Below, piece by piece: positions 1 through 64,000 of a stretch of DNA of 64,000 nucleotides. The stretch lies in the NCBI GenBank assembly GCA_020629715.1, contig JAHDCU010000008.1, positions 62,001-126,000 on the forward strand. The letters run 5' to 3'. Numbering within the stretch: the first letter of the stretch is position 1; the number at the start of each line of letters is the position of its first letter. This DNA comes from Saprospiraceae bacterium (GTDB lineage: Bacteria > Bacteroidota > Bacteroidia > Chitinophagales > Saprospiraceae). The notes beneath the pieces were generated by a model. That model had not been told where the DNA came from. It worked only from the letters and a program-made list of their open reading frames with translations, and made no database searches. A program made the translations under genes and the position numbers.

Positions 1-1
1 A

Positions 2-1621
2 CAAGCCAATGAAAACTCTACCTGGATGCGTATACCACGTAATCAATGGATTTTTAACCTGGCGTATATGGGAGATATGATCTGGGAGGAAGGGTTAAAC
101 GTACCTAGTAAAAATAATGTCACCCTGATACCATTCGCAACGGCCAGTCTTGCTAAAGACTATGAAGAAGCTACTCCTACAGATACGGATCAGGCAGTGG
201 GATTTGATGCAAAGCTAGCCGTAAGCTCTGGTCTCAATCTAGATATGACTGTCAATCCTGATTTCTCGCAAGTAGAAGTAGACCGTCAGATTACCAATCT
301 TGATCGGTTTGAGATATTTTTTCCAGAACGAAGACAATTCTTTTTAGAAAATGCAGACCTCTTTGGATCTTTTGGTAGCCCGCAAATCAATCCTTTTTTC
401 TCGCGTAGAATTGGAATTGCAAAAAACCTCGATGATGAAAATATCTCTAATACCATCTATGCAGGAGCAAGGCTCAGTGGCAAAGTCAATGATAAGCTCA
501 GAGTAGGATTGCTCAATATGCAGACCGCCGATGATGATGCTAACTTACTACCAAGCTATAATTATACTGTAGCAGTAGCACAGAGAAAATTGCTCAGTAG
601 ATCCAATATTGGATTGATATGGGTCAACAAACAGGCATTAGGAGCATATGACGAGTCGCTCAATGACCGATTCAATAGAGTCATAGGGTTAGATTTTAAT
701 TATGCTAACGAGGGAAATACTCAGGTGGGGAAGCTTTTCTATCACAGATCATTGTCAGTGGATAATCAAGAAGGTAACTATGCTCATGGCCTCAATGCAA
801 GGTTTGATAAGAGATCATATGCCCTAATCTATAACCACGAGCTAGTAGGAGAGGGGTACGATGCTCAAGTGGGATTTGTACGTAGGACAGATTATTTCAG
901 GATGAGACCAGCGGCTGAAAAGCGTTTTTATCCACAGGGTGATTGGTTGAGTATCAGCAGACTTACTGCGAGAGGAGATATATTTTATCGTCCTGATTTT
1001 GGGAAGACAGACCATACTTATTCGCTCGTTTGGAGTGCCAATTCTAAGCGTAATGAACGTATTAGTCTAGAGCTTAATCATGATTATATCTATCTCTTTG
1101 ATGGATTTGACCCTACAGGTACTAGCTCTGAAGAATTACCAGGAGATACCGACTACAACTACTGGAGTATCACAGGATCTTACAATAGCGATAATCGTAA
1201 GGATTTTAGTTTTAGGCTCAACCCTTATATCGGTCAATACTTTAATGGTAATAGGTATGGTCTACGAGGGAATCTTCAATACCGATGGAGACCATACGGT
1301 ACTTTAGCGATCAATTACAATGTCAATTGGTTTGATATGCCTCATTTAGATGGAGTAAGAAATACCGTTTTGATCGGTCCAAGACTAGATCTTACATTTT
1401 CTAAAAGTGTATTTTTGACCACTTTTGTCCAATACAATAGCCAGTCAGAAAATACAAATATCAATACAAGATTTCAATGGAGATTTGCTCCAGTATCTGA
1501 CTTCTTTTTGGTCTATACCGACAATTATTTTTCTGGTACTTACGATAATCAGGATCGCTTTCTATTTGGAATACGTAATAGAGCCATCGTAGCAAAGGTT
1601 ACTTACTGGCTCAATCTCTAA
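2..1621 (+). CDS. DUF5916 family outer-membrane protein, C-terminal part (5' end outside window)
   Basis: The reading frame is open from base 2, so this is the C-terminal part of a longer protein. The residue run NPDFSQVEVDRQITNLDR followed by FEIFFPERRQFFLEN is the hallmark of DUF5916 proteins, which usually have an N-terminal CBM9-like carbohydrate-binding domain and then a large beta-rich domain. Only the second part is visible. The rest is a succession of alternating polar and aromatic strands and ends in VTYWLNL, as an outer-membrane barrel would. The substrate is unknown. A TonB receptor follows 113 bases downstream on the same strand, and the two may share a role in the outer membrane. 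Family assignment is confident; function is not established. Confidence 0.85.
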   Translation, partial: QANENSTWMRIPRNQWIFNLAYMGDMIWEEGLNVPSKNNVTLIPFATASLAKDYEEATPTDTDQAVGFDAKLAVSSGLNLDMTVNPDFSQVEVDRQITNLDRFEIFFPERRQFFLENADLFGSFGSPQINPFFSRRIGIAKNLDDENISNTIYAGARLSGKVNDKLRVGLLNMQTADDDANLLPSYNYTVAVAQRKLLSRSNIGLIWVNKQALGAYDESLNDRFNRVIGLDFNYANEGNTQVGKLFYHRSLSVDNQEGNYAHGLNARFDKRSYALIYNHELVGEGYDAQVGFVRRTDYFRMRPAAEKRFYPQGDWLSISRLTARGDIFYRPDFGKTDHTYSLVWSANSKRNERISLELNHDYIYLFDGFDPTGTSSEELPGDTDYNYWSITGSYNSDNRKDFSFRLNPYIGQYFNGNRYGLRGNLQYRWRPYGTLAINYNVNWFDMPHLDGVRNTVLIGPRLDLTFSKSVFLTTFVQYNSQSENTNINTRFQWRFAPVSDFFLVYTDNYFSGTYDNQDRFLFGIRNRAIVAKVTYWLNL

Positions 1622-1734
1622 TGCTAGTTGAAATCCATGTTTTGTAGATAAAAGTGATACTATGATCGAGATTAGATGATTCTCATCAATAAGTACTATA
1701 ATATTGAAGTCAATTAAAAGCTATTAACTACACT

Positions 1735-4221
1735 ATGAAGAAAAGACTACTATTTTTATTATTATCTATTTCTTATACAATAACGCTTTCTGCCCAAATG
1801 CCTTGGGGCAATATGGGAGGGGGTAAATCTATCAAAGGGAAGATTACCGGCCAACTGATTGATTCATTATCAGGAGAGCCAGTAGCATACGCTACTTTGG
1901 TCTTAAAGAAAGCTGGTAAGGACAAAGAAAAAGACGGTATTATTAGCGAGGTCAATGGTAAGTTTCGATTTGATACCAAGACGGGTAAATATGATGTATA
2001 TGCATCTTTCATAGGTTATGAAGAAAAGATCATCAGAGATGTAGAGCTTACACTTAAGGATCCGGACTATGACATCGGTAAGATCATAATGGTACAAGAT
2101 AATGTGGTACTCGATGAAGTAGAGATCAAAGGAGAGCGCTCACTCATTGAAAATAAGGTAGATAAACTAGTCTATAATGTAGAGCAAGATGCAAGTATCG
2201 CTGGTGGTGATGCTACAGATGCACTCAGGAAGGTACCGTTACTATCGGTAGATTTGGATGGTAATGTATCGCTACGTGGATCGCAAAATGTACAGATCTT
2301 GATCAATGGAAAACCCTCTGGTATGTTCTCCAATAATGTTGCGGATGCGCTCAAAATGTTCCCTGCTGATCAGATCAAAAAAGTAGAAGTCATCACAGCT
2401 CCTTCGGCTAAGTATGATGGAGAGGGTAGTGCTGGTATTATCAATATTGTTACTAAGAAAGAAAATATTGAAGGAATATCAGGCAATATCAATGCCTCGG
2501 TCGGTATCAGGCAAAATAGTCTCAATGCCGGACTCAATGCAGGGAAAGGCCGATTTGGTTTCAATTCGAGTGTAGGGCTATTTTATATGTGGCCTCAGGA
2601 TACCGACGTGACCTTTGATCGGACTCAGTTTTTAGCAGATGACGATGTAGCTACCTATACCACCCGTGGCACCCAAAAGACATCACGTCTTGGTGCTAAT
2701 GGTACCGCGAGCATGTTTTATGATTTCAATGCATTCAATGCGATCAACTCTAGCTTTACCTATCGTGGATTCGGATTCGATTTCGACGGTACGACTACCA
2801 GTGAGATTATCGATCCCTCTTTGATGCTTGAAAACGAATTCACTAGAATCAATCAAGGGGATAATCTCTTTGGAGGTTTCGATTGGAATACAGATTATAC
2901 CAAGAAGTGGGAGAATGATGATGATCGAGAGCTAGTATTTGCAGTACAGTACTCTAAGGGTGATAATAATCAAGACAATTTCGTAGATGAAACACATCAG
3001 ATCGCTGAATTCAGTAGAGTATCTGAGATCGTCAACGATGGTGATAATTACGAGACTACTCTGCAGGTAGACTATACGCAACCCCTGCCTAAGTCATACA
3101 AGCTAGAGGTAGGTGCCAAGACGGTCATCCGAGATATCAGCAGTGATTATCGTAATTCTATTTTTGATGGTACTAGCTTCATAGATATCCCATCACAGAC
3201 TAATATTTTTGATTACGACCAAGATGTACTAGCGGGTTATGCGCAGTTGAGTTTCATTTTGAAAAAGAAATATTCTATAACATTCGGTACTCGATATGAA
3301 AGGACTGAAATAGCGGGTAGATTTCTAGAAGGTGAGCCCAATCCCTTTGAAAATGACTACGAAAACTGGCTACCCAATATTACCATAAGTCGTACAATGA
3401 AAAATTTTAGAACACTAAAGCTTTCATACAGTCGCCGTATACAAAGGCCAACTTTATTTTTTATTAATCCTTTCAATAATAACACTGATCAATTTAATAG
3501 AACTATTGGTAATCCTTTATTAGATCCAGAAGTGGTGCATCAATATGAGGTTTCGTACAATATGACCGTGGCAGGGATTACCTTTTTCGGCTCAGGATTT
3601 TTCAGATATACAGAGGATATCATAGAATCTACACTAGGTCTTGATGACAACGGTATCAGTGTCAATAGTTTTGCAAACGTAGGCTCCAACCAGTCGGTGG
3701 GGCTCAATCTTTTTGCCACTAAATCGATCAATAAGATCACCTTACGTGGTGGTGGTAACTTTTATAGTTACGATGCGCAGGGTACTGTCAATGGAGTTGA
3801 CCTAGAACGAACTGCACTTCAGTATGATCTGTTTTTCAATGGGGATTATAGTATCACAGGAGATTTCAAGGTTGACTTCTTTGGATTTTTCCAAGCACCT
3901 AAAGCTACTCTGCAGGGTGAAAATCCAGCCTTTTCGATTTGGGGATTTGGTTTACGACGAGATATCGGGAAACTTAGTTTGGGTATCCAAGTGATAGAGC
4001 CATTTAGAAGAGTACAGACCTTTGCAAGTGATTTAGAAGGTCCTGACTTCACTCAGACCTATAGCTATGGAGTACCATTCCGCTCTATAGGTGTCAACGT
4101 ACGATATAGGTTTGGTAAAGTTGACTTTAAAGAGCGAAAAAGTAAAATCAAGAACTCAGATACCAAGCAAGGTCAGCAAGGTGGCGGCCAGGGTGGTGGC
4201 GGACAAATGGGGCAAGGATAG
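1735..4221 (+). CDS. TonB-dependent receptor, CarboxypepD_reg-like plus outer-membrane beta-barrel (OMP_b-brl_3 type)
   Basis: The 828-residue protein has a signal peptide (about residues 1-20, cleavage after SA before QMPWG). A carboxypeptidase-regulatory-like beta-sandwich follows (about 35-120), then a plug domain (about 135-240, containing SLRGSQNVQILINGKPSG). The remainder is a barrel resembling the outer membrane beta-barrel family PF14905. Such proteins import or sense ligands at the outer membrane with TonB energy; the ligand cannot be read here. No SusD partner is adjacent, which argues against a classical glycan-uptake pair. After the last strand (VNVRYRFG) comes an unusual basic and then Gly/Gln-rich tail of about 30 residues. 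ATG start; no strong ribosome binding site is visible. Confidence 0.88.
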   Translation: MKKRLLFLLLSISYTITLSAQMPWGNMGGGKSIKGKITGQLIDSLSGEPVAYATLVLKKAGKDKEKDGIISEVNGKFRFDTKTGKYDVYASFIGYEEKIIRDVELTLKDPDYDIGKIIMVQDNVVLDEVEIKGERSLIENKVDKLVYNVEQDASIAGGDATDALRKVPLLSVDLDGNVSLRGSQNVQILINGKPSGMFSNNVADALKMFPADQIKKVEVITAPSAKYDGEGSAGIINIVTKKENIEGISGNINASVGIRQNSLNAGLNAGKGRFGFNSSVGLFYMWPQDTDVTFDRTQFLADDDVATYTTRGTQKTSRLGANGTASMFYDFNAFNAINSSFTYRGFGFDFDGTTTSEIIDPSLMLENEFTRINQGDNLFGGFDWNTDYTKKWENDDDRELVFAVQYSKGDNNQDNFVDETHQIAEFSRVSEIVNDGDNYETTLQVDYTQPLPKSYKLEVGAKTVIRDISSDYRNSIFDGTSFIDIPSQTNIFDYDQDVLAGYAQLSFILKKKYSITFGTRYERTEIAGRFLEGEPNPFENDYENWLPNITISRTMKNFRTLKLSYSRRIQRPTLFFINPFNNNTDQFNRTIGNPLLDPEVVHQYEVSYNMTVAGITFFGSGFFRYTEDIIESTLGLDDNGISVNSFANVGSNQSVGLNLFATKSINKITLRGGGNFYSYDAQGTVNGVDLERTALQYDLFFNGDYSITGDFKVDFFGFFQAPKATLQGENPAFSIWGFGLRRDIGKLSLGIQVIEPFRRVQTFASDLEGPDFTQTYSYGVPFRSIGVNVRYRFGKVDFKERKSKIKNSDTKQGQQGGGQGGGGQMGQG

Positions 4222-4324
4222 AACTAATTGATGATGCATTTATCTGATTAAAGCAATCGGGTACATGCATTCATTTTGATTTTAAAAAGAATTATGATGT
4301 AGACTCTTTGTCTTGAAACAAAAA

Positions 4325-4356
4325 AAAGCCGATCTCGCATTACGCGGATCGGCTTT
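4325..4356. terminator. Bidirectional Rho-independent terminator between the TonB receptor and rpsU
   Basis: A perfect ten-base inverted repeat (AAAGCCGATC and GATCGGCTTT) encloses a small CGC/GCG inner hairpin. It has A-rich sequence on the left and T-rich sequence on the right, so it can serve both convergent genes. Confidence 0.85.
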
Positions 4357-4381
4357 ATATTTTGAGCAGTAATCTTAAGAC

Positions 4382-4570
4382 CTACTGATCGCCAAATTTT
4401 TCTTGACGGTATACAGCATTCAATACTTCATTTCTTCTTGCTACTGATGGCTTAGTGAAGTTTTTTCTTCTTCTAAGTTCTTTCAATATACCTGTAGACT
4501 GAAATTTTCTCTTGTATCTCTTCAGTGCTCTGTCTATTGATTCTTCTTCTTTAACGTTGATAATAAGCAT
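4382..4570 (-). CDS. rpsU: 30S ribosomal protein bS21
   Basis: The 62-residue basic protein starts MLIINVKEEESIDRALKRYK and continues with RRRKNFTKPSVARRNEVL, the typical bS21 sequence and length for Bacteroidota. bS21 binds the small ribosomal subunit near the mRNA exit and helps initiation. The gene stands alone, with a terminator just downstream and a good promoter element about 35 bases upstream. The short C-terminus is normal for the phylum. Confidence 0.95.
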   Translation of the reverse strand: MLIINVKEEESIDRALKRYKRKFQSTGILKELRRRKNFTKPSVARRNEVLNAVYRQEKFGDQ

Positions 4571-4602
4571 ATCGCGTATTGTGTTTAATGAATTAGAGCC
4601 GC

Positions 4603-4610
4603 AAAGATAT
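4603..4610 (-). promoter_or_regulatory. Predicted -7 promoter element for rpsU
   Basis: Read on the minus strand, the site is TATCTTTG, a full match to the Bacteroidota TAnnTTTG element. It lies 32 bases upstream of the rpsU start. No clear TTTG box is seen at the usual distance upstream. Confidence 0.5.
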
Positions 4611-4795
4611 ACTTTTTTCTGTAATCATAGAGCATTGCATTAGATTTTGCACCATTATTTCTTTTCGTGATCTATCAATAACTTTACTTTGAGTTCAATA
4701 AAATATATTTAAAAATTTGTAATATATCACCAATAATTGCCTTAAATCAAGCATTTAGCAAATTTTAATGCAAAATCATACAACATATTGCTAGC

Positions 4796-4824
4796 TATTT
4801 TCTTTACTTAGAGTAAAGAAAATA
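4796..4824. promoter_or_regulatory. Perfect 13-base palindrome before the acyl-CoA dehydrogenase start (operator or translational hairpin)
   Basis: The half-site TATTTTCTTTACT is repeated perfectly inverted after a three-base TAG spacer and ends seven bases before the ATG at 4832. It could be an operator for a dimeric repressor of fatty-acid degradation, or an RNA hairpin covering the ribosome binding region. No poly-T tract follows, so a terminator is unlikely. Confidence 0.6.
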
Positions 4825-4831
4825 AAATACG

Positions 4832-6634
4832 ATGAGTACAGTATCAGATAAAGTAGCATTGAAAGGTTGTGAGTTTTTATTGAAAGAGTCCACATGGCTA
4901 GATGCTTATGGTCCAGAAGACTTCAATGAAGAACAGCTCATGATACAATCTATGGTGAGAGAGTTTAATGAGCAAGAGGTACATACTCGTCGAGAAAAAC
5001 TCGAGAAGCTTGAAGAGGGTCTCAATGAAATGTTACTTGAGAAAATGGGAGAGCTTGGTCTATTAGGATCTCATATGCCAGAGCAATATGGTGGTATGGA
5101 TCTTGACTTTAATACCAACTCGATCATAGCTGAGGAGATGGGTACTACAGGAGGTTTTTCTGTAAGCTACAATGCCCATACTGGTATCGGTATGTTACCT
5201 ATACTATACTTTGGTACTGAGGAGCAGAAATCTACATATCTCCCTAAACTACTTACTGGTGAGTGGAAAGCATCATATTGTCTCACAGAGCCAAATAGTG
5301 GATCTGATGCGTTAGCGGCTAAGACTAAAGCTATATTATCGGAGGATGGTAGCCACTATGTACTCAATGGTCAGAAGATGTGGATCTCCAATGCGGGATT
5401 CGCTAATATATTTACCGTATTTGCACAGGTAGATGGTGATAAGTTTACTGGTTTTATACTAGATAAAGACATGCCTGGTTTGACATTAGGTGCGGAGGAG
5501 AAGAAATTGGGTATCAAAGCATCTTCGACTCGTCAGGTATTTTTAGAAAATGTAAAAGTACCAGTAGAAAATGTACTAGGAGAAATAGGAAACGGTCATT
5601 TAATAGCATTTAATGTACTCAATACAGGTAGATATAAACTAGGTGCTTCATGCCTAGGAGGATATAAAAAGCTTGTGGAGGTCTCCGCAAAATATGCTAA
5701 CGAAAGACATCAATTTAAAGTGCCGATCTCTAGCTTTGGCGCTATTCAGCATAAATTAGGAGAGCAAACTATACAGACCTACGTATCAGAAAGTGCTATT
5801 TATAGAGTATCAAATCTCATAAATGAGAAGATCAAAGAACTTAAAGCTGCGGGTAAATCTAATGCTGAAGCCAAACTTGAAGCTGCAGAAGAATATGCTT
5901 TAGAGTGCTCGATCATTAAAATTGTCGGATCAGAAGTACTTGATTATGTAGTGGATGAGGCCGTGCAGATACATGGAGGTATGGGATATTCTGAAGAAAA
6001 TCCTGTAGCTCAAGCTTTCCGCGATGCTCGGATCAATAGAATCTTCGAAGGTACCAATGAGATCAATCGTATGCTTATGGTGAATGTGCTCATGAAAAGA
6101 GCGATGAAAGGTCAGCTTGATTTGATGACACCTGTGATGGCGATACAGTCCGAGTTAATGAATGGCACTAGCGCATCTGATACTGATTATGGTACTTATG
6201 CTGATGAAAAAGAAGCGATTAAGGGATTTAAAAAATGTCTATTACTAGTGGTAGGTGCAGCAGCGCAAGATGTCATGAGTGGGAAACTCAACTTAAAGGA
6301 AGAGCAAGAAATACTTACAAATCTAAGCAATGTGATTACGCAGATCTTTATGGCAGAGTCTGTACTTATCCGTACAGAAAAAATCAAAGAACGTGGTCAG
6401 CATAAAGTAGATTTTGAAGTATATGAGTCAGCAATGAAAACTTACTTCCATCAGTCAAGGTTTGTGATTCACCAAAATGCCGTAGAAGCGGTAATGGCCT
6501 TTGCAAATGATAGTATGGTAGGTGGATTATTAAAGTCAGTTGCCGCCTTTTCTAAGTATAGAGTCAAAGATGTAAAGACACTTAGAAGAACTGTTGCGGC
6601 ATCAGTCATCAAGGAAGAGGCTTATTGTTTGTAA
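4832..6634 (+). CDS. Acyl-CoA dehydrogenase, long form with extra C-terminal domain
   Basis: The 600-residue flavoprotein catalyses alpha,beta-dehydrogenation of acyl-CoA esters, the first step of fatty-acid beta-oxidation, passing electrons to electron-transfer flavoprotein. The substrate and FAD motif CLTEPNSGSDA lies at about 150-160. The C-terminal core has QIHGGMGYSEENPVAQAFRD and IFEGTNEINRML, the usual landmarks. A further helical domain of roughly 130 residues (about 470-600) resembles that of very-long-chain and ACAD9-type enzymes, so long-chain substrates are likely but unproven. The gene is monocistronic here, with no thiolase or hydratase next to it. The palindrome just upstream suggests dedicated regulation. 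Confidence 0.92.
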   Translation: MSTVSDKVALKGCEFLLKESTWLDAYGPEDFNEEQLMIQSMVREFNEQEVHTRREKLEKLEEGLNEMLLEKMGELGLLGSHMPEQYGGMDLDFNTNSIIAEEMGTTGGFSVSYNAHTGIGMLPILYFGTEEQKSTYLPKLLTGEWKASYCLTEPNSGSDALAAKTKAILSEDGSHYVLNGQKMWISNAGFANIFTVFAQVDGDKFTGFILDKDMPGLTLGAEEKKLGIKASSTRQVFLENVKVPVENVLGEIGNGHLIAFNVLNTGRYKLGASCLGGYKKLVEVSAKYANERHQFKVPISSFGAIQHKLGEQTIQTYVSESAIYRVSNLINEKIKELKAAGKSNAEAKLEAAEEYALECSIIKIVGSEVLDYVVDEAVQIHGGMGYSEENPVAQAFRDARINRIFEGTNEINRMLMVNVLMKRAMKGQLDLMTPVMAIQSELMNGTSASDTDYGTYADEKEAIKGFKKCLLLVVGAAAQDVMSGKLNLKEEQEILTNLSNVITQIFMAESVLIRTEKIKERGQHKVDFEVYESAMKTYFHQSRFVIHQNAVEAVMAFANDSMVGGLLKSVAAFSKYRVKDVKTLRRTVAASVIKEEAYCL

Positions 6635-6698
6635 TATAACTGACGAAATCGAATCAAGTATAGAGGGGAAGATGCTAAAGGTGTTTAGATCATGAACC

Positions 6699-8153
6699 TT
6701 AGTTGAAGCGAAATACCTTTATGGTCCCGTATTGAGCTAATAGCGTATCTACTTGCTCCATAAATCCTGATTGATTTTCAATAACCCTTGAATCAGAATA
6801 CATATACTTGATTTCTCTGCTAATCATATCTTTTAACCAAGGGATTGGTAAATGATCATGATCGAAGATGTAACCGTTTTTTCCCATCAGATAAGGTGAT
6901 ATGTAATTGCTATTATCATTAGCAAAAATACAAAGCTCATCATTAGGAATTAGCTGTTTAAGTTCGTTTTGATACTTATGGAAGTCAGTATTGAAATAAG
7001 AATATTTAGGATTCCATAGATTATGTGTTTTATTCCAAGATATCGAAAGACTAAGTATTATGGTACCCATTGCTATGCTCAAAGAAATCTTTTCAAGCTT
7101 CAAATGCATGGATCGTATGCCCATACTTATACATAATAATACAATGGGCAGGAGTGGATAGAAATAATAATCATGTCCTTCTCTGATATGTTGGAGTATA
7201 AAGAAGAAGTAAAGTATAAAAATACTTAGGGCAGTATAATTTCCCCAGATAATGCCACGTAGGGTATCCATTTTTTGAGTAAAGAAAAATGAACTTAAAA
7301 ACAAGAATAGCGGAATAATACCCATTACCATAGTCGGGATATTATTACTTAGTTGTTGAAATAAAAACATGCTATATTCTTCAACATTAAATTGAGAGTC
7401 AAATATGCCAGCATATATCGTATTTCTACCCCAAGTAGGTATAGAATAGAGATACCATATAAGGATAGGAATCAATAAGAAGATTCCCCAGAGTATCAAG
7501 CATACTGCCGTTCTTTTTCTTTCTTTCCATACCTGTATTAATGCAACGAGGGCATAGGAACCTAATAGGATAAAAGGTAGCTTGACTAAGCTGCCTAACA
7601 TCAAAAAAATACCTGATACATAAATATAAATACTTCGCTTGGTGACAAAATACTTAATGATATAGATGAAGTAAAAACCAGAAAAACATAATGCAAGATT
7701 ATCGGGCAATAAATTAATCGATTGATATAAAAAGACTGGAAAGCTACTTGCTAATCCTGTGATCAGAGCACTCCAGATAGGGTTTTGAATGATTAATTCT
7801 GTAATCCTCCAAAATGTAAAAAGTGTTACCACAAATATGCTGAAACAGTATAACCGCCATAGAAAGGTATACTCACCAAATACTTTTTGAAGTGCTGCTA
7901 CTATCCATGGCATCAGTGGAAATTCCATTCTCAAAATATTACACTCCTCTTCATTTAGTCTTGCTACTCTAGGGTTAAGTATGTTAAAGTCGTAACGTGT
8001 AAAATTTTGAATATTAAGACCAGTGTTTGCTTGTCTCCAGGCATGCATTCCTACAACGTCCATATTGAAAACATCGCGCTTTAAATAGGCATGAGTGCAG
8101 CTCAAGACGATGAGTATGATGAGGGCAATGATATGCTCTTTATTAGGGTTCAA
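6699..8153 (-). CDS. GT39-like polytopic membrane glycosyltransferase
   Basis: The 484-residue protein has about ten or more hydrophobic segments, typical of GT-C glycosyltransferases. The first periplasmic loop holds D32 and H37-A-W-R-Q41, matching the DxxxxHxWRQ pattern of bacterial GT39/ArnT-like enzymes, which transfer a sugar from a polyprenyl-phosphate donor to lipid or protein. Donor and acceptor cannot be named. The start is TTG at 8153; the next in-frame Met is 30 residues later and would remove the first membrane helix. The gene stands alone between convergent and divergent neighbours. No strong terminator is visible between it and the acyl-CoA dehydrogenase. Confidence 0.75.
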   Translation of the reverse strand: MNPNKEHIIALIILIVLSCTHAYLKRDVFNMDVVGMHAWRQANTGLNIQNFTRYDFNILNPRVARLNEEECNILRMEFPLMPWIVAALQKVFGEYTFLWRLYCFSIFVVTLFTFWRITELIIQNPIWSALITGLASSFPVFLYQSINLLPDNLALCFSGFYFIYIIKYFVTKRSIYIYVSGIFLMLGSLVKLPFILLGSYALVALIQVWKERKRTAVCLILWGIFLLIPILIWYLYSIPTWGRNTIYAGIFDSQFNVEEYSMFLFQQLSNNIPTMVMGIIPLFLFLSSFFFTQKMDTLRGIIWGNYTALSIFILYFFFILQHIREGHDYYFYPLLPIVLLCISMGIRSMHLKLEKISLSIAMGTIILSLSISWNKTHNLWNPKYSYFNTDFHKYQNELKQLIPNDELCIFANDNSNYISPYLMGKNGYIFDHDHLPIPWLKDMISREIKYMYSDSRVIENQSGFMEQVDTLLAQYGTIKVFRFN

Positions 8154-8360
8154 TCTGCGTTACGTCGGATTTTATCATAAAATATCAACCAATATAAAGG
8201 TATGCAACATAGAGCTAACAGTTTAAATAAATAGAAATTTGCAGAGTTCATAAAGGTAATTTTGATAGTGAAGTAGTATAGCATCGGCGAAGTAATATCA
8301 TCGTAAAAGTGTACAACTATATAAGAATCATTTCGTTACCTTGGCACAAAAGTTAAGCTG

Positions 8361-10967
8361 TTGAAACTATATAGAGTCATAGTGTTGTTTTTTTTGCTTG
8401 TTGTAGGTTTATCTTTTAGGATAATTATACCCGTACCTCCAGGTCCAATAGACCCATACCTAAACGGCGTATTTCCAGATGTATCTCCAGCTAACGAAGC
8501 GATTGAGGTCGTAGACTTGTTTCCTGATATTGAAATTCAATCACCCACTAAAGTAGTTGAGTTTTCATCATCGGATGACTTATTGGTATTGACTAAAGGG
8601 GGTATAGTTTTCAGAATGAATACTGTGGAACAGACGAAGTCTGTAGTACTTGATCTATTTGATCAAACCTTCAGATTAGGTGATGGTGGTGCTGTTGGAT
8701 TAGTACTACATCCAGAGTTTTGGACTGATGCCGATAAGCAAGAAGCTTATGTATATAATCGTACGTCACCTACTGCAATGAACTGGACAGAGCCAGCGTA
8801 TAATAGATTATCAAAATTTAAGTGGGATCCAAGTACCGAAATATTCGATCTGCTAAGCGAAGAAATTTTAATCCAACAGTACGATCGTAGCCCATGGCAC
8901 AACGGTGGAGATATGTTTTTTGGTAATGATGGTTTTTTATACATCACTTTGGGAGATGAAGGAGCTGAAGAACAACAGCTAGCATCTACACAACGACTGG
9001 ATGGTGGATTCTTTAGTGGTATTATACGTATTGATGTAGATAACGATTCAAGTCGTAGTCATCCTATCAGACGACAGCCTTTGGCACTAGATACACCTAT
9101 CAAAGGATGGGATTGGCCTACTTATAGCCAAGGTTACTCTATACCTAATGATAATCCATGGCTCGATGAATCAGGAAGTCGCCTTGAAGAGTTTTATAGT
9201 CTTGGTTTAAGAAGTCCATACGATGCACATTATGATGCAGAGCGAGAGGTAATCTGGATAGCGGATGTTGGAGGAGGTGAGATAGAAGAAGTTAATACTG
9301 TAAGGAAGGGTGATAATCATCAGTGGCCATATCTTGAGGGAGATGTACCTTCGGAGATAATAGATAAACCAGGAGTGGTCTTGGGCCAGGAACAAGCACC
9401 TAAATGGGAATATGGTCGAGATATAGGTATAGGAACTTGTATTATTGGAGGTATTATCTACGATGGTTTTGAATTTCCCAATCTAGATGGACAATATATT
9501 TTTGCAGATTTTACGAGTAATAAAGTCGTTGCTTTGCGCAATCTACATACTGATGATCGACCACAACATAGAGTCATTATAAATGATCTCAAAGCCTTGT
9601 ATCCAGCCCTAGCTCCTAAATCCAAAATCATCAGAGTAGAACAACTGAGTAATGGAGATATTTTGCTTTGTATTATGGGTGAGGAAACGGATTTCCCTGG
9701 TAAGATATTACGACTGAAGAACTCAAATCAGTCCATAGGAGAAGCACCAAAGACTTTATCAGAAACAGGTTTTTTTAAAAATTTATCGAATTTAGAACCT
9801 ATAGATGCGGCAATTCCTTACACGGTCAATGCACCCTTGTGGAGTGATGGAGCTGCTAAACAACGATGGGCGGTAATCCCAAATGATGGTCAAATAGATA
9901 CAGAGGATGAGAAGATCGACTTTAGAGAAAGAGATCATTGGGACTTTCCAGCGGGTACTGTTTTCGTGAAGCATTTTGAAATGGCACTAGATCAAAGCAA
10001 TCCAGAATCTAAGGATCGTCTCGAAACACGTTTTTTTATTCTAGATCAGAAAAAAATAGGCTACGGACTCAGTTATAGATGGAATGATGAGGAAACCGAG
10101 GCCTATCTAGTGGAGGACTCCGTAAGTGACGAATTGTGGATACAGGATGATGAAGGAGAAGAGTTTCCGTTAATATGGAATTACCCTACACAGGCCCAAT
10201 GCGCTAGCTGTCATAACAGTACTTCTCAATATGTACTCGGCGTAAATACACATCAGCTCAATGGAGATCTATATTACCATGATATGGGAATGGAGATAAA
10301 TCAATTAGACTATTGGAATAAACAAGGACTATTCAAAAATGCTATCTCTGCAAGTGCAAATTACCCAAGGTCAGCCCATATCCTTGATGATCAAGCTTCT
10401 TTAAGCACGAGGATTATGTCTTATTTAGATGCAAATTGTGCTTCCTGTCATAACGATAATACTAATCTTGAGGTTGACTTAGATTTTTCATACGATGATC
10501 CTTCAGTTTTGAGACAATATATAGGAGCAGCTACGCAGAGTCATGCATCGACGCCAGGAGGTACAATTATTAAGGCAGGTGATCATGAAAGTTCTGAGCT
10601 TTGGCTGCGTGATGCTTCCAGAGATGAAATTCAAATGCCTCCTTTGGCAACAGAGTTACTCGATCAAACATATGTAGATTCTTTAGCAAAATGGATTAAT
10701 AATCTACCAGAATACCCAATCGAAACTCCTCATGAACTGCTCTTATTTCCTAATCCTGTGGATAGGCTAGCATTTATACAGATTGATGAATCACTTCCTA
10801 TGCCTGCCAATTTACAAGTATGGACAAGTACGGGAAGATTGGTTATCGAGGAGCGTATAGACAATCATATTATAGCTCGTGACTATTCACATTTGATATC
10901 GGGTAATTATGTGATCGCTTGTAGACATGATGATATGAGATTTACGACTAGAATGGTCAAAATCTAG
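8361..10967 (+). CDS. Secreted PQQ-dependent sugar dehydrogenase fused to a diheme cytochrome and a type IX sorting domain
   Basis: An N-terminal signal segment (about 1-20) is followed by a glucose/sorbosone dehydrogenase beta-propeller (about 55-450; motifs WHNGGDMFFGNDGFLYITLGD and LGLRSPYD). A region of the HNE_0200/SO2930 diheme cytochrome type then begins near LSETGFF. Two CxxCH heme-binding motifs are present at C614-H618 and C693-H697. The last 80 residues, starting LLLFPNPV, are a type IX secretion type A sorting domain. The fusion would let sugar or alcohol oxidation pass electrons directly to hemes at the cell surface. PQQ use is inferred from the family. The TTG start at 8361 is required, because the next Met lies beyond the signal peptide. 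Confidence 0.85.
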   Translation: MKLYRVIVLFFLLVVGLSFRIIIPVPPGPIDPYLNGVFPDVSPANEAIEVVDLFPDIEIQSPTKVVEFSSSDDLLVLTKGGIVFRMNTVEQTKSVVLDLFDQTFRLGDGGAVGLVLHPEFWTDADKQEAYVYNRTSPTAMNWTEPAYNRLSKFKWDPSTEIFDLLSEEILIQQYDRSPWHNGGDMFFGNDGFLYITLGDEGAEEQQLASTQRLDGGFFSGIIRIDVDNDSSRSHPIRRQPLALDTPIKGWDWPTYSQGYSIPNDNPWLDESGSRLEEFYSLGLRSPYDAHYDAEREVIWIADVGGGEIEEVNTVRKGDNHQWPYLEGDVPSEIIDKPGVVLGQEQAPKWEYGRDIGIGTCIIGGIIYDGFEFPNLDGQYIFADFTSNKVVALRNLHTDDRPQHRVIINDLKALYPALAPKSKIIRVEQLSNGDILLCIMGEETDFPGKILRLKNSNQSIGEAPKTLSETGFFKNLSNLEPIDAAIPYTVNAPLWSDGAAKQRWAVIPNDGQIDTEDEKIDFRERDHWDFPAGTVFVKHFEMALDQSNPESKDRLETRFFILDQKKIGYGLSYRWNDEETEAYLVEDSVSDELWIQDDEGEEFPLIWNYPTQAQCASCHNSTSQYVLGVNTHQLNGDLYYHDMGMEINQLDYWNKQGLFKNAISASANYPRSAHILDDQASLSTRIMSYLDANCASCHNDNTNLEVDLDFSYDDPSVLRQYIGAATQSHASTPGGTIIKAGDHESSELWLRDASRDEIQMPPLATELLDQTYVDSLAKWINNLPEYPIETPHELLLFPNPVDRLAFIQIDESLPMPANLQVWTSTGRLVIEERIDNHIIARDYSHLISGNYVIACRHDDMRFTTRMVKI

Positions 10968-11004
10968 TTATGCTCACTTCGCTATTTTGTATTAAATTCG
11001 ATAG

Positions 11005-11991
11005 GTGATCAGTCGTAAGTGGATTAAGTATGTTCTTGTGGTGTTGGCTATAAGCCTACTTGCATTTTTTGTAAGTCAGGTAGATTTAAAAGCGGTCGTT
11101 GAGTCATTAGGTAAGGTGGGATGGAAATTCTTATATATTCTCTTAGTCACATACACTGCCTACTTCATGGCGACAGTCGCATGGGCACTTTGTATTGATC
11201 GAAATACGCGAGATATTCCTATGTTTAAGCTTTTCAATTATCGTTTAGTAGGAGAGACACTAGCCTTGATCAATCCTACCAATATTATAGCTGGCGAGGC
11301 TTCAAAGATATACATGTTGGAGCAATTGGATATCGATAAGGAGATGGGCTTAGTATCGATTATGCTCTCTAGAATATTGATTATTTTGTCTTCTTTGATA
11401 TTGTTGATCCTGGCAGTTGCATTCTACTTCAAAGAGTTCTTTGCATTTTCAGATCACTTCTATTTACAGATAGGACTTATGGTCTTGTTTTTATCTCTAG
11501 TGGTAGGTCTGTTCTACATCTTGATTTCACCTCGCTATTATTTATATGATCTTTATAATCGTTTATGTCGACTGATACCTATACGCGTTTTACTCTCTAA
11601 AAGATCTAACATACTCGGTCTTAATCAGGAGTTGAGTACCTATTACCAACATAATAAGCTCAAACTTATTGGCGCATTATTCTTATCGACTGGGCATTGG
11701 TTGATGGGCGCTTTAGAGTTTTATGTGATTCTTTATATTCTTGGTTTTCCCATTTCATTAATAGCGGCATTGATGATCGAGATGGGTGTTATTATGGTGA
11801 AAAGTGCTGCATCCTTTATACCGGCACAGTTAGGAGTAGAGGAGTATGGAAATAAACTCATGTTAAATTTTGTGGGTCTCAAAATGCCAGGATTATGGTT
11901 GACTGTAAGTGTATTACGTAGAGCGAGGCAGCTCTTCTGGATCTTGCTAGGAGTAATCATGTCTATTTTTATCTTGAAACGTAGCTCATGA
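11005..11991 (+). CDS. Lysylphosphatidylglycerol synthase/flippase-like integral membrane protein (UPF0104 type)
   Basis: The 328-residue protein has about eight hydrophobic helices and the conserved features of the LPG_synthase_TM/UPF0104 family (NPTNIIAGEASKIYML near 80-100, and FIPAQLGVEEYGNK near 270). Family members are thought to move lipids or lipid-linked sugars across the inner membrane, but most, including this one, lack the aminoacyl-transfer domain. Start is GTG at 11005. The stop overlaps the next gene by four bases (ATGA), so translation is probably coupled to the GT4 glycosyltransferase. A role in making or exporting a glycolipid is inferred from this pairing. Confidence 0.78.
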   Translation: MISRKWIKYVLVVLAISLLAFFVSQVDLKAVVESLGKVGWKFLYILLVTYTAYFMATVAWALCIDRNTRDIPMFKLFNYRLVGETLALINPTNIIAGEASKIYMLEQLDIDKEMGLVSIMLSRILIILSSLILLILAVAFYFKEFFAFSDHFYLQIGLMVLFLSLVVGLFYILISPRYYLYDLYNRLCRLIPIRVLLSKRSNILGLNQELSTYYQHNKLKLIGALFLSTGHWLMGALEFYVILYILGFPISLIAALMIEMGVIMVKSAASFIPAQLGVEEYGNKLMLNFVGLKMPGLWLTVSVLRRARQLFWILLGVIMSIFILKRSS

Positions 11992-13157
11992 ATGTCTTGG
12001 TAATCTCACATAAATATCCACCAAGTATTGGGGGTATGGAAAAGCACTGCTTTGAGCTTGTCAAAGCACTTGAGCAATCAAACAAGGTCGGGAAAGTTTA
12101 TAAAATAATCTTAGCTGAGCATGAAAGCCGTATATCCTTCTTTTGGAGGCTCAAGTCTAGAGTTAAGAATGTGCTTGATGCGAACACTGATATTGATGTG
12201 ATATATCTCAATGACGGTCTGATGACTGCATTTTCTCTCTTTTTATTGAAGATTACTGATATTCCAGTAGTTGCGACAATCCACGGGTTGGACATAGTCT
12301 TTCCTTGGGAATATTTTCAGAATAGAATTGTTCCAAAAATGCGAAATCTTAATGGTGTGATTGCTGTAAGTGACGCCACAAGAAAAGCATGTATAGATAA
12401 AGGGTTTGACGGTCAAAAGCTAATAACGATTGCTAATGGAGTTGATCATGATCTTGCGGATACGCAATTTCAAGAAGATATTCTTATTAAGGTGGGTAAG
12501 CGTATAGGAGTAGATCTAAGGAATAAAAAGATAATAACCACTCTTGGACGTCCAGTGAAGCGTAAGGGTTTTTCATGGTTTGTAAAATATGTCATGCCGC
12601 GATTAGACGATGACATTATCTTCTTGATGGTTGGTCCGCGTTCAGAGTTTAAGTCTTTTTGGGTCAGAATATTAGAGAGAGTACCGCATAAAATTCGAAG
12701 TTTAATAGAGCTATTTCTCGGTTTACCGAGTGATGAGTGGCTTCTTAGAGACTTAACCAAGCATAGCGATAATGTTTTTGAATTGGGAAAACTGCCCTTT
12801 TTTGAGGTTTTAAGTCTTCTACACTATAGTGATTTATTTGTTATGCCGAATATTCATGTCGATGGTGACGCGGAGGGTTTTGGTTTAGTAGCATTGGAAG
12901 CTGCTATCTGTGAGACTACTGTTATTGCTTCTGGTATCGAAGGTATAACTCAAGCCATCCATGATGGTAAGAATGGGATATTGTTAGAGTCGCGAAATAT
13001 TGATGCTTGGACAGAAGCTATTAATAGACAGTTGTCTGATAAAGTGAGTAATGGACGATTCGCTAGATCTGCTAAAGAATACACCCTTAATACCTTTGGA
13101 TGGAGGCAGATGACGGATGAATATATTCGGTATTTTGAACGAATAAAAAAGCCCTAA
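11988..13157 (+). CDS. Glycosyltransferase family 4 protein
   Basis: The 389-residue GT-B enzyme starts with NVLVISHKYPPSIGGMEKH, the usual N-terminal acceptor-side motif of GT4. The C-terminal nucleotide-sugar site reads DAEGFGLVALEAA near 300. It should transfer a sugar from an activated donor to a lipid or glycan acceptor on the cytoplasmic side of the membrane. The gene overlaps the upstream flippase-like gene by four bases, so both are likely to work on the same glycolipid. The specific sugar cannot be told from the sequence. Confidence 0.85.
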   Translation: MNVLVISHKYPPSIGGMEKHCFELVKALEQSNKVGKVYKIILAEHESRISFFWRLKSRVKNVLDANTDIDVIYLNDGLMTAFSLFLLKITDIPVVATIHGLDIVFPWEYFQNRIVPKMRNLNGVIAVSDATRKACIDKGFDGQKLITIANGVDHDLADTQFQEDILIKVGKRIGVDLRNKKIITTLGRPVKRKGFSWFVKYVMPRLDDDIIFLMVGPRSEFKSFWVRILERVPHKIRSLIELFLGLPSDEWLLRDLTKHSDNVFELGKLPFFEVLSLLHYSDLFVMPNIHVDGDAEGFGLVALEAAICETTVIASGIEGITQAIHDGKNGILLESRNIDAWTEAINRQLSDKVSNGRFARSAKEYTLNTFGWRQMTDEYIRYFERIKKP

Positions 13158-13174
13158 TTCATAGAAAAAGGGCT
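13150..13174. terminator. Small hairpin between the GT4 gene and sdhB
   Basis: AGCCCT and AGGGCT form a six-base stem that overlaps the GT4 stop codon. A-rich sequence lies to the left and T-containing sequence to the right. It lies between convergent genes, so it may serve both, but the stem is short. Confidence 0.55.
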
Positions 13175-13201
13175 CTAATTAATCTTTATTTTAATGACAA
13201 T

Positions 13202-13948
13202 CTATTTATCAGTACTCAATACTGAGCCGATATAAGATCTATTCATCCTGGCAATATTTTCTATAGAGATCTCTTTTGGACACTCTACTTCACATGCACC
13301 AACATTAGAGCACATCCCAAATCCTTCTTTATCCATTTGTGCTACCATAGATTGGGTTCTTTTCTTATGTTCTACTTGACCCTGTGGTAATAGACCCAAG
13401 TGAGAGACCTTTGCTGATGTAAATAGCATAGCCGATCCATTAGGACAGGCAGCAACACATGCTCCGCAGCCTATACAGGTGGCAGCATCCATAGCCATTA
13501 GGGAAAGATCTTTCTCCACAGGAATTGAGTTACCATCTGGTGCTTGACCTGTGTTTACGGAAACATATCCACCAGATTGTATGATACGATCAAATGCTGA
13601 TCTGTCTACGACTAGATCTTTTATTACCGGGAACGCTTTGGCTCTCCATGGCTCCACCACTATAGTATCACCATCTTTAAAATGACGCATGTGCAGTTGG
13701 CAGGTGGTAGTCCCTTGCATAGGTCCATGTGGACGGCCATTGATCACCATATTACATGATCCGCAGATACCTTCTCTACAATCATGTTCAAATGCTACAG
13801 GTTCTTTCTTGTCTTCTACCAGCTGCTGATTGAGTACATCCATCATTTCTAAGAATGACATATGCTCATCTGCCTCTACTTGATGTGTCTCAAGCGAACC
13901 TTTAGCGTTTCCATTTTTTTGTCTCCAAACTTTTAAAGTCAATCTCAT
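13202..13948 (-). CDS. sdhB: Succinate dehydrogenase/fumarate reductase iron-sulfur subunit
   Basis: The 248-residue protein carries a plant-type 2Fe-2S domain with ligands C57, C62, C65 and C83. Two further Cys clusters follow, [12 protein letters not shown] and [12 protein letters not shown], for the 4Fe-4S and 3Fe-4S centres. It passes electrons between the flavoprotein subunit and membrane quinone in complex II. It is the last gene of sdhC-sdhA-sdhB, 50 bases after sdhA. That short gap contains a palindromic GTCAACTAGTCAACC-like element also seen in other intergenic regions of the window. The start is ATG. Confidence 0.95.
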
Positions 13949-13998
13949 TTGTATCGTGTTTGGTTGTTTTATTTTTTTGTCAACTAGTCAACCATAAG

Positions 13999-15993
13999 TT
14001 ACTTATAACTCCTTGTCTTCAACTCCACATTTTCAAACTGTAGTTCCTCTTTGTGCAGTATCGGATTATCATCATCCCACTCCCATGCACTTACATACGT
14101 ATAATCATTATCATTACGCATGGCTTCGCCTTCAGGAGTCTGGTATTCTTCTCTGAAGTGTCCACCACAAGATTCATTGCGATCTAAGGCATCTACCATC
14201 ATCAATTCTCCATGCTCCATGAAGTCTGCTACTCTTGCTGCCTTTTCAAGCTCTGGATTATATTCCTCTTGTGTACCAGGTACGAATACATCACTATAGA
14301 ATTCCTTTTTGAGATCTCGAATCATCTGTCGACCTTTTTTAAGACCTTCAGCATTACGAGACATACCACAGTATTCCCACATGATCTTACCTAGACGCTT
14401 GTGGAAGCTTTCAACAGATTGATTTCCTTGGATATCTAAGAGTCTTTGCAATCTCACTTTAGTCTCATCTTCCGCTTGCTTAAATTCTGGAAGATCAGGA
14501 TTGATGTTAGGAGTTCTAATCTCGTTGGATAAGAACTGTCCTATTGTATACGGTATCACAAAGTATCCATCCGCAAGGCCTTGCATCAATGCTGATGCAC
14601 CCAATCTATTAGCGCCATGATCAGAGAAGTTAGCTTCTCCAAGTGCAAAAAGACCAGGGATATTCGTTTCTAAATTATAGTCTACCCATACACCACCCAT
14701 TGTATAGTGGACAGCTGGGAATATTTTCATAGGCATCTTATAAGGATTCTCTCCTGTAATCTTTTCATACATTTCGAAGAGGTTTCCATATTTCTGCTCA
14801 ACTACGGCTTCACCTAGTCTTGTGATAGTCGCTTTGTCTGGATTATCTATACGCTGTGAAGTAGCTTCAGCTTTTCCATATCGTTCGATAGCGGCAGCAA
14901 AATCAAGGAATACGGCAAGACCTGTTTTATTTACTCCTTTACCTTCATCACAAGCAGTTTTAGCTGCTCTAGAGGCCACATCACGTGGTACAAGATTACC
15001 GAAAGCTGGATATCTGCGCTCTAAGTAATAGTCACGATCCTCTTCTGCTATATCAAGCGCAGTTTTTGTTCTATTAGCTATTGCTTGTGCATCTTCTTGT
15101 GATTTAGGTACCCACACTCGACCATCATTTCTAAGGGATTCACTCATCAGCGTAAGCTTGGACTGATAGTCGCCAGATACTGGTATGCAGGTAGGATGTA
15201 TCTGTGTAAAACAAGGATTAGCCATCAGGGCTCCTCTTTTTACAGATCTCCAAGCGGCAGAGACGTTGCTGCCCATCGCATTGGTGGATAGATAAAATAC
15301 ATTACCATATCCGCCCGAAGCAAGTACAACACAATGAGCTGCATGTCTCTCCAATTCTCCCGTAAGGAGATTTCTAGCTATGATTCCCCGGGCTTTCCCG
15401 TCTACTTTCACTAGGTCTAACATTTCGTGTCGATTATACATCTTCACGTTGCCTAATGATATTTGACGAGATAACGCCTGATATGCTCCGAGCAATAGTT
15501 GCTGTCCTGTTTGTCCTTTTGCGTAAAATGTTCTAGATACCTGAACACCCCCGAAGGACCTATTCGCCAACAAACCTCCGTATTCTCGGGCAAATGGTAC
15601 TCCTTGGGCTACGCATTGGTCGATGATTTCTGTGCTCACCTCAGCTAGACGATGTACGTTAGCTTCTCGTGATCGGTAATCACCACCTTTTATCGTATCA
15701 TAAAATAATCTGTATACACTATCACCATCATTCTGGTAGTTTTTGGCTGCATTGATACCTCCTTGCGCAGCAATACTATGGGCTCTACGCGGACTATCAT
15801 GGAAAGTGAATGCTTTCACATTATAGCCTAATTCTCCAAAAGTAGCAGCTGCAGATGCGCCTGCTAAGCCTGTACCTACAACGATGATTTCTATTCTTCT
15901 TTTATTATTGGGAGCTACAAGATTCATAGTACCTCTGTACTCTGACCATTTAGTCGCTAAGTCTCCCTTTGGTATTTTTGAGTCTAATTTCAT
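13999..15993 (-). CDS. sdhA: Succinate dehydrogenase/fumarate reductase flavoprotein subunit
   Basis: The 664-residue FAD protein begins its Rossmann fold at [20 protein letters not shown]. It has the FAD-attachment region [18 protein letters not shown] and the substrate loop [20 protein letters not shown]. It oxidises succinate to fumarate in the citric acid cycle, or works in reverse under low oxygen. Its size fits the Bacteroidota three-subunit (B-type) enzymes. It lies 12 bases downstream of sdhC and 50 upstream of sdhB. The organism's aconitase ends at the other edge of this window, so two citric-cycle genes lie within 50 kb. Confidence 0.95.
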
Positions 15994-16005
15994 AGTCTTA
16001 TAATC

Positions 16006-16683
16006 TTAGTTGAAATATAGATATAATGGCAATACTGCAAATCCCGCAGGTACTGCGATAGAAAACACTTTACCTACTGCATGTATAATGGGTGTATACT
16101 TCTTATGGTTCAATCCTAGAGTCTGAAATGCACTGGCAAATCCATGCCACAGATGGAATGCTAGTACAGCAAGTCCAATTAAATAAGCAATGACCCAAAT
16201 AGGCTCTGACATAATAGCGCTTACTTTTGCGTATGCATCTATCATCTCTACACCATCTATAGTGGTCATCGGTAGTCCGCTTCCAAACTTAAACTGAAAC
16301 CAGAAATGTCCCATATGCATAAATAAGAATGCAAAAATTAAAGTACCAAGTAGTGCCATATTGTTCGATGCCCAGCTGGTATTATTTTTAGGACTCACGG
16401 CATATTTACCACCTTTGGCTTGTTTATTCCGTACCGCGAGTGCTATACCCAATATTGCATGTAGCAATATGAAAAAATAATTTCCTTTCGCTATGGTTTG
16501 GATCACAGGATTGTTACTCATGAAATCTGTGTAGACATTAAATGCCTTCCCACCATCACTAGACAGTAAAGATAAATTACCGGCTAAGTGAACAATCAGA
16601 AATAGAATGAGAAACAGCCCGGTAAGACTCATTAAGAGCTTTTTACCTATACTTGAGGTGATAAATTTGCTGAACCAATTCAT
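16006..16683 (-). CDS. sdhC: Succinate dehydrogenase cytochrome b subunit (single-subunit, five-helix type)
   Basis: The 225-residue membrane protein starts MNWFSKFITSSIGKKLLMSLTG, as in Bacteroidota and epsilon-proteobacterial diheme cytochrome b558 subunits. Five hydrophobic helices are visible. Histidines in VHLAGN, LLHAILG, HMGHFW and HLWHGF can ligate two hemes. It anchors the flavoprotein and iron-sulfur subunits and reduces menaquinone. It is the first gene of the operon and carries a well-formed promoter upstream. Confidence 0.93.
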   Translation of the reverse strand: MNWFSKFITSSIGKKLLMSLTGLFLILFLIVHLAGNLSLLSSDGGKAFNVYTDFMSNNPVIQTIAKGNYFFILLHAILGIALAVRNKQAKGGKYAVSPKNNTSWASNNMALLGTLIFAFLFMHMGHFWFQFKFGSGLPMTTIDGVEMIDAYAKVSAIMSEPIWVIAYLIGLAVLAFHLWHGFASAFQTLGLNHKKYTPIIHAVGKVFSIAVPAGFAVLPLYLYFN

Positions 16684-16712
16684 TGATAAATTTTAATTTG
16701 TCTTGATTCCTA

Positions 16713-16744
16713 CAAAGCTAAATGTTATCACGTAAAACCCCAAG
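16713..16744 (-). promoter_or_regulatory. Predicted promoter of sdhCAB
   Basis: On the minus strand, CTTG at 16744-16741 is followed after 20 bases by TAGCTTTG at 16720-16713. This is a near-complete match to the Bacteroidota TTTG-N19-21-TAnnTTTG promoter. It lies 30 bases upstream of the sdhC start. Confidence 0.65.
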
Positions 16745-16829
16745 ATCAGTTTATGAACCATTTTATTTAGAATGAGTCTAATTATCTTTATTATTATGTT
16801 ACGATGAGAACATCTTTTAAACTTGTAAC

Positions 16830-17264
16830 ATGCGCATACTTACACTACTTATAGTCCTTGTCATGATTTCATGTCAATCACCAAGCAGTCAGAATCACAC
16901 TGAGCAGCTAGATAATCTTAAAGTTTCAGAATCTAAGCAGATAGGATTTGTTCATGCAGTATACTTTTGGTTCAAGGAAGACATAAGTAAGGAGCGAATA
17001 AGAGAATTTGAATCTTCTTTAGTAGAAATGACCAAAATCAAAAGTATCAGCAGCGTCTACTATGGCCAGCCTGCAATGACTCCAAGGTCAGTTGTGGATA
17101 ATACCTATGATTACGCATGGATAACTTTATTTGAGGATAAAACAGCACATGATGCTTACCAGATGGACCCTATTCATGATAAGTTCAAAAAAATAAATAC
17201 CGATATTTGGGAAAAAGTACAAATCTACGATAGTCTCAATGCATTCAATTTGCCAATTGATTAG
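16830..17264 (+). CDS. Dabb (stress-responsive A/B barrel) domain lipoprotein
   Basis: The 144-residue protein has a lipoprotein signal with lipobox MISC and C15 as the predicted lipidated residue. From about residue 38 (IGFVHAVYFWFKED) it shows a Dabb alpha-beta barrel. Dabb proteins form small dimeric barrels; their roles are varied and often unknown. The 3' end overlaps the convergent PAS kinase by 20 bases. The octamer TAAACTTG just upstream (16818-16825) resembles the blaI promoter and is a weaker match to TAnnTTTG. Function is unknown beyond the fold. Confidence 0.75.
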   Translation: MRILTLLIVLVMISCQSPSSQNHTEQLDNLKVSESKQIGFVHAVYFWFKEDISKERIREFESSLVEMTKIKSISSVYYGQPAMTPRSVVDNTYDYAWITLFEDKTAHDAYQMDPIHDKFKKINTDIWEKVQIYDSLNAFNLPID

Positions 17265-20112
17265 CAATCGGTACGGCATTTAAAACAGATTTCATCGTAT
17301 TAAATAAATGAATAGGATTGAATGGTTTACTGACAAATGCATCTACGCCTGCTTTCAATGCTTGATCTTTGATTTCAGATTGGTTGGTAGCCGTAAGCGC
17401 TATGATTGGAATATTTGATTTATTAGATTTCAAATTTCTGATGGACTTAGTCGCTTCAAAACCATCCATAGTAGGCATTTGAAGATCCATAAGAATAATG
17501 GCATATTCACATTGATCATGTAGTTTTAATGCTTCCTCACCATTTTTAGCAACATCAAATGTACAACCCCATTTTTTTAAGAATCTCTTGAGTACCATGA
17601 CATTCATGGAGTAGTCATCTGCTATAAGGATATTCAAATTTTCTAGACCTGAGAATGAGCTATTTAGATCAACACTTTCTATATTATCTTCTTTGTTGTA
17701 AGCTTGGCTTATCTCATAATCTACTTCAAAGCTGAAATTACTACCTTTCCCGACTTTGCTTTCTAGTTGTAAGTCACTACCCATGATATTCAGTAGTCTT
17801 TTACAGATAGATAGACCTAATCCAGTACCTCCAAATTTTCTGGTAATGCTCGAATCTGCTTGTACAAAATCATCGAATATCTTGGATTGACTTTCTTCAG
17901 CTATCCCTTCGCCCGTATCAATGACTTCGAAAAGAATGGTACATTTATCACGATGCTGATGGATGAGTTCTAAAGAAAGTTCTACTTTTCCTGTATTGGT
18001 AAATTTTATGGCATTGGATACGAGATTATTTAAGATTTGAAAAAGTCTTGTACGATCTCCGATCAGAGCCATTGGAATATCCTCATCCTTTTTGACTTTA
18101 AATCGGATACCTTTTTCTATAGCTAATGGCTGAAAGTTTTTACGTAGTGCTCCTAAGATATAATCTAGGTTAAAGTCTTTACTTTCCAGCTCTATTTTAC
18201 CTGCTAAGATCTTATTGTAATCAAGTACATCGTTGACGAGATGCAGTAGATGCTCAGATGAGTATTTTAGTGCATTAAGATTTTCAGTTTGCGAATCTAG
18301 ATGATCTTCTAGGATCAAAATATTGGATAGACCGATGATTCCATTTAGTGGTGTTCTGATCTCATGAGACATCACATTAAGGAACTTAGATTTGGCTTCG
18401 TTTGCTAATTCGGCTTCTTCTTTAGCCGCCTGTAATTGTAATTGAGTTTCCTTGAGTTGAGTTACATCAATAAACGACCCTACCGTTCCTGTTGGTTGCC
18501 CATTTTTGTCATAAGAAATCTGGAATCTATTTTCTACCCATTTTTGTTTTCCATCATTAGTAATTCCTTTGATCACACGTCTAAATTGACCTACGGGATT
18601 ATTTAAAAATTCAAATACTGCTTGTTGGCTTTCTTTGTCTATATGATCGAAAAGCTCATAAAAAGTTTTTCCTATGCTATCCTCTATTTTAAGGCCAACT
18701 AGATCTTCCCAGGCCGCATTTAGATAAGTATATTTTCCCTTGCTATCTGTTTGGAAAATTACGTTTTCTACATTCCCTACTACGACCTCAAGTTGATCTT
18801 TGGTCTCTTGTAATTCTGTGACATCGACAAATGCACCTGATCCAGATAGGATATTATTATTTAGATCGCGGGTCACTTTGATGGTGAGATCTATCCATAA
18901 TTTTCTACCGGATTTAGTCGTAAGTTTTAATACTTGATTATGTATAAGATCATTGGATACTAAAAATTCGGAGATCTTCTGATGACTATTGAGTTCTAAG
19001 TATTTGAAGAATTCTTCAAATTTTAGATTTAATGCTTTTTCTACATTGGTCTCATAGTATAATTCAAAAGCGGCATTTAGATAGGTAAAGCGCAACTCAT
19101 CATTAAATTCAAAGATTGCGTGATTTACATTATCGAGCAATAGACTCAATTGCGATTTTATACTGTTGAGCTCCGTGATATCAATAAATACTCCCATCCC
19201 CCCTAGGATGTTTCCTTCTTCATTACGATCGAGTTTGATTTTGACTTCAAACCATTGATAGATTCCTGATTTTCGCTTTATTTGGAAGATTTTGCTAAAT
19301 TGATTTTCAGTACTATTGATAAATGCATTGAATGCTACTACTGATTCTTTATCAATCCTTGGTAAAATATGTCTGATGTCGAGATGCATGATATCATTGA
19401 CATTGATATTATACAGCGTCGAGAATGCTTCATTTATATAGATAAATTTTAAATCTGCATCAAGCTCAAAGATGGCATGCTGGATATTGTCTAATACCAA
19501 CTGCAATCTATTTTTGGTGGTATTTAGTTCTGTAATATCTAGAAATGAACCTATAGCACCTACGGCTTCTTCCTCGTTGTCTTCAAAAATCAATCTAAAG
19601 TTAGTTTCTAGAAATTTTACACTTCCATTTTTATTCGTAACCTTAAAAACGGTATTGAAGTCTTTAGATGGATTTTCTATAAATTTTGCTACTTCATCTA
19701 AGTTTTTGGCATCTATATAATCTGCAAATGCCCATATCTTTTTTCCTAGGCTATCTTCAACAGAGATCCCAAATAGATCTTCCCAAGCGTTATTGAGATA
19801 TATAAATTCTGCATTTTTATTTAATCGAAAGATTCCATTTCTCACATTATTATTGATGAGTTGGATTTTGTCTCTAGCAGCCTCAACTTCGGATATTTTA
19901 TCCGCCACGTCAGACTTTAGTTCTTGATTCAAACTATACAGCTCTTTCGAACTCTGTTCTAGGATGGTCTCCAACCTTTCCATATCCAGATCACTATCTA
20001 AATAGGCTTGATTTATTTGGTCTAGAAATTTTTCTAGCTTTATTATATCTACTGGTTTTAATCCAGCTTTTTTGATTTGCCTTTTAAGTAATCTGTGGTA
20101 TGTTTTTTTCAT
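17245..20112 (-). CDS. Hybrid sensor histidine kinase/response regulator with four PAS domains
   Basis: The 955-residue protein has a helical N-terminus (about 1-75), then four tandem PAS domains (about 78-200, 205-320, 325-445 and 447-565). A HisKA domain follows with phospho-acceptor H583 in NVMSHEIRTPLNG, then an ATPase domain (GGTGLGLSICKRL), and a receiver domain with D876 in LMDLQMPTMDG. No membrane helix is seen, so it senses from the cytoplasm. The ATG overlaps the end of the FIST gene upstream by four bases, which implies one signalling unit. No DNA-binding output domain is present, so a downstream partner outside this pair is expected. The four PAS domains look like products of internal duplication. 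Confidence 0.92.
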   Translation of the reverse strand: MKKTYHRLLKRQIKKAGLKPVDIIKLEKFLDQINQAYLDSDLDMERLETILEQSSKELYSLNQELKSDVADKISEVEAARDKIQLINNNVRNGIFRLNKNAEFIYLNNAWEDLFGISVEDSLGKKIWAFADYIDAKNLDEVAKFIENPSKDFNTVFKVTNKNGSVKFLETNFRLIFEDNEEEAVGAIGSFLDITELNTTKNRLQLVLDNIQHAIFELDADLKFIYINEAFSTLYNINVNDIMHLDIRHILPRIDKESVVAFNAFINSTENQFSKIFQIKRKSGIYQWFEVKIKLDRNEEGNILGGMGVFIDITELNSIKSQLSLLLDNVNHAIFEFNDELRFTYLNAAFELYYETNVEKALNLKFEEFFKYLELNSHQKISEFLVSNDLIHNQVLKLTTKSGRKLWIDLTIKVTRDLNNNILSGSGAFVDVTELQETKDQLEVVVGNVENVIFQTDSKGKYTYLNAAWEDLVGLKIEDSIGKTFYELFDHIDKESQQAVFEFLNNPVGQFRRVIKGITNDGKQKWVENRFQISYDKNGQPTGTVGSFIDVTQLKETQLQLQAAKEEAELANEAKSKFLNVMSHEIRTPLNGIIGLSNILILEDHLDSQTENLNALKYSSEHLLHLVNDVLDYNKILAGKIELESKDFNLDYILGALRKNFQPLAIEKGIRFKVKKDEDIPMALIGDRTRLFQILNNLVSNAIKFTNTGKVELSLELIHQHRDKCTILFEVIDTGEGIAEESQSKIFDDFVQADSSITRKFGGTGLGLSICKRLLNIMGSDLQLESKVGKGSNFSFEVDYEISQAYNKEDNIESVDLNSSFSGLENLNILIADDYSMNVMVLKRFLKKWGCTFDVAKNGEEALKLHDQCEYAIILMDLQMPTMDGFEATKSIRNLKSNKSNIPIIALTATNQSEIKDQALKAGVDAFVSKPFNPIHLFNTMKSVLNAVPIANQLAN

Positions 20113-21233
20113 ACTTCCGTGAGCGTGGTTATGGTCATGGTCTGATTATGTAGTCGACACGGCGAAAATTCGCCAAATGGAGCGATTTCACCGTAAGAAT
20201 AGAAACCTGTGATCACACTCTGATTTCCAACTACTTCTTTGACAGCCTCTATCTCTTCTTCTACTAGTTGTTTTAATACTAATCTTCTACCGACACAACT
20301 TATGAGTAATGATAGTTGAGTATCCTCAGCATTAAAGGCATTAGATATTTCAGCAGAGCTAGCCGCTCCATCTACGAGACGATTTACATTTGCTTTCATC
20401 ATTCTTACGTAAGAGCCTTCTGGTATATTACCCGCAAAAGTCAGGCTATTATCATCTTCCGATATCGCAAGTATTGTACGTACTACAGGATCCGTTTCTC
20501 TGCTGTCTCTTAGGCTTAGTGGAAATAAAAGACCTGAGCTTGGAAGATCTGCAGCTGCATCTCCTAAGTATGTTTTATAAACCTCTAAGGCAGGTTTGTT
20601 ATCCAATTCATACAGGATATTATCCTCTGATCTGGTGACCTTACGATCTATTCCAAAACTGTCCCATCCTCCCTTCGATCCGAATCCAATTTTAAGATTT
20701 TTTCCATATAAACCGATTCCACTTACTTTGCCAGAGACACGTTTCCCTCCATTAATTATAAAAGTCTCATTAAAGTCGGATCCGTCTCCAGCGAGACCAC
20801 CTGTGATACTTACCTTAGGAAGTATGTTTACCAATCCTTTAACTAGATCAGCGCCGTTGACATTGAGTCCATCACTGAAAATTAATAGGTGAGCCAAATC
20901 TTCTTTTTGAAAACGTTTGGCTAGGTTAATACCAGCTTCCTCACTATCACCCATATCTGCGATATCGACGGTATGGGTTACTACTTCTGTTTTTTCAAAT
21001 TCTATTGCAGTTATTACTGCCGAATGATCACTAACATATTGGTCATGTATTTCACCTGCGGTAGAACAGCCACAGATCGTAGTTTTTGGATAGTCGTGGT
21101 GAAGTGAAGTCAGTAACTGATCAGTGTTTTCGAAGGTAGGTGAAATAAATACCATGAATAAGTCAGGTATAAATGGAAATGTTATAGATTCTTCTTCAAA
21201 TACTATATTAATCACCCGTTGATAAACTTTCAT
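20109..21233 (-). CDS. FIST N- and C-domain sensory protein
   Basis: The 374-residue protein has a FIST_N domain (about 25-200) and a FIST_C domain (about 215-350; RRLVLKQLVEEEIEAV and GFYSYGEIAPFGE are typical). FIST domains are predicted small-ligand sensors, possibly for amino acids or related compounds, usually next to histidine kinases or cyclases. Here the stop overlaps the kinase start by four bases, so FIST probably delivers its signal to that kinase. FIST_N begins near the N-terminus with no signal peptide, so the protein is cytoplasmic. Unusually for the phylum, an AGGAGAG Shine-Dalgarno sequence lies just before the ATG. Confidence 0.88.
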   Translation of the reverse strand: MKVYQRVINIVFEEESITFPFIPDLFMVFISPTFENTDQLLTSLHHDYPKTTICGCSTAGEIHDQYVSDHSAVITAIEFEKTEVVTHTVDIADMGDSEEAGINLAKRFQKEDLAHLLIFSDGLNVNGADLVKGLVNILPKVSITGGLAGDGSDFNETFIINGGKRVSGKVSGIGLYGKNLKIGFGSKGGWDSFGIDRKVTRSEDNILYELDNKPALEVYKTYLGDAAADLPSSGLLFPLSLRDSRETDPVVRTILAISEDDNSLTFAGNIPEGSYVRMMKANVNRLVDGAASSAEISNAFNAEDTQLSLLISCVGRRLVLKQLVEEEIEAVKEVVGNQSVITGFYSYGEIAPFGEFSPCRLHNQTMTITTLTEV

Positions 21234-21235
21234 AA

Positions 21236-21242
21236 CTCTCCT
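21236..21242 (-). promoter_or_regulatory. Strong Shine-Dalgarno site before the FIST gene
   Basis: Read on the minus strand, AGGAGAG stands two bases before the ATG at 21233. Most other genes in the window lack such a clear site, and it supports the chosen start despite the short spacing. Confidence 0.5.
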
Positions 21243-21365
21243 AACAAATTAAATAAATAATTAATATATAAATATAGACAAATAAGGGAATAATCATTGG
21301 ATGTAGTTTTCATATTTTTTGCATCCCAGTTGTCAGATAATATCATTTTCGTCTTCAAAGTATAT

Positions 21366-21398
21366 TTTGAATTGGACTTTTAAAAAGTCTTACATTTG
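21366..21398 (+). promoter_or_regulatory. Strong predicted promoter before the unknown gene and rnr
   Basis: TTTG at 21366-21369 and TACATTTG at 21391-21398 are separated by 21 bases and match the Bacteroidota consensus fully. The -7 element overlaps an in-frame GTG at 21398, so that GTG cannot be the start. Transcription should begin close to the ATG at 21407. Confidence 0.68.
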
Positions 21399-21406
21399 TG
21401 ATACAT

Positions 21407-21904
21407 ATGCCACAAAATTCCTTTCATACCTTTCTAAGCTACTTCCCAGAAGTTGAGCTACCGATTAATCTTTCGGATGACTATGTCGATGAATTTAGTA
21501 GACATAATACTCCTATCCCTATTTCTTATATTAATGAGTATATTCTAACTATTGAGAGTAGCCATGACGATTATACGGAATATATCCCGTGTATACGACT
21601 CAAGGATACTCCAGATATGCATGTCATCGTTTATTGGAAAGGAGGACTTTTGAAATATGAGTTTGTCATGGTTTCTTTTGACAAAAGTGGAAATCTACTA
21701 TCGCGTAGAACGATTGCGAGTACTATCGCTTCAGAAAATAAAGTCAAGAAATCAGTAGCTACGATCACAGAAGATTGGATCATCCATATCGTTGCAGGTG
21801 AAAATAATAGTAATGACTTAAGATATAGTCCAAAAAATAGTCAGGCATTTGCTATGGAGCTATTGGCAGACGGACAAATTATTTTTAACAAAGACGAGAT
21901 ATAG
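21407..21904 (+). CDS. Conserved hypothetical protein upstream of RNase R
   Basis: The product is about 165 residues and I do not recognise a family. It begins MPQNSFHTFLSYFPEVELP and is soluble, mixed alpha/beta, with no signal peptide or membrane helix. It contains IRLKDTPDMHVIVYWKGGL and ends with FNKDEI. An upstream in-frame GTG at 21398 is rejected because it lies inside the predicted promoter, leaving ATG 21407 with a leader of only a few bases. The stop is two bases before the RNase R start, so they probably form an operon and may share a role in RNA metabolism. Confidence 0.7.
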   Translation: MPQNSFHTFLSYFPEVELPINLSDDYVDEFSRHNTPIPISYINEYILTIESSHDDYTEYIPCIRLKDTPDMHVIVYWKGGLLKYEFVMVSFDKSGNLLSRRTIASTIASENKVKKSVATITEDWIIHIVAGENNSNDLRYSPKNSQAFAMELLADGQIIFNKDEI

Positions 21905-21906
21905 AT

Positions 21907-24090
21907 TTGAGTAATAGAAGAAAAAAAAACTATAAGGGGAAAGGCAAGAAGATGTCAACTCAATTTCTTAAAAAAGTATTGATAAGGGCGTTTATGAGAG
22001 ATCCAAAAAAACGCTTGGATGCCAAACAACTTAAAAGAAAACTAAAGATTAATAATAGTAAGGATGCCATTGATCATGCTTTAAAATCGCTACATGATGA
22101 AGGCGTTATTATTTTCGTTAAGGACGGTAAATACCGATTCAATAGACAATCCGATCATCCACTTATTTTTCGAGATAGTGCAAAAAATACGGTTACAGGA
22201 AAGGTAGATATGACCCGAAGTGGTGCTGCGTATATACTGGTCGAGGAGGGTGATGATATATATGTACCCATGCGTCATACCTTGAATGCTATGGATGGTG
22301 ATACAGTCAAGGTTGAGATGCGGAATAAATCCAATAATTCTCGACCAGAGGGAAAAATAGTAGATGTCATCAAAAGAGCCGTCACTCAAGTGGTCGGTCG
22401 TGTATGGATGCATAAGCATTATGCCGTAGTACATACTTCTTTCCGATCTCAGATACCTGAAGTATATGTCAAAAAGGAACAACTGTATGGAGCTAAGGAT
22501 AAGGACTATGTGCTGGTAAGTATTACAGATTGGACCAAAAGCCAAAATAAGTCTATTTGGGGCAGAGTTACTCAGGTTATTGAGGATCATAATCCAGCAG
22601 AGATCGCTATGAATACGATCTTGATCAATAGTGGTTTTGAGCTTTCTTTTCCAGATGAGGTATTGAAGGAGTCAGAGGCTATACATGAAATATATACAGA
22701 TAATGAGATCGCCAAACGTAGAGACTTTAGAGCTATACAGACATGTACGATAGACCCTGCTACGGCCAAAGATTTTGATGATGCACTTTCCCTAGAGATT
22801 AAAGAAAATGGACATGTGGAAGTTGGCGTTCATATTGCAGATGTGACTCATTATTTAAAGCCAGGGTCTGCATTAGATAAGGAAGCCTTAGATCGGAGCA
22901 CTTCAGTATACTTAGTGGATAGGGTGATTCCTATGTTGCCAGAAAAACTGAGCAATAACCTCTGCTCATTGATGCCAAGAGTAGATAGATTTACATTTTC
23001 TGCAGTGTTTACTTTTGATGAAAAAATTAATATAATTGATCAATGGTACGGTAAGGGAATTATCCATTCTGATGAAAGGTTTAGCTATGAAGAAGCGCAA
23101 GAATATCTTGAAGGAAAGGAGGGAGAGTTTAGCTCCAGTTTACTAAAGCTGAATGAGATTGCTCATGCTTTGAGGAAGAAAAGATATAAGAATGGAGCTA
23201 TAGCTTTTGAATCTGACGAAGTTAGATTTAAGTTGGATGATACAGGAAAGCCTATAGGGGTATATGTCAAACAACGGAAAGATGCACATCTTTTAATTGA
23301 AGATTTTATGTTGTTAGCTAATCAAAAGGTAGCAGAGTATATACATAAAAAAGCGAAAGGTCAGGAGATTCCTTTTGTATATAGAATACACGATGAACCC
23401 AATGAAGAAAAACTTCAAGATTTTATTGCATATGCAGCCGATATGGGTTTCAAAATGGACGCTTCCACCCAAAAGCAGTTTGCTAAATCAATATTAGAAT
23501 TATCAAAAAAGGCCAAGGAAAATGAGCTATTTAAAATGCTGGAACCTCTAGCAATCAGGACGATGTCCAAGGCTTCTTATAGCACAGATAACATCGGTCA
23601 TTTTGGATTGGCTCTTACGTATTATACTCACTTCACTTCTCCGATACGAAGATATAGTGATGTGCTCGTACATAGAGTATTGTTTGAAAATCTAGAAGGT
23701 ACAAATAGATGGAACAAGACCCAGTTGCAAGCTAAATGTGATCATATATCAGCGCAAGAGCGTAAGGCGATGAAGGCGGAACGGGAATCTATAAAATTCA
23801 AACAAGTAGAATTTTTACAAGATAAAATCGGTGAAGAGTTTGAAGGTAGAGTATCGGGCTTTCTCGATCGTGGCTTTTTTGTAGAATTGATAGAAAGTAA
23901 GGCTGAAGGGTTAGTGAGTTTTGGAGATTTTGATGAGGTCTATAATGTAGCCGAAAACAAATTGAAAGCGACGGGCAAACGATCAGGAAATGAAATCGTA
24001 ATCGGTATGCCGATTAAAGTAAAAATTACCGACGCCAATCTAGAAACCATGCAAATAGAAATGGAGCTAATCTCCTTAGTAGTAGACTAG
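21907..24090 (+). CDS. rnr: Ribonuclease R
   Basis: The 727-residue 3'-5' exoribonuclease degrades structured RNA. Winged-helix and cold-shock-like RNA-binding domains lie at about 20-230. The catalytic RNB domain (about 255-580) has DPATAKDFDDALS with the metal-binding aspartates, and YTHFTSPIRRYSDVLVHR. An S1 domain lies near 640-720. The first in-frame start is TTG at 21907, two bases after the upstream gene; an ATG at 21952 is an alternative that loses only a basic tail. The 3' end overlaps the convergent SPOR gene by four bases. Confidence 0.95.
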   Translation: MSNRRKKNYKGKGKKMSTQFLKKVLIRAFMRDPKKRLDAKQLKRKLKINNSKDAIDHALKSLHDEGVIIFVKDGKYRFNRQSDHPLIFRDSAKNTVTGKVDMTRSGAAYILVEEGDDIYVPMRHTLNAMDGDTVKVEMRNKSNNSRPEGKIVDVIKRAVTQVVGRVWMHKHYAVVHTSFRSQIPEVYVKKEQLYGAKDKDYVLVSITDWTKSQNKSIWGRVTQVIEDHNPAEIAMNTILINSGFELSFPDEVLKESEAIHEIYTDNEIAKRRDFRAIQTCTIDPATAKDFDDALSLEIKENGHVEVGVHIADVTHYLKPGSALDKEALDRSTSVYLVDRVIPMLPEKLSNNLCSLMPRVDRFTFSAVFTFDEKINIIDQWYGKGIIHSDERFSYEEAQEYLEGKEGEFSSSLLKLNEIAHALRKKRYKNGAIAFESDEVRFKLDDTGKPIGVYVKQRKDAHLLIEDFMLLANQKVAEYIHKKAKGQEIPFVYRIHDEPNEEKLQDFIAYAADMGFKMDASTQKQFAKSILELSKKAKENELFKMLEPLAIRTMSKASYSTDNIGHFGLALTYYTHFTSPIRRYSDVLVHRVLFENLEGTNRWNKTQLQAKCDHISAQERKAMKAERESIKFKQVEFLQDKIGEEFEGRVSGFLDRGFFVELIESKAEGLVSFGDFDEVYNVAENKLKATGKRSGNEIVIGMPIKVKITDANLETMQIEMELISLVVD

Positions 24091-24674
24091 TTTTTACGCC
24101 TATGTACGTAGTTATCTATCCCTGCCTGCTTTAGTTTTCGTGATATATCCTGTGCTCTACTATGACTGTCATATCTCTGAGCACTTACTGAGTGAAATTC
24201 TGATCCGTCAAACTGAACAATTTCAGAATCATAACCCATATTTGATAATCTATCCCTCATCTTGGTCGCATTTGATTTTACAAGGTAACTACCACATATG
24301 ATCATATAATTTCCTGTACTGCTTGTATATGTTGAATTTGAAGTTTGTGTCGATGTTGGCGATGGTTCAGTAGTTTCCTCAGGCTCATCAAGTTGCTCAT
24401 CTAGACTGGAGTAATCTATTTCTTCATACTCTTCCTCGTTATTATAAGATGTTTCTTGAAAGTCATCCTCTAAAGTAGAATCCTCCTCCTCATCTTCAAA
24501 AAGACTTTCTTCACGTGCTAGCGTATCAGCAGAATCATCAAAATCAAAAGTATCACCTGGTAATTCGACGATATCAGCTTTAGGAGCTTGACACGACTTT
24601 ATGATGCTTGAAAACCATAACCATAATGCAAGTATGGCAATTGCATAAATAATGATTTTTACTACTCTACCCAT
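24087..24674 (-). CDS. SPOR domain protein with single membrane anchor
   Basis: The 195-residue protein has one N-terminal transmembrane helix (about 5-24) and then a very acidic Glu/Asp- and Ser/Thr-rich linker (about 35-110). The C-terminal SPOR domain (about 118-192) contains MIICGSYLVKSNATKMRDRL. SPOR domains bind denuded peptidoglycan strands, so the protein probably acts in the periplasm at division sites. The gene faces blaI across a shared 188-base intergenic region. Its 3' end overlaps rnr by four bases. Confidence 0.85.
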   Translation of the reverse strand: MGRVVKIIIYAIAILALWLWFSSIIKSCQAPKADIVELPGDTFDFDDSADTLAREESLFEDEEEDSTLEDDFQETSYNNEEEYEEIDYSSLDEQLDEPEETTEPSPTSTQTSNSTYTSSTGNYMIICGSYLVKSNATKMRDRLSNMGYDSEIVQFDGSEFHSVSAQRYDSHSRAQDISRKLKQAGIDNYVHRRKN

Positions 24675-24774
24675 GATAATTATATTTTAATCATGTAAAA
24701 TTACGAAAAACTATAATATATAAAAAATTCATTAACAGTGTATATTATTTCAACACGAGTAAAGTAAAAACTTT

Positions 24775-24796
24775 ATCTACGAATATTTTCGTAGAT
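24775..24796. promoter_or_regulatory. Palindrome 1, candidate BlaI-type operator
   Basis: ATCTACGAA and TTCGTAGAT form a perfect nine-base inverted repeat around TATT. It ends just upstream of the predicted blaI -33 element. It shares the core TACGAA-N4-TTCGTA with palindrome 2, 55 bases away centre to centre. Confidence 0.7.
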
Positions 24797-24797
24797 G

Positions 24798-24829
24798 CTT
24801 GCTCCTTTGGGAATTATATTTTAAACTTG
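24798..24829 (+). promoter_or_regulatory. Predicted promoter of the blaI-blaR1 operon
   Basis: CTTG at 24798-24801 and TAAACTTG at 24822-24829 are separated by 20 bases. Each differs by one base from the Bacteroidota TTTG/TAnnTTTG consensus. The promoter lies exactly between the two palindromes, as expected for repressor control. Confidence 0.5.
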
Positions 24830-24832
24830 TAG

Positions 24833-24848
24833 TACGAAATTATTCGTA
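24833..24848. promoter_or_regulatory. Palindrome 2, candidate BlaI-type operator at the transcription start
   Basis: TACGAA and TTCGTA form a perfect six-base inverted repeat around ATTA. It covers the expected transcription start and ends 14 bases before the blaI ATG at 24863. Confidence 0.68.
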
Positions 24849-24862
24849 TAACAATATATCGT

Positions 24863-25243
24863 ATGAAACCTACGGAATCAGAATTAGAGATTTTGCAGTT
24901 GCTCTGGGAGCATGGACCCCAACCTGTGAGAGTCATAAATGAAATGATCAATAAAAAGAGAGAGGTGGGCTACACCACTACTCTCAAGATCATGCAATTG
25001 ATGAATGAAAAAGGTCTGACCATTCGTGATACGACCAGTCGTACGCATGTTTATAGTGCCAATATTGACGAACAAAAGACCCGTAGTACACTTCTTTCAG
25101 AGTTTATAAATACCACATTTAGAGGTTCTGCTCAGTCGTTGGTATTACAAGCTTTAGGATCTAGTAAGACCTCTCAAGCAGAGCTAGATGAGATCAAGCA
25201 ACTGATCAATCGCATGGAAAATGCTAAAAATGAAGAATTATGA
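24863..25243 (+). CDS. BlaI/MecI/CopY family repressor
   Basis: The 126-residue winged-helix protein starts MKPTESELEILQLLWEHGPQ and continues VGYTTTLKIMQLMNEKGL, the family's DNA-binding domain, with a helical dimerisation tail. Such repressors bind short dyads in their own promoter and are removed when a BlaR1-type membrane protease is activated. The stop overlaps the M56 protease gene by four bases (ATGA). Two identical-core palindromes flank the promoter upstream. No beta-lactamase gene is adjacent, so the signal may be cell-wall or membrane stress rather than antibiotic. That last point is inference. Confidence 0.92.
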   Translation: MKPTESELEILQLLWEHGPQPVRVINEMINKKREVGYTTTLKIMQLMNEKGLTIRDTTSRTHVYSANIDEQKTRSTLLSEFINTTFRGSAQSLVLQALGSSKTSQAELDEIKQLINRMENAKNEEL

Positions 25244-27291
25244 TGTCATCAGATAATTTAAGATTTTTAGCAGAGGCCGTAGCGGGTACGGTCATTGACT
25301 CTTTATGGATGTTTACGGTGATTGCGATCGTATTGGCAATTTGTCTTCGATTGATTTCTACGCATCGATCAAACCTGAGGTATGGGTTGGGCATCACGGC
25401 TTTAGTGGCCTGCTTCACCAGTGCTATTTTCAGTTTTACTAACAATCTCAATCTTGATGGTGCACATGAAGAGTACACTACATTAGTCATCACATTACAA
25501 GAGCAAATTGCTCAAGTAAATGAAAGTATCTGGTTTGATTTTCAAAATCTACCATATTGGATATTTGCTGTATGGATTATGGGTTTTGTTTTGCTAAGTA
25601 TGCGTATGATCTTTCTATATGTTCGTATTAAAAGATATACTGCTAGTCGCAATATCATCACTAATGAAGGTCTACAGAAGCAGTTGAGTCAGCTTTTACA
25701 GCGCATTGGTATCTCAAAGAAGATCGGCGTCTTTGAGTCGCAGCAGATCAACAGCCCTATGGTTTTCGGCTTTTTGAAACCTATTATTCTGTTTCCGATA
25801 GGTTTGTTAAATCAGCTTACACAAGATGAACTAGAACAAATATTATTACATGAGTTGGCGCATGTCATCAGATATGATTATATCATCAATTTATTACAAT
25901 CCTTGCTAGAGGTATTATTTTATTACCATCCTGCGATTTGGTGGATTTCTTCACAGATTAGGAATGAAAGAGAATGCGCCTGCGATCAATGGGCATTGAC
26001 TTATGATCACTCTGCCATGTCCTATGTAAAGCTCCTTGTGAAGCTTCAAGAATATGCTTTGACCCCTAACACTAACCTTGGATTGGCCTTTGCTGGATCC
26101 AGTTTTTCTAACCGAATAAAACGTATTTTAAACATGTCAATTACAAAAAATCATTTTAAAGAACGACTCTCTGTCGTACTGGTCTTATTATTTTCTTTGG
26201 TGATTTATTCCTTTACACTATCCGAAGATAGGTCAAAAGAGCTACGAGCTCCAGTTATTGCGAAGTATGATATCTTTCCAGTAGGTTGCGATACCATACC
26301 TAAGTCAACCGAAATATCAAGAACTATCAAAAAGTCAATTACTGAGGAAGGCGGTAATATAGAAATAGTACAAGAGTCTAACGAAAATGACGAGGAGGAG
26401 CGACTTGAGGTCTCTGTCAATGGTGATGGAGAAATTGAGGAAATGAAACTCAATGATAAACTTATCGATGAAGAGGATTATGATAAGTATATGGATGAGA
26501 TTGATTTTATCACCAAGGATAAAAATGGTAAGTACTCAAGCAATAGTAAAATCATTATCATGGATGATGAACACGAAGAGCGCATGGAGGAGATTATGGC
26601 TCGAGTGGAGGCTTCTGTAGAAGAGTGGTCAGAATCCAGTGAAGGTTTGATCGATTTAGCACTCAGTTTTTCTGATGAAAATCACATCGAAGACATAGAT
26701 TTTGATTCATACAGATTTCCTACTCAAACAGAAGATGGTACACTCAGGATTACCGTAGGACCTAATGGTAAAACGATGGATATCAAGATTGATGAATTTA
26801 ATGAATCCATGAGTATCATTTCAGATTCTATGAAGATTATGAATTTTGACTTCAATGAGTTAAGAGAGAGCATGGAGGACTTTGAGTTTGATATGGAAGA
26901 GTTGTCAGAATCATTTGGTGATGGAAACGATGTTCAAATTTATAGATGGAAAGATCACCATGACTTTGACTTCCCTGTACCACCGTCTCCTCCTACACCG
27001 CCATCTCCACCTTCTATCAGGTTTCCTGATTTCAACGGATTTAGTTTCAACGCTACCTTTACGGATAAAATGGGCAATATGCTCAATCGTGATGGGCTGC
27101 TAGAGCCAGGTAAAAATAATGAGATTGAGTTATCAGGTAAGCATCTCAAAATCAATGGTGACAAACAACCTGATAACATTCACAGCAAATATAAAGAGCT
27201 TTACGAATCCTATATCGGTTCAGAATTGGGTAAAAAAAGTAAGATTATTATTGATGTAATCGGAAAAAAGAGATCCTTTAGAAGTATCTAA
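25240..27291 (+). CDS. BlaR1-type M56 membrane metalloprotease with atypical acidic ectodomain
   Basis: The 683-residue protein has membrane helices near 10-30, 37-55, 95-115 and 310-325. The zinc protease motif H204-E-L-A-H208 lies in a cytoplasmic loop. In classical BlaR1 the part after the last helix is a penicillin-binding sensor. Here it is a 350-residue extracytoplasmic region rich in Asp and Glu, with a proline stretch (VPPSPPTPPSPPSIRFP near 580-597), and I see no penicillin-binding motifs. The ligand is therefore unknown. It is translationally coupled to the BlaI-like repressor, which it is expected to cleave or release on signal. Confidence 0.88.
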   Translation: MMSSDNLRFLAEAVAGTVIDSLWMFTVIAIVLAICLRLISTHRSNLRYGLGITALVACFTSAIFSFTNNLNLDGAHEEYTTLVITLQEQIAQVNESIWFDFQNLPYWIFAVWIMGFVLLSMRMIFLYVRIKRYTASRNIITNEGLQKQLSQLLQRIGISKKIGVFESQQINSPMVFGFLKPIILFPIGLLNQLTQDELEQILLHELAHVIRYDYIINLLQSLLEVLFYYHPAIWWISSQIRNERECACDQWALTYDHSAMSYVKLLVKLQEYALTPNTNLGLAFAGSSFSNRIKRILNMSITKNHFKERLSVVLVLLFSLVIYSFTLSEDRSKELRAPVIAKYDIFPVGCDTIPKSTEISRTIKKSITEEGGNIEIVQESNENDEEERLEVSVNGDGEIEEMKLNDKLIDEEDYDKYMDEIDFITKDKNGKYSSNSKIIIMDDEHEERMEEIMARVEASVEEWSESSEGLIDLALSFSDENHIEDIDFDSYRFPTQTEDGTLRITVGPNGKTMDIKIDEFNESMSIISDSMKIMNFDFNELRESMEDFEFDMEELSESFGDGNDVQIYRWKDHHDFDFPVPPSPPTPPSPPSIRFPDFNGFSFNATFTDKMGNMLNRDGLLEPGKNNEIELSGKHLKINGDKQPDNIHSKYKELYESYIGSELGKKSKIIIDVIGKKRSFRSI

Positions 27292-27321
27292 AAAAATATC
27301 AACTCCCTAACCAAATGAAGG

Positions 27322-27352
27322 AGCCTGTCTATTGATTCAAAATAGATGGGCT
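27322..27352 (+). terminator. Terminator of the blaI-blaR1 operon
   Basis: AGCCTGTCTATT pairs with AATAGATGGGCT (twelve pairs, two of them G-U) around a seven-base loop and is followed by TTTTCTATTTT. The right arm reaches the end of the convergent flippase-like gene. Confidence 0.8.
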
Positions 27353-27355
27353 TTT

Positions 27356-28456
27356 CTATTTTGAGAGTCTTTCTAATCTTCTTCTAGCAATAATTTTTCT
27401 AAACCAATTGGGGATCACAATCGCTCCAGCCAGTAAATAGGTATAGTAAGTGATGAGACGCCACACCAGAGCCACAACGATGCTAATTTCTACAGGATTA
27501 ATGATATCATTAAAAAACCCCTTAAACGTATATTCTGTCAATCCAGCACCGCCAGGAGTAGGGTAAAACTGGATAATACTATGCATCATCTCACCTCTAC
27601 CGTAAACAAGTAGCTGATTCATGAAATCAGGAGAGACTGAGGATACTAAGGCTAGAATAATAAAATTAAGCGCTAGAAATCGAGTTGTCCAAGCACCAAA
27701 AGTGCTGAAAAAAGCGGAAGCATGAAATCGCCAGTCATTTTCACTTAGCTCTCGAGAAGCTACGATGATATCGTTGCCAGTCTTATGTAAAGTATCTTGA
27801 AATCGCTTAAGCCACTTTCTTCTGGACAACCAATGCAAGAATCTCTGAATATGTGTAGGATTGATAAATAATCCGTAGAATACAAAGCCAGTATACACGA
27901 TCATGACACCCACAAGCGAAACGAAAATATAGCCTATACCACCAAGGTCAGAAAAGCTTTCTGCTCCTGGGCGCAATACTTCAGGTCCAAAAATGAAAAA
28001 AAGTGCGGGCAATGTAATAATGAAAAATAGGGTGTCTACAACAAGTGAGTATAATACTATAGATACCGCACGAGCCGCTTTTATTTTTTCCTGTGCAAGG
28101 AAGAAAACAGCAACGGCCGATCCACCAACGCTAGTGGGGGAGACAGCTGAGCTAAATTCCCATAAAACGATAAGCTCCATAGATTTTTTCCAACTAAATG
28201 CTTTCAAAGAAAGAACTCTCATCCGCCATGAATAAAAAAGGTGACGTACTAGCCATACCAAGCATGCGATTGCCAGAAAGATCAAAGTGGAATTTGTCCA
28301 TCGGATTTGTGCAATAGCGTCAGGATCCCATGATTTCCAGATGAGATAAGCCACTACACCTAGTCCTAAGATTATAGGAAGCATTATACGAGATGCTTTT
28401 ATACTATCTAGCATCTGTTGTTCTTCTTGATTGATATCTTGTTCTTGTAGATTCAC
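27356..28456 (-). CDS. Lysylphosphatidylglycerol synthase/flippase-like membrane protein (second copy of the family)
   Basis: The 366-residue protein has about eight hydrophobic helices and family motifs ELIVLWEFSSAVSPTSVGGSA and TPGGAGLTEYTFKGFF. It lacks the C-terminal aminoacyl-transfer domain, so lipid transport is more likely than lysyl transfer, though no member's role can be assigned by sequence alone. It is distinct from the homologue at 11005-11991, with an acidic N-terminal extension of about 20 residues. It stands alone in the minus direction. The divergent gene is a DUF4197 lipoprotein. Confidence 0.8.
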   Translation of the reverse strand: MNLQEQDINQEEQQMLDSIKASRIMLPIILGLGVVAYLIWKSWDPDAIAQIRWTNSTLIFLAIACLVWLVRHLFYSWRMRVLSLKAFSWKKSMELIVLWEFSSAVSPTSVGGSAVAVFFLAQEKIKAARAVSIVLYSLVVDTLFFIITLPALFFIFGPEVLRPGAESFSDLGGIGYIFVSLVGVMIVYTGFVFYGLFINPTHIQRFLHWLSRRKWLKRFQDTLHKTGNDIIVASRELSENDWRFHASAFFSTFGAWTTRFLALNFIILALVSSVSPDFMNQLLVYGRGEMMHSIIQFYPTPGGAGLTEYTFKGFFNDIINPVEISIVVALVWRLITYYTYLLAGAIVIPNWFRKIIARRRLERLSK

Positions 28457-28533
28457 AGCTTTTCCTTAATCGACGCGAATGTACTAACAATAAATAGACC
28501 TTAGAGTTTTAAAATTTACTTAAATGCAAAAGA

Positions 28534-28559
28534 GACAGTACCTTCAATCTGATACTGTC
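28534..28559. repeat. Seven-base inverted repeat between divergent genes
   Basis: GACAGTA and TACTGTC are separated by 12 bases and lie between the flippase-like and DUF4197 genes, 43 bases before the latter's ATG. It could be an operator. The evidence is limited to symmetry and position. Confidence 0.35.
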
Positions 28560-28601
28560 GTCAGAAGAGTATATTTAATGTAAAGACAAAATTTTTAGAT
28601 C

Positions 28602-29297
28602 ATGAAAAATATTAGAATTTCTATCCTTTTAACCTGCTCACTTATACTGGGTTCTTGTGGATCATTATCAGATTATATAAACCTTGCACCGACTAATTTA
28701 GAGACAATTACTGCGGTCAAGGAGGTATTAAATAGTAGTGCTTTCAAGGCTTTAAGTACATTATCTAAGCTCAGTGGTGATGATCCTACTAGTGCTTTGC
28801 CAGCTGAGATCCAACCTGTACTTGCGACACTCAGTAAGTTGGGTCTAGGTGGTGAGATAGATAAAGCAAAAGCACAGATAGGTGCTGCATCAAAGCTGAT
28901 GTATACCGAGGGTCAAGGCATCATGACAGATGCTATCAAGGAGGTATCATTTAAAGATGCCGCTGCTATCGTTATCGGTGGCGAAGATGCCGCTACTCAG
29001 GTACTCAAAGATGCAATGTATAAAAGCGTAAAAAGTAGATATAGCGCTAAGTTGGATACAGAATTAGATAAGACGGAGGCTAAGCAATATTGGCCGATGG
29101 CAACGGGTGCATACAACCTGTTTGCCTCTGATGATAAAAAAGTGGATAATAATTTGAGTGATTTTATGGCAGAAAGAGCTGTAGATGCATTATTCCTGTC
29201 TATGGGAAAACAAGAAAAAGCAATTAGACAGGATCCAGCTAGTCTCGGTAAATCGGTAGTGACCAAGGTCTTTGATTATTATCAAAGTAAAAAATAG
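28602..29297 (+). CDS. DUF4197 family lipoprotein
   Basis: The 231-residue protein has a lipobox ending LGSC (C19). The body (about 40-230) matches DUF4197, with GLGGEIDKAKAQIGAASKLM and a highly helical composition. DUF4197 proteins are widespread secreted or periplasmic proteins without known activity. The gene is single, and its 3' end is closed by a strong hairpin shared with the convergent membrane-protein gene. Confidence 0.82.
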   Translation: MKNIRISILLTCSLILGSCGSLSDYINLAPTNLETITAVKEVLNSSAFKALSTLSKLSGDDPTSALPAEIQPVLATLSKLGLGGEIDKAKAQIGAASKLMYTEGQGIMTDAIKEVSFKDAAAIVIGGEDAATQVLKDAMYKSVKSRYSAKLDTELDKTEAKQYWPMATGAYNLFASDDKKVDNNLSDFMAERAVDALFLSMGKQEKAIRQDPASLGKSVVTKVFDYYQSKK

Positions 29298-29328
29298 ATA
29301 GAGAAACCTTTTGGGATTACTATTTTAA

Positions 29329-29379
29329 AATAAACCAGCAAATTCTACGAACTTAAATGGTAAAGTCTGCTGGTTTATT
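29329..29379. terminator. Bidirectional terminator between the DUF4197 gene and the 29414 gene
   Basis: AATAAACCAGCA and its exact reverse complement form a twelve-base stem around a 27-base loop, between two convergent genes. The long loop is unusual for a terminator, but the position is right. Confidence 0.65.
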
Positions 29380-29413
29380 AATTACAAATGACTGAAAAGT
29401 ATAAACCAGTTTT

Positions 29414-30040
29414 TTACTGGATATCATGTAATTCTTCTTCAATGAAGCTTAATTCCTCGATTTCTTCGGTAAAAAATCTATTCCAAAAATAACCTCCTAC
29501 GACAAAAGCGATAATAGTAAATAGGATCCATTGTGCTATAGAATAATCATTATTGAGAAACAAAAGGGAATTTAGCATGATCAGTGGAAAAAATAAAGTA
29601 TACATATTTCTGGTCCAAGTCCATCTCGTTTTTTTGAGTTGAATCCCTGATTGCGCATAGTTTATTTTGTCCACTTTACTCGGACCATTACCGGTAAGAT
29701 CCTGCATAGCGCCAAATCTATCTGACACTAGTTGAACACCATCTCGAACTTTTTTTCGATAGAGTACTATGAAAATAATGAGGGCCAATGATATTAGCTG
29801 CCATAGCCCTAAACCATGAATGATCATAGAGCTCAAATTAACGAATATCGTCAGCGCAATAATTATGATCTGAGAAGCAGTAATTTCTGATCGATCTGGG
29901 CTTGTTCTTAGATTGTCCAAGATATTTTCTATCGTACTATCTTGCCCTTTAGCGCTAAGTCTAGCAGTAACGTCGTCTTTGGCGTTTCTGATACGTTGGA
30001 TATATTCTTGATACTTATGTTCTCTGTGTCTACCATCCAT
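29414..30040 (-). CDS. Hypothetical membrane protein with four predicted helices
   Basis: I do not recognise a family in this 208-residue product. The N-terminal 55 residues are charged and soluble. Two hydrophobic helices (about 57-93), a basic cytoplasmic loop (about 94-140, including GIQLKKTRWTWTRNMY) and two more helices (about 143-187) follow, ending in an acidic tail. It is the next gene downstream of atpC, with a terminator in between, so co-transcription with the ATP synthase genes is not expected. Function is unknown. Confidence 0.6.
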   Translation of the reverse strand: MDGRHREHKYQEYIQRIRNAKDDVTARLSAKGQDSTIENILDNLRTSPDRSEITASQIIIIALTIFVNLSSMIIHGLGLWQLISLALIIFIVLYRKKVRDGVQLVSDRFGAMQDLTGNGPSKVDKINYAQSGIQLKKTRWTWTRNMYTLFFPLIMLNSLLFLNNDYSIAQWILFTIIAFVVGGYFWNRFFTEEIEELSFIEEELHDIQ

Positions 30041-30131
30041 TGATTAAAAGGTTGTTTACTATAATGTAGTGAATATTATTTAGATGGTGTAAGTTTTAAC
30101 AAGTCACCGATCAGATCATATAAAACAAAAA

Positions 30132-30154
30132 AGCCTCAACTAATAGTCGAGGCT
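30132..30154 (-). terminator. Terminator of the atpD-atpC operon
   Basis: AGCCTC and GAGGCT, with an inner ACT/AGT pairing, form a hairpin 34 bases after the atpC stop. Read on the minus strand it is followed by TTTTTTGTTTT. Confidence 0.8.
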
Positions 30155-30187
30155 CCTGTATTTTCGTATTGATAAGATACTCATTGA

Positions 30188-30439
30188 TTAAGATTCACTC
30201 ACTCCTTGTACTAAGAGTGAAACTTCATTGTCAAGAACTTCCACAAATCCTTGAGTGATATCAAAGGTTTTACGATCACCACCTTCAGCAATTATTCTTA
30301 CTCGGCCACTACCTAGAGAAGATACAATAGGCGCATGCCCATTTAAAATCTCAAATTGTCCAGTAGAACCTGGTACTTTTACTGAAGTGATACTTCCCTT
30401 GAAGATCTCTTTTTCTGGTGTTAATACGACTAATTGCAT
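30188..30439 (-). CDS. atpC: F1Fo ATP synthase epsilon subunit (short form)
   Basis: The 83-residue protein begins MQLVVLTPEKEIFKGSITSV and has the beta-sandwich core of epsilon, including GQFEILNGHAPIVSSL. The usual C-terminal helical hairpin, which inhibits ATP hydrolysis in many bacteria, is absent. That is common in Bacteroidota. Epsilon links the rotor to the catalytic head on the cytoplasmic side of the membrane. It lies five bases after atpD. Confidence 0.93.
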   Translation of the reverse strand: MQLVVLTPEKEIFKGSITSVKVPGSTGQFEILNGHAPIVSSLGSGRVRIIAEGGDRKTFDITQGFVEVLDNEVSLLVQGVSES

Positions 30440-30444
30440 ATCGA

Positions 30445-31968
<1,524 letters not shown>

Positions 31969-32010
31969 CTATTTTATAGAGTATAAATAAGTAGCTATTA
32001 AAATTTGCCA

Positions 32011-32018
32011 CAAAGGTA
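32011..32018 (-). promoter_or_regulatory. Predicted -7 promoter element for atpD-atpC
   Basis: On the minus strand this reads TACCTTTG, a full match to TAnnTTTG. The predicted leader is about 45 bases. No clear TTTG box is present at 19-21 bases upstream. Confidence 0.5.
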
Positions 32019-32103
32019 GCTTTTTGGCGCAAATAGTAAGCATAGCAAGCCCAATGTTTTATGAAAGTTTATTTGAGTTGAATTAATTGTCTTTTCACAT
32101 TAT

Positions 32104-32604
32104 TTAAAACGTCATTCTAAGTCCGACGCCATGATCAGTAAATCCGCACTCTAGCTCTATATATTCTGGCTGTTTTTGCATTCCAAAACCATATCCTTTA
32201 CTGTAATTGTATTCATGCACAGCTTGATAGAGATATCTTCTTTTTCTGAATAGTTTAGGTATGCCAGTAGCAGCAACGATAACTCCTGATAATGAGACCA
32301 TTGGTCCAAAAAGCCATGCACCGCTGAGTATCGTTATGATATCGTCTTCAGTATTGCTAGTCATAAAACCACCTGCTACCGTTAATCCTAAACCAGTCAA
32401 AAATCGAGTGGGATTTGATGAATCTTTCCATTGTTGATAATAGATCATAGATGTACGATTTTGAGATAGTATAGGCTCAAGGCTTTGGTCACTATAGAGA
32501 TTTCCATCATACATGAAACCGTTATACCCTTCTGTGATTTGTTGACCATAGGTACTTATGCCTAGTATGGAGAGAATTAAAATGAAATAAGCTTTCTGAA
32601 TCAT
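32104..32604 (-). CDS. Hypothetical exported protein
   Basis: I do not recognise a family. A start at 32604 is preferred over an upstream ATG at 32673. It gives a clean signal peptide (MIQKAYFILILSILGISTYG, cleavage before QQ), while the longer form puts 23 charged residues in front. The mature protein is about 145 residues. Two Gly-rich hydrophobic stretches (around 70-85 and 95-120) could be membrane segments, followed by a basic patch FRKRRYLYQ and an aromatic, beta-like C-terminus ending in F. Outer-membrane association is possible but unproven. Confidence 0.55.
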   Translation of the reverse strand: MIQKAYFILILSILGISTYGQQITEGYNGFMYDGNLYSDQSLEPILSQNRTSMIYYQQWKDSSNPTRFLTGLGLTVAGGFMTSNTEDDIITILSGAWLFGPMVSLSGVIVAATGIPKLFRKRRYLYQAVHEYNYSKGYGFGMQKQPEYIELECGFTDHGVGLRMTF

Positions 32605-32861
32605 AGTATTGTATTTTTTCAAATTATGCTCTCGACCAAATTTGATTGATCGAGAGCGAATCATAACAAGCACTTTTATAGGCTTTCTTTATTTCTTTTC
32701 GCAAGTATAAAGTCATAGCTCAAGAGTCTAATGACACTGAAAAAATTAGAATTATCGGTATCTGATAATGAGACTAAAAAACAAGAAGTAATTCCAACAA
32801 ATTCTCGTATTTTGATAATCGACAATAAAACTATACACTATATTGAGAAAAAGTAGATGCC

Positions 32862-33878
32862 ATGCTAGATCAGAGGGGATTGTTTGAGTACTTAAAATCA
32901 GAGAAAGGAAAGTCACAAAACTTGGTACATGATATCAGTGAGATACTGGGATTGTCGATATCCAATACCTATAAAAAGATATCGGGTGACTCTCAGCTTA
33001 CCGCTGACCAGTTGCTTTTACTGGTTCAGAGGATGAATATCCCATTGGCCTCCCTTCTCTCTAATGATCTTGGATTGCAGCCTTACCCATTTGAGTCAGA
33101 TGCTCTCATATTCAAGCCATATAGATACGACCAATACTGGCAAAATATATTGGATCACCTCAATCAAGTACGTAACCTTACCAATCTACGTGCTACAGTA
33201 TTGGCTAATGAAATTCCATTTAGCTATATGCTTCAGTTTCCTAGATTGATAGGATTCAAGATGGATATTTGGAATCGATTGTCATGGGATATCAAAGGTC
33301 AAAAACTGTGGGAGGGTATCGATCGAAAGACCGAAGACAATAGCTTGAATCATATTTTTAAAGATATCTGTGATTTTTATTTTGAGTTTCCGACCGAAGA
33401 AATATGGAATTCTGAAATGCTAAGGCTTACCTATATGCAGATCAGGTATTATGTTGCTTCTGGTTATCTAACAGATCAGAAAGAGCTTAATTTTCTACTT
33501 GAGGAAATAGATCAATTGATTTCTTACTTGAAGGAAATTTCAGAATCAGGTCAGAAGTTTTTTAGAAATGGTGATGAGCGATCTTCAGCGATTAAGATTT
33601 ATCTTAATCAGCTCAATATCAATTCGGAAGTGATATTTATTCAGGGAGATGAATATGAACTGGTCTACAATAAATATGATACTCCTAACTATTTGAGATC
33701 TGCAGATCCGCGTATATGCGAACACATGGCATGGTATCTAGGCAATCTCAAAAGGCATTCTAGCCTCATCAGTATCCACGGAGCACAACAGAGAAATTCA
33801 TTTTTTAAACAAATGTATGAGGCTCATGATAGATTTAGAGATCGGATGAATGGTCTAATTGAATTTATGAATGGATAG
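32862..33878 (+). CDS. Helix-turn-helix regulator of an unnamed family
   Basis: The 338-residue protein has an N-terminal helix-turn-helix resembling the Cro/C1-type fold (about 20-60: DISEILGLSISNTYKKISGD). A long helical C-terminal region follows (about 75-335), containing RICEHMAWYLGNLKRHSSLI. I see no known ligand-binding domain. The gene is divergent from the exported protein at 32104-32604. Proteins of similar build seem to be common in Saprospiria-like genomes, which is recollection rather than a search result. Its target genes are unknown. Confidence 0.65.
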   Translation: MLDQRGLFEYLKSEKGKSQNLVHDISEILGLSISNTYKKISGDSQLTADQLLLLVQRMNIPLASLLSNDLGLQPYPFESDALIFKPYRYDQYWQNILDHLNQVRNLTNLRATVLANEIPFSYMLQFPRLIGFKMDIWNRLSWDIKGQKLWEGIDRKTEDNSLNHIFKDICDFYFEFPTEEIWNSEMLRLTYMQIRYYVASGYLTDQKELNFLLEEIDQLISYLKEISESGQKFFRNGDERSSAIKIYLNQLNINSEVIFIQGDEYELVYNKYDTPNYLRSADPRICEHMAWYLGNLKRHSSLISIHGAQQRNSFFKQMYEAHDRFRDRMNGLIEFMNG

Positions 33879-33899
33879 TCCGGCTGCTTGGAATTAAAT

Positions 33900-34661
33900 T
33901 TAAAACTCAATGAAATTCCCTAATTCCAAAGTCCAGTCGTACGGGCCTACTATCATTTTTGTTTTTTGATCTTCTTTGTCTAAGATTCCACAGCCTTGAA
34001 GCATTGCTCTGATATCCTCAGATTTACCAAAATCACCTCTAAACCACTTAAAGAGTGGGCTCGTGACTACAGTATCCTCCTCTTTTTTCATCTCAGATAC
34101 TGTCGAAAGATAATTGCACGTACTTTTTTGTAGTTGCTCTCTGACCTTACTAGCCTTATAAATCGCTATATAGGGACATGACTTTGCACCGCAGTTAAGT
34201 GCAAAATGAACTCGGCCATCACGCTTATCCACTCTTAATGATTTTTCCCAATCTGATGCAAAGGGATTAGTGATATAACCTAGACCAAACTTGAATTGGG
34301 AATGTCTTATTATACCATGTTCAATATCATCAAAACTTACAATCTTACCAGCAAATGATACTCTTGGTTCCGTAAAAAAGGCGTTTTTATCCTCGTACAG
34401 CTCCGGATTTTCGATCAGTAAGATCTGGATATATGCGTTATAGATATTAATCCAAAAAGCAAGCTTCTCATCGTCGGTTTTAAGCCCTTGTATCAGCTGA
34501 TCGGTTGTGATGTCAGAAAAGTATGTTTCTAACGCATCCGTATTTCTATCTTCTTTAATAAGTTGCAGAAGGGTTTGTGATTTTAAATTTAATTCTTGTC
34601 CTTGTAGAGAAATAGTACTCATCAAAAATCCGAAAATCGAACAGAGCACGTATGTCTTCAT
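33900..34661 (-). CDS. DUF547 domain secreted protein
   Basis: The start at 34661 is chosen because it gives a signal peptide (MKTYVLCSIFGFLMSTISLQ); an upstream ATG at 34691 would add ten residues in front of it. The 253-residue precursor shows the DUF547 core: AFWINIYNAYIQILL, DIEHGIIR and RVHFALNCGAKSCPY. DUF547 is structurally related to cysteine-protease or transglutaminase-like folds by prediction, with Cys and His conserved, but no activity is known to me. It is divergent from a TIGR04283 glycosyltransferase, whose TTG lies only 30 bases from this start. Confidence 0.82.
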   Translation of the reverse strand: MKTYVLCSIFGFLMSTISLQGQELNLKSQTLLQLIKEDRNTDALETYFSDITTDQLIQGLKTDDEKLAFWINIYNAYIQILLIENPELYEDKNAFFTEPRVSFAGKIVSFDDIEHGIIRHSQFKFGLGYITNPFASDWEKSLRVDKRDGRVHFALNCGAKSCPYIAIYKASKVREQLQKSTCNYLSTVSEMKKEEDTVVTSPLFKWFRGDFGKSEDIRAMLQGCGILDKEDQKTKMIVGPYDWTLELGNFIEF

Positions 34662-34690
34662 GTAGGTATGATATAACCAATTAATTTTCA

Positions 34691-35395
34691 TTGCAAGAAT
34701 CCAATTTTTATACTGTAATAATACCAGCTTTTAACGAAGCAAGTCGACTACCTAAGTGTATAAAGGGTATAATTGATCAGTCCAGTGGTCACAATATTGA
34801 AATAATTGTGGCAAATGCTAGTGCAACGACAGATGATTCTCGGCAAGTTTGTAATGATTATGATTGTCTATTTTTAGATACCCCACATTGCTCTAGAGCT
34901 GCTCAGATGAATTATGCGGCTCAATATGCTCAAGGAAATATCTTGATTTTTGTCCATGCTGATGTTCTTGTTCCTAAAAATATGTTTAGTCATATCGAGA
35001 AAGCTACCTTGATGGGTAATCAATATGGATGGTTTAGCTATCGATTTGATCCACCGGGTATTTTGAGACGTATCAATAGTTTTTTGACCAAATATGATGG
35101 TGCATTTGCTGGGGGAGGTGATCAGTGTATTTTTATCGATAAAACAATATTTGATCAGCTTGGTGGATACGATGAAAGATATTGTATCATGGAAGATTTT
35201 GAGTTGACTCGTCGAGTTAAACAAAATAATATTGCCTATAAATTGATTGATGAGCCAGCGACTGTAAGTGCTCGTAAGTATACTGAAAACTCTTATATGA
35301 AAGTGAATTTGGTCAATCTTAAAGCATTACGAATGTTTATTACTGGCGAAGACCCCGTGGACATTCATAAAATGTATAACGAGGCATTAAGCTAG
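34691..35395 (+). CDS. GT2 glycosyltransferase of the TIGR04283 (arsenosugar-associated) type
   Basis: The 234-residue GT-A enzyme begins VIIPAFNEASRLPKCI and carries ILIFVHADV (DxD-like metal site), then GAFAGGGDQCIFI and MEDFELTRRVK. It matches the TIGR04283 group, named for arsenosugar biosynthesis clusters. No arsM or radical SAM arsS gene is visible in this window, so an arsenosugar role is not supported here. Start is TTG at 34691, the only candidate before the core motif. hemA follows 79 bases downstream but has its own promoter. Confidence 0.8.
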   Translation: MQESNFYTVIIPAFNEASRLPKCIKGIIDQSSGHNIEIIVANASATTDDSRQVCNDYDCLFLDTPHCSRAAQMNYAAQYAQGNILIFVHADVLVPKNMFSHIEKATLMGNQYGWFSYRFDPPGILRRINSFLTKYDGAFAGGGDQCIFIDKTIFDQLGGYDERYCIMEDFELTRRVKQNNIAYKLIDEPATVSARKYTENSYMKVNLVNLKALRMFITGEDPVDIHKMYNEALS

Positions 35396-35461
35396 TTATT
35401 TAGATTTTTTCTATTTAGGAGCCGCTGACAATTCACTGACATTATACCATGGTCTCGAAAT

Positions 35462-35469
35462 TATCTTTG
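35462..35469 (+). promoter_or_regulatory. Predicted -7 promoter element directly before hemA
   Basis: TATCTTTG is a full match to TAnnTTTG and ends only five bases before the GTG start at 35475. A leaderless or nearly leaderless mRNA is implied if it is used. Confidence 0.5.
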
Positions 35470-35474
35470 CGATA

Positions 35475-36704
35475 GTGATAAATAACTATCACATAATATC
35501 CATCTCTCATCAGACCCTAGATGTCAGAGACATAGGTCAGTTTGCTTTACAGCATTCTGATACTTGTTCTGTTGATCAACAATTGGAGTTAATAAAAGAA
35601 AAATTTCAACTTGAAGAATTACAGTATTTGAATACCTGTAATAGAATGGAGTTTATCTTTTTCACGTCTTCAGAGATAGATTCTGATTTTTTCCATAGAT
35701 TCTTCAAAGAGGTAAATCCTACTCTAAGTGATACAGTTATCCAGAAGATCGATTCGTTTGTCAGTCATTATAGCGGGGAGCAGGCGATAAGTCACATCTT
35801 AGAAGTGTCAAGTTCTTTAGATTCGTTAGTCGTAGGAGAGAGGGAAATCTTCAGACAATATAGACAGTCTTACACTCGATCTGAAAATCTAGATATCGTA
35901 GGTCCTAAGTTACGAATGCTGGAAAAATCAGTGGTGGTCGCTGCAAAAGAAGTGTATGCAAAAACTAAGATTGGTGAGAAATCTCTGTCTATTGTTGCTC
36001 TAGCCATTGAAGAACTATTGTTGAGAAAGCCAGATAGATCATCAAAAGTATTGCTTATCGGTGCAGGAGAGACCAATGCCTTGATGCTTAAGTTTTTGAT
36101 CAAGAAAGGCTATCATAATGTAAGAGTCTATAACCGTACATTGGATAATGCTGCAAAGCTTTCTGAAAAGTATAATGTCGAAGCTGCTCACTTAGGAGAA
36201 TTGCCTAAATACAATGATGGGTTCGATATCATTATAGCTTGTACAGGAGCTACTTCAGCAGTATTGACGGAAGATATCTATAAGAATATACTCAATCGAG
36301 ATAAGCAAAATAAACTGATCATTGATCTTGCGGTACCGCGTAATGTGGAAGAAGCTATTGTAGACTTACATAATGTAACCTATGTAGCCATAGATCACCT
36401 CAGAGAAAGAGCAGCTGTCAATCTTGAATCTCGAAAAGAAGAAATTGTAGATGCTAAGTTGATTCTCAAAAAACATCTTGTAGCATTTGTCAAGGAATAC
36501 CAACAGCGACAGATCCAAAAAGTACTCACTTCTGTACCCAAAGAAGTAAAGGCGATCAAAGAAAAAGCGCTAAACCAGCGGTTCAAAAAAGATATTGATG
36601 GTTTAGATCCGCAAGCTCAAGAGCTCATTCACTCCATGATGGACTACATGGAAAAGTCTTTCGTCGCAGTGCCGATGAAATTGGCCAAGGAGTCAGTGGC
36701 TTAA
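35475..36704 (+). CDS. hemA: Glutamyl-tRNA reductase
   Basis: The 409-residue enzyme reduces glutamyl-tRNA to glutamate-1-semialdehyde, the first step of C5 tetrapyrrole synthesis. The catalytic cysteine is C55 in YLNTCNRMEF. The NADPH domain (about 175-300) has VLLIGAGETNALMLKF, and a C-terminal dimerisation helix follows. Start is GTG at 35475; the next residues (INNYHIISISHQ) align with the family N-terminus, so a later start is unlikely. No other hem gene is adjacent. Confidence 0.95.
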   Translation: MINNYHIISISHQTLDVRDIGQFALQHSDTCSVDQQLELIKEKFQLEELQYLNTCNRMEFIFFTSSEIDSDFFHRFFKEVNPTLSDTVIQKIDSFVSHYSGEQAISHILEVSSSLDSLVVGEREIFRQYRQSYTRSENLDIVGPKLRMLEKSVVVAAKEVYAKTKIGEKSLSIVALAIEELLLRKPDRSSKVLLIGAGETNALMLKFLIKKGYHNVRVYNRTLDNAAKLSEKYNVEAAHLGELPKYNDGFDIIIACTGATSAVLTEDIYKNILNRDKQNKLIIDLAVPRNVEEAIVDLHNVTYVAIDHLRERAAVNLESRKEEIVDAKLILKKHLVAFVKEYQQRQIQKVLTSVPKEVKAIKEKALNQRFKKDIDGLDPQAQELIHSMMDYMEKSFVAVPMKLAKESVA

Positions 36705-36755
36705 GTCTTTGTCCTTCAATTTTTATTACCTTTCTCAATATAAATTTATAGCGCG

Positions 36756-37649
36756 ATGAAGTATATCATACTATCCATTCTGGGCATCTTTATTTGTTAT
36801 TTAAATCTTGATGCTCAACGAGACTACAGCAAAGTCATCATCCAAGAAGAATTGATCACAGAGGGAGTATACATGCTCACTGGATCAGGTGGTAATATGA
36901 TGCTTATCACGGGGGATGAAGCCACGATTTTGGTCGATGATCAGTTTGCACCATTGGCTAAAAAAATTGAAACTAAAGTCCTAGAATTATCAAAGTCCGA
37001 TCTCAAATATGTACTCAACACTCACTGGCATGGAGATCATACGGGAGGAAATGAGTATTTGGGAGATCAAGGAAAGATCATTGTTGCCCACGAAAATGTA
37101 AGAGAAAGACTTAGTACGGATCAGATGATGAAGGCATTCTCACGAGAGGTCAAGGCAAAGCCTCCATCGGCGTGGCCGCAGATCACCTTTGACGAATCCA
37201 TGAGTATATATGCCAATGGTATTCAGATAGAAATGATACATGTGCATAATGCCCATACGGACGGTGACAGCTTTGTATATCTACCTGAGGCCAATGTCCT
37301 TCATATGGGCGATTGTTTTTTTAACGGTCGATTTCCGTTCATTGATCTGGGATCTGGAGGAAGTATAAAAGGAGCTATTGCAGCCATCGAAGCAGCACTT
37401 ATGATCGTGGATAAAAAAACCAAAATTATACCTGGTCACGGTGCTGTAGCTACACAAAATGACTTGAAACGGTATAATCAAATGCTTAGTACCATTTATG
37501 ACAGAGTTATGCAAGCTATCCAAGCTGGTGATAGTTTAGAAAAGATTAAATCAAAGAACTTAACCTACGGTTTCGAGAGTTATGATGGTGGATTTATTAG
37601 TGCAGAGAAGTTCATCGATACCATCTGGACAGACGAGAATGTTGACTAA
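36756..37649 (+). CDS. Exported metallo-beta-lactamase-fold hydrolase
   Basis: The 297-residue precursor has a signal peptide (about 1-20, ending NLDAQ). The zinc motif H90-W-H92-G-D94-H95 is followed by HNAHTDGDSFVY and a later GHG at IIPGHGAVA, the expected metal ligands of the fold. Family members in this group resemble quinoprotein relay system or subclass B3-like hydrolases. True beta-lactamase activity cannot be inferred. The promoter is probably TACCTTTC (36727-36734), one base off the consensus. The gene stands alone between hemA and the reductase. Confidence 0.85.
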   Translation: MKYIILSILGIFICYLNLDAQRDYSKVIIQEELITEGVYMLTGSGGNMMLITGDEATILVDDQFAPLAKKIETKVLELSKSDLKYVLNTHWHGDHTGGNEYLGDQGKIIVAHENVRERLSTDQMMKAFSREVKAKPPSAWPQITFDESMSIYANGIQIEMIHVHNAHTDGDSFVYLPEANVLHMGDCFFNGRFPFIDLGSGGSIKGAIAAIEAALMIVDKKTKIIPGHGAVATQNDLKRYNQMLSTIYDRVMQAIQAGDSLEKIKSKNLTYGFESYDGGFISAEKFIDTIWTDENVD

Positions 37650-37739
37650 TAAAAAGATAGTCAGATATCTAAGACTAAATAGAATGCTCTTTGAACAAAA
37701 GCACGGATATTAGCATATAAGTTTACATAAAATTGTCAA

Positions 37740-38831
37740 ATGCATACACTTCATGTTCTTCAGAAAGATGTTATAACAGCAGAGTCAGCTGTTTTACATT
37801 TTGAAATTCCTACCGAGCTACGAGATGAATTCCGATATACATCAGGTCAATATATAACACTGGAAGCAACCATTGCGGGCGAAGCGGTAAGACGTGCATA
37901 TTCATTATGTTCTGCACCTCACGAGGAGAAAATGAGCATCGGCGTAAAATGTGTAGAAGGCGGCAAAATGTCTAATTATCTGGTAAAGGAACTTAAAGCC
38001 GGCGACCCTATTCAAGTGATGAAGCCACAAGGTAAGTTTGTCCTTACAACAGAAGCGGAAAAGACAAGATCTCATTATTTTTTTGCTGCGGGTAGCGGTA
38101 TAACTCCAGTGCTGAGCATGATCAAATCTGTATTAGAAAGTGAGGCACGAAGTACATGCTATCTACTATATGGTAATCGAAAGTTAGAGGATGTTATGTT
38201 TAAGGCGGAGCTTGATCAATTGGCAGATTACTACAAGGATCAACTGATCATCGAGTATAGTTTGACACAACCAGAAAAAGAAAAAAAATCTGGTCTATCG
38301 GGTCTTTTAGGTGGTAAAAAGCTTCTTTGGGGAGGGAAAGTAGGTCGTATCGATGGTCCTATGATCAAGAATTTCGTACAAGAGCATGAAGGACGACGAA
38401 TAGAAAAGCACTATTATGTATGCGGCCCAGGACGTATGATCGAACAATGCGAACGCAGTCTAGCGGCTATCGGCGTAGATAGTAAGTCTATCCATAAAGA
38501 GTATTTCACCAGTAGTAGCGGTACCAACTCAGCTGAGAAAGTCATGTCAGGAGACACCAAAACACTTCATGTCAAGCTAGATGGCGAAGAGTTTGATGTA
38601 GAGATGACAGATGACCAAAACATAGTCGATGCTCTGTTAGAGATCAAGAAAGAAGTCCCGTATAGTTGCACTGCAGGTGCATGCTCGACTTGTATAGCCA
38701 AAGTGACATCTGGTGAAGTTAAAATGGAAACCTGCCTTGCCTTAGATGAAGATGAATTAGCAGAGGGTTACATCTTGACTTGTCAGGCGCATCTGGTAAC
38801 GGATGAAGTGTCAGTAGATTTTGATGTTTAG
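37740..38831 (+). CDS. PaaE-like ferredoxin-NADP reductase with C-terminal 2Fe-2S domain
   Basis: The 363-residue protein has an FAD-binding barrel (about 5-105; RRAYSLCSAPHEE), an NADPH domain (about 110-255; AAGSGITPVLSMIK) and a plant-type ferredoxin domain with C310, C315, C318 and C348. This order is that of PaaE, the reductase of phenylacetyl-CoA epoxidase. No paaABCD genes are present, so a general reductase role for another oxygenase or desaturase is just as likely. Start ATG 37740. Confidence 0.9.
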   Translation: MHTLHVLQKDVITAESAVLHFEIPTELRDEFRYTSGQYITLEATIAGEAVRRAYSLCSAPHEEKMSIGVKCVEGGKMSNYLVKELKAGDPIQVMKPQGKFVLTTEAEKTRSHYFFAAGSGITPVLSMIKSVLESEARSTCYLLYGNRKLEDVMFKAELDQLADYYKDQLIIEYSLTQPEKEKKSGLSGLLGGKKLLWGGKVGRIDGPMIKNFVQEHEGRRIEKHYYVCGPGRMIEQCERSLAAIGVDSKSIHKEYFTSSSGTNSAEKVMSGDTKTLHVKLDGEEFDVEMTDDQNIVDALLEIKKEVPYSCTAGACSTCIAKVTSGEVKMETCLALDEDELAEGYILTCQAHLVTDEVSVDFDV

Positions 38832-38837
38832 AGTTTT

Positions 38838-38972
38838 TAGTTAACTAGTGAATAAGTTGACTAGTTGTCAGTAGATTGGTTGCCGGTACTGCCAAGGGTA
38901 TACTCTAACTCTGTGTATCTCTAAGTCCCTCTGCGCAGCTCTGTGTAATGAAAGTTGACTCGTTGTTAGTCA
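38838..38972. repeat. Intergenic cluster of degenerate repeats (GTTGACTAGT and CTCTGTG types)
   Basis: The stretch holds AGTTAACTAGTGAATAAG, GTTGACTAGTTGTCAG, CTCTAACTCTGTGTATCTC, CTCTGCGCAGCTCTGTG and GTTGACTCGTTGTTAG. The same two word families recur at 41991-42034 and 52971-53206. No ORF or tRNA is present in this 215-base gap. Confidence 0.5.
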
Positions 38973-39046
38973 CAAAAGTATAAAATCTACCCCTAGCTAA
39001 GAATTACCCAATTTTCCCTAATTTCAAGAATCAACTTTACCTTTCT

Positions 39047-40387
39047 ATGCAAAATCAAAAGCTCACTTTTTATAGTATTGTTGCCGCTGTCGCTGGATTT
39101 CTTTTCGGATTTGATACGGTAGTCATTTCAGGGGCTAATGAACCTATCAAGGCACTATGGGATTTATCACCATTTTATCATGGTACTTTTATTATGTCCA
39201 TGGCCTTATGGGGTACAGTACTTGGAGCTTTAGGCGGCGGTATTCCTACAGAACGATATGGTCGTAAGAAAACCCTTTTTTGGATTGGAATCATGTATGC
39301 AGTTTCAGCTGTAGGGTCTGCACTGGCCCCCGATGCTTATACGTTTTCGATGATGAGATTTATAGGTGGAGTAGGAGTAGGTATATCGAGTGTTACGGTA
39401 CCCACATATCTCGCAGAGATCTCACCATCTAAAGAGCGTGGAAGCTTAGTAGCACGATATCAGTTTATGATTGTCTTCGGTATTTTCATTGCATTTTTCA
39501 GTAATTATCTGCTCAAAGGTGTTGCTGGAGATTGGGACTGGCGACTCATGTTAGGTGTAGAGGCTATACCGGCCATCATTTATAGTATTTTAGTTTTGAA
39601 AGTGGTCAATAGTCCAAGATGGTTATATCTTAACCAAGATCGCAAAGACGATGCAGTTGCTGTTTTGAAAACATTAGGAATACAGGATACAGAGCAAGCA
39701 TTGAATGACATGAAGTCATCTCAACATACTTCAGTGCAACAATCATTGTTTAGTAAAGCATTTTCTAAACCTATTCAATTGGCTTTTGTACTCGCCTTTT
39801 TTAATCAGCTATCGGGTATCAATTTTATATTGTACTATGCTCCTGAAATATTAGAGTCGGCGGGTCTTGCAGGTAAAGATTCATTAAAAAATTCGATCTA
39901 CATCGGAGGAGTCAATTTACTATTTACAGTCGCGGGGATGTATTTGATAGATCGCCTAGGTCGTAAGCAGCTTATGTTGATTGGCTCCATTGGATATATC
40001 ATAGGCTTATTTATGGTAGCTTATTGCTTTTATACTTTGCTTAGTTCGGGTCTTTTGTTGCTTTTTATTTTACTCTTCATAGCGGCACATGCCATTGGTC
40101 AGGGGGCGGTGATATGGGTATACATTTCAGAGATTTTTCCAACTCGAGTAAGAGCATTAGGTCAGAGTTTTGGGTGTGGAGTCCACTGGGTACTTGCTGC
40201 ATTGATCACACTGATTACTCCTATATTTTTGGATCGCAATGATGGTATTTTTAAAGATAACCCATATCCGATATTTGTATTTTTTGGTGTATTTATGGTC
40301 TTTCAGTTGCTTTGGGTAATATTCGCAATGCCCGAAACGAAAGGGAAAAGTTTGGAAACACTAGAAGAAGAATTAGTATCGTGCTAA
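39047..40387 (+). CDS. MFS sugar:proton symporter (sugar porter family)
   Basis: The 446-residue protein has twelve hydrophobic helices. Sugar porter signatures are present: RFIGGVGVGISSVTVPTYLAEISP, ERYGRKK in the first cytoplasmic loop, and PETKGKSLETLEEEL at the C-terminus. It should import a mono- or disaccharide across the inner membrane. It is followed after ten bases by a GH32 enzyme, so fructose or sucrose is the probable substrate, which is inference from context. A near-consensus -7 element TACCTTTC lies one base before the ATG, suggesting a very short leader. Confidence 0.9.
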   Translation: MQNQKLTFYSIVAAVAGFLFGFDTVVISGANEPIKALWDLSPFYHGTFIMSMALWGTVLGALGGGIPTERYGRKKTLFWIGIMYAVSAVGSALAPDAYTFSMMRFIGGVGVGISSVTVPTYLAEISPSKERGSLVARYQFMIVFGIFIAFFSNYLLKGVAGDWDWRLMLGVEAIPAIIYSILVLKVVNSPRWLYLNQDRKDDAVAVLKTLGIQDTEQALNDMKSSQHTSVQQSLFSKAFSKPIQLAFVLAFFNQLSGINFILYYAPEILESAGLAGKDSLKNSIYIGGVNLLFTVAGMYLIDRLGRKQLMLIGSIGYIIGLFMVAYCFYTLLSSGLLLLFILLFIAAHAIGQGAVIWVYISEIFPTRVRALGQSFGCGVHWVLAALITLITPIFLDRNDGIFKDNPYPIFVFFGVFMVFQLLWVIFAMPETKGKSLETLEEELVSC

Positions 40388-40397
40388 TTTTGCGATT

Positions 40398-41936
40398 ATG
40401 AAAAATATATTTCTCTTTGGATATACCATTATTTTGTTTTTCTGCTTGTTCTCGTGCTCGCCTGATACTCAAGTGAAAGAAGAGAATTCAAATTATTATA
40501 CAGAGCAATATCGTCCTCAGGTTCATTTTTCACCACAAGCCAAATGGATGAATGATCCTAACGGACTTGTATATCATGAAGGAGAGTACCACTTATTTTA
40601 TCAATATTATCCAGACTCTACTGTTTGGGGACCGATGCACTGGGGGCATGCGATCAGCATTGATTTGGTGCATTGGGAGCACCTACCGATTGCACTTTAT
40701 CCAGATAGTTTGGGTTATATTTTTTCGGGTAGTGCTGTAGTTGACATTGATAATACTGCTGGTTTTGCCAAAGATGGAGAAACGGCGATGGTTGCCATGT
40801 TTACACATCATGACATCGAAGGTGAGCAAGCGGGTACATTAGATTTTCAAACTCAGTCGATTGCTTACTCCACAGATCGTGGTCGTACTTGGACCAAGTA
40901 TGAGGGCAATCCAGTGATTCCCAATCCTGGTATCAAAGACTTTAGAGATCCAAAGGTAATATGGGATAATGAACGATCTCAGTGGGTCATGGTCTTAGCG
41001 GCTTACGACAAAGCCATGTTTTATACTTCCTCTAATCTTAAAGAATGGACCTATGCTAGTTCGTTTGGTATAGAAGGTGATCAAAGACTTTGGGAGTGCC
41101 CGGATTTGTTCCCTATGAAAGTAGAAGGCAGCGATGAATCGAAATGGGTACTAATTACAAGTATCCAAAAAGAAGGACCTAATGGTGGTACGGCAACGAG
41201 CTATTTTGTTGGTGATTTCGATGGTCAAAATTTTATAAGCGATCCTGAAAAACAAGAATGGTTAGACTACGGTAAGGATAATTATGCCTTCGTGACTTGG
41301 TCCGGTATTCCAGATTCCTTAAACCGTAAGATAGGCATTGGTTGGATGTCCAACTGGCAATATGCTCAAGTGGTACCCAGTAAAAAGTGGCGTGGTGCCA
41401 TGACGGTGCCTAGAGAGTTAAAACTGATCCAAGACGGTAATCTATACCGACTGACTAATGTACCTGTCCAAGAATTTAAGTCATTAGAGCGATCATCTAT
41501 AGAAGTATTCAATCTACCAGAGATTGCCATGAATACCTATGAATTGCCAAAAGGTAATGGACTCTATCGCTTCAAATTGAGATGTGATGAACCGATGTCT
41601 ACGATGCGAATCCGACTCCGTAATAGTGTAGGGGAGTGGTTAGAGTTCGGTTACTTTGCCAATGCGGAATACTATTTCATAGACCGACGAAATGCAGGGA
41701 AAGATGATTTTCAAGCCGACTTCAGAGGTTATCATACGGGATATGCCTTATACCCAAAAGATGATATTTTGATGGATATTATCATAGATCATAGCTCTAT
41801 CGAACTATTTGCGGATAATGGTCAATGTGCGATGACAGATATTTTCTTTTTGACAGAGCCTTTTGATCGAGTAGAGCTTGTTGCGGCATGTGCCGATCTT
41901 GAGTTTGAGGTGATTGATTTGGATGGGATTTGGTAG
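40398..41936 (+). CDS. GH32 family lipoprotein (fructan/sucrose hydrolase)
   Basis: The 512-residue protein has a lipobox LFSC with C20, so it is anchored to a membrane, probably facing outward. The five-bladed propeller shows WMNDPNGL with nucleophile D53, FRDPKV with D184, and WECPDLF with acid/base E233. All three GH32 catalytic residues are therefore intact. A C-terminal beta-sandwich (about 370-512) is typical. It releases fructose from sucrose, inulin or levan; which one cannot be told. It is probably co-transcribed with the sugar porter ten bases upstream. No SusC/SusD pair is nearby. Confidence 0.93.
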   Translation: MKNIFLFGYTIILFFCLFSCSPDTQVKEENSNYYTEQYRPQVHFSPQAKWMNDPNGLVYHEGEYHLFYQYYPDSTVWGPMHWGHAISIDLVHWEHLPIALYPDSLGYIFSGSAVVDIDNTAGFAKDGETAMVAMFTHHDIEGEQAGTLDFQTQSIAYSTDRGRTWTKYEGNPVIPNPGIKDFRDPKVIWDNERSQWVMVLAAYDKAMFYTSSNLKEWTYASSFGIEGDQRLWECPDLFPMKVEGSDESKWVLITSIQKEGPNGGTATSYFVGDFDGQNFISDPEKQEWLDYGKDNYAFVTWSGIPDSLNRKIGIGWMSNWQYAQVVPSKKWRGAMTVPRELKLIQDGNLYRLTNVPVQEFKSLERSSIEVFNLPEIAMNTYELPKGNGLYRFKLRCDEPMSTMRIRLRNSVGEWLEFGYFANAEYYFIDRRNAGKDDFQADFRGYHTGYALYPKDDILMDIIIDHSSIELFADNGQCAMTDIFFLTEPFDRVELVAACADLEFEVIDLDGIW

Positions 41937-41990
41937 AGAAATAGATATTTTATGGTGAATAAGATATAGCTCTTCTATAGTCGCAAGAAA

Positions 41991-42034
41991 CTCTGTGTTC
42001 TTTGTGTTCTCTGTGGTTCTAAATATTTGACTAG
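41991..42034. repeat. Degenerate CTCTGTG-type intergenic repeat
   Basis: CTCTGTGTTCTTTGTG followed by TTCTCTGTGGTTC, then TTGACTAGA. It sits in the 227-base gap between the GH32 and FKBP genes, where nothing else is recognised. Related copies lie at 38903-38972 and, in inverse orientation, 52971-53052. Confidence 0.5.
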
Positions 42035-42163
42035 ATATCGGTGAGTACATTGTCAGTATTCATTGTTTACTTATTTCATAGTTGGTTGCTTAATCCTAAG
42101 AAGATACTCTAACTAGTTATCAACGATTGTTTACTTTCGTGCCCTAATCGAAATCGAATACAA

Positions 42164-42757
42164 ATGAACGATATAGAAAAATTAAGTTATAGCCTTGGAT
42201 TGAATATTGCAGCTAGTCTGTTAAAGCAGGGATTCGAGGATCTAGATGCGCAGATGCTTGGTCAAGCAATAGGGGATGTTATGAGTGGTGGAAATCTCAA
42301 AATGGATACTCACGAGGCAGGTGCTTTTCTCAATGATCACTTCAGTAAAATTCAAGCTAAAAAGCATGAAGGTGCAATCAAAGCAGGAAAGGACTTTCTG
42401 ATAGCCAATAGTAAGAAAGAAGGTGTTATCACTTTACCTAGCGGACTTCAGTATCAAGTAATGAAAGAGGGAGCGGGTATCAAACCAACAATTAATAGTA
42501 CGGTAACTACACATTACCATGGTACTACAATTGATGGTAAAGTATTCGATAGTTCAGTACAGCGAGGTCAGCCAGCATCCTTCCCAGTGAATGGAGTGAT
42601 CGCAGGATGGACAGAAGCCCTTCAATTAATGCCTTTAGGCTCTAAGTGGAAGCTCTTTGTACCATCCGATTTGGCCTATGGCGAAAGAGGTGCCGGCGGA
42701 GATATAGGACCACATGCAACTTTGATTTTTGAGGTGGAGCTATTAGAGATTAAGTAG
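42164..42757 (+). CDS. FKBP-type peptidyl-prolyl cis-trans isomerase
   Basis: The 197-residue protein has an N-terminal helical dimerisation domain (about 1-80; LSYSLGLNIAASLLKQGFED) and a C-terminal FKBP domain (about 105-197; VTTHYHGTTIDGKVFDSS and FVPSDLAYGERGAG). It resembles E. coli FklB/FkpA. There is no signal peptide, so it is cytoplasmic like FklB. It assists folding by isomerising prolyl bonds. The gene stands alone. A 14-base perfect inverted repeat spans its stop codon. Confidence 0.92.
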   Translation: MNDIEKLSYSLGLNIAASLLKQGFEDLDAQMLGQAIGDVMSGGNLKMDTHEAGAFLNDHFSKIQAKKHEGAIKAGKDFLIANSKKEGVITLPSGLQYQVMKEGAGIKPTINSTVTTHYHGTTIDGKVFDSSVQRGQPASFPVNGVIAGWTEALQLMPLGSKWKLFVPSDLAYGERGAGGDIGPHATLIFEVELLEIK

Positions 42758-42781
42758 ATATTCATACAATCTCTAATAGCT
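42738..42781 (+). terminator. Hairpin spanning the FKBP stop codon
   Basis: AGCTATTAGAGATT and AATCTCTAATAGCT are perfect 14-base inverted repeats around 16 bases that contain the stop codon. Only a weak T-tract follows, so termination or mRNA 3' protection are both possible. Confidence 0.6.
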
Positions 42782-42817
42782 TATTAAATATCATTTAGAT
42801 AAATAAATGACAAATTT

Positions 42818-43402
42818 TTATTCCTGATCCAATCTCCATAGTTGGTTTCCTCCATCTTTAAATCCAATCACTCCATTCGTTTGATTATAGTATAATGCAG
42901 AAAAAGCAGTCTGATTATCCGCTGAAACAGCGTATACATCATTGAAACTTATATCTATTAGCTCATGAGTGGTGTAGAAATCAGTTGTACTAGTGGAAAA
43001 ATGTGTTCCATCTCTTGGATTTATATCCATCCAAATACTGTTAGATCGAAAAGGCATCAGTTTGATGTTTAGGCTTGGATTTATCGTATTTAAATCACTT
43101 GAAACAAACGCTGAACCTAATAGAATTATTTCGATATCATTTTCGCTGGAATTTAATTGTATGAAGTAGTCATCGAGTATATAGGTAGAATTGTTGGGCA
43201 ATTCATTTTCAATAGCTCTCTTTTCGTAAGTAGTAACAAAATTAATTTTCTCGCCATCAGAATTAACGAATGTTAAATTGGGGTTGTTTTTATAAACAGC
43301 TGTAAAGTTATCTATTTGAGGTAGATTAATTACATCATCAGATCCATCCTTTGAGCAACTACAGAGGAATGCTATTATTAATAGGTAAAATACTTTATTC
43401 AT
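42818..43402 (-). CDS. Hypothetical lipoprotein
   Basis: The start at 43402 gives a lipoprotein signal ending in FLCSC (C16 lipidated) and a product of 194 residues. Upstream codons in frame (to 43480) would add 26 residues before the signal and are rejected. The rest is predicted beta-rich, with no domain I recognise. It follows the CX3C-repeat gene by 16 bases on the same strand and is probably translated with it. Both genes look more AT-rich than their neighbours. Function unknown. Confidence 0.6.
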   Translation of the reverse strand: MNKVFYLLIIAFLCSCSKDGSDDVINLPQIDNFTAVYKNNPNLTFVNSDGEKINFVTTYEKRAIENELPNNSTYILDDYFIQLNSSENDIEIILLGSAFVSSDLNTINPSLNIKLMPFRSNSIWMDINPRDGTHFSTSTTDFYTTHELIDISFNDVYAVSADNQTAFSALYYNQTNGVIGFKDGGNQLWRLDQE

Positions 43403-43418
43403 TTTATAATTTTTTATG

Positions 43419-44045
43419 TTATCCGATAATTTCACAATATTCAATATCAATTGGACAAAAACGTTGATTACCATTTTCATCAGTGAACCTCATAGTTGCA
43501 GTTGCCCAATAACAAACATTAATTCCATCAATAATTTCAGTCCAATTTTCATCCAAGGTTAAACAATTCCAATCAGAAAAATCTTCATAGCTTTCGACTA
43601 CTCTTGCTGTTTGTATCCAATTATCTCTTTGGGTTCTGGGTCCTGAAGATATTGGAGCAGTTGCTGCTTCGATCCGATATTCAATACTTATGTTGCTAGC
43701 GGTGATGTCATAAAATTGAAAGCATTCTGCGTTGCAGTCACTCCATTCTTGTGGATCACTCCCTAATAATTGTCCACAATAATCATCGCAATTAGATCCT
43801 CCTTCGTAATAACAGTCCTTCATACACTCTTCCATATTTTCATCATAGCAATCTTGAATACATTGTTCCTTTTCTAGGCAGCTCTGTTGAAGTTCTAAAC
43901 TTCCGACTAAACATTTATGACAAGGACTTATATTAAAACAAACCTGATTAGTTTCTGGATTATACTCAATACTGGTTAAATCTTGAGCAAATGAAGAGTT
44001 GATAACTAGCAGAAATAGTGTTAAAAGAGATAAATTTTTTTTCAT
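43419..44045 (-). CDS. Secreted cysteine-rich protein with four CX3C motifs
   Basis: No family is recognised. The 208-residue precursor has a signal peptide (about 1-20, cleavage at SFA before QDL). The mature part has 16 cysteines, an even number, suggesting disulfides. CX3C pairs stand at 62/66, 74/78, 86/90 and 104/108, the first three spaced exactly 12 residues apart, plus CHKC at 42-45. The C-terminal half (about 110-208) has fewer cysteines and looks beta-like. The next gene downstream encodes a lipoprotein, so the two may work together at the cell surface. Function unknown. Confidence 0.62.
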   Translation of the reverse strand: MKKNLSLLTLFLLVINSSFAQDLTSIEYNPETNQVCFNISPCHKCLVGSLELQQSCLEKEQCIQDCYDENMEECMKDCYYEGGSNCDDYCGQLLGSDPQEWSDCNAECFQFYDITASNISIEYRIEAATAPISSGPRTQRDNWIQTARVVESYEDFSDWNCLTLDENWTEIIDGINVCYWATATMRFTDENGNQRFCPIDIEYCEIIG

Positions 44046-44238
44046 ACGAATAATTTAATATTAAGAAAAATGAAATTCAGATTTCGATTAAGACTAATAG
44101 TCAAATTATCTAAGAACATAAGATTAACCCAAACCCTTACCACTAACATAATAATAAAATTTAATTTAAGAAATTCCAAGATTAATAAACAGAAATAACT
44201 ACGTTAATTATAACCTTATGAAGACTAATTTATATTCA

Positions 44239-44938
44239 TTAAAGCAAATCTAATAGTCCCATTAAGTTCTCACAACTCAAAAATCGATCATCTTTAACTG
44301 GTGATTCAACTTCCTCATACGCCCAAGATGTATGGAAGGGAATATGAATTGCTGATCCACCCAGCTCTATGACAGGTAGTATGTCAGATTTGATAGAGTT
44401 ACCTATCATCAGAAACTCAATAGGATCAATGTCTAAGTGATCAATCAGCTTTTGGTAATTGACGACCTTTTTATTAGACATGATTTCTATGTGATGAAAG
44501 TATTTACTTAGTCCTGATAGTTCTAGTTTTCGCTCTTGATCTAGTAGATCTCCCTTTGTAGCTACGATGATTCTATAGTCTTGCTGCAAGCTTTTCAGTA
44601 CAGTTTCAATGTCGGGTAGGAGCTCTACAGGTGCATGGAGTTGCTTCCTTCCGATATCTATAATTTGCTGTATTGTAGAGGCATGAACGCGGCCATTACT
44701 TATTTTAATAGCCGTTTCGATCATGGATAGCATTAAAGGCTTTCACTCCAAAACCATAATCAGGGAGATTGGCGATTTCAATCTTTAGCAGTTCTTCGCT
44801 TAGACTATCTTCATCCGTGATATATGGGCGCATGAGTTCAAAGAATTGCTTTTCTGATTCTTTAAAATAAGGTTCATTGACCCACAAGGTATCATCTGCA
44901 TCGAATGCAATGACTTTAATTTGAGATTGCTTTATCAT
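44239..44938 (-). pseudogene. HAD-superfamily hydrolase interrupted by a one-base frameshift
   Basis: Two overlapping reading frames together encode one HAD phosphatase of about 230 residues. The first (44938-44705) starts with IKVIAFDADDTLWVNEPYF, containing the DxD nucleophile motif. The second (44733-44239) contains ATKGD (motif II), KKVVNY with the motif III Lys, and MIGNSIKSDILP (motif IV). The join lies at the TTTAATG between KAF and MLSMIE; removing one A restores KAFMLSMIETA. Either the gene is inactive, a programmed slip occurs, or the read has an indel. All catalytic motifs are otherwise intact, so the lesion is recent or artificial. Confidence 0.85.
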
Positions 44939-44984
44939 GCTCAGGATGATTTTAAAGAGAATTTATCTGTTCTGATGAGACACT

Positions 44985-46043
44985 TTACTCCACCTTTAAA
45001 CCCTGTTGCTCCACCAAAAAATCAAAAGTCAGTTCAGATAGATTTTTCCCATCTAATACACCATTCCAAGCACCATGACCAGCTGGCTGACCATTGGGTT
45101 GTAGTATAGTGGCTAACTCATTGTGAATACCTAAGGAATTGTAGATGTCTTGTAGTTCTAGCGCTTCAGCATATGGTGTTACAGGATCCTCTGCCGTACC
45201 ATGTGCCATGAATAATTCAGGATCATTGGCGTCGTATCTATCATATTGCTCTAAGCCATAGACTCCTTCGAAGACATCTAATTTTATATTCGATCCCCAG
45301 AAATAGATCATACTTCTTACATTAAATTCATCACTTAAGTTTGTGCTAGATAATGTAGGATCATCTACCACCGAGACTTCATCTCTAAAATCTTCTGGAT
45401 TGGAAATACCTAATGCAATAGTGGTAATAGCACCTGCAGAGGCACCTCCAACCGTGATATAGTCTTCATTGATGTCGTATTTGTCATCATTAGCAATGAT
45501 CCAGCGGAGAGCAGCTTTGGCATCTCTTTGAGCGGCATACATGGCTATGCTTTGCTGTAGTTGTTTTACGGTTTCAGACCCTTGAAAGCCTAGTTCTATC
45601 CATTCTTGCGGTGCAATACCTTTATACAATGTCAATACTTCTTCTTGAGACAAGTTCTCTATATTGCCTAATTCCTCGGTAGTCCGATAATCTATCGAAA
45701 CAAAAACCCATCCTCTTGCGGCATAATAATTGGCCATATCCACAATTTCTGGTTTGTGCTTGATGCCTCCTGTAAATCCACCGCCATGGATAAACATATA
45801 TACAGGTCTATTTACGGATTCATTATCAGGGTAATAGACATCCAATAATTGTGGCTTCTCAATTTTATTCATCCCTTCTATGCTCAGACCATTGGCATAA
45901 GTTACGTCTTCATCCACAAGCACAGTAAAGGATGCTTCAGATTGGACTTGAGGTATTTCATTACTATGGTCCGTGGGTTCTTCTTCATTGCAAGCAGTGA
46001 ATGTTAACACAGAAAATAAGATTAAGTAGGCTAGTTTATTCAT
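44985..46043 (-). CDS. Alpha/beta-hydrolase lipoprotein (carboxylesterase/lipase type)
   Basis: A start at 46043 gives a lipoprotein signal ending TFTAC (C18) and a 352-residue product; an ATG 15 bases upstream is less likely. The oxyanion-hole motif is FIHGGGFTGG and the nucleophile serine lies in VGGASAGAI (about residue 202). A late Asp (EDPVTPYAEAL) and His (GHGAW) can complete the triad. It should hydrolyse esters at the periplasmic or outer surface; the substrate is unknown. It sits between a broken HAD gene and a PLP decarboxylase, with no clear pathway. Confidence 0.85.
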   Translation of the reverse strand: MNKLAYLILFSVLTFTACNEEEPTDHSNEIPQVQSEASFTVLVDEDVTYANGLSIEGMNKIEKPQLLDVYYPDNESVNRPVYMFIHGGGFTGGIKHKPEIVDMANYYAARGWVFVSIDYRTTEELGNIENLSQEEVLTLYKGIAPQEWIELGFQGSETVKQLQQSIAMYAAQRDAKAALRWIIANDDKYDINEDYITVGGASAGAITTIALGISNPEDFRDEVSVVDDPTLSSTNLSDEFNVRSMIYFWGSNIKLDVFEGVYGLEQYDRYDANDPELFMAHGTAEDPVTPYAEALELQDIYNSLGIHNELATILQPNGQPAGHGAWNGVLDGKNLSELTFDFLVEQQGLKVE

Positions 46044-46121
46044 GCTTAAGTTTTTCAAAGTATTTTGATTAGGACGCTTCCTGATGTATTAGGTTTAATA
46101 TAAAATGAATAACGTCTAAGA

Positions 46122-47543
46122 TTATAATAATGCAGCTTTCTCACGGATAGTCATAAGAAGTTCAGATAAATGCTCTATTGTGGTCTGCGGATTCATAATG
46201 CTGACTCTAAGATAGGTCACTCCTTTTAATTTCGTTTTTACAATATAGAAAACGCCATCTTCTAGTAGAACTTGACGGATGTTATCGTTCAATCCATCTA
46301 GTCGATCTTGACTGACACCATCGGGCGCATATCGGAAACAGACAATGTTGGAATGTACCTCTACTGCCAACTCAAAGTCCTCAGAATCTTTAATCAATCG
46401 AGCAAATTTATGCCCTAATTCATATTGTCGAGTAACGAATTCTGAGAATAATACTTCACCATAGATCTGAAGTAAAAGATAGTAGTGTATGCTCATCATG
46501 CGTTTGGTACATTCAAAGGTTCGTTTACCGTAGTTGTACCACTCAGGTTGTTCATCTTGAGACCAGAGGTATTGTGCTTTTTGATTAAATGTTTGGTAGC
46601 TATGCCGTGTATCTCGGAAGCAAACAAAGGTGCTCAAAGCAGGATTTAAAAGCATCTTATGCGCATCTATGATGACGGAGTTTGCTTGTTCAATTCCACT
46701 TAAGTAGTGTTTATATTTATCAGAATACACTGCAGCACCTCCATGAGCGCCATCCACATGCATCCATAGATTGTTCCTTTGACTAAAGGCTGCGATACCC
46801 TTCAGATCATCATAAATACCTGTTGAAGTAGAAGGTGCTGAAGCAACTATAGCAAAAACTTGAATGCCTTCTTCCGTAGCCTTGTCATAGTATGCTTGAA
46901 GTAGCTCTGTTTTCATTTTATACTCGTCATCTACCGGTATTTTGATGACTCCTTGGCTACCTAGTCCCATAATCTTAGCTGCACGATCTACGCAATAATG
47001 CGCCTCCTCAGAAACCATAATGGCTAATTGATTAGGAGATCCTTCATTCCAGACATCTCGATCGATCATCACTTGTCGAGCACAGAGTAGGGCAGTAAGA
47101 TTACCCAAAGTACCACCCGAAGTCAACACTCCGTCACCATCTTGATAACCGATTTTTTGGCACATATGTTTGACAGCATATCGCTCCATAGCAGATGGTA
47201 CGGCTCCCATCTCATAAATAGCCATCCCATTATTGAGTAATGCAGATAGTATACTGGAAAGCGCCGTAATTGGAGCAGTAGGTACTACCTGATGACCAAT
47301 ATATCTTGGATGATGGATGTGTATAGATCGATCCAAGATGGTTTTCATGGTAGAGATAGCATCATGCTCTTCCTGAGCAAAGGCTTCCCAAAATGTAAAT
47401 TCTTCGTTTGGATTAGCCCAATGATTGCATTTTTCCGCTTCTTCTATGTTAGCAAGATGATCTGCTAGTATATCGATAAGCTGATGACCTATTGAGCGAA
47501 ATTGCTTTGCATCGTAAGCTTTATGTAGTATGCTCCGATCCAT
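46122..47543 (-). CDS. PLP-dependent group II amino-acid decarboxylase
   Basis: The 473-residue enzyme has the PLP lysine K296 in DAHKMLLNP, preceded by MHVDGAHGGAAVYSDKYKH. N-terminal HPRYIGHQVVPTAPI and TSGGTLGNLTALLCAR are also typical. Group II decarboxylases act on aromatic amino acids, glutamate, histidine or 2,4-diaminobutyrate. The sequence does not settle which. It is the third gene in the minus-strand run after the helicase and truncated RhuM, but separate promoters are possible. Start ATG at 47543. Confidence 0.88.
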   Translation of the reverse strand: MDRSILHKAYDAKQFRSIGHQLIDILADHLANIEEAEKCNHWANPNEEFTFWEAFAQEEHDAISTMKTILDRSIHIHHPRYIGHQVVPTAPITALSSILSALLNNGMAIYEMGAVPSAMERYAVKHMCQKIGYQDGDGVLTSGGTLGNLTALLCARQVMIDRDVWNEGSPNQLAIMVSEEAHYCVDRAAKIMGLGSQGVIKIPVDDEYKMKTELLQAYYDKATEEGIQVFAIVASAPSTSTGIYDDLKGIAAFSQRNNLWMHVDGAHGGAAVYSDKYKHYLSGIEQANSVIIDAHKMLLNPALSTFVCFRDTRHSYQTFNQKAQYLWSQDEQPEWYNYGKRTFECTKRMMSIHYYLLLQIYGEVLFSEFVTRQYELGHKFARLIKDSEDFELAVEVHSNIVCFRYAPDGVSQDRLDGLNDNIRQVLLEDGVFYIVKTKLKGVTYLRVSIMNPQTTIEHLSELLMTIREKAALL

Positions 47544-47568
47544 GTTGATTATTCTTGGTTTCTATTTC

Positions 47569-47961
47569 TTAAATATTTTGAGCAAGGCGCTTTTCATTTA
47601 TTACGTAGCCTTGGACAAGAAGCTCTCGTAGTTTGGAGGTTGCCCATTTTCGGAATTGTATTCCTAAGGACGAGTTGACTCTATATCCTACTGAAATAAT
47701 CATATCTAGATTATAATGAGTCAAGTTTCTTGCAACACTTCTGTTACCTTCTTCTCGAACTATTCGGAATTTCCGAACAGTTGATTCCTTATCCAATTCA
47801 TCAGAGCTAAGAATATTGGTAATATGCTCACTAATATTAGCTTTACTTGATTTAAAGAGTTCAACCATTTGTGCTTGCGTTAACCAAACTGTTTCTCCCT
47901 CCAACTGAACCTTAAGTTCAATTTGATTATTAGAATCTTGATTTATAGCTATTTCACTCAT
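47569..47961 (-). pseudogene. Truncated RhuM-family protein (N-terminal part only)
   Basis: The 130-residue product matches the N-terminus of the RhuM family: ETVWLTQAQMVELFKSSKAN, then STVRKFRIVREEGNR and HYNLDMIISVGYRVNS. Full-length RhuM proteins are about 300 residues or more; this one stops right after NEKRLAQNI. What follows is the short gap before the decarboxylase, so the C-terminal part has been lost. The start is 18 bases after the helicase stop. The family is often found near mobile or defence genes, and its role is unknown. The fragment may still be translated. Confidence 0.7.
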
Positions 47962-47979
47962 AATATTAAGTTGAAATCA

Positions 47980-50900
47980 TCACTCTACCTCATCCACATA
48001 AGACTCCAACTCTGGATCAATCTTAAAGTTATTTTTTACAAAATTGCACCATTTGCAATTGTCTTCACCGCATCCTTGCTCAAACTCGTGATTTAAGATT
48101 TTGTCGTAGCTAGTTTTAAGCTGATCATATACCAGATCAACATCAAGCGAACCTATCTCTAAGGTCTTACGATTGTAGGTGTCTGTCTTTTTATCTTTTT
48201 CGACAAAGTCCATCGTACCAGATCCATAGATCCAAGAGATACGTGGATCGCTGTCGATCAGCATTTTATAAAATACTAGCTGTCTCCAATAGTCACCGCC
48301 ATTATCATCATCTCCTAGCACAGGTTTCATACTATCACTTTTGTATTGTCCTGTCTTGAAATCTACTACGTCAGCAGTCGTCTTTTTGAGTTCTATCTTA
48401 TCTATTTTCCCGTTGATAGGTATGCCTTTATACTCCACATCTTTTACGGGATACTCCAGATGATATTCTATCTCATCGCTCCACTCATGTTGGTAGGTGT
48501 CAAAATATCCGTTTAAAGTCTGCTTACCATAAGTTAACAGATCATCAAATTGCTTAGGCGTAAAATGCGAGTGATATTGGTCCATTCCTTTTTTGAAAGA
48601 CTCTGCAAGAAAATCCATATTAGCAGAAACTACACCTTCCCGTTTGATTTTGATGAATAGTTGCTCAAGCGCATAGTGTATGGCACTACCGAATCCCATA
48701 TTGGCATTACGAGCCATCGGTACTCGTAAGATGGTCTCAAAGTAGAAGGTAAGCGGGCACCTCAGATATTTATTGAGATTGGTCACACTCATAGAAAATC
48801 GCTCTAGCTGCTGATCGATCAAGCTATGATCTAGGAGTTCGACCTTACCTTGATGATCACGAAGTAGGGTAGACTGGTAGACCAGAATATGCTCATCATC
48901 AACAGCTATCTCTTGGATACGACTTTCGTCAGCAATCTCATGTATAAATCTGCAAGCATTTAATTCTTTACCTTCTCCGATGTGCTGAGGATAAGAGATA
49001 TTGAGATGGTTTTTAGCCCGAGTCATGGCTACATAAAATAATCGTCTATCATCTTCTATTTCTGTCAGCGATGCGGATGCGGTTAGTGATGATGGGAATG
49101 AATATCCCATTCTTCGTTTCCCACTATCCCAATTTTTTTCATCACATCGTATCATGAATACATGCTCAAATTCTAGCCCTTTACATCCATGTGCCGTCAG
49201 AAAATTGACACCATCTTCGGCATAGGTGATGCTATTATAATTAAGCGGAATACTATTGTCATCCATCTCATCGAGCATATCTAAGATATCAGTCATGTTG
49301 ACGGATCGGCTTCTGGCAGTTTCGGATTTTATAAAGTCAAAAAAGGTATTCAAGGCTTGCAGTCGACTACTCCGATCTGCCGATGCCATGATGGTATCGA
49401 TGACATTGCCATAGGTCAATATTTGCTCAAATAATACCTGAGGAGTGGCATTTACCCAAGTTTTGATCCAACGTTCGATTAGGTCAGAAAACTCAAGAAT
49501 TTTATCTGGATGACGAAGTTCTATTTTGGCAAGAGTAACCTCATCATTAATGACTTCTCTCCATTTGTATTCATAAAATCCATCCTCATTCTTGGTTGAG
49601 CAAAAGATGCTCAGTCTTGCAATATCCAACGGATGGATATCGAAATACTCAAAATGCATAATCTGAAATAATTCCAACTGTCCAGAATGCGCTTTGATCA
49701 GTTCGTCCTTGAGGTAATTGAGTAATTTACGTAGTCGGAGCACTTCAGGAAGCTTGAGTACATCTACGGGTCGCTTGGCTTTTATGGCTATACCTTGTAA
49801 CTCTAAGTATTTGATCAGATCGGCGAAATTGGCATGTTTTCGTCCTATGACCGCAATTTCTTTGAGTGCTACTCCTTGGCGATGTAAGGCTACGATCTGA
49901 TCGGCGATATGCTTACTTTCATGTATCTCATTGTGGTAAGAAATGATCTTTGGAGCAACTTGCTTAGATTGATCCTGACGCTGCTCTTTCAACTCTTTTA
50001 TACTCAGGCGATTTGCATTATGATTGATAAGTTGCATGCTATCATCGAGTACTTTTTGTGATGATCGGTAGTTGTCGCCAAGTACGATTTCTGTAGGAGA
50101 AAATTTGGATCTAAACTCTAGTAGGTTTTCCATGTTGGCACCTTGAAACCTGTAGATAGCCTGATCATCGTCTCCTACAACAAAAAGATTTGGCTGTTCC
50201 CAATAATCGGCAAGATGAAAGATCAGATCATTTTGCGATCCGTTGGTATCTTGATATTCATCTACAAGTATATATTGAAATTGCTCTTGGTATCGGGCAA
50301 GAAGGTCGTCGTGCTCAGCAAATGCAGTATTGACCCAAGTGATCATATCGTTATAATCAAAGCGCTGACGTTCTTCGAGTTTACGTCTATAGTTTTTGAG
50401 TTCTTTACTGGCGACTTTGAGCTTCTCATATTTTTTGACATCAGCGTCATATTTTTTGGCATTGAGATCGCCTTTCATAAAGACTTCTCCCGTCTTTTTA
50501 TTGGTGTATTTTCTTTTGTAATCGTAGACTCCAGCATCCAGATTATCTTGTAGGTATTTATTCACCGATTGCTCTACGTACTCTGCCGACCACGACTCTT
50601 GTTTCATAGTAGCGAATAAGTCTTTGAGTGATTTTCGCTCATAGTAGACATTTCCTTTCCACCGTTTCAAAATATGATCATCCGGAAAGTCATCTACGAT
50701 TTCTTTGAGAACTTCTAGTACTTCGAGATCGGTAATCAACTGTAATTCTCGATACCCACCAAAATACTCTACATTTTCTTGAATGATCTTATTGCAAAAA
50801 GCATGATAGGTGAAGATATTGACATTGTAAGCTTCTGGTCCTATGAACTTAAGCAGGCGTTTTCGCATGGCAACCATACCTGCTTCTGTATAGGTAAGGC

Positions 50901-51105
50901 ATAGTATATTATGCGCTTGAGCATCTGTTTGCTTCAAGATGTGACCTATCCTAACCCCTAATAATTGTGTCTTACCAGTGCCAGGACCTGCAATGATCAT
51001 TACTGGACCATCTATATGATCGACACCCTCTTTTTGTTTGGCATTGAGCATGGCATATGCTCTTTCAAATTGGCTATTACCTTGATTAAACAGATCTAGA
51101 CCCAT
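47980..51105 (-). CDS. UvrD/Rep-like helicase fused to a PD-(D/E)XK nuclease with iron-sulfur ligands
   Basis: The 1041-residue protein has Walker A (GPGTGKTQLLG, about 39-49), Walker B region DEYQDTN, and GDDDQAIYRFQGA of superfamily 1A helicases. The C-terminal nuclease domain has NGKIDKIE and VDFKTGQYK. C1012, C1017 and C1020, with the earlier YLRCPLTFY cysteine, form the four-cysteine 4Fe-4S arrangement known from AddB-like and Cas4-like nucleases. It should unwind and resect DNA. AddAB and AdnAB work as pairs, but no partner subunit is adjacent here. Whether it repairs breaks or acts in defence is open. Confidence 0.88.
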   Translation of the reverse strand: MGLDLFNQGNSQFERAYAMLNAKQKEGVDHIDGPVMIIAGPGTGKTQLLGVRIGHILKQTDAQAHNILCLTYTEAGMVAMRKRLLKFIGPEAYNVNIFTYHAFCNKIIQENVEYFGGYRELQLITDLEVLEVLKEIVDDFPDDHILKRWKGNVYYERKSLKDLFATMKQESWSAEYVEQSVNKYLQDNLDAGVYDYKRKYTNKKTGEVFMKGDLNAKKYDADVKKYEKLKVASKELKNYRRKLEERQRFDYNDMITWVNTAFAEHDDLLARYQEQFQYILVDEYQDTNGSQNDLIFHLADYWEQPNLFVVGDDDQAIYRFQGANMENLLEFRSKFSPTEIVLGDNYRSSQKVLDDSMQLINHNANRLSIKELKEQRQDQSKQVAPKIISYHNEIHESKHIADQIVALHRQGVALKEIAVIGRKHANFADLIKYLELQGIAIKAKRPVDVLKLPEVLRLRKLLNYLKDELIKAHSGQLELFQIMHFEYFDIHPLDIARLSIFCSTKNEDGFYEYKWREVINDEVTLAKIELRHPDKILEFSDLIERWIKTWVNATPQVLFEQILTYGNVIDTIMASADRSSRLQALNTFFDFIKSETARSRSVNMTDILDMLDEMDDNSIPLNYNSITYAEDGVNFLTAHGCKGLEFEHVFMIRCDEKNWDSGKRRMGYSFPSSLTASASLTEIEDDRRLFYVAMTRAKNHLNISYPQHIGEGKELNACRFIHEIADESRIQEIAVDDEHILVYQSTLLRDHQGKVELLDHSLIDQQLERFSMSVTNLNKYLRCPLTFYFETILRVPMARNANMGFGSAIHYALEQLFIKIKREGVVSANMDFLAESFKKGMDQYHSHFTPKQFDDLLTYGKQTLNGYFDTYQHEWSDEIEYHLEYPVKDVEYKGIPINGKIDKIELKKTTADVVDFKTGQYKSDSMKPVLGDDDNGGDYWRQLVFYKMLIDSDPRISWIYGSGTMDFVEKDKKTDTYNRKTLEIGSLDVDLVYDQLKTSYDKILNHEFEQGCGEDNCKWCNFVKNNFKIDPELESYVDEVE

Positions 51106-51242
51106 TCTTGTAATTCTGTTAAGAGTTCGTTAATATAAAATGGTGGTTAAACCCATGCTAGTTTTCTCAGTCTGATACACCAAATTACCACATTAACCCA
51201 AACATATTCATTAGAAATGAAAAGTTTGCCTTACGGTCTAAG

Positions 51243-51264
51243 AAATCATGAAAAGTCATGATTT
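51243..51264. repeat. Perfect nine-base inverted repeat in the helicase/small-protein intergenic region
   Basis: AAATCATGA and TCATGATTT flank a four-base AAAG. It lies immediately left of the FNR-like box and 44 bases before the ATG at 51308. It could be a second operator. Confidence 0.55.
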
Positions 51265-51272
51265 TTAGAAGG

Positions 51273-51286
51273 TTGATCAAGATCAA
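51273..51286. promoter_or_regulatory. FNR/Crp-type box TTGAT-N4-ATCAA
   Basis: TTGATCAAGATCAA matches the E. coli FNR consensus TTGAT-N4-ATCAA at every fixed position. It ends 21 bases before the ATG at 51308. A Crp/Fnr-family regulator would be the expected binder; none is encoded in this window. Confidence 0.6.
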
Positions 51287-51307
51287 TAATCACTAAAATA
51301 CAATATT

Positions 51308-51613
51308 ATGAAGCGTATCATTTTTCTTTTCGGATTTGCACTTATCGCATCACTAGGTACATTATCTGCACAAACTGCAACACCTAATGTGACCAAAAAG
51401 CAAGTAAAGCAACAAGCTAGAATTCAAAATGGAGTAGCCAATGGATCGCTTACTAGACATGAAACCAAACAACTCCAACGCCAGCAAATAAATATTCAAA
51501 AAACAAAGAATAGGGCCAAAGCTGATGGTATAGTGACCAAAAGAGAAAGAGCTATCATCAATACCAAGCAAAATGTCGCTAGTAGGAATATCGCTCGGAA
51601 GAAGAATAATTGA
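51308..51613 (+). CDS. Small secreted basic helical protein
   Basis: The 101-residue precursor has a signal peptide (about 1-21, cleavage at LSA before QTA). The mature part is highly basic and helical, with a repeat: NGSLTRHETKQLQRQQ followed by DGIVTKRERAIINTKQ about 31 residues later. Similar small secreted proteins occur in other Bacteroidota and Proteobacteria as far as I recall, without known function. The gene is single. Its upstream region carries an FNR-like box and a second palindrome, and a strong hairpin follows the stop. Confidence 0.7.
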   Translation: MKRIIFLFGFALIASLGTLSAQTATPNVTKKQVKQQARIQNGVANGSLTRHETKQLQRQQINIQKTKNRAKADGIVTKRERAIINTKQNVASRNIARKKNN

Positions 51614-51617
51614 TTCG

Positions 51618-51680
51618 GAAGTCGGGTATCGTATGTCGATGTTCGTCCATCGGAATACGAATCTCGACTCACGAACTACG
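51618..51680. repeat. Degenerate intergenic repeat of CGAATCTCGA type
   Basis: GTCGGGTATCGTATGTCGAT, GTTCGTCCATCGGAATACGA and ATCTCGACTCACGAAC resemble one another loosely. They lie between a stop codon and a terminator, where no gene is seen. Confidence 0.35.
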
Positions 51681-51702
51681 AAAGATAACAGTAGAGAGCC
51701 CG

Positions 51703-51730
51703 CCTCATCGCCGTCTAGGACGGGATGGGG
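51703..51730 (+). terminator. Strong terminator after the small secreted protein
   Basis: CCTCATC-G-CCGTC pairs with GACGG-GATGGGG around a TAG loop and is followed by a TTTTATTTATT tract on the plus strand. The opposite gene ends six bases beyond. Confidence 0.75.
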
Positions 51731-51735
51731 TGGTT

Positions 51736-52941
51736 TTATTTATTAGATAATTCATACTCATACACCTGCCGTCCCAATTCTGCCAAAAATGGGATACCAA
51801 TAGAATCATACTCATATACGCCATCATTATAGGTCTGATTGGCGTTGACGTGAATGGTTGCGGTCAAGAAAAATTCGATGTCATTTTTAGTGTCCTGAAT
51901 GTATGCGCAGTCAGTCAAGTATCCGTAAGCATAGCCAACTTTATTATGGATTTTGATATGATCGGGTATAGGGTCTTTGGTATCACCATACATGAAAAAC
52001 TTTACATAACCGTCGTAGTACTCATCTAATTGATCTTGGAGATATGGATGATCTTTGGGTCTTTTGCTCATGGACTCCTTGAGAAATTCTAATTGGTCAA
52101 TAGTCAGATTATATTGTTGTTCTGGACTAAACTCTTCAGGATAGATGATCCGTTTTAAGCTCTCGTGAAGATCACGAATAGACACATAGTTCTTTTGAGA
52201 GAAATCAAAGGGTTCCTTTACGATTGAATCTGCCTTGGCAAAAGCGACTCCTTTTTGGGTGTCTAGGAGATCAGGGAAGTTATTGATATAAGCATATTTC
52301 GCCTCTTCTTGATATTGTATTTTATCGTCTTCAATAAATCTCCACGAAGGTGTATGTCGATTCTCTTCTGGACTAAAACCGCCAATACCAACTCGATGAC
52401 GGATTCTACTATTTTTGAAAATCCCTTTCTCTACGTGCTTTTGATGTATATAGTCTGCTCCTAAAATTTCAAATAGGCGGTTATAAGCATCATTATCACT
52501 GACCGCAAATATCTTATTAATATAATGCTCAATATTGGCAGTTTTAGTTGATGAAGTTGAGTCATAGCGGACAGCTGATTGAGGTACTCGTAATGAATCT
52601 ATTTCAATGGCTGTCTTACGATTTAAGCTTAATCCTGTTTCTTTTCGGATTTCATTGATCCTTTCTAAAGCTAAAAAGGCTACTGGCATCTTTACCGTAC
52701 TAGCAGGGTAGTAGTAAATGTCATCACTTAGATTATACTCGTGATTGATGAATTTTATACTATCGCCTTCGTTGATAATTTCTGTGTATAGAATTTGAAG
52801 CTCAAACGGTTCTGGATTATCCATCACTTGCTTGATATGTGGATTTGATGAGTCTAGAATGTTTTGCAAAGGATCTTGAATAGAGGAGCAGGAACAAAGC
52901 AAGAATATGGTTGATACAACTAAGATTATTGGTTTCAGCAT
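51736..52941 (-). CDS. Class A beta-lactamase-fold serine hydrolase lipoprotein
   Basis: The 401-residue protein has a lipobox-like FLLCSC near residue 16-18. The fold's motifs are present: S81-T-V-K84, S148-D-N150 and a late KVG in HNKVGYAYG. It is longer than a class A beta-lactamase (about 290), with insertions around 200-260. Proteins of this group in Bacteroidota may act on peptidoglycan or beta-lactams. Resistance cannot be claimed from sequence. The BlaI/BlaR1 pair is 25 kb away and there is no evidence linking them. The gene stands alone on the minus strand. Confidence 0.8.
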   Translation of the reverse strand: MLKPIILVVSTIFLLCSCSSIQDPLQNILDSSNPHIKQVMDNPEPFELQILYTEIINEGDSIKFINHEYNLSDDIYYYPASTVKMPVAFLALERINEIRKETGLSLNRKTAIEIDSLRVPQSAVRYDSTSSTKTANIEHYINKIFAVSDNDAYNRLFEILGADYIHQKHVEKGIFKNSRIRHRVGIGGFSPEENRHTPSWRFIEDDKIQYQEEAKYAYINNFPDLLDTQKGVAFAKADSIVKEPFDFSQKNYVSIRDLHESLKRIIYPEEFSPEQQYNLTIDQLEFLKESMSKRPKDHPYLQDQLDEYYDGYVKFFMYGDTKDPIPDHIKIHNKVGYAYGYLTDCAYIQDTKNDIEFFLTATIHVNANQTYNDGVYEYDSIGIPFLAELGRQVYEYELSNK

Positions 52942-52970
52942 ATTAATTTTATTTTGGAAATATTAAGGCT

Positions 52971-53052
52971 AAAGTAACCATAGAGGCATGAAGTACATAG
53001 AGATTTAAAAAAGAGAAACCTAAAACCACAGAGCTCACTGAGAGCACAAAGT
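52971..53052. repeat. Tandem degenerate CTCTGTG-type repeats, inverse orientation
   Basis: AACCATAGAGGCATGAAG with TACATAGAGATTT, then AACCACAGAGCTCACTGAG with AGCACAAAGT: two degraded copies of the same word read from the other strand. They lie in a 278-base gap between the serine hydrolase and VOC genes. Confidence 0.5.
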
Positions 53053-53181
53053 ATTTTCACATACTTTTATTAGAAGATTCACATGCGTAGTGCTTAGTTG
53101 ACTTGAGAATATGATTATATAGGTTGTTGTCACCGTTTTACTGAGAGTCATAAGTTGCACAAAGGCTACAAACTAGAACTA

Positions 53182-53206
53182 ACTGTTAACTAGTCAACTT
53201 AATAAC
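53182..53206. repeat. GTTAACTAGTCAACTT intergenic element
   Basis: ACTGTTAACTAGTCAACTT resembles elements at 13979-13992 and 38839-38869. It lies 14 bases from the VOC gene's 3' end. No other signal was found in this part of the gap. Confidence 0.45.
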
Positions 53207-53219
53207 TCTATAAACCAGC

Positions 53220-54281
53220 TTAAGCCTTCACCCGACTAAAACCCATTGCATTTAATATCCACCATGGTAAAGCTTTGTCTCTTGGTCGCTTTCGTAGATC
53301 CAGATACCATCCTATCTTTTTGAGCAATGGAATTTTCTGAGTCTCCACAAATTCTATCAAAGCACCGTCAGGATCTTCGATGTATGCAAATTGCCCAGCA
53401 GCTTCACCCATATCAAAGTCACCGCTATCTACTGTAAAAGCACATCCTTGATCTTTACAATATTGGCGTAGACTGTCCATACCTCTTATGTCAAAACAGA
53501 GGTGTATAAAACCTAAGTCTCCCCACATTCGATCTTTGAAGATCAATTGCCCTTTATAATCAAGAGCTTGAATGAGTTCTATTTGTGATGATGCCAATAA
53601 TGGGCTGAAGGGGCCTTTTCTTGGCTGGCTATGTGTCAAAACTACTCGCCGATATTTTTCATTTCCACCAGTTAGAGATGATAAGTCATGAAACTGATCT
53701 GTATCATCGTAGAGTACTTGATCGTAATGCAGTACATCTTTGTAGAATGCAATAGATCGATCCATATCACTTACACCTATGGATACTCCGGCTACACCAC
53801 CTGTATGATGAATTCCTTTTTTGAACCAATCATCAAAACCATCTATGATTTCGATGACATTTCCAAAGGGATCTTGGGCATAGAAGTGTTTTGCATCGTA
53901 GGGAGTCGTATTTACATCACTGAGCAGTTCAAGCCCATGCTTTTTGAAATAAGCGTAGCTTTTCTCAACATCAAAACTCCTGAACTTACATACATAGAAA
54001 CCAAGATCACCGAGTCTGATATCGAAGTTTGCAGGCTGTCCAACTCTTGAGGTATATTGCCATATCTCTAGGCCACCACCACCTTGGTGATTGAGGGCTA
54101 AGATCGCATGTCTTGATCTTGGTTTTCCAGCAGTATAGGGCAACATAAGGGCTGCTTCAGCCGCTTCATCAAAAACTCTTAGATCCATCCCAAGATGCTT
54201 TTGATACCAATGCCATGTATCATAAACTGCGGTATTACCGATACCTACTTGCTGTATGCCGCTGATTATATAATCGCTCAT
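53220..54281 (-). CDS. Double-VOC domain protein
   Basis: The 353-residue protein has two vicinal-oxygen-chelate repeats (about 5-150 and 160-310), the second with VAGVSIGVSDMDRSIAFYKD and a final IEDPDGALIEFVE. Some metal-ligand positions are present (H in FIHLCFD, E in LIEFVE), but the first domain's usual His is replaced (IQQVGIG). A glyoxalase or dioxygenase role is therefore uncertain. It lies five bases downstream of the oxoamine synthase in a four-gene run, so it probably works on that product or pathway. Confidence 0.8.
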   Translation of the reverse strand: MSDYIISGIQQVGIGNTAVYDTWHWYQKHLGMDLRVFDEAAEAALMLPYTAGKPRSRHAILALNHQGGGGLEIWQYTSRVGQPANFDIRLGDLGFYVCKFRSFDVEKSYAYFKKHGLELLSDVNTTPYDAKHFYAQDPFGNVIEIIDGFDDWFKKGIHHTGGVAGVSIGVSDMDRSIAFYKDVLHYDQVLYDDTDQFHDLSSLTGGNEKYRRVVLTHSQPRKGPFSPLLASSQIELIQALDYKGQLIFKDRMWGDLGFIHLCFDIRGMDSLRQYCKDQGCAFTVDSGDFDMGEAAGQFAYIEDPDGALIEFVETQKIPLLKKIGWYLDLRKRPRDKALPWWILNAMGFSRVKA

Positions 54282-54286
54282 ATGGA

Positions 54287-55525
54287 TTAGCCTAATACCA
54301 ATTCTTCTTTGGCATAGATGCCTTGATCTAGCTTGTTACGTACATCTTTGAATGCCACAATAGTCTGAGCAATATCATCGGCATTATGCACTGTAGTCGG
54401 TATTAAACGTAAAAGAATCATTCCTTTAGGTATCACAGGATATACTACGATGCTACAGAAAATTTTATGATTTTCTCGGAGGTCGTAAACGATCTTTTGA
54501 GCTTCCTCTACAGTTCCTTTCATATATACTGGAGTGACACAAGAGTTCGTATTTCCAATATCAAAACCTGCTTCCTTGAGACCTGATTGGAGCATATTCA
54601 CATTTTCCCAAAGCTTATCTTTGAGCTCTGGCATAGTCTTAATCATTTCTAGTCGCTTCATGGCACCGATGACAAATGGCATAGGAAGTGACTTCGCGAA
54701 TATCTGTGATCTCATATTGTATTTCATGAACTGAACGACATCATCATCTCCTGCTAGAAATGCTCCCACACTTGCCATAGACTTTGCAAACGTTGCAAAA
54801 TATACATCTATATCATCTTGAACCCCTTGCTCTTCTCCAGCACCAGCACCAGTGGCACCAAGTGTTCCAAAACCATGAGCATCATCCACCATAAGGCGGA
54901 AATTATACTTAGATTTTAGATCTACGATTTCTTTAAGTTTACCTTGCTCTCCGCGCATCCCGAATACTCCCTCAGATATTACAAGTATACCACCTCCCGT
55001 ACTTTCTACTATAGCTTCGGCTGATTTCAGGTGTTTTTCTAAGCTTTCGATATCATTATGTTTAAACGCAAATCGCTTACCCTGATGCATTCTCAATCCA
55101 TCTACAATACATGCATGACAATCTGCATCGTATACTACAGCATCATGTCTGCTCAATAGACAATCGATTGCAGACATAATACCTTGGTATCCGAAATTGA
55201 CCAATACTGCAGCCTCTTTACTAACGAAATCAGCTAATTGCTCTTCAAGTTCGTAATGATATTTGGAATTTCCAGACATCATCCGTGATCCCATAGGGTA
55301 GGCCATACCCCAGTCTTCAGCAGCTTTGGTATCTATTGCTCTTACGTCTGGATGATTACCTAGTCCTAGATAATTATTGACTGACCATACGATCACCTCT
55401 TTTCCATTAAATTGCATTCTGTTGGAAAGAGGTCCTTCTAGTTTTGGAAATATATGGTATCCCTCAGAAGCTCTATACTTTCCTAAAGGTCCTTTGTCTA
55501 TTCTAAATTTATCAAATAAATCCAT
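54287..55525 (-). CDS. Alpha-oxoamine synthase family PLP enzyme (serine palmitoyltransferase/KBL-like)
   Basis: The 412-residue enzyme has PLP lysine K248 in TFAKSMASVGAF, DDAHGFGTLGATGAG before it, and DADCHACIVDG in the acyl-CoA site. The family joins an amino acid to an acyl-CoA with loss of CO2. Members include serine palmitoyltransferase, 2-amino-3-ketobutyrate CoA ligase and AONS. The N-terminus (MDLFDKFRIDKGPLGKYR) differs from the well-studied Bacteroides and Sphingobacterium palmitoyltransferases. Sphingolipid synthesis is plausible because an SDR reductase is next to it, but this is inference. Confidence 0.82.
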   Translation of the reverse strand: MDLFDKFRIDKGPLGKYRASEGYHIFPKLEGPLSNRMQFNGKEVIVWSVNNYLGLGNHPDVRAIDTKAAEDWGMAYPMGSRMMSGNSKYHYELEEQLADFVSKEAAVLVNFGYQGIMSAIDCLLSRHDAVVYDADCHACIVDGLRMHQGKRFAFKHNDIESLEKHLKSAEAIVESTGGGILVISEGVFGMRGEQGKLKEIVDLKSKYNFRLMVDDAHGFGTLGATGAGAGEEQGVQDDIDVYFATFAKSMASVGAFLAGDDDVVQFMKYNMRSQIFAKSLPMPFVIGAMKRLEMIKTMPELKDKLWENVNMLQSGLKEAGFDIGNTNSCVTPVYMKGTVEEAQKIVYDLRENHKIFCSIVVYPVIPKGMILLRLIPTTVHNADDIAQTIVAFKDVRNKLDQGIYAKEELVLG

Positions 55526-55615
55526 AGCTCAGTTTAGTATTGGTTCTTTCTAGCAAAATTTTGCCAGCGTAAAAGTAAGGATAAGAAGTCAATACCTACT
55601 AAGGAAAGCTTGGCT

Positions 55616-56419
55616 TTATGTAACCTTGGATTTTGCTATTATTTTTCTAAATACATTAGGTAAAAAACGCCAAACCCATACTGGCATCTTCGTTGATTTA
55701 AAACTTCCGATAAGCACTTCTGGCTTTTTCTTAGCGATTGCTTTTAGTGCTATTGTACAAAAGTCTTCTGTAGTCATTCCGTTAGCCTGTGCATCATCCA
55801 TCGTATTTTGAGCACTTCCATCAGATGTCAGAGCATTTTTAGAGATATCAGTTTTGATAAAGCCCGGGCAGATCATGGTAATATCTATATTGGTTTTGTG
55901 AAGTTCTGCTCGTAGTGATTCGAAAAAGCCATGCAAGGCATGTTTAGCTCCACAATAACTACTTCTGACAGGAACACCTACCTTTCCAGCTGTACTGGTA
56001 ACCGTGATAATATGACCTTCATTACGTTGAATCATATGAGGGAGCAAGGCTTTAGTCAGAGCAACAGTCCCTAAATAATTAACTTGGATTAGTTTCTCAT
56101 CCACTTCTAAAACTGTGTCTTTGACGAGTGACCGTTGAGATATGCCACCGTTATTAATCAGGATATCTATCTTCTCACCGCTTTGAACGAGAGCATCGGT
56201 TATTGTTTTTAACTCTTTATAATTTGCTAAATCGAGGGGGACGATTACTATTTGCGATGGATTATGACAGGCTTTTTTGACTTCTTCGAGCGCATATTTT
56301 TTCCTACTGGATAAAATAAGTCTAGCACCCAGTTTAGATAACTTTAGGCTAAGCGCTTTTCCTATGCCAGAGCTAGCACCTGTGATCCAGATGGTTTTAT
56401 TATTGTAGTATGATTGCAT
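55616..56419 (-). CDS. Short-chain dehydrogenase/reductase, possible 3-keto-lipid reductase
   Basis: The 267-residue protein has the cofactor motif TGASSGIGKALS near residue 14, NNGG in the middle, and catalytic S-T-S and Y-C-G-A-K in SSYCGAKHALHG. The hydrophobic C-terminus (PVWVWRFLPNVFRKIIAKSK) is like that of membrane-associated DHRS7-type enzymes. In the run with the oxoamine synthase (90 bases downstream) it could reduce a 3-keto intermediate, as in sphingoid base synthesis. This is a guess from context. It overlaps the TauE-like gene by one base. Confidence 0.85.
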   Translation of the reverse strand: MQSYYNNKTIWITGASSGIGKALSLKLSKLGARLILSSRKKYALEEVKKACHNPSQIVIVPLDLANYKELKTITDALVQSGEKIDILINNGGISQRSLVKDTVLEVDEKLIQVNYLGTVALTKALLPHMIQRNEGHIITVTSTAGKVGVPVRSSYCGAKHALHGFFESLRAELHKTNIDITMICPGFIKTDISKNALTSDGSAQNTMDDAQANGMTTEDFCTIALKAIAKKKPEVLIGSFKSTKMPVWVWRFLPNVFRKIIAKSKVT

Positions 56420-57195
56420 TATCCCAAGTTTAAAATTCCAAAGCTTTTAATAATTATAAAGATCACCATGACTACGAGTAGTCGATATGCCCAAACCTCC
56501 ATTCCTTTGAATCGTGAGGCAATTTCACCAGTCACATATCCGCCTATCCCCTGACCCAAGGCCATGACTGCTCCTACTTTCCAATCAACCATCCCTTGAT
56601 AATGAAAAATGGCAAGTACAATGATAGAATAGAGAAACACCACCATATTTTTTATAGCATTAGATTCTATAAGGTTGAGCTTAGCTACTAGCACGGTTAA
56701 GATCAAAAAGAATATACCGAATCCAACATTAATAAATCCTCCATACATTCCTAATGCAAATAGTAGCGGATACATATACCAATTCAATTTATCTGTGGAG
56801 CTCTTCTCGATAAGCCATCTTTTAGGCTTTACCAGTACAACGATGAGCACAAGCAACATGATATATTTGAAAAAAGACTTGAACTCCTCATTACTGATAT
56901 TGATAGCTATCATAACCCCTACAATAGCCCCGACTATGATAGGTATCATGATAGACCACGACTTTGAGTTGAAGTTGAGCTTACCATTTTTATGAAAAGC
57001 AAAACTGGAGGCTGCGCATTGAAATAATATGCCTACACGATTGGTGCCATTAGCCATATTGCCAGGTAGTCCGATGACCTCCATTAATATACCCAACGTG
57101 ATTGCCGATCCGCTTCCTGATAAAGTATTGATAGATCCCGCTACAAAAGCACCTACTATAGCAATAAGATAATGTAAGGGTTCTAGATCATACAT
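56419..57195 (-). CDS. TauE/SafE family sulfite exporter-like membrane protein
   Basis: The 258-residue protein has about eight hydrophobic helices and family motifs GSINTLSGSGSAITLGIL and GMYGGFINVGFGIFFL. The family moves organosulfur compounds or other anions across the inner membrane. It is the first gene of the minus-strand run TauE-SDR-oxoamine synthase-VOC. If the run is a true operon, transport of a sulfur-containing amino acid derivative (for example sulfonolipid building blocks) is a possibility, not shown. Confidence 0.82.
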   Translation of the reverse strand: MYDLEPLHYLIAIVGAFVAGSINTLSGSGSAITLGILMEVIGLPGNMANGTNRVGILFQCAASSFAFHKNGKLNFNSKSWSIMIPIIVGAIVGVMIAINISNEEFKSFFKYIMLLVLIVVLVKPKRWLIEKSSTDKLNWYMYPLLFALGMYGGFINVGFGIFFLILTVLVAKLNLIESNAIKNMVVFLYSIIVLAIFHYQGMVDWKVGAVMALGQGIGGYVTGEIASRFKGMEVWAYRLLVVMVIFIIIKSFGILNLG

Positions 57196-57294
57196 GAGGC
57201 GAAGATTTTCATAACTATTGGCCTATCCTAATTCAAAAGAGAATATTTTTTTATTTACAACGCAACGAATCTTCAATGATGACGATAATACATT

Positions 57295-57360
57295 ATGAAA
57301 CCATCGAAAGCAAAATTGAAAACAAAGCTCCACTTTGACGTATTGAAGCCAAAAAGTTGA
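57295..57360 (+). CDS. Possible 21-codon ORF ahead of a terminator
   Basis: ATG at 57295 opens a 21-codon frame, MKPSKAKLKTKLHFDVLKPKS, rich in Lys, with its stop seven bases before a perfect hairpin terminator. It lies in the divergent gap before the sigma-factor gene. It could be a small peptide, a leader for an attenuator, or chance. Confidence 0.35.
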   Translation: MKPSKAKLKTKLHFDVLKPKS

Positions 57361-57367
57361 AGCTTGT

Positions 57368-57393
57368 GGAGTAATACCTTAAGGTATTATTCC
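57368..57393 (+). terminator. Terminator hairpin upstream of the ECF sigma gene
   Basis: GGAGTAATACC pairs with GGTATTATTCC around TTAA and is followed by CTTTTTC. It stands 58 bases before the TTG start of the sigma factor, with no long gene before it on the plus strand. Confidence 0.75.
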
Positions 57394-57451
57394 CTTTTTC
57401 GTAAGTTGGGAATTATTGTATTGAATCTAACCAGTAAGTATTTCTGAGCTA

Positions 57452-58018
57452 TTGAATAAAACTTACGACATACAACGAATAATTAAAGGCTGTAAAGAGC
57501 AAGATGCTCTTTTTCAGAAGCAAATGGTAGTCAAGTTTTCTAACTTACTATTTGCTGTATGTATACGATATGTAGGTACTCGAGAGCATGCACAAGATGT
57601 GGTGCAAGAGGCGTTTATCAGGATTTTTAAAGCTATCAAAAACTTTGATCCTGAAAAAGGAAGATTTGAATCTTGGATACGAAAAATTACCGTCAATGAG
57701 TGTCTAAAGCATCTAGATAAACGGAAAATTAAAACGCTTGAACTTACAGATTATGCAGAAGGACATGAGCGAACTAATAATCAAGCAATCTCTAAACTAA
57801 ATAAAGATGATTTGCTTGAGGTAGTAGCACAGTTACCAGATGGATATCGACAAGTATTTAATCTTTCTGTGATCGAAGGTTATAATCATAAGGAGATAGG
57901 GGAGATGCTTGGCATCAAAGAAGTATCATCAAGATCCAATCTATCAAGGGCTAAGGTGATATTAAGAGATAAACTACTTTCACTTCAAAAACAAGAGTCA
58001 TGGGTGAAAACTATATGA
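57452..58018 (+). CDS. ECF RNA polymerase sigma factor
   Basis: The 188-residue protein has sigma region 2 (about 25-95; QDVVQEAFIRIFKAIKNFDP) and region 4 (about 130-180; LPDGYRQVFNLSVIEGYNHK). Start is TTG at 57452; no ATG gives a full region 2. It directs polymerase to a set of stress or envelope genes that cannot be named. The stop overlaps an ATG at 58015 (ATGA), so it is translationally coupled to the next gene, its probable anti-sigma or regulated membrane protein. Confidence 0.92.
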   Translation: MNKTYDIQRIIKGCKEQDALFQKQMVVKFSNLLFAVCIRYVGTREHAQDVVQEAFIRIFKAIKNFDPEKGRFESWIRKITVNECLKHLDKRKIKTLELTDYAEGHERTNNQAISKLNKDDLLEVVAQLPDGYRQVFNLSVIEGYNHKEIGEMLGIKEVSSRSNLSRAKVILRDKLLSLQKQESWVKTI

Positions 58019-59421
58019 ATCAGCATGTAAAAGATATGCTCTACGATCATCAGGTAGCGATTGATCCTGAGATGTTGTGGAGTGGTATCCAGCAAAAACA
58101 AAAGCAGAGAGCGTGGACCTTATGGTTAGGCACATTGTTTGGCTTACTTTTATTGTTAGGAGTAGGCTATTATAGTGCTTCCATTTTTAATGTTCAAAAT
58201 TCAATCCCAATATTGCCGGAGAACTATGGAACAGCTGCATTCTCCGATCATAAGGATGAAGTTTACTCAAAAGATCAAGATGATGTAAATGCTGAAATGA
58301 AGATTACTCCTGAGGAACAGATTATCTCGATCGAAAACAAAGTCTTTAAAACAAACGAATCACTAAAAACAGCTGATAAACCTATAAAGTCAAAAATTAA
58401 AAGTCATACATCGCCTCTAGCAGAAGATCTTACAGCACTGCAAAGTCAAAAAGAATTACCCACTCTTAATACCAAATCCATACTCAATAATACCAGAGCA
58501 AAAACAGTTGAAAATAAATTTATAGATAGTCCAATTGGTGAGGAGTCAAATAAGCTTAGCTATACAGATAAGCTTTCCATAGATCAGCTACTAATAGAGG
58601 AATTTCTACCGATTGATGGTCTTGATATGGCGATGTTAGTCTATAATCGACCGTATAAAAAATTGAAGCGTAATAGATCTAATCGACAAAATTGCTATGC
58701 GTTTGGTAAGCAAAGGCATCCATGGTCACTATATGTTTATGGAGGTCCATCTTTTTTGCTAAAAAACTTGAGTACGAAAGTAGAGCAAGATAAAACCTAT
58801 CTTAGTCAAAGAGAGGCTACCGAAAATGTATTGGAGTCATGGAGAGCTGGAGCTCAATTTAAGTATAAATGGGAAAATGGTTTTTATGTGAAAGCGGGGA
58901 TTGAAATGAATCGTCTCAATGAGCAACTCACATTTACCAATATGCGTGACTCTATGTATGTACTTACTGATCAGGTCATCAGAATTATTATCGATAGTGC
59001 TGGAGATACTACAGAAGTATTAGGAGATGTGACGGTTACCGAAACCACTACAGAAGATTGGGTAATTTATAATAAATATCAATTTGTCAATATTCCATTA
59101 CATGTGGGCTATATAAAATCTAAGAATCGATGGTCATTTGCAGGAGAAGTTGGGTTACATATCAATGTTTCATTTTCATTTGATGGTCAATTGTTGACAC
59201 CAACTGGACAGCCAATTCAAGATCCGAGCTATTTCAAAACTAACGCAGGATCAGCTATTTCACTCACTGGCGGAGTAGGGTATCAGGTATTGCCGAGAGC
59301 AAGACTATGGCTCACTCCCAGCTATATGAAATTGCTAAGACCTATCAATATTGATGCATATCCTATCGATCAAGAGTATAGTACAATGGGCCTTTTGGCA
59401 GGGATTGAATTTAAATTTTGA
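58015..59421 (+). CDS. Membrane-anchored protein with C-terminal outer-membrane barrel-like domain, probable sigma partner
   Basis: With the ATG at 58015 (coupled by ATGA to the sigma gene) the product is 468 residues; an ATG at 58000 would add five. A short cytoplasmic N-terminus (about 1-35) precedes one membrane helix (about 36-57). A polar linker runs to about 220, and then a beta-rich domain with PorT-like strands (WSLYVYGGPSFLLKNLS and GLLAGIEFKF at the end). The build, anti-sigma-like N-terminus plus barrel-like C-terminus, is common next to ECF sigma genes in Bacteroidota. How it signals is unknown. Confidence 0.78.
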   Translation: MNQHVKDMLYDHQVAIDPEMLWSGIQQKQKQRAWTLWLGTLFGLLLLLGVGYYSASIFNVQNSIPILPENYGTAAFSDHKDEVYSKDQDDVNAEMKITPEEQIISIENKVFKTNESLKTADKPIKSKIKSHTSPLAEDLTALQSQKELPTLNTKSILNNTRAKTVENKFIDSPIGEESNKLSYTDKLSIDQLLIEEFLPIDGLDMAMLVYNRPYKKLKRNRSNRQNCYAFGKQRHPWSLYVYGGPSFLLKNLSTKVEQDKTYLSQREATENVLESWRAGAQFKYKWENGFYVKAGIEMNRLNEQLTFTNMRDSMYVLTDQVIRIIIDSAGDTTEVLGDVTVTETTTEDWVIYNKYQFVNIPLHVGYIKSKNRWSFAGEVGLHINVSFSFDGQLLTPTGQPIQDPSYFKTNAGSAISLTGGVGYQVLPRARLWLTPSYMKLLRPINIDAYPIDQEYSTMGLLAGIEFKF

Positions 59422-59475
59422 TAAATGTGGAACTTATTGGATACTTTGATTCGTTAGTTGAAAAATTCAGTAAGT

Positions 59476-60246
59476 ATGAAAACGAAAAAACAGATTGTCC
59501 AAAACTGGCTACCGCGTTATACGGGTGTCGAAATCAATGAACTCGGTAAGTATATAATCTTAGTCAACTTTGGAAAATACGTTAAGCAGTTTGCCAAGTT
59601 ATTCAATGTACCAATTCGAGGTACAGAGTCCGCAATGCCTAATGCTACTTATGACAATATAAGTATTATCAATTTTGGTATGGGTAGTCCGAATGCGGCT
59701 ACTATTATGGATCTGCTAACCGCTAAAAAGCCTAAAGCGGTGCTGTTTCTGGGTAAATGCGGCGGACTGAAAAAGAAAAATAAGGTGGGAGATCTTATAC
59801 TTCCTATTGCAGGTATCAGAGGGGAAGGTACTTCCAATGATTATTTCCCTCCTGAGGTACCTGCATTACCGGCCTTTGCACTTCAAAAAGCTATATCAAC
59901 TACGATACGTGATCATCAGCGAGACTATTGGACGGGTACCGTATATACGACCAACCGACGTGTATGGGAGCACGATGATAATTTTAAAGATTACTTGAGA
60001 AAGCTAAGAGCGATGGCTATTGATATGGAAACCGCTACTATATTCTCTATAGGATTCAGAAATAAAATACCAACAGGAGCACTACTATTAGTATCAGATA
60101 TGCCGATGGATCCAGAAGGTGTAAAGACCATAGCGAGTGATAAAAAGGTCACTAAGCACTATACGGAGGATCATCTCAAGATCGGTATTCGATCGCTTCG
60201 TCAGTTAATTAATAACGGTCACACCGTAAAACATCTAAGATTCTAG
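59476..60246 (+). CDS. amn: AMP nucleosidase (short Bacteroidota form)
   Basis: The start at ATG 59476 gives MKTKKQIVQNWLPRYTGVEI, typical for the family; a TTG at 59458 is less likely. The 256-residue enzyme has a nucleoside phosphorylase fold with FLGKCGGLKKKNKVGDLILP and MDMETATIFSIG. It splits AMP into adenine and ribose 5-phosphate. It lacks the N-terminal domain of the E. coli enzyme, as usual in this phylum. The gene stands alone, 54 bases after the barrel protein. Confidence 0.88.
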   Translation: MKTKKQIVQNWLPRYTGVEINELGKYIILVNFGKYVKQFAKLFNVPIRGTESAMPNATYDNISIINFGMGSPNAATIMDLLTAKKPKAVLFLGKCGGLKKKNKVGDLILPIAGIRGEGTSNDYFPPEVPALPAFALQKAISTTIRDHQRDYWTGTVYTTNRRVWEHDDNFKDYLRKLRAMAIDMETATIFSIGFRNKIPTGALLLVSDMPMDPEGVKTIASDKKVTKHYTEDHLKIGIRSLRQLINNGHTVKHLRF

Positions 60247-60262
60247 CATGTAGGGGAAGCTT

Positions 60263-60340
60263 AATAGTTGAGTCGTTGGTAATGCCTGAAATAAGTTGAC
60301 TATTTGGTTAAATAAGCTGAATGGAGTAGACTAGTCGATC
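60263..60340. repeat. Degenerate GTTGACTAGT-type intergenic repeat cluster
   Basis: AGTTGAGTCGTTGG, AAGTTGACTATTTGGTT and GTAGACTAGTCGATC lie in the 190-base gap between amn and mscL. No gene is seen here. Confidence 0.4.
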
Positions 60341-60373
60341 GTGCTTCAATTTCCAGGTAACCTGTAAAGAAAA

Positions 60374-60403
60374 AGGGGATCAAGCACTTAAGCCTAATCC
60401 CCT
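60374..60403 (-). terminator. Terminator of mscL
   Basis: AGGGGAT and ATCCCCT form a seven-base stem around 16 bases. Read on the minus strand it is followed by TTTTCTTTAC. It lies 34 bases after the mscL stop. Confidence 0.75.
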
Positions 60404-60436
60404 CCTTACTGTTTTGGGTATTATCAGGATCCTTTT

Positions 60437-60835
60437 TTACTTTTTGAGCGCATCTCTGATCTCTGTCAATAAATCTACTTCAGATGGACCTGCAGGAGCT
60501 TCTTCTGCTGGTGGATTTGCCTTGTTATAAGATCTTACAATCATAAAGATTACGAATGCCACAATTAAAAAGTTGATAATTGTATTGATAAATTTACCAT
60601 ATCCGATTGCAACTTCTTGTGTCACTACTGCACCATCAGCACCCATTTCTGCTGCTTGTAGTACATACTTCATTTCGCTAAAGTCTGTTCCTCCCAAAGC
60701 TAATCCAATCGGTGGCATCAATACATCATTGATAAATGATCCTACTATGAGACCAAATGCTCCTGCAATGATTACTGCAACGGCTAGTTCTAGCACATTG
60801 CCTTTCATTATAAATTCCTTAAATTCTTGTATCAT
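60437..60835 (-). CDS. mscL: Large-conductance mechanosensitive channel
   Basis: The 132-residue protein begins MIQEFKEFIMKGNVLELAVA and has two membrane helices (about 15-45 and 83-103), with the pore-lining GxxxG-like stretch VIIAGAFGLIVGSFINDVLMPP. It opens under osmotic down-shock and releases solutes. The C-terminal charged tail is short, ending LRDALKK. Single gene with its own terminator. Confidence 0.95.
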   Translation of the reverse strand: MIQEFKEFIMKGNVLELAVAVIIAGAFGLIVGSFINDVLMPPIGLALGGTDFSEMKYVLQAAEMGADGAVVTQEVAIGYGKFINTIINFLIVAFVIFMIVRSYNKANPPAEEAPAGPSEVDLLTEIRDALKK

Positions 60836-61063
60836 ATTTCGTTTAGTTTGTTGTTTAATACGATTGTTTTGACTAAATATTCAGTTGATTAATCACAAAT
60901 TAAGAAAATTATTATATAAAAAATTCCTATACAAAAATTTAACGGTTAAAGTATAGTATTCTTTCCATTGCGACATCATTTTGGGAAATCTCGCCGTTGC
61001 AAGTTTACGAAAAGCACTATCTTACTCGTACCAATAGAAACTAATCATACCGTAGTGCCATCC

Positions 61064-63649
61064 TTGAAATTATTCATATTGCTGATCCATTTTGGATTAT
61101 ACAATCTACTATGTGGCCCACTTGCTTCACAGCGCTATTCTTGTACTGGAGAGTCATTGATAGCAACTCATGTGGGTAGTTCTACTCATATTTCGCGGCC
61201 TCTATACATCCCTTTTTCGACACCATTTTTAAGTCCGATAGCATCATATGCCAATATACAATTAGATGCCATCGGTTTCAATAGTTCAGATCATTTTTTA
61301 TATGGTGTCAAGATGGAGTCGAATGAAATTATACGGCTCAAGCGAAATAATCAGACTGAGCTGGTAGGTAATTATCTATCCTCAGACACCATATACTCCA
61401 ATGCTGGTGATTGTCACCCAAATGGTCAGTTCTTGATACATGATTATCGCTTGAATGAAATTTTGGTTTTTGAGGTCGAAGATGAGTTTAGCTATGTACG
61501 AGCGATAGACTTATACTGGGATCCTGAGGCGGATGTGGAGGGTGACTTTCAGATTCGCTTATTTGATTTGGTTATTGATCCTTTCAACCCGAGTTATGCA
61601 TACTCTTATCAAAGTGTCGGTAAAGATCTGTCATTGGGACCAGAATCGACTCAGGGAAGTATATTGCAAATCAATATTGACTATGATGATCTAGAACTAG
61701 GTAAAGTGACACCTATATCGCAGACCGATACAGATCGGATTAAGCACATCGGAGGATTGATGTTTTCACCACTTGGACAGTTGACCGCTTATGGGACTGC
61801 CGAAGAAGGACTTAATGCCGAGCAAGAACAGTTTTATGGTATCAATATATTTTCGGGTGAGACTGTAGATCTTAATATCAATAATATCGGTTCGGATATC
61901 AGCGATGGTTGTTCCTGTCCATATTCACTTTCGTTTACCTGTCTAGTACCTGACGACGGTATGTATTGCAATGATGATGTAAAAAAGGTTTTTCTCACCA
62001 TAAGTAATAATGGGCTGCTTCCACTAGAGAATATTACGTTGAGAGATACGATGCCTGAGGGGATGATCATAGAGAATATTTCTGATAATATCGACGGAGT
62101 GATCGAAGAGGGTACCGGTATAGGCTCGGATATGTTAGTCATCAAGAACTTCAATATTGCGGCAAGGTCGGAGTTGGAGATTACGATATGGCTAAGAAGT
62201 GTGGATGCTCCTGTGGGGAATACTTACTATCAGGCTTTTTTATATGATTTGCCACCGAAATATGGTGAAGTATATGCATCAGATAATGTCTGGACAGTAG
62301 GTGAGCAAGGTGATCCATCGTTGTTTGTAGTTACGCCACGTAGATTGGACGATGTACAATGGGAGGTCATATCTCCGACAGACTGTTTAGAAGCTGATGA
62401 TGGTCAGATTATTGTTAGTTCACCCCAGTTTTTTGAAGGGACTGAGTATGAAATAAAGATTTTAAATAGGATAGGGTATGCAGAGTATACCTACGAGGTC
62501 ACTATTGACGAAAACAGCGCTTTTACATTGGATTCTTTATATCCTGGCAATTATCAACTCTTTCAGCTCCGGTCTTTAAAGGACAACTGTAGCTTGGCTG
62601 TAAAGGATACTTTGATCTATTTGGAAGCACCTAATGATCTACTCCAGTTGACGATTGAAAGCAATAGCCCAATATGCTTCGGAGATGATATACAGCTCCA
62701 GAGTCAGTTAGAACCAGAGGGTGGTCTTCGTTGGACTGGCCCCGATCTATACGGATCTGAAGATATTAACCCGATCATAGAAGATGCTACCCTAATTAAC
62801 TCTGGTGAATACACGGTACTTGCAACCTACGGGTATTGCAGCCAGACTAGGAATCTAGATGTAGAAGTAAAAGAAGAAATCGATGCATCAATAGAGGGAA
62901 AGACAGAATATTGCCAAAGAGATACACTGAGCCTAGCAGCGATTGCGGGTGGTGAGCAATTATCCTATCGTTGGAGTGGTCCATCAACCAGTGAAGCGGT
63001 AGACTCTATCTTAAATATTGTCGATATTACTGATATACATGATGGTACATACCAAGTCATTATTGATAATACTGCCTGTCAAGATACTGCGTCGTGGGAT
63101 GTCCTTGTATTACCTACGCCAACACTTACCTTGGATTCTGAACTCTATTCTGAGTTTTGTGATCCAGTCTATCTTACTCCAGAGGTATCTGGTGATAATA
63201 ATGTCACCTATCAATGGCAGCCCGCAACAGGACTGAGCTGCTCTGACTGTCTTGAGCCTGAGCTTCGCTATGTAGTGCAGCCTCGCTATCAGCTAAATGT
63301 AGAAAATCAATATATGTGTAGTGATAGTGCAGAAATAGACATACAGCTGAATACGGAGCGGATGGCATACGCTCCAAATGTATTTTCAGTCAATGGACAA
63401 AAGGAAAATGATAGATTTACATTATATCCAGGATGTGTAACTCAAGATATTTTGTTGCTCAAAATTTTTGATCGATGGGGAAATATGGTGTATGATCAAG
63501 GGTTGAATGGTGACACCAATACGCTCAGTTTTTGGGATGGTCAACTAAATGGTATTAGGTTGTCGAGCGGCGTATATACATGGATAGCAGAGCTAAGGCT
63601 TATCGACGGAACTAAAAGGGAATTGTCAGGCAGTATCACCTTTTTGTAA
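61064..63649 (+). CDS. Large secreted protein with DUF11-like and Ig-like domains and a type B (gliding-type) sorting domain
   Basis: The start is uncertain. TTG at 61064 (LKLFILLIHFGLYNLL) gives a signal peptide directly; an upstream TTG at 60968 would add 32 mostly polar residues, so 61064 is preferred. An N-terminal propeller-like region (about 35-280) is followed by a DUF11-like domain (LENITLRDTMPEGMII) and Ig/PKD-like repeats with cysteine pairs. The C-terminus ends GVYTWIAELRLIDGTKREL, like gliding motility-associated (T9SS type B) sorting domains. Such proteins are exported by type IX secretion and often act as adhesins. No partner gene is adjacent. Confidence 0.8.
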   Translation: MKLFILLIHFGLYNLLCGPLASQRYSCTGESLIATHVGSSTHISRPLYIPFSTPFLSPIASYANIQLDAIGFNSSDHFLYGVKMESNEIIRLKRNNQTELVGNYLSSDTIYSNAGDCHPNGQFLIHDYRLNEILVFEVEDEFSYVRAIDLYWDPEADVEGDFQIRLFDLVIDPFNPSYAYSYQSVGKDLSLGPESTQGSILQINIDYDDLELGKVTPISQTDTDRIKHIGGLMFSPLGQLTAYGTAEEGLNAEQEQFYGINIFSGETVDLNINNIGSDISDGCSCPYSLSFTCLVPDDGMYCNDDVKKVFLTISNNGLLPLENITLRDTMPEGMIIENISDNIDGVIEEGTGIGSDMLVIKNFNIAARSELEITIWLRSVDAPVGNTYYQAFLYDLPPKYGEVYASDNVWTVGEQGDPSLFVVTPRRLDDVQWEVISPTDCLEADDGQIIVSSPQFFEGTEYEIKILNRIGYAEYTYEVTIDENSAFTLDSLYPGNYQLFQLRSLKDNCSLAVKDTLIYLEAPNDLLQLTIESNSPICFGDDIQLQSQLEPEGGLRWTGPDLYGSEDINPIIEDATLINSGEYTVLATYGYCSQTRNLDVEVKEEIDASIEGKTEYCQRDTLSLAAIAGGEQLSYRWSGPSTSEAVDSILNIVDITDIHDGTYQVIIDNTACQDTASWDVLVLPTPTLTLDSELYSEFCDPVYLTPEVSGDNNVTYQWQPATGLSCSDCLEPELRYVVQPRYQLNVENQYMCSDSAEIDIQLNTERMAYAPNVFSVNGQKENDRFTLYPGCVTQDILLLKIFDRWGNMVYDQGLNGDTNTLSFWDGQLNGIRLSSGVYTWIAELRLIDGTKRELSGSITFL

Positions 63650-63657
63650 ACTAAAAA

Positions 63658-63686
63658 AGAGCAAATAGCATTTCGCTATTTACTCT
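63658..63686. terminator. Bidirectional terminator between the type IX protein and aconitase
   Basis: AGAGCAAATAGC and GCTATTTACTCT pair over twelve bases with one mismatch around ATTTC, flanked by A-rich and T-rich tracts. Both neighbouring genes converge on it. Confidence 0.8.
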
Positions 63687-63729
63687 TTTATATCATTTAG
63701 CAAAGTCCTACGACTTTAGATTTTATTGA

Positions 63730-64000
63730 TTAAGCTACACCAGCATCTTTTCTGATCTTATTAAGGGCTGAACCGGCTTTTACCCAATCAATCTGTGCTT
63801 GATTGTAAGTATGCGATACTTTAAATTCATCATTGGTACCGTCGTGGTGGTCTAATTTTATGGTCAATGGTTTTCCTGGTGCCATCGCATCAAAATCTAG
63901 GATACTCACAATATCATCCTGACGTACTTTATCGTAATCTGATTTATCGATAAAGGTAAGCGCAAGCATACCTTGCTTCTTGAGGTTAGTTTCATGAATA
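63730..64000 (-). CDS. Aconitate hydratase, C-terminal end (gene continues beyond the window)
   Basis: The frame is open from base 64000, so only the last 89 residues are seen. They begin IHETNLKKQGMLALTF and contain ILDFDAMAPGKPLTIKLDH and AGSALNKIRKD, the C-terminus of mitochondrial-like aconitases of Bacteroidota. The enzyme isomerises citrate to isocitrate in the citric acid cycle with a 4Fe-4S cluster; the cluster ligands are outside the window. A terminator shared with the convergent gene follows. Confidence 0.9.
   Translation of the reverse strand, partial: IHETNLKKQGMLALTFIDKSDYDKVRQDDIVSILDFDAMAPGKPLTIKLDHHDGTNDEFKVSHTYNQAQIDWVKAGSALNKIRKDAGVA

What the first reader, a model, noticed from the sequence alone, without database searches (positions are those of the whole stretch)
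43419..44045. Secreted protein with four CX3C motifs, three spaced exactly 12 residues apart
The cysteine pattern C-X3-C-X7 repeats at 62, 74 and 86, then a fourth CX3C at 104. Twin CX3C motifs are known from helical-hairpin disulfide proteins of the mitochondrial intermembrane space; a tandem series in a secreted Bacteroidota protein looks unusual. With the lipoprotein encoded 16 bases downstream it could form a surface pair. The genes are AT-rich and the neighbourhood is accessory.
Basis: partly seen in the sequence, partly recalled or inferred. Interest (0 to 1): 0.58.

Follow-up and report, generated by a model that had tools for sequence, protein, structure and literature searches.

The report
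Secreted cysteine-hairpin protein with partner lipoprotein
A bacterium encodes a small exported-looking protein that is probably stapled into a helical hairpin by many disulfide bonds, next to a gene for a membrane-anchored partner; this unnamed two-gene unit recurs in several related genera and matched no family in the libraries searched.

Summary
Window 43419-44045 (-) encodes a 208 aa exported-looking protein with 16 Cys and CX3C at residues 62, 74, 86 and 104; a lipoprotein gene follows after 16 bases. Profile searches and context reading gave 10 loci in 9 of 298 genomes of the same family; at all 10 the same lipoprotein family follows, including 6 clear loci found without using the lipoprotein. 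Homologues (19-27% identical) keep two to four CX3C and mostly a C-terminal Cys motif; the exact 12-residue spacing is private to this protein. Cys-protein and lipoprotein distances correlate after correction for gyrA (partial Mantel r 0.52, P 0.003, n = 9). The lipoprotein is often alone (hits in 71 of 298 genomes, many partial). Pfam and NCBIfam (10 pairs) and PHROGs and PADLOC (3 pairs) show no credible match; the only suggestive outside similarity, not significant, is to plant alpha-hairpinins. It is not a small-Tim protein by sequence. Most likely: an envelope or extracellular binding protein with a disulfide-stapled hairpin, held or tolerated by its dedicated lipoprotein; toxin plus immunity lipoprotein is a serious rival. 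Function, export and disulfides are inferred; structure prediction was too poor to help.

The parts
43419..44045 (-). Gene of the Cys-rich exported-looking protein (208 aa, 16 Cys, four CX3C)
   Evidence: homologues at 9 further loci
43986..44045 (-). N-terminal signal-peptide-like stretch (residues 1-20, ...NSSFAQ)
   Evidence: read from the sequence; crude hydrophobicity rule only, no signal-peptide predictor was available
43722..43862 (-). CX3C block, residues 62-108 (CX3C at 62, 74, 86, 104)
   Evidence: CX3C pairs recur in homologues, spacing variable
43422..43565 (-). C-terminal part, residues 161-208 (C161, C178, C197, C204)
   Evidence: C178 and C197 invariant in 10 of 10 rows, C204 nearly so; the end of this tail is what is left in G175 and G054
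43403..43418 (.). 16-base gap between the two genes
42818..43402 (-). Partner lipoprotein gene (194 aa, lipobox-like LCSC at residues 13-16); the ORF lister extends it to 43480 from an upstream ATG inside the Cys gene
   Evidence: lipobox read by eye

Best explanation
A two-gene exported unit. The first gene makes a Sec-exported protein with short beta strands, a central block of paired CX3C motifs that folds as an antiparallel alpha-helical hairpin stapled by disulfides, and a C-terminal beta hairpin with further disulfides. The second gene makes an envelope lipoprotein that is its dedicated binding partner and keeps it at, or lets it act from, the cell surface. The stapled hairpin would be a protease-resistant binding surface, working like a plant alpha-hairpinin without being one. 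Shown here: the recurring gene pair, the Cys pattern, correlated divergence, and dN below dS in one paralogue pair. Inferred: export, disulfide pairing, the lipoprotein contact, surface location and the binding role.
For: The lipoprotein gene follows at 10 of 10 kept loci, same strand, gap 12-42 bases at nine and 131 at one. Three loci were found through or with the lipoprotein (G017, G034; G289 is a weak, partial Cys hit kept partly for its neighbour); the window is the start point; the other six (G039; G101, G259, G274 twice, G043) were found by the Cys protein alone and all six have it (G039). Inner CX3C loop X10-13 in 7 of 10 rows. Arm lengths go together in six lineages: both short (X6/X6) in G034, G039, G259; both long (X15-16/X10) in G101, G274, G043, as an antiparallel hairpin would need. 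Invariant and nearly invariant columns of the 10-row alignment are all Cys. Cys-lipoprotein distance correlation r 0.48 (P 0.005), partial on gyrA 0.52 (P 0.003), n = 9. dN below dS in the divergent parts of the G274 Cys and lipoprotein genes. Suggestive outside similarity: PDB alpha-hairpinins 6wql VBP-1 E 0.62, 9q1l E 3.8, 7lvf E 9.4; Pfam Vicilin_N E 0.037 in 1 of 10 members.
Against: None of these similarity scores is significant, and unrelated entries score as well or better (zinc-finger chain 2ctd E 0.19; CttA_N E 0.036). AlphaFold2 from single sequences is poor (mean pLDDT 46 and 35) and its fold search has no match with E <= 0.001. The window protein is the odd one out (X7/X7/X13), so the arm-length rule fails for it: one-sided Fisher 1/20 without it, 4/35 = 0.11 with it (my arithmetic; G274 counted once, G017 and G289 not scorable). 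Per-protein shuffles are not significant at 5% for G034, G043 and G289 (P 0.12, 0.09, 0.13). Only six of 10 rows begin with a clear signal-like stretch (read by eye); G101, G043, G289 do not and G039 has no usual start codon. No VKOR in the genome (control 3 of 14) and no even-Cys bias in crude exported ORFs (24 of 54), so the oxidation route is unknown. Correlated divergence is expected of any two linked genes, and the lipoprotein also follows gyrA (r 0.49, P 0.004) while the Cys protein does not (r 0.07, P 0.36).
Confidence: 0.45

Rival explanations
1. Antagonism pair: the Cys protein is an exported anti-bacterial effector and the lipoprotein is the immunity protein that protects the producer.
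For: Order effector then lipoprotein. Asymmetry: no kept Cys protein without the lipoprotein (0 of 10 loci), many lipoproteins without the Cys protein (hits in 71 of 298 genomes, against 9 of 298 with a Cys protein). In G175 only the last part of a Cys gene is left beside an open lipoprotein gene. Lipoprotein homologues without Cys partner occur in tandem arrays (three each in G397 and G407). Sporadic, at differing sites.
Against: No credible toxin, effector or immunity family match (on 3 of the 10 pairs). No variable toxin-like domain. dN below dS in the only close paralogue pair. The window protein is acidic (36 D+E, 9 K+R after residue 20). Many of the 71 lipoprotein hits cover only the C-terminal third or the signal peptide, so the asymmetry is partly inflated. 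The same asymmetry is expected if the Cys protein merely needs its anchor.
Confidence: 0.28
2. Metal binding or metal storage through the CX3C pairs (like copper storage proteins or reduced small Tims).
For: CX3C pairs on helices can bind copper or zinc (copper: recalled); reduced small Tims bind zinc (PMC3759932, passages).
Against: No metal family among the Pfam hits of 10 members at E up to 10 (HMMER's filters drop most weak matches); no copper-storage, Cox17 or Tim chain among the 4 PDB matches at E up to 10; an exported place, where disulfides are usual.
Confidence: 0.1
3. Secreted protease inhibitor or other defence protein of the alpha-hairpinin kind, with the lipoprotein as anchor.
For: Faint hairpinin similarity; some alpha-hairpinins inhibit proteinases (PMC11591084, passages).
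Against: The similarity is not significant and mostly Cys spacing; no inhibitory loop was looked for or identified.
Confidence: 0.1

Closest known systems
Plant alpha-hairpinins (vicilin N-terminal hairpins, VBP-1)
   Same: CX3C-Xn-CX3C pattern and, if the model is right, an antiparallel helix-loop-helix closed by disulfides; the only hits that align CX3C on CX3C, though not significant
   Different: Plant peptides with 4 or 6 Cys in the core (PMC11591084, passages); here a ~190 aa exported-looking bacterial protein with up to four CX3C pairs, flanking parts and a lipoprotein partner
Mitochondrial small Tim proteins (twin CX3C)
   Same: Two CX3C around a loop of 11-13 residues in 6 of 10 rows
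   Different: No sequence match, bacterial export-like signal, additional CX3C pairs and domains; no evidence of chaperone rings
Effector plus immunity-lipoprotein pairs of Bacteroidota (recalled as a kind)
   Same: Small exported-looking protein directly upstream of a lipoprotein gene, sporadic distribution, partner often alone
   Different: No effector domain found; no killing or protection data; no credible family match

Membership tests
Small Tim (twin CX3C) | Match to the family's profile or to solved small Tims | tested here: not met
   0 of 10 members match it in Pfam at E up to 10; no Tim chain among the 4 PDB matches
Small Tim (twin CX3C) | Two CX3C separated by a loop of about 11-16 residues (range recalled) | tested here: inconclusive
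   X11-13 in G034, G039, G259, G101, G274 (twice); X10 after a CX4C in G043; X17 in G017; X7, X7, X13 in the window protein
Alpha-hairpinin | C-X3-C-X4-20-C-X3-C motif (definition from PMC11591084, passages) | tested here: met
   window protein and the full-length homologues except perhaps G043's inner pair
Alpha-hairpinin | No three or more further cysteines outside the core motif (exclusion rule in PMC11591084) | tested here: not met
   16 Cys in the window protein
Alpha-hairpinin | Significant sequence match | tested here: not met
   best E 0.62 in PDB, Vicilin_N 0.037 in 1 of 10
Alpha-hairpinin | Helix-loop-helix with disulfides between the helices | tested here: inconclusive
   single-sequence model has separate short helices over the CX3C block, mean pLDDT 46
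Metal-binding Cys families (copper storage, Cox17/CHCH) | Profile or PDB sequence match | tested here: not met
Effector-immunity pair | Conserved adjacent partner gene | tested here: met
   10 of 10 kept loci
Effector-immunity pair | Toxic activity neutralised by the partner | not testable with these tools
   needs bench work
Effector-immunity pair | Match to a known effector, toxin, immunity or defence family | tested here: not met
   Searches (10 pairs; 3 pairs): no credible match. Best lipoprotein hits BSAP5b E 0.0039 (1 of 10), EexN E 0.0066 (1), LytA E 0.0071 (2), Riean_0653 E 0.16 (4 of 10); for the window lipoprotein the Riean_0653 match covers residues 1-30 only; I take these as signal-peptide matches. 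PADLOC PDC-S06 E 0.045 for the window Cys protein

The most novel reading that the evidence does not exclude
A bacterial, independently evolved alpha-hairpinin-like weapon or recognition protein: an exported disulfide-stapled multi-CX3C hairpin protein whose cognate lipoprotein gives self-immunity, with the widespread lone lipoproteins acting as immunity reservoirs.
Probability: 0.22. Interest if true: 0.7.

Novelty: new variant of a known kind. Interest (0 to 1): 0.45.

Why it matters
It defines an unnamed, conserved gene pair in a bacterial family and gives a testable case of a CX3C helical hairpin arising outside mitochondria and plants. If the lipoprotein proves to be an immunity protein, many lone lipoproteins of these genomes would gain a function; if it is an anchor, it adds a disulfide-rich scaffold to the surface proteins of these bacteria.

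Tried and rejected
Single-protein search of species genomes gave one hit (L001), rejected: it shares an octapeptide with an unrelated 331-residue frame. Plasmids and viral contigs: nothing. Weak profile hits dropped as chance: G036 (its ORF has 2 Cys) and G047 (two stops inside, opposite to a longer ORF); G430 and G616 (three stops inside). G289 (E 9e-4, N-terminal half missing) was kept, partly because the lipoprotein follows; this is circular for that locus. Idea of diversifying selection between the two G274 copies: rejected, because the pattern is a mosaic of identical and divergent stretches with dN below dS in the divergent ones, as gene conversion gives. Fold search with the poor model: no match with E <= 0.001. 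No fold search was run for the lipoprotein (mean pLDDT 35). Alignment-based folding was not tried, because the tool admits only window sequences and loci of certain other tools, and my homologues came from the genome search and the fetch from genomes. The empty insertion site could not be read: the same-genus contig ends 303 bases after the FKBP gene. Papers: searches showed no description of this family among the titles and abstract starts listed (15, 12, 12, 0, 6 and 5 listed; several searches held far more papers than were listed); PMC11591084 and PMC3759932 were read in passages only, the others seen only as listings.

Full report
The observation. The ORF at 43419-44045 (-) is 208 aa with 16 Cys; CX3C starts at residues 62, 74, 86 and 104. 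Shuffling residues 21-208 gives four or more CX3C in 2.6% of 200,000 shuffles and three at 12-residue spacing in 0.0035%; the second figure is post hoc. Against 348 crude ORFs from 362,524 bases of the same genome plus the window, it has the highest Cys density of the 70 with a crude export signal (among those of at least 100 aa), and 4 of 348 have three or more CX3C, two of these over 1000 aa. The next gene, a lipoprotein at 42818-43402 (-), starts 16 bases downstream. G+C is 0.28-0.36 in the six 500-base windows from 42750 to 44499.

Homologues. It is single-copy in its own genome. A single-sequence search of 100 relatives, its own genome among them, found one other genome, G039. The lipoprotein was found in 9 of the same 100, and in G039 both lie together. 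Reading the neighbourhoods of the lipoprotein hits gave further Cys-rich genes in G017 and G034. A profile of four proteins then hit 11 of 298 genomes of the family; after reading the contexts I keep 9 genomes and 10 loci (G000, G017, G034, G039, G043, G101, G259, G274 twice, G289), in 8 genera, and drop G036 (its ORF has 2 Cys) and G047 (two stops inside). Homologues are 19-27% identical to the window protein. Searches of 396 genomes of the order and 395 of the phylum, in overlapping draws, gave no credible member outside the family; a remnant appeared in G175. The search scores only the best 7-10 candidates per genome, so members may be missed.

The pair. At 10 of 10 kept loci the lipoprotein gene follows on the same strand, 12-42 bases away at nine and 131 bases at one. 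Two of these were found through the lipoprotein (G017, G034) and G289 was kept partly for it; the six found by the Cys protein alone (G039, G101, G259, G274 twice, G043) all have it. Uncorrected distances of the two proteins correlate (Mantel r 0.48, P 0.005; n = 9), also after removing gyrA distance (0.52, P 0.003), and without G289 or without G289 and G043 (partial r 0.59 and 0.64); Cys-protein distance does not follow gyrA (0.07, P 0.36) but lipoprotein distance does (0.49, P 0.004). Any two linked genes may correlate so. The lipoprotein is wider spread: hits in 71 of 298 family genomes at E up to 0.001, many of them to the C-terminal third or the signal peptide only, and in 23 of 391 order genomes at E up to 1e-6, 19 in the same family and 4 in one other. 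Of the 19 lipoprotein neighbourhoods fetched, none shows an ORF of at least 70 aa with two or more CX3C (ORFs lying within longer ones were not shown) and one, G175, keeps only the tail of a Cys gene; some of the 19 lie at contig ends or hold broken lipoproteins. Of the 11 fetched, three have the Cys gene, one (G054) only its tail, seven none. A tree of 10 paired and 16 unpaired lipoproteins needs 6 changes of label (shuffled mean 8.2; 41-44 of 500 shuffles as low), with the window's lipoprotein beside an unpaired one (G244; 99/98); many branches are long or open. I infer that the Cys gene comes and goes more readily than the lipoprotein.

Anatomy. Six of 10 rows have four CX3C, three have three, and the partial G289 two. 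CX2C before the block occurs in 6 of 10 rows and C-X-CX3C as its start in 6 of 10; the inner loop is 10-13 in 7 of 10; C-X13-15-(C)C-X6-C near the end in 7 of 10. The window protein departs from this with C-X5-CX3C, loops of 7, 7 and 13, and X18 near the end. G034 ends the block with CX5C, G043 has one CX4C. The two outer arms are both short (G034, G039, G259) or both long (G101, G274, G043), as expected if CX3C 1 pairs with 4 and 2 with 3; the window protein does not fit (one-sided Fisher 0.05 without it, 0.11 with it, my arithmetic). Invariant columns are Cys 108, 178 and 197, and the nearly invariant ones are also Cys. Single-sequence AlphaFold2 suggests strands, short helices over the CX3C block and a C-terminal beta hairpin, but with mean pLDDT 46, and below 50 from residue 71 of the mature protein on; the lipoprotein model at 35 is of no use.

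Selection. The two G274 blocks, four genes each, are mosaics: codons 41-120 of the Cys gene are identical, codons 161-200 have dS 1.09 and dN 0.32; the lipoprotein shows the same kind of mosaic with dN below dS. This points to translated genes under constraint with gene conversion, not to diversifying selection. It is one pair of copies in one genome.

Known families. Pfam and NCBIfam (window pair; all 10 pairs) and PADLOC and PHROGs (3 of 10 pairs) give only scattered chance-level hits. In the PDB the best hit of the Cys profile is a zinc-finger chain (E 0.19), then three alpha-hairpinins of seeds (E 0.62, 3.8, 9.4) that align over the inner CX3C pair (the third alignment was not printed, only its range). 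Alpha-hairpinins are defined by C-X3-C-X4-20-C-X3-C with a helix-loop-helix and two disulfides (PMC11591084, passages); small Tims by a twin CX3C with C1-C4 and C2-C3 disulfides (PMC3759932, passages). I read the likeness as one of fold principle, not descent.

Verdict. A real, conserved, unnamed gene pair with a CX3C hairpin-type Cys pattern. The likeliest role is a stapled binding protein with a dedicated lipoprotein partner; toxin plus immunity is the main rival. Shown: pair, pattern, distribution. Inferred: export, disulfides, contact and function.

Noticed in passing
window 44239-44938 (-): A HAD-type hydrolase lies in two overlapping frames (44239-44733 and 44705-44938), which looks like a broken gene; HAD_2 matches the larger piece, nothing the smaller.
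   Followed up: partly
window 42757; L109: DNA similarity to a same-genus genome (78-88%) stops at the last base of the FKBP-type gene, just before the pair; nothing of window 42758-46100 matches that genome's DNA, but its contig ends 303 bases later.
   Followed up: partly
L019 2367-4027: In G054 the tail of a Cys protein and a lipoprotein in two frames sit inside what reads as a subtilase-like gene (my reading, no family search), as if inserted.
   Followed up: partly
L042, L043, L084: G274 carries two four-gene copies of the block and a third, partial one next to a transposase-like ORF (my reading); mosaic identity points to gene conversion; two further genes have a Por_Secre_tail match, one of them below the cut-off.
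   Followed up: partly
L151 1769-3882, L152 2474-5329: Tandem arrays of three lipoprotein homologues without a Cys partner in another family of the order.
   Followed up: no
L090 1955-2719: A lipoprotein homologue follows directly on a fragment that reads like a PorP/SprF start (recalled, no family search).
   Followed up: no
own genome: No VKOR (PF07884) match in the genome (the search rings in 3 of 14 control genomes); other disulfide-forming enzymes were not sought.
   Followed up: no
L114 992-9292 (G000 contig C14): A 2766 aa exported-looking ORF with 109 Cys on the same contig.
   Followed up: no
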